24,486 bases of DNA. Origin: a virus. The notes beneath the pieces were generated by a model. The model saw only the letters and a list, made by a program, of their open reading frames with translations, was not told the DNA's origin and ran no database searches. Positions within the stretch are counted from its first letter, which is position 1. Each line of letters starts with the position of its first letter. Shown in pieces: positions 1-24,486 of this stretch. The position numbers were made by a program, and so were the translations under genes. The stretch spans positions 1-24,486 of the IMG/VR virus record IMGVR_UViG_3300046000_003341, one strand, 5' to 3'.

Positions 1-387
1 CTCAATAAGTACTACATTACTCGCGCAGAGAGTGATTCTTCTCTAGCCTATTCGTATAGTGAAGTTCCATACATAATTGAGTTTACCTTGAGTATCATGA
101 ACCGATCTATCGAAGATGGGTATCAAATACTTGAACAAATCCTACCGTACTTCACCCCCGACTTCACGGTCACTTTGAACTTTACTGAACTTGATAAGAA
201 AGTTGATGTGCCAATTGTCCTTTCGTCAGTAACCTCACTAGAGGATTACGAAGGGGATATGCAGACTCGCCGTACTATCACTCACTCTCTGACTTTCCAA
301 GCCAAGTCTTATATCTTTGGACCAGTTATCAATTCTGGTCTGATTCGTGAAATTAGACTTACATTCCAAGAACTGACTGATGACTAA
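1..387 (+). CDS. 15: Tail sheath stabiliser and completion protein (gp15-like), 5' truncated by the window edge
   Basis: The reading frame is open from the first base, so this is the last 128 codons of a gene that starts upstream. In T4, gp15 caps the tail after sheath assembly and joins it to the head neck. The visible part follows the T4 gp15 C-terminal half as I know it: a segment with IVEQILPYF-type spacing (here ILEQILPYF, about residues 40-48 of the visible part), then a short acidic stretch, an RR pair and a SLTF strand, then a GLIR segment near the end. An internal ATG at 88 is not the real start, because homology continues upstream of it. The stop TAA shares one base with the ATG of the next gene (TAATG at 385-389), suggesting coupled translation. 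Its place before gp16 matches T4 order. Confidence 0.85.
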   Translation, partial: LNKYYITRAESDSSLAYSYSEVPYIIEFTLSIMNRSIEDGYQILEQILPYFTPDFTVTLNFTELDKKVDVPIVLSSVTSLEDYEGDMQTRRTITHSLTFQAKSYIFGPVINSGLIREIRLTFQELTDD

Positions 388-2834
388 TGCCTACTGAGGA
401 AAATAACCTAAATTCGTTCCTTTCAAACTACCGTGTTATTACAACGGCTACGGAATCCACGGACTTAGAAACAGCGAATATTCTCAAGCATATCATCATT
501 ACAGTAGAGCAAAAGGAAGTAACGCCCACCATATACTTTAGTCGCGGCATCATTCCCTATCTCGCACCAACGGAAGACCTTAATCTGTATACGGACACCC
601 TTGGAGTAGCCCCCCAACTTGGTATCTCGTTTGAGTATGCAAACTTCTTTGCAGGTGTAACATTTCTGCAAAATCTTAATCTGCACATGGCATATGATGG
701 GGATCAATTAGACGATGCTGCCCATTGCACGGTTGGCTATGCTGTCGGTGGTGTGAACATGTATGGAGCCTTCAAACCTCTGTACGACAACTACCGATTG
801 TTGCAACAATATCCCTACTTTTACACTTTGACTGCGGGAAATGAACCTTATGCCACATCAACATTTAGTGGGGTAACTGAAAAGGGATCGTCAGCAGGAA
901 CCTACACCCTAGTGAACTTTGGTGGGACAATTGCTCCATTTCAGTTGATGTTTCACCCCAATACTGTCGGGGTCACTCATTCAGCAGGGTTGCCGATAGG
1001 AACAGGAGGAAATCCGCTCTATTTTGGGTTGTCTGCTAATTCATCGCTCAACACATCAATCAAGTCTTTGTATTTCAATCCTGATATGCATTTCTCCTTG
1101 AGGAGAAATCTTAGTATATTGAAGGATCGTGGAATAACTTTCGATGCTTTGCTTGCATCATTTGAGCCTCACTATCAATTTGTAAAGTACTCAGACAATG
1201 ATTTCACGGACACCCTTGCGAATATCATTTCCCTCTACAACGGCAACACAGCCAATCCCGCATGGACGGTAGAGTTGTTGCGAAGCGCAGGAACAACTTC
1301 GGGTGTGGTAAATCTCCAAGGTTTCAATACTGCTAACGACTTCAACAACCGATTCTTTGAGGAAATCAAAAAATATCCAAGAAAATATAAGACTACTGCC
1401 GAAGAGTTTAACATAGGGCATTATGGGATTCCTTACTCGACAAGTATGTTTGGTTGGTCGAGTCAAATACCAAATCCAGGTATCGCTGTTGACGGAACAG
1501 GACCATACGCTTCTGTTGGCTCACAGTACTACCTTACGCGCCTTGCAGGGCTTACTCTCTATCCACCCCCTCAGACATACAACTATGGCGGGAACACCTC
1601 CTTTGGGGGTTCAGGTGGCACTAGCAGATGGAATTCTTACAACAGAGCAAAGGCACTAGATTCCTCTTACTTCCCTGAGTATTTCAAGATGGGTGGGACT
1701 GCCGCCGCCTTCTTGACAGGGTTCACAGCATCTAATTTAGTCCCCGCAAACATACTCAAGTTGTTTGATGACACAAGTGGTCGAATTGGGCCTCTAGGGA
1801 CGAGAATGAACTTTCTTGATTCATATTACTATGATTTGTATCAAGAGACATTACAGTATGGTGGGTATCGGTATGTGAATTTCTACCCTATGGAGTTTAC
1901 TACTAGATCCAACCCACTTATTCCTATGCAAGTGAAGGGATCTTTGTCTCGCAACTATCATTCTAGACGAGATTGTACAATACATCAAGATCTTGGTGGA
2001 AACACAGCAGAGCGATTATTCAATCTAAAGAAGAGCATAAGCGATAGCATACATTCTGCCCTAAAGATGTGGAAACTTTCACTCGATGAGGTGGGTAAGT
2101 TCGATTATCGAATCATGCCGACTATAAGTGGGCGAAGTGAAGATCTAGACCTTACAAGAGGTGGCTCTGTTCCATACTCAGCGGAAGATTTTGTAGAGTA
2201 CTTAGTGACCCCTTTGTTTGATGGTGATGTCCCTGCTAATGGGTTCATATTGAAGGATGATGTAAACGAGTACCTTCTTAACGGGTTTTATTACGGAAAC
2301 CTTGTTAGGGGGGCAAACGAGTACACCAATGTGATCACGAATAGTGGTGCTTCAGGAACAGATAAAACAACCGCATTTGTTCGTGGAATGGAAACTTATT
2401 TCTTTGACTTACAATCAACACAACACAATATGGTGGGAAGCATGTTGTCTGATTTTGGGCTTACTCTTACTGATCCACACACATCAGAATACTTGAACAC
2501 GACAAACTCAGGACGATTTAGCGATTATCGAGTATTTGAAACCAATACAGGAATAACTGGCGGAAACACTAAGATTCCTTATGGGTTCAACGGCTCTTTC
2601 AAATGGTATGGAGTTCCGTTGAACTCTAGTTGCATCATTACAAGAAACTTGTCTTTGAGGAGTCGTTGGCTATCTACGACCAACGACAACATAAATACTG
2701 CGTATGAGATTCTCAGAGATGCTTACTTCGAACTAACGAAAGAACAAATTAGTGCGACCAAGGCTTACTTTGTCTCCAACGACATTACAACTTTGGTGGA
2801 GTATAGAGCGACAGATAAAAGTGTAGGAAGGTGA
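387..2834 (+). CDS. Large protein of unknown function inserted between gp15 and gp16
   Basis: This is an 815-residue protein that I do not recognise. It begins with ATG overlapping the gp15 stop by one base and ends just before gp16, so it is expressed with tail-completion and packaging genes. It has no visible signal peptide or membrane span. The composition is rich in Tyr, Phe, Asn, Gly, Ser and Thr, with a Gly-rich linker near residues 401-412, which looks like a virion or host-contact protein. The C-terminal 100 residues become more helical and charged. T4 has no gene here. By context (inference) it may be a tail, neck or fibre-like structural component; an enzyme is less likely because I see no catalytic motif. 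Length, intact frame and codon use like its neighbours argue that it is a real gene. Confidence 0.8.
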   Translation: MPTEENNLNSFLSNYRVITTATESTDLETANILKHIIITVEQKEVTPTIYFSRGIIPYLAPTEDLNLYTDTLGVAPQLGISFEYANFFAGVTFLQNLNLHMAYDGDQLDDAAHCTVGYAVGGVNMYGAFKPLYDNYRLLQQYPYFYTLTAGNEPYATSTFSGVTEKGSSAGTYTLVNFGGTIAPFQLMFHPNTVGVTHSAGLPIGTGGNPLYFGLSANSSLNTSIKSLYFNPDMHFSLRRNLSILKDRGITFDALLASFEPHYQFVKYSDNDFTDTLANIISLYNGNTANPAWTVELLRSAGTTSGVVNLQGFNTANDFNNRFFEEIKKYPRKYKTTAEEFNIGHYGIPYSTSMFGWSSQIPNPGIAVDGTGPYASVGSQYYLTRLAGLTLYPPPQTYNYGGNTSFGGSGGTSRWNSYNRAKALDSSYFPEYFKMGGTAAAFLTGFTASNLVPANILKLFDDTSGRIGPLGTRMNFLDSYYYDLYQETLQYGGYRYVNFYPMEFTTRSNPLIPMQVKGSLSRNYHSRRDCTIHQDLGGNTAERLFNLKKSISDSIHSALKMWKLSLDEVGKFDYRIMPTISGRSEDLDLTRGGSVPYSAEDFVEYLVTPLFDGDVPANGFILKDDVNEYLLNGFYYGNLVRGANEYTNVITNSGASGTDKTTAFVRGMETYFFDLQSTQHNMVGSMLSDFGLTLTDPHTSEYLNTTNSGRFSDYRVFETNTGITGGNTKIPYGFNGSFKWYGVPLNSSCIITRNLSLRSRWLSTTNDNINTAYEILRDAYFELTKEQISATKAYFVSNDITTLVEYRATDKSVGR
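2825..2831 (+). promoter_or_regulatory. Ribosome binding site that sets the gp16 start
   Basis: AGGAAGG lies 8 bases before the ATG at 2840. The GTG at 2831 in the same frame has no comparable site in front of it, so ATG 2840 is the likely start. The site lies inside the end of the preceding gene. Confidence 0.6.
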
Positions 2835-2839
2835 TTATT

Positions 2840-3349
2840 ATGAGTAAAATGGATGAAAATATTTCGGAGATTCTCAATATGAATCCCGAACCCGCCGCCA
2901 TCATTGTCAGAAAAGATGATTCTCACCTTCCAAAGGGTGTGGTTGTTGGCATGGATGAAGTTGACAAGGATTTTCAAACGGCGCGAAAGAACATCAAGGA
3001 ACTCATTTCCCTTGGATTCAACGCCATAGATGGCATAATGAAGGTGGCATCCGAAGGTGACTCCCCTAGAGCCTATGAAGTGGTATCTCAAATGATCAAG
3101 ACTGTGGCTGAAGCAAACAGAGATTTGGTAGAACTACATCAACGAATGAAGACAATCAAGCAAGAGAAGTATGAGCCTACCACAGTAACAAACACCTCAA
3201 ATTCTTTGTTTCTTGGTTCGACAAAAGACTTACTTGAATTGATGAATCCTAAGCGCAGTTTCACTAAATCGGTGGCAGAATCTTCTGTTATCTTGGACGA
3301 AACAAAAGGATTGATAGATCATGATACCGAAAAAACCAAACAAACCTAA
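2840..3349 (+). CDS. 16: Terminase small subunit (gp16-like)
   Basis: The protein has 169 residues from ATG 2840, close to the T4 gp16 length of 164. In T4, gp16 forms a ring that recognises viral DNA and stimulates the ATPase and nuclease of gp17. The N-terminus carries the family pattern NPEPA followed by PKGVVV and a DxDF-type segment, then a helical core with AIDGIM and the PRAYEV motif (around residues 72-77), and a TKDLLELM segment near residue 130. An in-frame GTG at 2831 would add three residues, but the ribosome site favours ATG 2840. The gene overlaps the start of the large subunit by 29 bases (3321-3349), so the two subunits are probably translationally coupled. Confidence 0.88.
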   Translation: MSKMDENISEILNMNPEPAAIIVRKDDSHLPKGVVVGMDEVDKDFQTARKNIKELISLGFNAIDGIMKVASEGDSPRAYEVVSQMIKTVAEANRDLVELHQRMKTIKQEKYEPTTVTNTSNSLFLGSTKDLLELMNPKRSFTKSVAESSVILDETKGLIDHDTEKTKQT

Positions 3350-3737
3350 CAAACCTGTAGAAACCAAGAACTATCTTGGCAATTCAAATCTTAAAGCATC
3401 AGATGTTCCGATTCAGTTCACGAAGCATCAGTTGGAAGAGTATGCTCGTTGTCAACGAGATCCTGTATACTTCATTCGAAATTATGTAAAGATTATCAGT
3501 CTAGACAAGGGTCTTGTTCCGTTTGACCTCTACGACTTTCAAGAAGAGATTGTCCAAAGCATTCACAACAATAGATTTGTTATCGCAAAATTGCCTCGCC
3601 AGACGGGCAAGTGTTTCGATATATATACTAAGGTGAATGTTCGTAATAAGAAAACTGGCGAAGTCCGTGAAATGACCGTAGGAGAACTATATGATAACAT
3701 CAAAACCAACCAAGACCAAAAACTGCCTCCATTGTGA
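3321..3737 (+). CDS. 17: Terminase large subunit, N-terminal fragment fused to a split-intein N-segment (gp17-N/IntN)
   Basis: This 138-residue ORF holds the first 97 residues of the packaging motor ATPase plus about 41 residues of intein. Residues 31-97 match the start of T4-type gp17, including the DFQEEIV segment and the P-loop beginning RQTGK (residues 93-97). Right after the P-loop Lys comes Cys98, then an intein block A pattern (C-F-D-I-Y-T-K-V) and a short helix (MTVGELYDNI); the frame then stops. Alone it cannot bind ATP properly, because the P-loop Ser/Thr is missing. The rest of the enzyme is encoded at 4661-6427. The ATG lies within the end of gp16, with AAAGGA at 3305-3310 as a possible ribosome site. 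The predicted product of trans-splicing is a 566-residue terminase; T4 gp17 is 610. Confidence 0.9.
   Translation: MIPKKPNKPNKPVETKNYLGNSNLKASDVPIQFTKHQLEEYARCQRDPVYFIRNYVKIISLDKGLVPFDLYDFQEEIVQSIHNNRFVIAKLPRQTGKCFDIYTKVNVRNKKTGEVREMTVGELYDNIKTNQDQKLPPL
3612..3734 (+). other. Split intein, N-terminal segment (IntN), 41 residues
   Basis: The segment begins with the nucleophile Cys1 (TGT at 3612-3614), with block A Thr at intein position 6. It stops after 41 residues, well before any block B histidine. The structured part is probably the first 30 or so residues. The last 15 are encoded where the endonuclease gene overlaps in another frame, so their sequence may be constrained by that gene rather than by splicing. 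Known typical split inteins (Npu DnaE) have IntN segments of about 100 residues. This one is of the short-IntN kind known from AceL-TerL (25 residues, from memory). Confidence 0.85.
3680..3684 (+). promoter_or_regulatory. Ribosome binding site for the homing endonuclease, inside the IntN coding sequence
   Basis: AGGAG is followed by 6 bases and ATG at 3691. Both the site and the start codon lie within the IntN reading frame, so the endonuclease is independently initiated yet likely coupled to terminase translation. Confidence 0.65.
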
Positions 3738-4668
3738 GAAAGAGTTTGAATACAAGAAGAAGTCTGCAAAGTTTTGTTGTCTTAGATGCCAACAAATGAA
3801 CAAAAGAGCAAATACTATCGTCGATGAGACGGGGATGGTTGCCTGTGGCTCTTGTGGCATGAAAGCCCATGATTTGGTTGGTCATATCACAAAGATCCAC
3901 AAAATGTCTGTGGGCGATTACAAAGCCCTCTACAACACCCCCACACGAAGCGACAAATATATGCAAGAGCAGTCTGATCGTATCAAAGGGGATAAGAACC
4001 CAGGATGGCAACATGGTGGGAAATTCTCCTCTCTGTCTGACAACTTCATTCATGCGAACACGACCGACAAGGCAGCAGTCATTGAAAAGATTTCCAAGTC
4101 AAACAAAGAAAATGGAAACAATGACTGCACTATGGCATATTGGAAAAATAAAGGATTTACTGAAGAGCAAGCAACAGAGAAATTGTCTGAACGACAGACC
4201 ACATTCTCATTGGATATCTGTATTGAAAAGTATGGACAAGAAGAAGGAACCAAACGATGGTCTGAACGACAAGAGAAGTGGTTGAAAAATTACAAGAAAA
4301 CCAACTTCTCCAAGGTTTCTCAATTATTGTTTTGGGAAATATACAACCAAATGTTGACAAAAACTGATGTATACTTCGCCTCCCTTTTTGGTGGTATTTG
4401 TGATGATTCAGGAAAAAATCATGAATATGTCTTAAAGACAAAAGAGATGTCCGTGAAACCCGATTTTTATCACGAACCAACAAAATCCATCATCGAGTTT
4501 GATGGAGACTATTGGCATGGAAAACATAGAGGAGACGATACAAGAGAGAAGGAAAGAGACGCAGCACTTCTCAAAGAAGGCTTCCGAGTCCTCCATATCA
4601 AAGAACGAGACTACAGAGCAAATCCAAACCAAGTGACAATACAATGTTTGGAGTTTCTAAATGGCTGA
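3691..4668 (+). CDS. Free-standing homing endonuclease, zinc-finger plus Vsr-like (EDxHD-type) nuclease
   Basis: A 325-residue protein encoded between the two halves of the split terminase gene. Residues 12-33 form a CxxC...CxxC zinc finger (Cys12, 15, 29 or 30, and 33). Residues 52-70 form a second finger of C2H2 kind (Cys52, Cys55, His65, His70). Residues 92-110 carry a KGDKNPGW stretch resembling NUMOD3-type DNA-contact modules. Residues 145-200 hold two related helical units, each ending in SERQ. The C-terminal part is a Vsr-like fold: PDF (Asp258), then Glu269-x-Asp271...His276 and further acids, a pattern like the EDxHD homing nucleases. Known role of the family: cutting intein-free alleles to drive homing; the target here would be the terminase P-loop codons (inference). 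It starts inside IntN and ends 5 bases into IntC. Confidence 0.85.
   Translation: MITSKPTKTKNCLHCEKEFEYKKKSAKFCCLRCQQMNKRANTIVDETGMVACGSCGMKAHDLVGHITKIHKMSVGDYKALYNTPTRSDKYMQEQSDRIKGDKNPGWQHGGKFSSLSDNFIHANTTDKAAVIEKISKSNKENGNNDCTMAYWKNKGFTEEQATEKLSERQTTFSLDICIEKYGQEEGTKRWSERQEKWLKNYKKTNFSKVSQLLFWEIYNQMLTKTDVYFASLFGGICDDSGKNHEYVLKTKEMSVKPDFYHEPTKSIIEFDGDYWHGKHRGDDTREKERDAALLKEGFRVLHIKERDYRANPNQVTIQCLEFLNG
4650..4653 (+). promoter_or_regulatory. Ribosome binding site for the IntC-terminase ORF
   Basis: GGAG stands 7 bases before ATG 4661, inside the end of the endonuclease gene. It lets the second terminase fragment be initiated on its own, as trans-splicing needs. Confidence 0.5.
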
Positions 4669-5017
4669 ATTTACAAAAGAATTTACAACAGATGAGTGGG
4701 AAGTTGAAACACCAACAGGATGGCAGTCATTCTCAGGTATAGGTGAAACTATTCCATACAAGGTTTGGGTGCTAAAAACCATCAACTTATCCCTGAGATG
4801 TGCAGATAAGCACATAGTGTATAGATTAGACGCTCATACAAATACAATAGAAGAAACTTTTGTTGATGAATTGCATATTGGTGATATTATCCAGACCAAA
4901 CATGGCTATGAGATTGTCACATCCGTAGAAGAAACAGATGAAATTGTTCCCATGTACGATCTCACTGATGTTGATGGAGGGAATGTCTACTATACCAATG
5001 ACATTCTTTCTCACAAT
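4661..5017 (+). other. Split intein, C-terminal segment (IntC), 119 residues
   Basis: The segment carries all intein blocks after block A. Residues 15-27 (a TPTGW...FSGI stretch) look like the strand pair normally following block A. Block B has His51, but the usual Thr three residues earlier is Ala48. A VGD-like turn (HIGDII, residues 72-77) follows. Block F begins near PMYDLTDV, and the segment ends in block G with His118-Asn119, the catalytic pair for Asn cyclisation. Ser120 is the +1 extein nucleophile. There is no LAGLIDADG endonuclease domain in it. The endonuclease function is supplied by the separate gene upstream. Confidence 0.87.
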
Positions 5018-6427
5018 TCGACAACAATCACCGCATATCTTCTTCATTATATTTTGTTCAATCAGAGTGTGAATGTTGCCATTCTCGCTAACAAGATGGC
5101 TACCGCGCGAGAACTTCTCGGTCGTTTGAAACTTGCCTATGAATATCTTCCGAAGTGGTTGCAGCAGGGCATCGTAGAATGGAACAAAGGGTCAATCCAA
5201 TTAGAGAACGGATCAAGAGTCCTTGCTTCCGCGACTTCTTCTTCGGCAATTCGTGGTGGAAGTTTTTCCGCAATTTTGCTTGACGAATTTGCTTATGTTC
5301 CTCAAGAAATTGCAGAAGAGTTTTTCTCGTCGGTATACCCAACTATCTCTTCGGGTACTGAAACAAAACTTATGATTGTGTCCACACCACACGGTATGAA
5401 TTTGTTCTACAAGTTGTGGACAGATGCGATCAATCGACGAAATTCTTATATTCCATTTGAGGTACATTGGTCTGATGTTCCAGGCAGAGACGAAAAGTGG
5501 CGACTTGAAACAATTGCAAATACGAGCGAAGAGCAATTCAACACAGAGCATGGATGTGAATTTCTTGGCTCTATCCAAACCTTAATATCACCCGCCAAAC
5601 TAAAGACTCTTGCATACATAGACCCCATCGTAAAGAACGGGGATGGTTTTAAGGTATACGAAAAACCCGAACCCAAACATGTATATGTCATGTGTGTGGA
5701 TACCTCTAGAGGAACAGGAAATGATTATTCCGCATTCACAATAATTGACATAACCCATTCGCCCTACAAATTGGTGGCTATTTTTAAGAATAACATAATT
5801 TCCCCGATGGTGTTCCCTACAGCGATTGATGTTGCCGCCAAACAATACAACAACGCTCATGTGTTGATTGAGTTGAATGATATGGGTGAGGCTATCGCAA
5901 ACTCTATGCATTCTGAGTTAGAGTATGGAAATATAATCAGCGTGAGTCACAAAGGGAGAAAGGGGCAAGTCGTAGATGGGGGGTTTGGTTCGGGTGGCAG
6001 TCAGTTGGGTGTGAGAACGAGTGAGCCTGTAAAGCGAATGGGGTGTTCTACTCTAAAGTCAATGATTGAGTCAAATAGATTGATTATTCAAGATTATGAC
6101 ACTATCAGAGAACTTTTCTCCTTTGTGGTAAGAAAAAACTCCTTTGAAGCAGAACCAGGTCACAACGACGATTTGGTGATGACATTGGTACTCTTTTCGT
6201 GGTTGTGTACTCAGCCATATTTCAAGGATATGACGAACATGAACATCAAGCATGAGATGTTCTCAGAGACAATCAAACAACTCGAAGATGATATGACCCC
6301 ATTTGGATTTCTAGATGATGGTGATGATACTCCAGTTCCTGAGCGGGAGGCTGACGGATCGTTGTGGTACAAGGATGCCAAGGAAAAGTATGAGGAATGG
6401 CAATCTACCCGAAATCAATGGTCGTAA
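4661..6427 (+). CDS. 17: Terminase large subunit, C-terminal fragment preceded by a split-intein C-segment (IntC/gp17-C)
   Basis: The ORF has 588 residues: 119 of intein, then 469 of packaging motor. Extein residues start with STT, completing the P-loop begun in the other fragment. Walker B is LLDE (Asp208, Glu209), followed by the ATPase coupling motif STP (residues 241-243). The nuclease domain that cuts the DNA concatemer has its RNase-H-like acids at Asp347 (CVDTS), Glu404 (LIELND) and Asp503/504 (HNDD). In T4 the spliced equivalent docks on the portal and pumps DNA into the prohead. The start ATG overlaps the endonuclease stop by 8 bases. The last 50 residues are acidic and probably flexible. 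Without trans-splicing to the first fragment the ATPase would be incomplete. Confidence 0.92.
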   Translation: MAEFTKEFTTDEWEVETPTGWQSFSGIGETIPYKVWVLKTINLSLRCADKHIVYRLDAHTNTIEETFVDELHIGDIIQTKHGYEIVTSVEETDEIVPMYDLTDVDGGNVYYTNDILSHNSTTITAYLLHYILFNQSVNVAILANKMATARELLGRLKLAYEYLPKWLQQGIVEWNKGSIQLENGSRVLASATSSSAIRGGSFSAILLDEFAYVPQEIAEEFFSSVYPTISSGTETKLMIVSTPHGMNLFYKLWTDAINRRNSYIPFEVHWSDVPGRDEKWRLETIANTSEEQFNTEHGCEFLGSIQTLISPAKLKTLAYIDPIVKNGDGFKVYEKPEPKHVYVMCVDTSRGTGNDYSAFTIIDITHSPYKLVAIFKNNIISPMVFPTAIDVAAKQYNNAHVLIELNDMGEAIANSMHSELEYGNIISVSHKGRKGQVVDGGFGSGGSQLGVRTSEPVKRMGCSTLKSMIESNRLIIQDYDTIRELFSFVVRKNSFEAEPGHNDDLVMTLVLFSWLCTQPYFKDMTNMNIKHEMFSETIKQLEDDMTPFGFLDDGDDTPVPEREADGSLWYKDAKEKYEEWQSTRNQWS

Positions 6428-6475
6428 TCTAAATCTCCAAAATCCTACATATCGTAGATTCATCGGGAGAACAAA

Positions 6476-8377
6476 ATGAGCAGAATACCAATCCAACTAA
6501 GCCCAGGGGTGAACTTTTCAGAAATTGACCTCTCGACGGTTGTTCCTAATGTTGCAACAGCAACAGGAGCGATTGCGGGGGTTTTCCAATGGGGGCCAGC
6601 AGAAAAGATCGTCACCGTCACCTCGGAAGACCAACTCGTTGGTATTTTCGGTAAGCCTTTGCGCGAAGAAGACGGTATCGACTTCCATTGTGCAGCAAAC
6701 TTCCTCCAATATAGCCGCGACCTCCGTGTAGTCCGTGTTGTTGGCAGCGACGAAAGCAACGCTAACACCGATGGAATCACCAACGCTCAATACCTAAACG
6801 AAGATGTCCTTGGTGCAGAATCGGCTCTTCCTGCGGCATTTTACGCGAAATATCCTGGTATTATGGGTAATTCACTCAAAGTCGTATTGATTGACGGTAA
6901 TGGTGAAGCAGACCTAACTACAGGCACTACTGCTGCTGTCGCCACAAACACCATAAAGTTTACATCAATTCTTGGAGGCACAGCCGAAGAGAATGATAAG
7001 TTGATTTTCCAAACCGCAAATTTCTCGCAGACATTCTTGATTGAGTCTGCTACGGGCTTCACCGCCACGGTAAAGAACTTTGTCGCAAGCACAATTGCAA
7101 GCGGATCAACTGTCAAGTTCCGTAGTAAGTATTCAGATCTCTTCCAACTCGATGCCACGACAAGCACACAGGCTTTGAATCGTGGTGGATCTAACGACGA
7201 ATTGAATGTCGTTGTCATTGACGAAGATGGCGATTTTACGGGTACGGATGGTGCAATCCTTGAAGTATTCCAAAATGTCTCCAAGGCATACGATGCTCGG
7301 GACAACGATGGTGCGCCAAACTATGTCTCTAGCGTGATAAACAATAACTCAAACTTTATTTGGGCTGCTGATCTAGAGCCACTTTGGGGAGGATCTGTCC
7401 CTCAAGCACTCACCACAGCCTTTGGAGATATCACCACAGGGTTTACTGCTGCCAATGTGTCTAAGTTCAGTCTAAGTGGTGCAACTGCCGCCGTGAGTAG
7501 CACAGCACGACTTTACATTGGTGGTTATAGCAAGTTCATTGACCGTGACAGCGTTGACATTTCTCTGCTCATCTCAGGTAGAGCAGATACAACCAATGTT
7601 AAGTTGCTTTCGGATCTTGTCAATGACCGTAAGGATTGCGTCTTGTTTGTGTCACCAAAACTCACTGATGTCCTCAATAAGACGCAATCACAAGCGACAA
7701 GTCTAATTCTTACGACTCGCAACAGCACTTATAACATTAACTCGTCATATTGTGTGATGGATAGTGGTTGGAAGTACATCTACGACAAGTACAATGATAT
7801 GTTCCGCTACATTCCACTCAATCCTGATATTGCGGGGCTTTGTGCGAGAACCGAATTCAACACACAGAGTTGGTTCTCCCCTGCGGGTCTGAACCGTGGA
7901 TTTATCAAGAATGTCATCAAGTTGGCATTCAATCCTGATCAAGGAGCAAGAGATATTCTTTATGTTGCAGGAATCAACCCTGTGGCTACCTTTAGTGGTG
8001 AAGGAACCCTACTCTACGGCGACAAGACCATGTTGAAGAAGCCAAGTGCCTTCGACAGAATCAATGTGCGTAGACTTTTCATCACCCTTGAAAAGGCTAT
8101 TGCTACAGCATCTAAATACTCATTGTTCGAACTCAATGATGAATTTACTCGTTCACAGTTTAGAAATCTTGTTAATCCATATCTCCGTAATGTACAGGCT
8201 CAACGAGGTATCACCGATTTCCGTGTGGTGTGTGATGAAACCAACAATACTGCTCAAGTTATTGACAACAATCAGTTTGTGGCGGACATCTACATCAAAC
8301 CAAATCGTAGCATCAACTTCATTCAATTGAACTTTATCGCGACTCGAACCGATAGCGCATTCACAGAGATCATCTAA
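6476..8377 (+). CDS. 18: Tail sheath protein, first copy (gp18-like)
   Basis: A 633-residue protein; T4 gp18 has 659. The contractile sheath surrounds the tail tube and shortens on infection. The N-terminus has the family signature LSPGV followed by a GxxxGxFQWGPA stretch and FGKP (residues 8-60). The C-terminal part holds the conserved SWFSPAGLNRG region (about 463-474), then GDKT, FDRINVRRLF and FTRSQFRN, and ends with NFIATRT. These match the T4 sheath closely. Initiation is at ATG 6476 with GGGAG at 6465-6469. It is followed after 9 bases by a paralogue. Residues 130-235, between the shared segments, form the variable surface domain expected in sheath proteins. Which of the two copies forms most of the sheath cannot be told from sequence. 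Confidence 0.93.
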   Translation: MSRIPIQLSPGVNFSEIDLSTVVPNVATATGAIAGVFQWGPAEKIVTVTSEDQLVGIFGKPLREEDGIDFHCAANFLQYSRDLRVVRVVGSDESNANTDGITNAQYLNEDVLGAESALPAAFYAKYPGIMGNSLKVVLIDGNGEADLTTGTTAAVATNTIKFTSILGGTAEENDKLIFQTANFSQTFLIESATGFTATVKNFVASTIASGSTVKFRSKYSDLFQLDATTSTQALNRGGSNDELNVVVIDEDGDFTGTDGAILEVFQNVSKAYDARDNDGAPNYVSSVINNNSNFIWAADLEPLWGGSVPQALTTAFGDITTGFTAANVSKFSLSGATAAVSSTARLYIGGYSKFIDRDSVDISLLISGRADTTNVKLLSDLVNDRKDCVLFVSPKLTDVLNKTQSQATSLILTTRNSTYNINSSYCVMDSGWKYIYDKYNDMFRYIPLNPDIAGLCARTEFNTQSWFSPAGLNRGFIKNVIKLAFNPDQGARDILYVAGINPVATFSGEGTLLYGDKTMLKKPSAFDRINVRRLFITLEKAIATASKYSLFELNDEFTRSQFRNLVNPYLRNVQAQRGITDFRVVCDETNNTAQVIDNNQFVADIYIKPNRSINFIQLNFIATRTDSAFTEII

Positions 8378-8386
8378 GGAGAGATA

Positions 8387-11170
8387 ATGGCTAATCCGAT
8401 TCCAACTCAACTCAGTCCAGGCGTTAAGGTTTCAGAAGTAGACCTATCGCAATTTGTTCAACTCGAATCGTTAAATACTGCGGGTATGGTTGGTATTTTC
8501 AATTGGGGGCCAGGCTCGATTGCGACCTCTGTGAACTCAGAGAGTAATCTTGCCGCCATATTCGGTAAGCCAACACTCGATCCATCAGATTCCACAACAG
8601 AGTCAGACTTCTTTGCTGCCTCAAACTTCCTTCGATATTCAAACCACTTGAAGGTTATTCGTGTCATTCAAGCGGGTGATTCCAATGCCGCATCTGAAGA
8701 TATTGGAGTTACAGGCATAAACAATTGTGACAATCGAATCATCAGTAACCACGAAGAATTTGTTCAACTTGGTGGATTCTCTGCATCAGCAGGTATTGAG
8801 TCATTGGCTCACTTTAGAGCGCGATACCCAGGAAACTTTGGTGACACCTTCAAGGTAGTTGTGTTTGACGGGGCTACAGGCGAAACCATCTTCACAGACA
8901 CTGCGGGTCTTCAAGATTTCAATTTGTTTGGTGGTTATAACAATATCATAGGAATTTCTGGTGGAACATGCGGTTTCTCACTTACCGCAACTAGATCAAA
9001 TACCATACTTTTTGATGACGGTTTGGGAAATGAGTTTGAACTAGAAGTGCCTGTAAGTATGGGTGCTACTTCAGGGATCATTAATTGGTACACAGTAACG
9101 GTTACCCCACCAAGTAATATGACACCAACAGAGTTTATTAACTCCTTCGGTAGCGAAGATAAGTTCAACCTTCTGTATGCAACAGGAACAACTACCGCAA
9201 ATTATGCTCTGACAAATTCGGGAACTAACCCAAGCGGAAACAACTCGAATTGTTTTGCGGCTGATTTTAATTTTATTGGTGGAGGTGTTGGCTCTGAGGG
9301 AAGAAGTGTAAATCCTTTTTCAGAGTTTGCTGCCTCCCCAATCTCTCTCTTTGCTGCGGTATCGTCACTTAACGCAAGCGCGGTAGATATACTGTTCTTA
9401 GATGCCAACAATACTAACATGGGCGATTGGGTAATTGGACAGAGTACTGGCATTAGGCACACTTCAAACCCTAATGTAACTTCACTCATAAATAATATTT
9501 CACATTCCGCAACATCGGGTTCGGGTTTGCCAACGAACTTCAATCGGTCTATATTTAATCAAAGTCAAGCAGATACTCCATTCAATACTACTTCATTCTT
9601 CTTATACCGTAATGTTTGGGGATCAGGTATCGGCGCGGGGATATTTCCTAACAGCCCAAACAGTAGTACAAGCCCTCGCGGTTGGTTTAAGTTTATCGGT
9701 CTGACTGGAGGTCAACTGGTGAATCATTGGGTAGACGGAAACCTTACTCAGGTTGGAGTCACCTTTGATTTGGTTGGTGGACTTACGGGAATCAAGAGGG
9801 ATTTTCAATTCGGGATGAAGCAACTCGGTAACTTTGGTTTGGGAACACAATCTGAAACCACAGAGTCTTATGACGGTTACCGTATCTTTGATAAGATGCC
9901 AGGAACTTCGGAGGCTGCTCTTGCTGTGGGTGGATCCAACGACGAGATCAGCATTGCAGTTCTCGACACTAACGGTAAGTTCGGGCCTAAGAACGGTCTT
10001 CTTGAAAGATTTGAACTTCTTTCGAAGGCTGTTGACGGAAAAAACCTTGATGGGCAATCCGTCTTCTATAAGGATTATGTCAACAACAACTCTCAATTTG
10101 TGTATCTTACCAAAGCATTTGCACTTGAGGCAGGAGATTATACATCAGATCTTACTACCGCCTTCGGTGATATCACATCCGAAACCAAGGGAGCGGACGG
10201 CATCACATTTACTCGCACAGGGTATTATGACCGACAGTTCGCTTTTGGTGAATCTAGCGCGTCCGCAGTAACTGTTGCGGAACAAGTAGCAGCATATTCG
10301 ACATTCCTCGATGACGATAGTGCTGTAGATATCATCTTTATTCCTGAGTCTTCGGTAGCGGATGATACTGACGGTAGCATGGCTACTGTCGAGAAGTTGG
10401 TATACGACACGGTAATCGAACCTCGTAAGGATACCATCCTTGTCGTGTCTACACCTAAGCCAGCGTCTTCGACTCAACACACAGCGATGGCTACATCAAA
10501 GGCTATTTCGTATCGTAAGAATCAGTTGGGGCTTCCTTCAAACTCATACACAGTCCTTGTAGCGGGTCGTAAGATATTCTTCGACACCTTCAACAATCAA
10601 CTAAGAAGAATTTCTTTGGCTTCTGATGTTGCGGGTATCATGTCAGGGCAAGAGATTCCTTGGGAGTCACCTGCGGGGTTTGCGCGTGGTTCGTTGCGAA
10701 ATGTCATCAAGTTGGAGACCCTTTTCTCTAAGACAGACCGCGATGAACTCTACAAGAATCAAATTAACTTCTTCACTCAGTTCAATGATGGTTCGGGAAC
10801 CGTTCTTTACGGAGACAAGACTCTTCTCACTAAGCCTAGTGCGTTTGACCGAATCAATGTTCGTCGCGTGTTTATCGCTGCGGAAAAGGCTATCGCTAAG
10901 GCTGCTAAATACTCATTGTTTGAGTTCAATGACGAGTTTACTCGTTCGCAATTCAGAAACCTCGTCAATCCATTCCTAGCGAATCTTCAATCCCAACGGG
11001 GAATTGCCGATTTCCGTGTGGTTTGTGATGCGACGAATAACCCAGGAAGCGTAGTTGACCTAAATCAGTTTGTAGCAGACATCTATATCAAACCATTGAA
11101 GTCTATCAACTTTATTCAGTTGAACTTTATTGCAACACGAAGTGATTTCAGTCTAACCACCATCGAATAA
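8387..11170 (+). CDS. Tail sheath protein, second copy with large central insertion (gp18 paralogue)
   Basis: A 927-residue paralogue of the preceding gene, about 290 residues longer. N-terminal residues 1-165 and C-terminal residues from about 514 onward align with the first copy (QLSPGV, FNWGPG, FGKP at the start; GGSNDE, SPAGFARG, GDKT, FDRINVRR, FTRSQFRN near the end). The extra length lies between about 165 and 514 and is rich in Asn, Ser, Thr, Gly and Phe, like beta-rich surface domains. It begins after a strong site (TAAGGAGA at 8375-8382) that contains the stop codon of the first copy. It could be a minor sheath subunit, a ring at one end of the tail, or a decorated sheath; the sequence does not decide. 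The frame is intact and conserved segments are kept, so it is not a decaying duplicate. Confidence 0.9.
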   Translation: MANPIPTQLSPGVKVSEVDLSQFVQLESLNTAGMVGIFNWGPGSIATSVNSESNLAAIFGKPTLDPSDSTTESDFFAASNFLRYSNHLKVIRVIQAGDSNAASEDIGVTGINNCDNRIISNHEEFVQLGGFSASAGIESLAHFRARYPGNFGDTFKVVVFDGATGETIFTDTAGLQDFNLFGGYNNIIGISGGTCGFSLTATRSNTILFDDGLGNEFELEVPVSMGATSGIINWYTVTVTPPSNMTPTEFINSFGSEDKFNLLYATGTTTANYALTNSGTNPSGNNSNCFAADFNFIGGGVGSEGRSVNPFSEFAASPISLFAAVSSLNASAVDILFLDANNTNMGDWVIGQSTGIRHTSNPNVTSLINNISHSATSGSGLPTNFNRSIFNQSQADTPFNTTSFFLYRNVWGSGIGAGIFPNSPNSSTSPRGWFKFIGLTGGQLVNHWVDGNLTQVGVTFDLVGGLTGIKRDFQFGMKQLGNFGLGTQSETTESYDGYRIFDKMPGTSEAALAVGGSNDEISIAVLDTNGKFGPKNGLLERFELLSKAVDGKNLDGQSVFYKDYVNNNSQFVYLTKAFALEAGDYTSDLTTAFGDITSETKGADGITFTRTGYYDRQFAFGESSASAVTVAEQVAAYSTFLDDDSAVDIIFIPESSVADDTDGSMATVEKLVYDTVIEPRKDTILVVSTPKPASSTQHTAMATSKAISYRKNQLGLPSNSYTVLVAGRKIFFDTFNNQLRRISLASDVAGIMSGQEIPWESPAGFARGSLRNVIKLETLFSKTDRDELYKNQINFFTQFNDGSGTVLYGDKTLLTKPSAFDRINVRRVFIAAEKAIAKAAKYSLFEFNDEFTRSQFRNLVNPFLANLQSQRGIADFRVVCDATNNPGSVVDLNQFVADIYIKPLKSINFIQLNFIATRSDFSLTTIE

Positions 11171-11173
11171 ATA
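11166..11173 (+). promoter_or_regulatory. Candidate T4-type late promoter for gp19
   Basis: AATAAATA matches 7 of 8 bases of the T4 late -10 element TATAAATA. It contains the stop codon of the second sheath gene and ends 21 bases before the gp19 ATG. A gp55-type sigma is encoded in this window. AT-rich octamers also arise by chance, so this is a candidate only. Confidence 0.42.
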
Positions 11174-11194
11174 GAGTAACAGGGAGCATCTAGA

Positions 11195-11764
11195 ATGAAC
11201 ATCAAGAATTTTGCCAACGCAATGCAGGGAGCAGGAGTAAAGCCTAGCCTCTTCGAAGTACAAGGAAGAATCGGCGGATCTGAAAGTCCTCTTACACCAT
11301 TCCTTGTCAAGGCTGCGTCACTGCCAGGGACAGCAATAGGAACTATCGAAATTCCATACCGTGGTCGTAAGATCAAGGTTCCTGGTGATAGAGTCTTCTC
11401 GGATTGGTCAATCTCGTTGATCAATGACAACAAATTTCAATTGCGTAATCTCTTTGAGTTGTGGGTCGATTCGATTCAATCAATGGAGCGCAATGTTGCA
11501 ACCAACGAGTTCATCAACTTCTCGACTCCTGTGTTTGCTGATTGGACTGTCAATCAGATGGATCGTACAGGAAAGCCCATCAAGGCTTATACCCTTGTTG
11601 GCTGCTTCCCAACTGACATCTCACCAATTGACCTCAGTTACGAAGCATCAGATCAGATTGAAGAATTCAGCGTAACACTTGCTTACTCGTACTTCACCTC
11701 TAACATCGGTACGCCTGGATCGAATCCAATCCCAGGGCTAAATAAGTTTACCCCAGGTGGTTAA
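11195..11764 (+). CDS. 19: Tail tube protein (gp19-like)
   Basis: A 189-residue protein (T4 gp19: 163). It forms the hexameric rings of the inner tail tube through which DNA passes. The family pattern is clear: KAASLPGTAIGTIEIPYRGRK near residues 38-58, then VPGDRVFSDW with the GDRxFxDW motif of T4 tail tubes (about 61-70), a central region ending in GCFPTDISPIDL, and a final strand EEFSVTLAYSYF. About 25 extra residues at the C-terminus are rich in Gly, Pro and Asn and have no T4 counterpart. Initiation is at ATG 11195 with AGGGAG at 11181-11186. Confidence 0.93.
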   Translation: MNIKNFANAMQGAGVKPSLFEVQGRIGGSESPLTPFLVKAASLPGTAIGTIEIPYRGRKIKVPGDRVFSDWSISLINDNKFQLRNLFELWVDSIQSMERNVATNEFINFSTPVFADWTVNQMDRTGKPIKAYTLVGCFPTDISPIDLSYEASDQIEEFSVTLAYSYFTSNIGTPGSNPIPGLNKFTPGG

Positions 11765-11783
11765 TTTTACATTGGAGAATTGA

Positions 11784-13466
11784 ATGGCATTTGAACTTTT
11801 TGGTTATTCTCTGAGCAGATCAGGCAAGACTGCTCCGACCATTCAGAACGACGAGATCACGGCTAACGCCTCGTTCTCTCCTCCTGATTACGATGACGGC
11901 GCGATGCCTATCTCGTCGGGAGTCTACTATAGTTCGTATATGGACTTTGATGGTGGTATCAAAGCAACTAGCGACATGATTCGTAAGTACCGTGAGATGT
12001 CTCTCTACCCCGAAGTAGAAATGGCTATTGACGATATTTGCAATGAAGCCGTAGTCTTTGAAGATAACAACAGCCCTGTGGATATCGAAGTCGATGATAA
12101 AGACTTACCCCCGAAAATTAAACAAAGAATAACAGAAGAGTTCCAAGAGGTTCTTCGGCTGTTACACTTTCAAGATAGGGGATATGAAATCTTTAGAAAG
12201 TGGTACATAGATGGAAGAATCTATTACCACAAAATTATTGACAAAGACAATCCTCGTAAGGGACTCGTCGAGATTCGCCCAATCGAATCGACTCACATCC
12301 GTAAGGTGCGTAATGTCATCAAGAAGAAAGACCCGAAGACGGGTGCTGATGTTGTATCGCGTGTAGATGAGTTTTATGTCTACTCAGAACGAGAAGAGAC
12401 TATTACTCCTAGTATGCCACAAGCCCCAACAACAACGATGAAAGGTGTGAAGATCACATCAGATTCTATTTGCCATATCAACAGTGGTTTGTTTGATGGG
12501 GGCAAGAAGCGGGTTCTATCGTACATTCACAAAGCACTCAAGCCGCTGAACCAATTGAAGATGGTGGAAGATGCGGTAGTCATCTATCGACTCTCCCGCG
12601 CACCTGAACGCAGAGTCTTTTATGTGGATGTCGGTAATCTACCAAAGCAGAAGGCAGAGCAATATCTCAAGGATGTCATGAACCGCCATCGTAATAAGAT
12701 GGTCTATGATGCATCTTCGGGTGAACTCAAGGACGAGCGTAGACACATGTCGATGCTTGAGGATTTTTGGATGCCTCGTCGTGAAGGTGGCAAGGGTACT
12801 GAAATCACCACACTACCTGGCGGTCAAAACCTTGGTCAAATGGACGATGTCCTGTACTTTCAAAAGAAGTTGTATAAGGCTCTCAATGTTCCAACCTCTC
12901 GTTTGGATTCCGATCAAAATGGATTCAACATGGGCAGACAGGCTGAGATCACCCGCGACGAATTGAAGTTCTTTAGATTTATTGAAAGACTTCGTAAGCG
13001 TTTCTCTGAGTTGTTTATGGAAATCCTCAAGACTCAATTGCTCTTGAAGGGTGTCATAACCAAGGACGATTGGGAGTTTGTAAAGAAGAACATTCGTTTT
13101 GAATTCCGTAAAGATTCATACTTTACTGAAGCCAAGGAAAACGAGATCCTTAATAGCCGCATCACTCTTCTCGCCACAGCAGACCCTTATCTCGGAAAGT
13201 ACTTCTCTAAGTCGTACCTTCAGAAGAAGGTTCTTAGAATGTTTGATGAAGAAATTGAAGAAATTGCTGTGGATATAGGCAACGAGGCTGCTGTCGATCC
13301 GAACTCGATCATCCCAACTCAGATATCTAACCAAGTAGATACACAGAGAATGATTGGTGATGTTCAAAACAAACAACAACTAGATATGCAAGCACAATCA
13401 ATACAAATGAATTACGCGATGGGTCAATTACCGTCACAACAACCGCAGCCCAAAGCAAAACGATAA
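11784..13466 (+). CDS. 20: Portal vertex protein (gp20-like)
   Basis: A 560-residue protein (T4 gp20: 524). It forms the dodecameric portal through which DNA enters and leaves the head, initiates head assembly, and docks the terminase. Recognisable segments are MIRKYREMSLYPEVEMAIDDI near residues 66-86, the wing and stem region with IRPIESTHIRKVRN, the RAPERRVFYVDVGNLPKQKA stretch (272-291), and FWMPRREGGKGTEI...LPGGQNLGQMDD (about 330-357), all typical of T4-like portals. The C-terminal 50 residues are Gln/Asn-rich and likely disordered. GGAG at 11774-11777 precedes ATG 11784. The stop codon lies inside a late-promoter-like octamer. Confidence 0.95.
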   Translation: MAFELFGYSLSRSGKTAPTIQNDEITANASFSPPDYDDGAMPISSGVYYSSYMDFDGGIKATSDMIRKYREMSLYPEVEMAIDDICNEAVVFEDNNSPVDIEVDDKDLPPKIKQRITEEFQEVLRLLHFQDRGYEIFRKWYIDGRIYYHKIIDKDNPRKGLVEIRPIESTHIRKVRNVIKKKDPKTGADVVSRVDEFYVYSEREETITPSMPQAPTTTMKGVKITSDSICHINSGLFDGGKKRVLSYIHKALKPLNQLKMVEDAVVIYRLSRAPERRVFYVDVGNLPKQKAEQYLKDVMNRHRNKMVYDASSGELKDERRHMSMLEDFWMPRREGGKGTEITTLPGGQNLGQMDDVLYFQKKLYKALNVPTSRLDSDQNGFNMGRQAEITRDELKFFRFIERLRKRFSELFMEILKTQLLLKGVITKDDWEFVKKNIRFEFRKDSYFTEAKENEILNSRITLLATADPYLGKYFSKSYLQKKVLRMFDEEIEEIAVDIGNEAAVDPNSIIPTQISNQVDTQRMIGDVQNKQQLDMQAQSIQMNYAMGQLPSQQPQPKAKR

Positions 13467-13469
13467 ATA
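13462..13469 (+). promoter_or_regulatory. Candidate T4-type late promoter for the gp67-gp21 head genes
   Basis: GATAAATA matches 7 of 8 bases of TATAAATA, includes the portal stop codon and ends 15 bases before the gp67-like ATG at 13485. Confidence 0.42.
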
Positions 13470-13484
13470 AACATGGAGAATTAT

Positions 13485-13799
13485 ATGCCTACACCACACG
13501 ACCTATTGCAAGCCATCGTAGATGAAGATTTTGTTGCCGCCAAGGAAATCACCAATAGTTTGGTATTTGCCGCAGTATCAAGTCAATTAGAAGCCGCCAA
13601 GATGGAAGTAGCCTCCAAACTATTCGATGTTTGTGAGGGATCCAATTGCGATGAGGCAAAGATGTCCACGGTGGATTCTAATATGAATGGCAGGTTACAG
13701 CCAATTCATCACGAAGTTGTCGGTGCGCGTGTCAACGCTGGCATCAGAGCGGGTAATATACCACCAAAGAAGGCTGCTAAGATGAAGTCTTTCGGTTAA
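13485..13799 (+). CDS. 67: Prohead core protein (gp67-like)
   Basis: A 104-residue protein from ATG 13485, chosen because GGAG at 13475-13478 stands 6 bases upstream; an in-frame ATG at 13473 lacks such a site. The first 45 residues resemble T4 gp67, an internal prohead core protein: a short helix (LLQAIVDEDFVAAKE) and then AAVSSQLEAAKMEVASKLF, as in T4's DLVAARKLF...KEEKIAIARNFL. Its position between portal and protease is that of T4 gene 67. T4 gp67 ends in a long acidic tail. Here the tail is absent and replaced by a basic, Lys-containing end (PPKKAAKMKSFG). Gene 68 of T4 has no counterpart. Confidence 0.75.
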   Translation: MPTPHDLLQAIVDEDFVAAKEITNSLVFAAVSSQLEAAKMEVASKLFDVCEGSNCDEAKMSTVDSNMNGRLQPIHHEVVGARVNAGIRAGNIPPKKAAKMKSFG

Positions 13800-13808
13800 G
13801 GAAATCTA

Positions 13809-14456
13809 ATGCTATTAATCACAGAACATACAGAAGATAACATTCAATGCATTTCAGAAGACGCAGGTGACGGAAAGAAGAACTACTTCATCCGTGGTGT
13901 TTTCATGCAAGCAGAAGAAGTTAACAAGAACGGCAGAAAGTACCCCCTTTCAATCATGGAACGCGAGATTGGCAAGTATAACGATAGTTATATTAAGAAC
14001 AGCCGATCCCTTGGCGAATTGGGTCACCCTGAAGGGCCAGGAATCAATCTTGATCGTGTTTCACATATGATCAAAGAAATGAAGATTGACAAGAATACGG
14101 TCTACGGTAAGGCTAAGATTCTTGACACTCCTTTTGGAAAAATCGTAAAAAACTTGATTGACGAGGGCGTTCGCCTTGGGGTTTCATCCCGTGGTATGGG
14201 TTCTCTCAAGCAAGTAAACGGGGTAAACGAAGTCCAAGAAGATTTCAGTCTCGCCACCGTGGATATCGTTGCGGATCCGTCAGCCCCAAATGCGTTTGTC
14301 AATGGCATTATGGAAGGAAAAGAGTGGATTTGGAATAATGGGCTTCTTTCTGAAAAGCATATAGCCTCATATCAGTCCACGATTAAGAAAGCAAGTTCCC
14401 GTCAACTCGACGAAGCCAAGTTGGAAGCCTGGAAAGACTTCCTTTCAAAAATATAA
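13809..14456 (+). CDS. 21: Prohead core scaffold protease (gp21-like)
   Basis: A 215-residue serine protease (T4 gp21: 212) that cleaves scaffold and capsid proteins during head maturation and then itself. The region RGVFMQAEEVNKNGRKYP (residues 29-46) is characteristic of the family. The probable catalytic His is in LGELGHPEGP (His73) and the probable catalytic Ser in SSRGMGS (about Ser126-127). An HMI segment after a VSH motif and a VDIVADPSAPNAFV stretch complete the family pattern. AAGGAAA overlapping the previous stop serves ATG 13809. Known substrate preference in T4 is cleavage after Glu in Leu/Ile-x-Glu; candidate sites are present in gp22 and gp23 here. Confidence 0.93.
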   Translation: MLLITEHTEDNIQCISEDAGDGKKNYFIRGVFMQAEEVNKNGRKYPLSIMEREIGKYNDSYIKNSRSLGELGHPEGPGINLDRVSHMIKEMKIDKNTVYGKAKILDTPFGKIVKNLIDEGVRLGVSSRGMGSLKQVNGVNEVQEDFSLATVDIVADPSAPNAFVNGIMEGKEWIWNNGLLSEKHIASYQSTIKKASSRQLDEAKLEAWKDFLSKI

Positions 14457-14489
14457 GTTTAATACATAAGATAAGAACTGGAGATTTCA

Positions 14490-15599
14490 ATGCCTCGACC
14501 TGAAGAATTCTACGAAGAAGAAGACATCCTCGACACCGAAAACGACCTACAAGAAGGCGAAAGTCCCGACGAGGATGATCTCGAAGACGAGGATGAACTC
14601 GAAGACGAAGATGATCTTGAGGATGATCTCGAAGACGAGGATGAACTCGAAGACGAACTCGAAGAGGAGTATGAGGTTGTCGCTACTAGTGACACCAATA
14701 CTGCTCAGGGTGGCGTAAGAGGCAAGCCTTGGGCCCCTCCGATTGATTTCTCAGCAAAGAATAAGTCAACTATTGCTTCCAAGACAGGTTTTGTCGGAAT
14801 GGCAAAGATTCCTGACAAGAGCGACTTCACCATGAAGGAGCATATGGTTGCGATGTTTGATGGCGAAGACCTCTCAGAGGACTTCAAGGTCAAGGCTACA
14901 GCCGTATTTGAAGCAGCGATCAGCGAGCGTTACGATGTAATGGTTGCCAACCTCGAAGAGGCATACGCACAAACCATCGAAGAGAACACCGCAAAGATCC
15001 TCGACGAACTTGCTGTCCGTGTCAACGATTACATCTCTTATATCGCTGAAGAGTGGATGACTGAGAATCGTCTTGTTGCTGAAAGCGGCATCAAGGCTGA
15101 AATCGCAGAAAACTTCCTTCAAGGTATGAAGGGTTTGTTTGAAGCAAACTTCATTCAAGTTCCTGAAGAGAAGGTCGATCTCATCGACGAACTCTCAGGA
15201 GAGAATGATGGTCTTCGTAACGAAGTCAACACACAAGTTAACGAAAACATCGAACTCCGCAAGGAAATCTTGGCTCTCCGTTGTGATGACATTTTTGAAT
15301 CACATTGCGATGGTCTTGCAGACACTCAAATCGAAAAACTCCGAACCCTCGCAGGTGGTATTGAGTTTGACAGCGAAGAGTTGTTTGAGAAGAAACTCAC
15401 AGTCCTCAAGGAAAGTTACTTTAGCGTGAATCGTCGCGCTAAGAAGCCTGTCTCCGCATCAATGGATCTCTCCGAAGAGGTCATATTTGATACGGGAGAC
15501 GAAGAACAAGATCTCAACGAAGCCGTTGAAACACAAGTCAGTCCAATTATGCAGCACTACACATCTGCATTGTCACGCAAAAGTCTAACAAACAGATAA
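14490..15599 (+). CDS. 22: Major prohead scaffold core protein (gp22-like) with acidic repetitive N-terminus
   Basis: A 369-residue protein, 100 residues longer than T4 gp22 (269). It forms the inner core on which the capsid assembles and is then cut by the protease. The gp22-like part starts near residue 115; its best marks are EEWMTENRLVAESGIKAE (about 188-205) and a VPEEKVDLIDEL segment, which align with T4 gp22's EWLTENKLAVDKGIKAE and VPEESVDVV. Residues 1-63 are almost all Glu, Asp and Leu, encoded by near-perfect repeats. Residues 65-114 form a linker. Helical, coiled-coil-like segments fill the remainder. GGAG at 14480-14483 precedes the ATG. The minus-strand poly-Ser frame opposite the repeat is an artefact. 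Confidence 0.92.
   Translation: MPRPEEFYEEEDILDTENDLQEGESPDEDDLEDEDELEDEDDLEDDLEDEDELEDELEEEYEVVATSDTNTAQGGVRGKPWAPPIDFSAKNKSTIASKTGFVGMAKIPDKSDFTMKEHMVAMFDGEDLSEDFKVKATAVFEAAISERYDVMVANLEEAYAQTIEENTAKILDELAVRVNDYISYIAEEWMTENRLVAESGIKAEIAENFLQGMKGLFEANFIQVPEEKVDLIDELSGENDGLRNEVNTQVNENIELRKEILALRCDDIFESHCDGLADTQIEKLRTLAGGIEFDSEELFEKKLTVLKESYFSVNRRAKKPVSASMDLSEEVIFDTGDEEQDLNEAVETQVSPIMQHYTSALSRKSLTNR
14571..14657 (+). repeat. Two identical 39-base direct repeats within the gp22 acidic region
   Basis: Bases 14571-14609 and 14619-14657 are identical, offset by 48 bases (16 codons), so the repeat preserves the frame. Both encode Glu/Asp/Leu blocks (EDDLEDEDELEDE). Shorter GA-rich units with the same theme fill the space between, suggesting expansion by slippage or unequal recombination. 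Confidence 0.9.
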
Positions 15600-15602
15600 A
15601 TT
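15595..15602 (+). promoter_or_regulatory. Weak candidate late promoter for gp23
   Basis: GATAAATT matches 6 of 8 bases of TATAAATA, contains the gp22 stop codon and ends 21 bases before the major capsid ATG, the same spacing as at gp19. The mismatch at the last base lowers confidence. Confidence 0.3.
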
Positions 15603-15623
15603 CTGTATAGAAGGAGTAAGGAA

Positions 15624-17069
15624 ATGGGTACATTCTCACTAGTAGAACAACTTGAGCGCAAGTGGCAACCCGTGCTTGAACACGGCAGCCTCGGCAGCAT
15701 CAAAGATAATTATCGTCGCGCAGTCACCTCGATTCTCTTGGAGAATCAAGAGCAAGCACTTCGTGAAGATTCAGCAGGAGTCAATATCGCAGGTTCAGGT
15801 CTCAACAGCACCTCACAACTCGCAGGATACGATCCAATTCTTATCTCGCTCGTTCGTCGTGCAATGCCAAATCTCATGGCATACGATGTTGCTTCGGTTC
15901 AACCGATGACCTCGCCAACAGGTCTTGTCTTCGCAATGAAGTCAACCTATAACGGTCGTACAGATGTTGAAGCCCTCTTCAACGAAGCCTTCACGAAGTT
16001 CTCGGGAACTACCGCAGTTTCGTCTGTGGGTAACACAAGCGAAGCATCGTTTGTCGGAGATCCTCTCTTCGGCATCGTGTCTGTTAGCGCAGTAGCAGGT
16101 ATCAGTGGTTGGGAAGCAACAGGCGGCATGAGCCGTGCAACCCTTGAAGGTCTCGGAGAAACTGCCAACGGTGATTTCAACACTATGGCTTTCACCATCG
16201 ACCGTTCGACCGTAACTGCTAAGAGCCGTGCGCTCAAGGCAGAGTACACAATCGAACTTGCTCAGGATCTCAAGGCTATTCACGGCTTGGATGCTGAGAC
16301 CGAACTCGCCAACATTCTCAGCACTGAAATTCTTGCTGAAATCAACCGCGAAGTCGTTCGTTCGATTTACACTACGGCTAAGTTGGGAGCGCAACATAGT
16401 GATCTCTTCTACAAGACCACAGGTAATACCTACTCGTTCCAAGCGGGTGCATCGAACCCTTCGGCAAGCACAGGTATCGCAGCACCAGGTGGTGTGTACG
16501 ATCTCATTCGTGACTCCGAGGGTCGTTGGAGCGCGGAAAAGTTCCGTGGTCTTATGTTCCAAATCGAGCGCGAGGCGAACACAATCGCCAAGCAAACTCG
16601 TCGTGGTAAGGGTAACTTCATCATCTGCTCCGCAGATGTTGCGTCAGCCCTTTCGATGGGTGGATTCCTCAATGTCAGCCCTGCACTCAATGTCAACCTT
16701 GATGTTGACGATACAGGCAACACATTCGTTGGAGTCATGAACGGCAAGATGAAGGTATATGTTGATCCATATTCAGGTGTTGGTACAAACGCAAATGCGC
16801 GTGACTTCGTCTGTGTAGGATACAAGGGAACCTCACCGTATGATGCAGGACTTTTCTACTGCCCATACATTCCGCTCCAAATGGTTCGTGCGATCAACGA
16901 TCAGACCTTCCAACCAAAGATCGGCTTCAAGACCCGATACGGTATGGCAGTCAATCCGTTCGTGAATACAACCGACAGCACAATCTCTTCTAACACACGC
17001 GCTAATACCTATTACCGTGTCTTCCGTGTGGACAACCTCCACGGCGTTAATGCAGTCACTGGTGCTTAA
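15624..17069 (+). CDS. 23: Major capsid protein (gp23-like)
   Basis: A 481-residue HK97-fold shell protein (T4 gp23: 521). Recognisable T4 gp23 stretches are RRAMPNLMAYDV and SVQPMTSPTGLVFA (about residues 76-104), the region SRALKAEYTIELAQDLKAIHGLDAE (about 200-224), then IEREANTIAKQTRRGKGNFII and GFKTRYGMAVNPF near the C-terminus. The N-terminal 48 residues, including LENQEQALRE, look like the propeptide; the protease would be expected to cut after Glu48 (pattern Leu-x-Glu), by analogy with T4 cleavage after Glu65. AGGAG at 15612-15616 gives strong initiation. No gp24 vertex homologue follows. A strong terminator after the gene fits its high expected expression. Confidence 0.97.
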   Translation: MGTFSLVEQLERKWQPVLEHGSLGSIKDNYRRAVTSILLENQEQALREDSAGVNIAGSGLNSTSQLAGYDPILISLVRRAMPNLMAYDVASVQPMTSPTGLVFAMKSTYNGRTDVEALFNEAFTKFSGTTAVSSVGNTSEASFVGDPLFGIVSVSAVAGISGWEATGGMSRATLEGLGETANGDFNTMAFTIDRSTVTAKSRALKAEYTIELAQDLKAIHGLDAETELANILSTEILAEINREVVRSIYTTAKLGAQHSDLFYKTTGNTYSFQAGASNPSASTGIAAPGGVYDLIRDSEGRWSAEKFRGLMFQIEREANTIAKQTRRGKGNFIICSADVASALSMGGFLNVSPALNVNLDVDDTGNTFVGVMNGKMKVYVDPYSGVGTNANARDFVCVGYKGTSPYDAGLFYCPYIPLQMVRAINDQTFQPKIGFKTRYGMAVNPFVNTTDSTISSNTRANTYYRVFRVDNLHGVNAVTGA

Positions 17070-17095
17070 TAGTTGACTGAATAAAAAGTAACTAA

Positions 17096-17130
17096 AGATC
17101 GGGGGGAGAAATCCCCCCGATTTCTTTTTT
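17096..17130 (+). terminator. Rho-independent terminator after the major capsid gene
   Basis: A 9-base-pair GC-rich stem (ATCGGGGGG at 17098-17106 with CCCCCCGAT at 17113-17121) closes a GAAA loop through one A-T pair, followed by TTTCTTTTTT. It separates the structural late genes from the recombination genes. Confidence 0.93.
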
Positions 17131-17134
17131 GAGA

Positions 17135-17142
17135 GATAAATA
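17135..17142 (+). promoter_or_regulatory. Candidate late-type promoter for uvsY
   Basis: GATAAATA (7 of 8 bases of TATAAATA) lies directly after the terminator and 42 bases before the uvsY ATG. Transcription of the uvsY group must begin somewhere after the terminator, which adds weight. Confidence 0.42.
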
Positions 17143-17184
17143 TAGTGTCAAAGTTGTGACTTACTTTTATTATGATTGGATACT

Positions 17185-17622
17185 ATGGACATCGAAACTA
17201 TCAAGAAGATGGTAGAGTCTGATTTCAAGATTGATGATCTCAATCTAGACCTTGAGTCTCTGAGAACTCCCCAACTCCACAACAAGTATTTGAACTTTCT
17301 TCACGACGAGGCGTTGGTGTTGCACAAGTACAACCTCGATCTTCGCGAAATGCGTCGAGTCAAATGGGAATATTACTTGGGGAAACTCGATGAGGAAAGC
17401 CTCAAGGAGCGAGGGTGGCAACCTTTCGGGTTCAAAATACTGCGTACCGACATTGATGTGTATCTCGATGCAGACAAAGACCTACTGCGCCTAGAGGGTA
17501 GAGTGTATTATGGCAAAGAGAAGGTGAGATACCTTGAGGAAACTATCAAGTCAATTAGCCGAAGAGGTTGGGACATTAAGAGTGCGATTGAATGGAAACG
17601 CTTCATGAGCGGAAGTTCATGA
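17185..17622 (+). CDS. uvsY: Recombination mediator protein (UvsY-like)
   Basis: A 145-residue protein (T4 UvsY: 137). In T4, UvsY loads the RecA-like UvsX onto single-stranded DNA coated with gp32 during recombination-dependent replication. The clearest match is the C-terminal half: DADKDLLRLEGRVYYG followed by a helix and IKSISRRGWDIKSAIEWKRF, parallel to T4's ADKDVLKVDTSLQYWG and IKSRGFAIKHIQDMRAF. The N-terminal half is helical and charged, with a KWEYYLGK segment where T4 has ARLDYYSGR. ATG 17185 is preferred over a TTG at 17176; the ribosome site is weak (TGGA). It overlaps the next gene by ATGA. Confidence 0.85.
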   Translation: MDIETIKKMVESDFKIDDLNLDLESLRTPQLHNKYLNFLHDEALVLHKYNLDLREMRRVKWEYYLGKLDEESLKERGWQPFGFKILRTDIDVYLDADKDLLRLEGRVYYGKEKVRYLEETIKSISRRGWDIKSAIEWKRFMSGSS

Positions 17623-18119
17623 AAATTGTAACCGATGGAATCCATCGGGTTTACCTTCGCCAAGCCTATATTCACGCTCAGGCTCGTAGTGAAGATACAC
17701 ACACACAAAATGGCGCACTCATCATATTCCCTTCTTCAGGAATAATTGCAGCAGACACAAATCGTTATCCTTCTTTGAAGGAACCTGTTGGTGTTGAGAA
17801 ATACGAATACATCGAACACGCCGAACGGAGTGTGATCTTTCGTTGTGCGTCCAAAGGGCTATCAACACTCAATACCCATCTCTATGCTCCGTTCATCATT
17901 TGCCCTGAGTGTGCAAGGGCGGTTGTGATGGCAGGTATCCGTAGAGTGGTTGGGCATAAAACAATTTGGGATCTAACTCCCGACCGTTGGACTGACAAGT
18001 GTCGAACAGGGGTTTCCATTTTGGAAAGAGGTGGAGTAGAAGTCTTCCTCTATGAAGGTAAGGTACTGAACGAGAGTGAGTTCAAGATTAGGTTCAACGG
18101 AGAAGACATAGAACCATAA
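17619..18119 (+). CDS. Deoxycytidylate deaminase-like enzyme
   Basis: A 166-residue protein from ATG 17619, which overlaps the uvsY stop (ATGA); a longer in-frame start at 17592 exists but is deeper inside uvsY. It has the zinc-deaminase signature: His67-Ala-Glu69, with Glu69 the proton shuttle, and Cys95-Pro-Glu-Cys98 for zinc. Before it, TQNGALII matches the substrate-loop strand of ComEB/dCMP deaminases, and after it GIRRVV matches the usual strand. The likely reaction is dCMP to dUMP, supplying dTTP synthesis. Activity on another cytidine compound cannot be excluded. T4 encodes a dCMP deaminase (cd), but not between uvsY and uvsW, so its place here is unusual. The C-terminal 55 residues are less typical. 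Confidence 0.8.
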   Translation: MKIVTDGIHRVYLRQAYIHAQARSEDTHTQNGALIIFPSSGIIAADTNRYPSLKEPVGVEKYEYIEHAERSVIFRCASKGLSTLNTHLYAPFIICPECARAVVMAGIRRVVGHKTIWDLTPDRWTDKCRTGVSILERGGVEVFLYEGKVLNESEFKIRFNGEDIEP

Positions 18120-18128
18120 ATAACTGTA

Positions 18129-19616
18129 ATGGATACATTAGTTCTTGAGGATGTAGACTCCGTGTTTATTAGAGTGCGATGCGAACGAAGCATTGCCAAG
18201 GAGTTGAGCGATTGCTTCTCCTTCAAGGTTCCTAATTTCAAATATGTCAACAGATTCCGCAAAAGCAAGTGGGATGGCGACATCAAACTGTACAACCTTC
18301 ACAAAGCCACAATATACAAAGGGTTGGAAGATTATGTCACTAAGTTTGCGAGTGACCGTGGTTACGCTCTCGAAAACAATCTGACGAAGAAAAAGCACTT
18401 TCCCCTCACACCAAATGAGGTGGATGCCTTATTCGCAGAGTGTGTTGGAGTAGAATCTGGAATAACTTCGATACACGACCACCAACGGGATGCAATTGTA
18501 CGGGCTACAGAGACCTCTAGGACGCTCCTAGTGTCTCCAACGGGTAGTGGAAAGTCTTTGATCATCTACCTCCTCATGAGGCATCTGCTAGCCTCTGTGG
18601 GGGGCAAGATTTTGATCATTGTTCCAACCGTAGGCTTGGTTGCTCAGATGGAAGACGATTTCAAGAATTATGCCAAAGGAACTGATTGGAAAGTTTCAAA
18701 AAACTGTCACTCAATCTACGCAGGGCAAGACAAAGAAACAGTCAAGGATTTGGTGCTAACAACATGGCAGTCCATTTTCAAACAACCAAAATCATATTTT
18801 GACCAATTTAGTTGTGTATTTGGAGATGAGTGTCATCAACATAAGGCTAAGTCTTTGACAGGAATTTTGGAAAAACTGAGTAGTTGTGAATACAGATTTG
18901 GAACTACAGGAACTCTTGATGGGTTGCAATGTCACAAACTGATAATTGAAGGTTTGTTCGGGCCGTCATACCATGTCACCTCTACAAAGAAACTGATTGA
19001 TAAGAACATTCTGTCTCAGTTGAAGATTACTACTATCCTACTTCAGTATGCTGAGGAGGACAGGAGAAGTGTCAGCAGATATAACTATAGTGACGAGATG
19101 TTGTGGTTGATCCACAACGACAAGCGTAATCGGTTTATCACCGACTTGGCAGGAAACTTGAAGGGTAATACCCTTATATTATTTCAGTTTGTTGAGAAGC
19201 ACGGAAAGTACCTTCACGAACTTGTATCTCAAACGGGAAGACAAACATTCTTTGTTCATGGTGGAGTGGATGTAGAGGATCGAGAGCAAGTCAGAAAATT
19301 ACTTGAAGAAAATGATAACTGTATTGTGGTAGCGTCATTCGGAACTTTTTCGACAGGAATTTCCATCAAGAGACTACATAACATTATCTTTGCTTCGCCT
19401 AGTAAGTCTAGGATTCGAGTGTTGCAGTCAATCGGAAGACAGTTACGAATTTCGGAGTATAAAGAATTTGCAAAACTTTACGATATAGGTGATGATTTAT
19501 CATGGAAATCAAAAAAGAACCACACTCTTCGTCATTTCGCGGAACGCCTCAAGATTTATCGCTCGGAGAGATTCGAATACCGACCGATTCTACTACAAAT
19601 GGAGAACCTAAAATGA
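18129..19616 (+). CDS. uvsW: UvsW-like ATP-dependent DNA/RNA-DNA helicase
   Basis: A 495-residue superfamily 2 helicase (T4 UvsW is about 500). In T4 it unwinds R-loops and branched DNA, stopping origin-primed replication late in infection and promoting fork regression. Residues 1-100 form the small N-terminal domain with FRKSKWDGDIKLY, typical of UvsW. Walker A is SPTGSGKS (136-143), motif II is DECH (233-236), motif III GTTGT (258-262). The second RecA lobe has LILFQFVEKHG, ASFGTFSTGIS and the motif VI region IGRQLR (about 437-442). It starts 9 bases after the deaminase stop and overlaps the next gene by ATGA. Confidence 0.93.
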   Translation: MDTLVLEDVDSVFIRVRCERSIAKELSDCFSFKVPNFKYVNRFRKSKWDGDIKLYNLHKATIYKGLEDYVTKFASDRGYALENNLTKKKHFPLTPNEVDALFAECVGVESGITSIHDHQRDAIVRATETSRTLLVSPTGSGKSLIIYLLMRHLLASVGGKILIIVPTVGLVAQMEDDFKNYAKGTDWKVSKNCHSIYAGQDKETVKDLVLTTWQSIFKQPKSYFDQFSCVFGDECHQHKAKSLTGILEKLSSCEYRFGTTGTLDGLQCHKLIIEGLFGPSYHVTSTKKLIDKNILSQLKITTILLQYAEEDRRSVSRYNYSDEMLWLIHNDKRNRFITDLAGNLKGNTLILFQFVEKHGKYLHELVSQTGRQTFFVHGGVDVEDREQVRKLLEENDNCIVVASFGTFSTGISIKRLHNIIFASPSKSRIRVLQSIGRQLRISEYKEFAKLYDIGDDLSWKSKKNHTLRHFAERLKIYRSERFEYRPILLQMENLK

Positions 19617-20386
19617 AAGATTATATCCTCATTAAGTTGAAATCGGGTGAAGAAATACTGGGAGCAGTAATTTCAAAGAACCGACAGGGAATCAAAGTGA
19701 ATCGCCCAATGCAGATTCGCCAAGTTCCATTTGTGGATCCACTTTCAGGATCAATAAAGTCTGCCACTGTAATGGATAATTGGATCGGGCGGACGAATGA
19801 AATCGAAGTCACGATTCCCAATAGTTGGGTAGGCATAAAGATGGTTCCCGCCCAAGATATTGTTGATGCTTATGAAAAGTATAAGGAACGAGAAGACATT
19901 GCGGCTGTTCCTGTCGTAGAACTCGCACCAGAACTCCCACCAAAAAATACTGAACAGATGACAGAACTAAGAGAAATGGAAAAGCAAATGAATCAATTGT
20001 TTGAGGATATCAATAGTATCACCAAGCAGCCTAATAGTGAAGAGATGCCTATGTTCATCACGAACCTAGAAAGCCCACATATAAAGGATGCATCAAAGGA
20101 TGCTGTTGTAGTCAATTTTATCATCCCACCAAACATATTCAAGAATCTTGTAGAAGAAGGAATTATTCAAGACCTAATGATGGGTGGAATGGATATGGAA
20201 GATAATGATGATGAAGGTTCCGAAGACCCTAAAGATTCTTGGGGAGACTCATCTGATATTGAAGATGATGTATCACCAAAGAAGTCTACTAAGAAGATCG
20301 TTAAAAATGATCCTCTTAAAGATTGGGGTAACAGTTTCATTGATTGGAGTCCAGATCCAAATGACTACTTGAAAGGTTTAACATAA
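19613..20386 (+). CDS. Sm/LSm-like fold protein with long acidic C-terminal region, function unknown
   Basis: A 257-residue protein from ATG 19613, served by GGAG at 19601-19604 and overlapping the uvsW stop by ATGA. The first 90 residues look like an Sm or LSm-type small beta-barrel: LIKLKSGEEILGAVIS near the start (the variant Sm1 strand pattern) followed by a strand NRPMQIRQVPF and later EVTIPNSWVGIKMV. Residues 95-160 are helical and charged. Residues 205-235 are strongly acidic (MEDNDDEGSEDPKD), then Lys-rich, and the end carries DWGNSFIDWSPDPNDYL. I recall similar small proteins beside uvsW and gp55 in marine T4-like phages. An RNA- or protein-binding role is inference only. Confidence 0.7.
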   Translation: MKDYILIKLKSGEEILGAVISKNRQGIKVNRPMQIRQVPFVDPLSGSIKSATVMDNWIGRTNEIEVTIPNSWVGIKMVPAQDIVDAYEKYKEREDIAAVPVVELAPELPPKNTEQMTELREMEKQMNQLFEDINSITKQPNSEEMPMFITNLESPHIKDASKDAVVVNFIIPPNIFKNLVEEGIIQDLMMGGMDMEDNDDEGSEDPKDSWGDSSDIEDDVSPKKSTKKIVKNDPLKDWGNSFIDWSPDPNDYLKGLT

Positions 20387-20416
20387 GAACTTATTAGAAG
20401 AACTTATTAGAAGAAC
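20385..20416 (+). repeat. Short tandem repeat after the LSm-like gene
   Basis: The 13-base unit AAGAACTTATTAG occurs twice in tandem (20385-20397 and 20398-20410), followed by a partial third unit AAGAAC. It begins within the stop codon. No function is evident. Confidence 0.85.
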
Positions 20417-20437
20417 ATAAGTAAAACTAACTCTTCG

Positions 20438-20459
20438 TCACTTTTTGCTCCAAAAGTGA
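20438..20459 (+). terminator. Weak hairpin, possible terminator upstream of gp55
   Basis: TCACTTTT pairs with AAAAGTGA across a 6-base loop. What follows is A-rich rather than a clean T-run, so termination is uncertain. It sits in the longest non-coding gap of the window (20387-20566), which otherwise holds the short repeat, AT-rich sequence and the gp55 promoter. Confidence 0.35.
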
Positions 20460-20515
20460 ATAAAAATTTGGAAATAAAAAGCCTATATCATTCTTCAATA
20501 AAAAAAAGATAGTGC

Positions 20516-20544
20516 TTTACTTTCTTCAAAACAGATGTTATACT
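20516..20544 (+). promoter_or_regulatory. Sigma70-type promoter with extended -10 for gp55
   Basis: TTTACT at 20516-20521 (4 of 6 bases of the -35 consensus) is followed after 17 bases by TATACT at 20539-20544 (5 of 6 of the -10 consensus), with the TGn extension at 20536-20538. The expected start is near 20551, giving a very short leader. Host polymerase could therefore make the late sigma factor before late transcription begins. Confidence 0.65.
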
Positions 20545-20566
20545 ACACATAGGAAAGTAGGTGTAC

Positions 20567-21148
20567 ATGAGTAAAGAAGGTCATTATGTCGATAATAAGG
20601 TTTTTTGTGTTGAGATGGTGAAGTGGCGTAAGGAGTGTACCAAAGCCAAGAAGGCTGGGGTCAGACCTCCTCCCGTCACCGACTACATTGGAAGATGCTT
20701 CTTGGCTATTGCCGAACGACTTTCATATCGCCCAAATTTCATCAATTACCCTTATAGGGACGAGATGGTTGGAGACGGTATTGAAAATTGTTTGATGTAT
20801 GCAGGAAACTTTGATCCAACCAAATCAAAAAACCCTTTCTCATACTTCACTCAAATCATTTACTATGCTTTTGTTCGTCGAATACAGAAGGAAAAGAAGC
20901 AGAACTACATTAAGTTTAAGAGCATAGAAGCAGCCCAACTTAATGGAAAGACCCCCCAATGGCTGAAGAATGCTTGTTACGACAACACAAAGATAGATGA
21001 TTTCTTCAAATCTCTATCGCTATCTGATTTGGATCTTTCCAACTTTGAGACTCCTGTAAAGAAAGAAGCCAAGAAAGCCGTACCCGAAGTAGTTGCCCCG
21101 AAGTCGAAGAAGAAGGTAGTGAAGAAAGTAAAAAAGGCTAAGAAATGA
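20567..21148 (+). CDS. 55: Late-transcription sigma factor (gp55-like)
   Basis: A 193-residue protein (T4 gp55: 185). In T4, gp55 binds host RNA polymerase and directs it to TATAAATA late promoters. The core aligns well: a short N-terminus with YVDNK, IAERLSYRPNFINYPYRDEMVGDGIENCL (about residues 48-76; T4 IAEGLSKRFNFSGYT...EMIADGIEASI), then NFDPTKSKNPFSYFTQIIYYAFVRRIQKEKK (about 81-111; T4 [31 protein letters not shown]). These are the sigma region 2-like helices. The C-terminal 35 residues are Lys- and Ala-rich, unlike the T4 clamp-binding end. ATG 20567 gives an N-terminus like T4; a GTG at 20561 would add two residues. It overlaps gp47 by ATGA. Confidence 0.9.
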   Translation: MSKEGHYVDNKVFCVEMVKWRKECTKAKKAGVRPPPVTDYIGRCFLAIAERLSYRPNFINYPYRDEMVGDGIENCLMYAGNFDPTKSKNPFSYFTQIIYYAFVRRIQKEKKQNYIKFKSIEAAQLNGKTPQWLKNACYDNTKIDDFFKSLSLSDLDLSNFETPVKKEAKKAVPEVVAPKSKKKVVKKVKKAKK

Positions 21149-22203
21149 AAATAGCAATTCTTGGTGACTCGCATCTCGGAATTTCCAATGATTCTCCGAT
21201 CTTCCTCGAAGCGTATCTTACCTACTTTGAGAACCACCTTTTTCCATATCTGCTCGCGAACAACATCAAGACCCTTGTTCACCTCGGCGATGTCCTTGAT
21301 CGACGAAAGTACATCAACTTCAATACTTTGCAACAAGTTCGCACTAGATTCTCGGGGTGGTTTAAGAAGAATGGTGTCACCGTACATTGCATTATCGGGA
21401 ATCATGATTGTTACTGGAAGAATACAAATGATGTCAATTCCTGTGTTGAGATATTTGGGGATTTCTTTGAGGTATACGAGAAGCCCAAGGATATCATTCT
21501 TGATGGAATGATCTGTGGTTTTGTTCCGTGGATCACCAAAGAGAACAGCGAAGAGATTGGTGAGTACCTCATAAAGAGTAATGCCGATGTTCTCTTCGGT
21601 CACTTTGAACTTTCGGGGTACGAGGTAGCCCGTGGGGTGAGACACGAAGGGGGAATGGATCCGTCATACCTTAGTCGCTTCAAGAAGGTCTATTCGGGGC
21701 ATTTCCATTGTAAACAAGAGAGCGGAAACATCCATTATCTCGGAACACCTTATGATATGTCCTATCCCGATGTGGCAGAATCCAAGGGATTCCATGTCTT
21801 AGACACAGAGAACGGTAACCTTGAGTTCATCATAAATCCGATCAAACTGTATCGAAAGATCGTCTATGATAAGGTACTCGATGAGGAAGGTCACGGAAAC
21901 TTCAATTTTTCAAAATATGCTAAGTGTTTTGTCAAAATAGTTGTTATTTGTAAGCAAAATAAAACAAAGTTTGATCTATTTACGGATAAACTGTTCGATG
22001 CGGGGGTTCATGACCTTCAAATATCAGAAACCCTCCCAAATGAGAGCGGAATTGATACTGAGGATAATTGCGCTACTGAACGGGAGTTGTCCAAAAACAC
22101 TATTGATCTGATCGACGGGTATATTGACGAACTGAAGATAGACGGTGGTGGTGACCTAAAATCCCTGATGAGAGAACTTTATACAGAAAGTTTGTCTCTC
22201 TAG
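21145..22203 (+). CDS. 47: Recombination endonuclease subunit (gp47, SbcD/Mre11-like)
   Basis: A 352-residue metallophosphoesterase (T4 gp47: 339). In T4, with the Rad50-like gp46, it resects broken DNA ends and feeds recombination-dependent replication. All phosphoesterase motifs are visible: GDSHLG (Asp8, His10), GDVLD (Asp49), GNHD (Asn86, His87, Asp88), GHFE (His153) and GHFH (His186, His188). A YLGTPYDMS segment follows, as in T4's YIGTPWTLT. The C-terminal 120 residues are the variable partner-binding part. The start overlaps the gp55 stop by ATGA, with AAAAAGG upstream at 21131-21137. The expected partner gp46 does not follow; the next genes are unrelated. Confidence 0.94.
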   Translation: MKIAILGDSHLGISNDSPIFLEAYLTYFENHLFPYLLANNIKTLVHLGDVLDRRKYINFNTLQQVRTRFSGWFKKNGVTVHCIIGNHDCYWKNTNDVNSCVEIFGDFFEVYEKPKDIILDGMICGFVPWITKENSEEIGEYLIKSNADVLFGHFELSGYEVARGVRHEGGMDPSYLSRFKKVYSGHFHCKQESGNIHYLGTPYDMSYPDVAESKGFHVLDTENGNLEFIINPIKLYRKIVYDKVLDEEGHGNFNFSKYAKCFVKIVVICKQNKTKFDLFTDKLFDAGVHDLQISETLPNESGIDTEDNCATERELSKNTIDLIDGYIDELKIDGGGDLKSLMRELYTESLSL

Positions 22204-22204
22204 T

Positions 22205-22220
22205 TTCCTAAATATAGGAA
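22205..22220 (+). other. Perfect inverted repeat between gp47 and the next gene, containing a TAAATA core
   Basis: TTCCTA and TAGGAA flank AATA, giving a perfect 16-base inverted repeat 2 bases after the gp47 stop. It includes CCTAAATA (22207-22214), 6 of 8 bases of the late promoter consensus, 16 bases before the next ATG. It could be a late promoter, a small hairpin, or chance. Confidence 0.4.
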
Positions 22221-22230
22221 TGGAGGGCAG

Positions 22231-22593
22231 ATGAAAGAAAAACAAAAAAGTAACTTTGAACTAGATGTCCGCAAGATATCAGTTTCTTCATTTGATTCCT
22301 TGTTAGAACAAAACAAGCCATCCAATGATCCCCTTTGGGAAAAGACCGTAAAGGAAGCCTCTACAAAATTCAAGGATATTGGGTCTGACCATGCCACGGG
22401 GTGGATATTGGAGTCCTATCGACGACAAGGTGGTAGGTGGGTTGTCTCTGAAGATACCCGCCAATTCAACACTTTTTTCAATAGGGACGAAATACTTAAA
22501 ACTATTACTCCCGCAGAAGAGAGACTCAGTCGAGCCTCCTATAAAGAGAAGACCTTTATAGTAGAAATTTACAAAGAAGGCAAGTATACCTAA
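22231..22593 (+). CDS. Hypothetical protein, 120 residues
   Basis: I do not recognise this protein. It is soluble, charged, and rich in Lys, Glu and Ser, with no membrane segment, signal peptide or zinc motif. The central part (WEKTVKEASTKFKDIG, then a WILESYRRQGGRW stretch) looks like a small alpha/beta domain. A strong GGAGG at 22222-22226 precedes the ATG. The stop TAA shares one base with the ATG of the next gene, so it belongs with the small paralogous pair that follows and is probably co-expressed with virion accessory genes (inference). Confidence 0.75.
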   Translation: MKEKQKSNFELDVRKISVSSFDSLLEQNKPSNDPLWEKTVKEASTKFKDIGSDHATGWILESYRRQGGRWVVSEDTRQFNTFFNRDEILKTITPAEERLSRASYKEKTFIVEIYKEGKYT

Positions 22594-23042
22594 TGGCTCT
22601 TTTCACTCAAGACTTCTCTATTGACAAAGGTTCTAGTTTCATTCTTCAATTTGATTTGAAGCGGGATGATGACACCGCATTGGATACCTTGGTAGGAGGA
22701 ACAGGATCTCCCCCAAGTTCATATGCATTGAATACTTACTCATTCCGCATGAAGACAATCATTAGCAAATATGGAACGAAAACTCCTATTCTTGATATTG
22801 ACAATGTTTCTATTATTCAAGCAACTGAAGATGCCTCCACAGGAAATACGGCTGATGGGTTTTATCTGTATGGCTCTCCTATGGGTAGAGTGAAGTTTGT
22901 TATATCTTCCGACACCACATCAACATTGAAGTATGGCACATACCACTACGACATTGAGGTGGTAAACACAAAGACAGGTGGTACGGAGATCACCAAAGCC
23001 CTTGCAGGAAAATTTAATATTTTAGCGGAGGTGACAACCTAA
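22593..23042 (+). CDS. Hypothetical protein, first of two paralogues; possible beta-sandwich tail accessory protein
   Basis: A 149-residue beta-rich protein. The pattern DFSIDKGSSFILQFDL at the start, a middle strand YSFRMKTIISKYG, and GRVKFVISSDTTSTLKYGTYHYDIEV followed by a KALAGKFNI strand at the end is the layout of small Ig-like or BppU-N-like baseplate and fibre domains, judged by pattern only. It is clearly paralogous to the next gene, which has the same length and strand order. It is joined to both neighbours by TAATG overlaps. A virion role is inference. I see no catalytic residues. Confidence 0.8.
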   Translation: MALFTQDFSIDKGSSFILQFDLKRDDDTALDTLVGGTGSPPSSYALNTYSFRMKTIISKYGTKTPILDIDNVSIIQATEDASTGNTADGFYLYGSPMGRVKFVISSDTTSTLKYGTYHYDIEVVNTKTGGTEITKALAGKFNILAEVTT

Positions 23043-23491
23043 TGGCTTCATTAAACACAGATCTCGACATAGAACAAGGCTCTACATTTGTCTTGGAGTT
23101 TCAGATATTCGATGACCAACTGACGGCGGTAGAACTTCTTGCAGTTTCTTACGACGAAAAAGGAGTGAAAACCTACAGCATTGAGGATTTCTCGGCTCGT
23201 ATGAAGATCAAGAAAAGTAGATATCGAGATACAATTCTCTATACCTGCGGACTTACGGGAAACTTTGTAACCCAACCCACAAGCACCCAAGGCTTTGTGC
23301 AGGATGGAATTTTCTTTATGGGAGGTAATACGGGATTTGCCCGTTTGGTCATAACCGCAGCGACTACTGCAACATTCAAATATGGAAAATACTTTTACGA
23401 TGTTGAACTTGTTGCGAATCTTGGATCCGATGAAGTTGTTACTAAAATCTTAAAAGGGGTTCTAAACATCAGCGCGGAGTCAACGAAATGA
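23042..23491 (+). CDS. Hypothetical protein, second of two paralogues; possible beta-sandwich tail accessory protein
   Basis: A 149-residue protein paralogous to the preceding one: DLDIEQGSTFVLEF at the start, FSARMKIKKSRY in the middle, and ARLVITAATTATFKYGKYFYDVELV with KGVLNISAEST at the end. Identity by eye is limited outside these blocks, so the duplication is old. It has an excellent ribosome site, GGAGGTGA at 23027-23034, 7 bases before the ATG, stronger than that of its paralogue. It overlaps the next gene by ATGA. Function unknown; virion component inferred. Confidence 0.8.
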   Translation: MASLNTDLDIEQGSTFVLEFQIFDDQLTAVELLAVSYDEKGVKTYSIEDFSARMKIKKSRYRDTILYTCGLTGNFVTQPTSTQGFVQDGIFFMGGNTGFARLVITAATTATFKYGKYFYDVELVANLGSDEVVTKILKGVLNISAESTK

Positions 23492-24486
23492 AAATTGAAA
23501 ATGTTAGAGTCCTCAATAACTACAAGGTGAAACTCACCAATGTGCGTTTGGCGGGAGTGAATAGTATTTCACACACTATATCAGAACAAGGGACTCGTTT
23601 TCCTATTATCATTACCCCACCCGTCGAACCTCCGACATTTGCAGAGAGGTATGACCGTGTGTTTAATTATTTGATTGCTCGGTATGAACCAGGTTGGTCA
23701 GCAGCAACGGTTGAGTTGGGTAAAGCAGCCACTATGAGCCTTATGGGCGTATCTGATGGGATTAACCCGCTCATACTAGGAAATGCAGTTGAAGATCTGT
23801 ACAATGTTACTACGGGTAATAGTGATGTTGGATATTTCAACACTCTAACCCACCCTAAACTTTTTGCTGCGGCTGTTCAAAGCGCATATGGAAAGTTTGA
23901 TAGAGCAAGAGTTTCGGAAAAAGCAAACCACAGATTTATTGATTATAATCAAAATAGCATATATTGCCAAAACAATTTGATCAACGGCGGTAATGCATTC
24001 TTTGGTCTACACCCAGACTTCAAATGGTTTCCTGATACTGATAGAAGTGTCTCCAACTTGAGTATGGGGCTTTCAGCAAACTATGATAATAAGATTCATC
24101 GGATTTGGATGATTGCCCCCTATGGTCATATGTCTTCACAAATGCATCCGTGGCTTAATGGATCGTGGAGAAGATTGCCGTGGATTAATGATCATTATAT
24201 AGGAGAAAATTGGAGATTCGATGGATATCTGATCATGCGCGAATCCACGACTATTCGTGATCTCCTTAACGATGTCACAACCATTCGTTCTCTTACGGGA
24301 GGAATCATACAAGGTGGAACCACGGATACCTATCTCAATACAAGTTATCGTGGACTTTCCTATCCTGCTGGTTATATATCGAAGGTATTTTCGGACGATA
24401 ATAGAGTTTTTGGTGGGTTTGGTGGTACTGCTGTTGCTATAGGATCCCCTTGGATTCCGTTCCCAAATGGATTTAGTCTTCCTAAT
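23488..24486 (+). CDS. Hypothetical large protein, 3' truncated by the window end
   Basis: An open frame of 333 codons runs from ATG 23488 (overlapping the previous stop, with GGAG at 23476-23479) to the last base without a stop. I do not recognise it. The first 40 residues form a small beta-rich module (VRVLNNYKVKLTNVRLAG) in the style of the preceding genes. A helical stretch follows (FAERYDRVFNYLIARYEPGW), and then a long region rich in Asn, Gly, Trp and Tyr (for example WLNGSWRRLPWIND). This composition suits a tail fibre or other host-contact virion protein, but no motif proves it. In style it resembles the 815-residue protein near the window start, though I could not align the two. Confidence 0.8.
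   Translation, partial: MKIENVRVLNNYKVKLTNVRLAGVNSISHTISEQGTRFPIIITPPVEPPTFAERYDRVFNYLIARYEPGWSAATVELGKAATMSLMGVSDGINPLILGNAVEDLYNVTTGNSDVGYFNTLTHPKLFAAAVQSAYGKFDRARVSEKANHRFIDYNQNSIYCQNNLINGGNAFFGLHPDFKWFPDTDRSVSNLSMGLSANYDNKIHRIWMIAPYGHMSSQMHPWLNGSWRRLPWINDHYIGENWRFDGYLIMRESTTIRDLLNDVTTIRSLTGGIIQGGTTDTYLNTSYRGLSYPAGYISKVFSDDNRVFGGFGGTAVAIGSPWIPFPNGFSLPN

What the first reader, a model, noticed from the sequence alone, without database searches (positions are those of the whole stretch)
3321..6427. Large terminase gene broken into two ORFs by a split intein with an endonuclease gene between them
Seen: the N-fragment ends in a Cys-led intein segment, the C-fragment begins with an intein segment ending His-Asn-Ser, and the exteins rejoin into a complete 566-residue gp17. 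A Vsr-like endonuclease fills the gap. Known: this matches the fractured-gene split inteins described from ocean metagenomes, of which few full genomic contexts exist. The whole element is intact here in its native phage synteny, so it is a strong candidate for a functional trans-splicing system.
Basis: partly seen in the sequence, partly recalled or inferred. Interest (0 to 1): 0.92.

Follow-up and report, generated by a model that had tools for sequence, protein, structure and literature searches.

The report
Terminase gene split by trans-splicing intein
A phage's essential DNA-packaging motor gene is cut in two at its ATP-binding loop by a mobile element whose two protein halves should weld the motor back together after translation; the arrangement is a known kind, but its relatives go much further, with the same motor encoded in up to four separate genes.

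Summary
A T4-type large terminase (gp17/TerL) is encoded by two ORFs, 3321-3737 and 4661-6427, with an EDxHD (Vsr-like) endonuclease ORF, 3691-4668, overlapping both. The break lies exactly between Lys and Ser of the Walker A loop (RQTGK^STT). The N piece ends in a 41-aa Cys-led IntN; the C piece starts with a 119-aa IntC ending in HN|S. Joining the exteins gives a 566-aa TerL matching 79 intein-free homologues. Two other metagenome contigs reproduce the locus, including the stop. The intein folds like VidaL; the endonuclease matches I-Bth0305I.
It is a new member of a known kind: "fractured genes" (Dassa 2009) with atypically split inteins (AceL-TerL, GOS-TerL, Cat, VidaL), at a different TerL site and in a separate clade (53/53 site-A inteins together, 100/94). 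It is not rare: 60 non-redundant site-A loci were read.
The relatives surprise more. TerL also occurs in three or four ORFs with two or three split inteins. Cultured Vibrio phage vB_VmeM-32, Salicola phage SCTP-2 and a 306-kb contig carry the pieces far apart on opposite strands, where only trans-splicing could join them. Splicing is inferred, not shown.

The parts
3305..3309 (+). Shine-Dalgarno-like AAAGG before the N ORF
   Evidence: sequence
3321..3611 (+). N-extein of TerL (97 aa), ending in Walker A RQTGK
3612..3734 (+). IntN, 41 aa, Cys1 (block A); stop TGA 3735-3737
   Evidence: aligned with IntN of 11 split relatives and one contiguous intein
3680..3684 (+). AGGAG, Shine-Dalgarno-like, 6 nt before the endonuclease ATG, inside the IntN coding sequence
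   Evidence: sequence
3691..4668 (+). EDxHD (Vsr-like) homing endonuclease, 325 aa; N-terminal Cys/His motifs, C-terminal IEFDGDYWH nuclease motif; overlaps N ORF by 47 nt and C ORF by 8 nt
   Evidence: Pfam DUF559 E 4.3e-6; profile vs I-Bth0305I 3r3p E 1.3e-4; top fold hit 3r3p, prob 1.00, TMt 0.71-0.73; alignment A4
4650..4653 (+). GGAG, Shine-Dalgarno-like, before the C ORF, inside the last endonuclease codons
   Evidence: sequence
4661..5017 (+). IntC, 119 aa, blocks B (CADKH), F and G, ends in His-Asn
5018..6424 (+). C-extein of TerL (469 aa), +1 residue Ser of Walker A; Walker B ILLDE and RNase H-like nuclease domain; stop 6425-6427
   Evidence: Terminase_6N E 2.9e-20, Terminase_6C E 1.7e-12; gp17 3ezk E 2.8e-85

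Best explanation
This is a fractured large-terminase gene. An atypically split, Cys1/Ser+1 intein sits between Lys and Ser of the Walker A loop, and a free-standing EDxHD homing-endonuclease gene fills the gap. Three overlapping ORFs are probably translated from one message, each with its own Shine-Dalgarno-like site. The N-terminase-IntN and IntC-C-terminase proteins associate; the reconstituted intein excises itself in trans and joins Lys to Ser, giving an ordinary 566-aa TerL with an intact ATP-binding loop. Until that happens the packaging motor cannot bind ATP normally. The endonuclease is inferred to cut intein-free terL alleles in mixed infections, so that repair copies the whole block, and to have opened the gene originally by inserting at the intein's linker. 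Shown here: anatomy, homology, reproducibility, Hint fold of a sister intein, empty sites, selection on both halves, and independent gain/loss of intein and endonuclease in relatives. Inferred: splicing, cutting, and that the window's phage is viable.
For: Exact break in Walker A, with exteins matching 79 intein-free homologues and gp17 structures. IntC hits CatC E 1.8e-7 and VidaL E 2.8e-3 by sequence; family profile VidaL 2e-13, CatC 4.5e-13, gp41-1 6e-13. L105 IntN-stop-IntC read as one chain: pLDDT 84.9, best Foldseek hit VidaL, E 5.8e-10, TMt 0.82. Invariant Cys1 in the IntN alignment and ADxH, SHN in the IntC alignment. Two further contigs carry the same stop and junctions. Purifying selection: window/L082 IntC dN/dS about 0.07, endonuclease 0.08 (synonymous sites near saturation); in the unsaturated pair L170/L173 IntC-A has 9 synonymous vs 1 non-synonymous changes, extein 3 has 14 vs 0. 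L105 keeps both halves without the endonuclease and retains what look like the last endonuclease codons (EFLNG*), a likely deletion scar. Relatives of the same family have the halves on opposite strands and far apart: Vibrio phage vB_VmeM-32 (IntN piece 79,947-80,624 minus; IntC piece 1,102-3,216 plus), Salicola phage SCTP-2 (three loci), 306-kb contig G002 (four loci). There no frameshift, read-through or RNA intron could join the pieces.
Against: No splicing, cutting or virion data for this phage or any site-A relative. The fold was computed for the sister L105 (IntC 67% identical), not the window. Block B has Ala where inteins usually have Thr three before His (CADKH), though the whole family does. 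The 41-aa IntN has a variable tail. Host and phage are uncultured, and the window is a 24-kb fragment. The scar in L105 rests on only about 10 diagnostic bases. The Foldseek E-value of the endonuclease is weak (0.013), although 3r3p ranks first.
Confidence: 0.93

Rival explanations
1. The two halves work as an unspliced, non-covalently associated two-piece terminase, the intein parts being passive tails (as reported for a phage ribonucleotide reductase split by a homing endonuclease).
For: Such genes-in-pieces exist (cited in PMC10448857 and PMC3322345). No splicing data here.
Against: The break is inside the P-loop between Lys and Ser, where a 41-aa and a 119-aa tail would block ATP binding. 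Splicing residues are invariant in the family, and IntC is under strong purifying selection. All splice residues and the fold are intact.
Confidence: 0.04
2. The break is decay: a pseudogene or dead intein in a defective genome, or an assembly artefact.
For: Metagenomic, uncultured, fragmentary.
Against: Three contigs from separate metagenomes agree. All three ORFs are open, overlap with ribosome-binding sites and are conserved at about 70-77% in L082 with low dN/dS. The packaging neighbourhood is intact, and no intact second terL was found in the record.
Confidence: 0.02
3. The gap is removed at RNA level (group I/II intron), or the ribosome bypasses it by frameshift or read-through.
For: Similar arrangements in Campylobacter phages were annotated as intron-associated (PMC3322345; F379).
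Against: No Rfam match in the window at E up to 0.1. The N and C pieces carry intein halves, which an intron does not need. The ORFs lie in frames 0, +1, +2 with 21 stops in the terL frame across the endonuclease. Relatives have the pieces on opposite strands.
Confidence: 0.01

Closest known systems
Fractured genes with split inteins and EDxHD/Vsr-like endonucleases (Dassa et al. 2009, NAR 37:2560; paper not held, content from my own knowledge)
   Same: Conserved phage enzyme broken by a split intein with a free-standing endonuclease gene between the halves; same endonuclease family
   Different: As I recall it, the published set is mainly DNA synthesis and repair enzymes; here it is the packaging motor. 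Relatives show two or three such breaks in one gene, or dispersal of the pieces
AceL-TerL, GOS-TerL and consensus Cat intein (6dsl)
   Same: Split inteins in phage TerL with a very short IntN (25-37 aa) and long IntC (104-115 aa) (PMC11766414)
   Different: They use Cys+1. A near-CatC IntC sits at |CEFLGS in L117, so that family belongs to site C. The window intein is at Walker A with Ser+1 and in a different clade
VidaL intein (6vgv)
   Same: Closest solved structure to the site-A intein, also an atypical split
   Different: Only about 22% identity over the fold match
Contiguous Walker A inteins in TerL of Ackermannviridae (Serratia phiMAM1, Salmonella and Klebsiella phages, some annotated 'intein')
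   Same: Same insertion point, same intein clade
   Different: One uninterrupted ORF, cis-splicing, no endonuclease
I-Bth0305I (3r3p), EDxHD homing endonuclease
   Same: Catalytic domain matches by profile (E 1.3e-4) and fold (prob 1.00)
   Different: 3r3p is named a mobile intron protein; here the gene is lodged in a split intein
ShiLan domain: hidden out-of-frame HNH in a phage methylase (PMC11855218)
   Same: Precedent for the nested out-of-frame endonucleases seen in relatives L142, L148, L159 and L082 site B
   Different: ShiLan has no splicing domain; here the nested gene lies within an intein

Membership tests
Fractured gene with split intein | Conserved gene in two ORFs, each ending or starting with the matching intein half | tested here: met
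Fractured gene with split intein | Free-standing endonuclease gene between the halves | tested here: met
   ORF 3691-4668
Intein (Hint domain) | Nucleophile at position 1, block B His, C-terminal His-Asn, nucleophile at +1 | tested here: met
   Cys1, CADKH, HN, Ser+1; H and HN invariant in 17 IntC rows, Cys1 in 13 IntN rows. The Thr usual in block B is Ala
Intein (Hint domain) | Hint fold | tested here: met
   Model of sister L105, pLDDT 84.9, best hit VidaL TMt 0.82; the window itself not folded as a fused chain
Intein (Hint domain) | Splicing activity | not testable with these tools
   needs co-expression or proteomics
Atypically split intein | IntN well below about 100 aa, IntC carrying block B onward | tested here: met
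   IntN 41 aa, IntC 119 aa
AceL-TerL/GOS-TerL/Cat subfamily | TerL insertion before Cys of CEFLG, Cys+1 | tested here: not met
   Window insertion is GK|S; site-A inteins form a clade apart from site C
EDxHD homing endonuclease | Sequence and fold of the I-Bth0305I catalytic domain with conserved acidic/His residues | tested here: met
EDxHD homing endonuclease | Cuts intein-free terL at the insertion site | not testable with these tools
   biochemistry needed; empty sites exist
Vsr mismatch endonuclease | Pfam/NCBIfam score above the curated cut-off | tested here: not met
   17.4 vs 27 bits and 22.4 vs 97.85 bits: related, not a member
Group I intron | Rfam match in or around the insert | tested here: not met

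The most novel reading that the evidence does not exclude
The window's gene is the one-break state of a series in which phage terminases are broken at up to three active-site motifs (Walker A, Walker B, CEFLG) by inteins of separate lineages, and must be assembled by two or three trans-splicing reactions. In L163, L170/L177 and L195 four adjacent ORFs encode one TerL. In contig G002 (306 kb) the four pieces lie at about 169, 185, 200 and 230 kb on both strands with three split inteins. In cultured Salicola phage SCTP-2 three pieces lie at 216-218, 256-257 and 429 kb on both strands, and in cultured Vibrio phage vB_VmeM-32 the N piece lies about 80 kb from the rest on the other strand. I found no report of a natural protein needing two or three split inteins, but Dassa 2009 and most subscription papers could not be read.
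Probability: 0.8. Interest if true: 0.82.

Novelty: new member of a known kind. Interest (0 to 1): 0.62.

Why it matters
The window gives a clean natural system in which an essential motor has no P-loop until two proteins are spliced. It anchors a family in which every step can be read from sister genomes: empty site, contiguous intein, fracture by an endonuclease, endonuclease loss, gene dispersal, and accumulation of two or three breaks in one gene. This makes the origin of split genes and the rule of orthogonal pairing (three inteins in one protein must not mispair) directly testable, some of it in cultured phages. It also supplies natural sets of co-existing, presumably orthogonal split inteins with short IntN for protein engineering.

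Tried and rejected
Group I/II intron: no Rfam hit. Assembly error: excluded by L081 and L103. Pfam/NCBIfam on the N piece gave no useful hit; structure-chain search was needed. Membership in Vsr proper: below curated cut-offs. dN/dS of window vs L082/L105 is near saturation for most segments, so I used L170/L173; one sub-segment (HENnuc) was taken out of frame and is discarded. Automatic junction calls for some distant loci are wrong by a few residues or are HMM gaps rather than inteins (entries marked '?'); only loci read by eye support the multi-break claim. In G004 the far N piece (222.6 kb) ends 'SRQMGGMNLPM' without a recognisable IntN, so I do not count it as dispersed trans-splicing. 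Literature: Dassa 2009 is not held; searches for natural two- or three-split-intein proteins and for split inteins in terminase found nothing beyond reviews, single-intein cases and engineered systems.

Full report
What is in the window. The N ORF 3321-3737 carries 97 aa of terminase ending in KLPRQTGK, then a 41-aa tail starting with Cys. The C ORF 4661-6427 starts with 119 aa ending in ILSHN, then 469 aa of terminase starting STTITAYLL. T4 gp17 structures match the N part up to the break and the C part from the break onward. Seventy-nine of the eighty nearest homologues in viral contigs read straight through the same point, so the empty site is known: the insert lies between Lys and Ser of the Walker A loop. 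The gap is occupied by a 325-aa ORF (3691-4668) that overlaps the N ORF by 47 nt and the C ORF by 8 nt. All three starts have a Shine-Dalgarno-like sequence, which fits coupled translation from one message (inference). Two other contigs from different metagenomes reproduce the junctions and the stop with one to two SNPs elsewhere.

What the parts are. IntC matches the consensus atypical intein CatC and VidaL by sequence, and the family profile reaches VidaL, CatC, gp41-1 and NrdJ-1. In the sister locus L105 the two halves are separated by a single in-frame TAA, so they could be read as one chain; the model has pLDDT 84.9 and its best structural match is VidaL, followed by many inteins. The endonuclease belongs to the EDxHD family: motif IE[FY][DN]GxYWH (W lost in L082) plus a downstream Glu are conserved in 14 relatives, the profile hits I-Bth0305I, and that is also the top fold match. 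It is below the curated cut-offs for Vsr itself.

Selection and history. Between the window and L082 the IntC and endonuclease have low dN/dS (0.07, 0.08, with near-saturated synonymous sites); in the closer pair L170/L173 the intein halves and exteins change almost only synonymously. L105 has lost the endonuclease but keeps, before the C-half start codon, what look like its last codons (EFLNG*); I read this as a deletion scar, on about ten diagnostic bases.

How common and how varied. A scan with a 17-row IntC alignment brought in 80 viral and 14 bacterial-bin loci. Mapping all with a TerL HMM gave 60 non-redundant loci with both sides of the Walker A site resolved: 48 split, 32 of them with an EDxHD gene or remnant, and 12 contiguous. 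Retrieval was by similarity, so these are not prevalence figures. A tree of 76 IntC puts all 53 site-A inteins together (100/94), with inteins of the other two TerL sites outside. Within site A, split/contiguous state changes at least 7 times and endonuclease presence at least 18 times.

Beyond one break. TerL has two more intein sites: within Walker B (LLY|CDE or DE|C) and before CEFLG. The CEFLG-site IntC of L117 is nearly CatC, so AceL-TerL-like inteins belong there. By eye, L082 and L090 need at least two splicings, and L163, L170/L177 and L195 have four adjacent ORFs with a split intein at every site. Sister contigs L170 and L173 (93-99% identical around the sites) show an entire 534-nt endonuclease-less split intein present in one and absent from the other at Walker B, with base changes clustered in the first codons after the junction and Leu replaced by Cys at +1, and an 881-nt endonuclease insert present only in L173 at the third site.

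Pieces far apart. Searching whole records with an intein-free TerL found that in cultured Vibrio phage vB_VmeM-32 the N piece (ending SRQLGK|CVTGDTKITVRNKRTGEIKEMSIKDFHETTKKPA) is at 79,947-80,624 on the minus strand near the small terminase gene, the rest at 1,102-3,216 on the plus strand. In cultured Salicola phage SCTP-2 three pieces lie at 429,356-429,748 (minus), 256,428-257,321 (plus) and 215,993-218,077 (minus). In contig G002 four pieces lie near 185 (minus), 169 (minus), 230 (plus) and 200 kb (minus), each with the right intein halves. Only joining of separate proteins could restore TerL there. These are relatives (IntC 38-41% identical to the window's for the two cultured phages), so they support, but do not prove, trans-splicing in the window.

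Nested endonucleases. In L142, L148, L159 and L082 (Walker B site) the TerL-intein ORF stays open through an entire 260-304-codon endonuclease gene in the +1 frame: 0 stops against 13.9-17.7 expected, never reached in 20,000 synonymous shuffles each, while 18 comparison endonucleases show 17-72 stops in that frame. The loci were noticed because they were open, but the shuffle odds are far beyond that selection. An out-of-frame HNH in a phage methylase without an intein is a published precedent (PMC11855218).

Comparison and verdict. The window is a new member of the fractured-gene kind with an atypically split intein; the site differs from AceL-TerL and GOS-TerL, and contiguous inteins at the same site are annotated in Ackermannviridae. 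Earlier work on Campylobacter phage IBB_35 described an intein and an endonuclease in terL, and the related Campylobacter phage F379 has a three-gene arrangement at a site two residues upstream. The multi-break and dispersed terminases are, as far as the held literature shows, new variants of the kind; I keep them as the novel case because the window itself has one break.

Noticed in passing
L163:373-5438; L170:2298-5671 (=L177); L195:7619-12276: TerL encoded by four adjacent ORFs with three split inteins (Walker A, Walker B, CEFLG sites); some gaps hold HNH, GIY-YIG or EDxHD genes, others none.
   Followed up: yes
L222/L110/L223 (Salicola phage SCTP-2); L224/L112 (Vibrio phage vB_VmeM-32); L225, L226, L227, L236 (contig G002): TerL pieces with matching intein halves dispersed tens of kb apart on both strands, two of them in cultured phages.
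   Followed up: yes
L142:8156-8995; L148:2788-3687; L159:7099-8013; L082:5038-5820: Endonuclease genes nested in the +1 frame inside an uninterrupted TerL-intein ORF; zero stops where 14-18 are expected.
   Followed up: partly
L170:3545-4081 against L173:9587-9591; L173:10010-11017: Sister contigs differ by a whole endonuclease-less split intein at Walker B (with a Leu to Cys change at +1) and by an endonuclease gene at the CEFLG site.
   Followed up: yes
L083:1934-4965: The same endonuclease and IntC family next to a predicted gp46-type recombination nuclease, apparently at its Walker A loop (HN|SFAFLDSITFALFG); host gene named from sequence by eye, N piece not checked.
   Followed up: no
L113:3480-6210 (Caulobacter phage Cr30): Free-standing EDxHD gene between terS and an intein-free terL whose Walker A site reads RQSAKS instead of RQxGKS; perhaps a resistant target.
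   Followed up: no
L129:6034-9093: EDxHD endonuclease fused in frame to IntC and the C half of TerL (1019 aa).
   Followed up: no
L239:1373-4719 (Campylobacter phage F379): Fractured terL with a nuclease-like gene between the halves, two residues upstream of site A (PRQ|SSKSTT), annotated as intron-associated.
   Followed up: partly
window 6476-8377 and 8387-11170: Two adjacent tail-sheath-like genes, similar at their starts and ends: apparently a tandem sheath duplication.
   Followed up: no
L081:402-1175: A GIY-YIG-like ORF just outside the window's left edge in the matching contig, so more homing-type genes near the packaging cluster.
   Followed up: no
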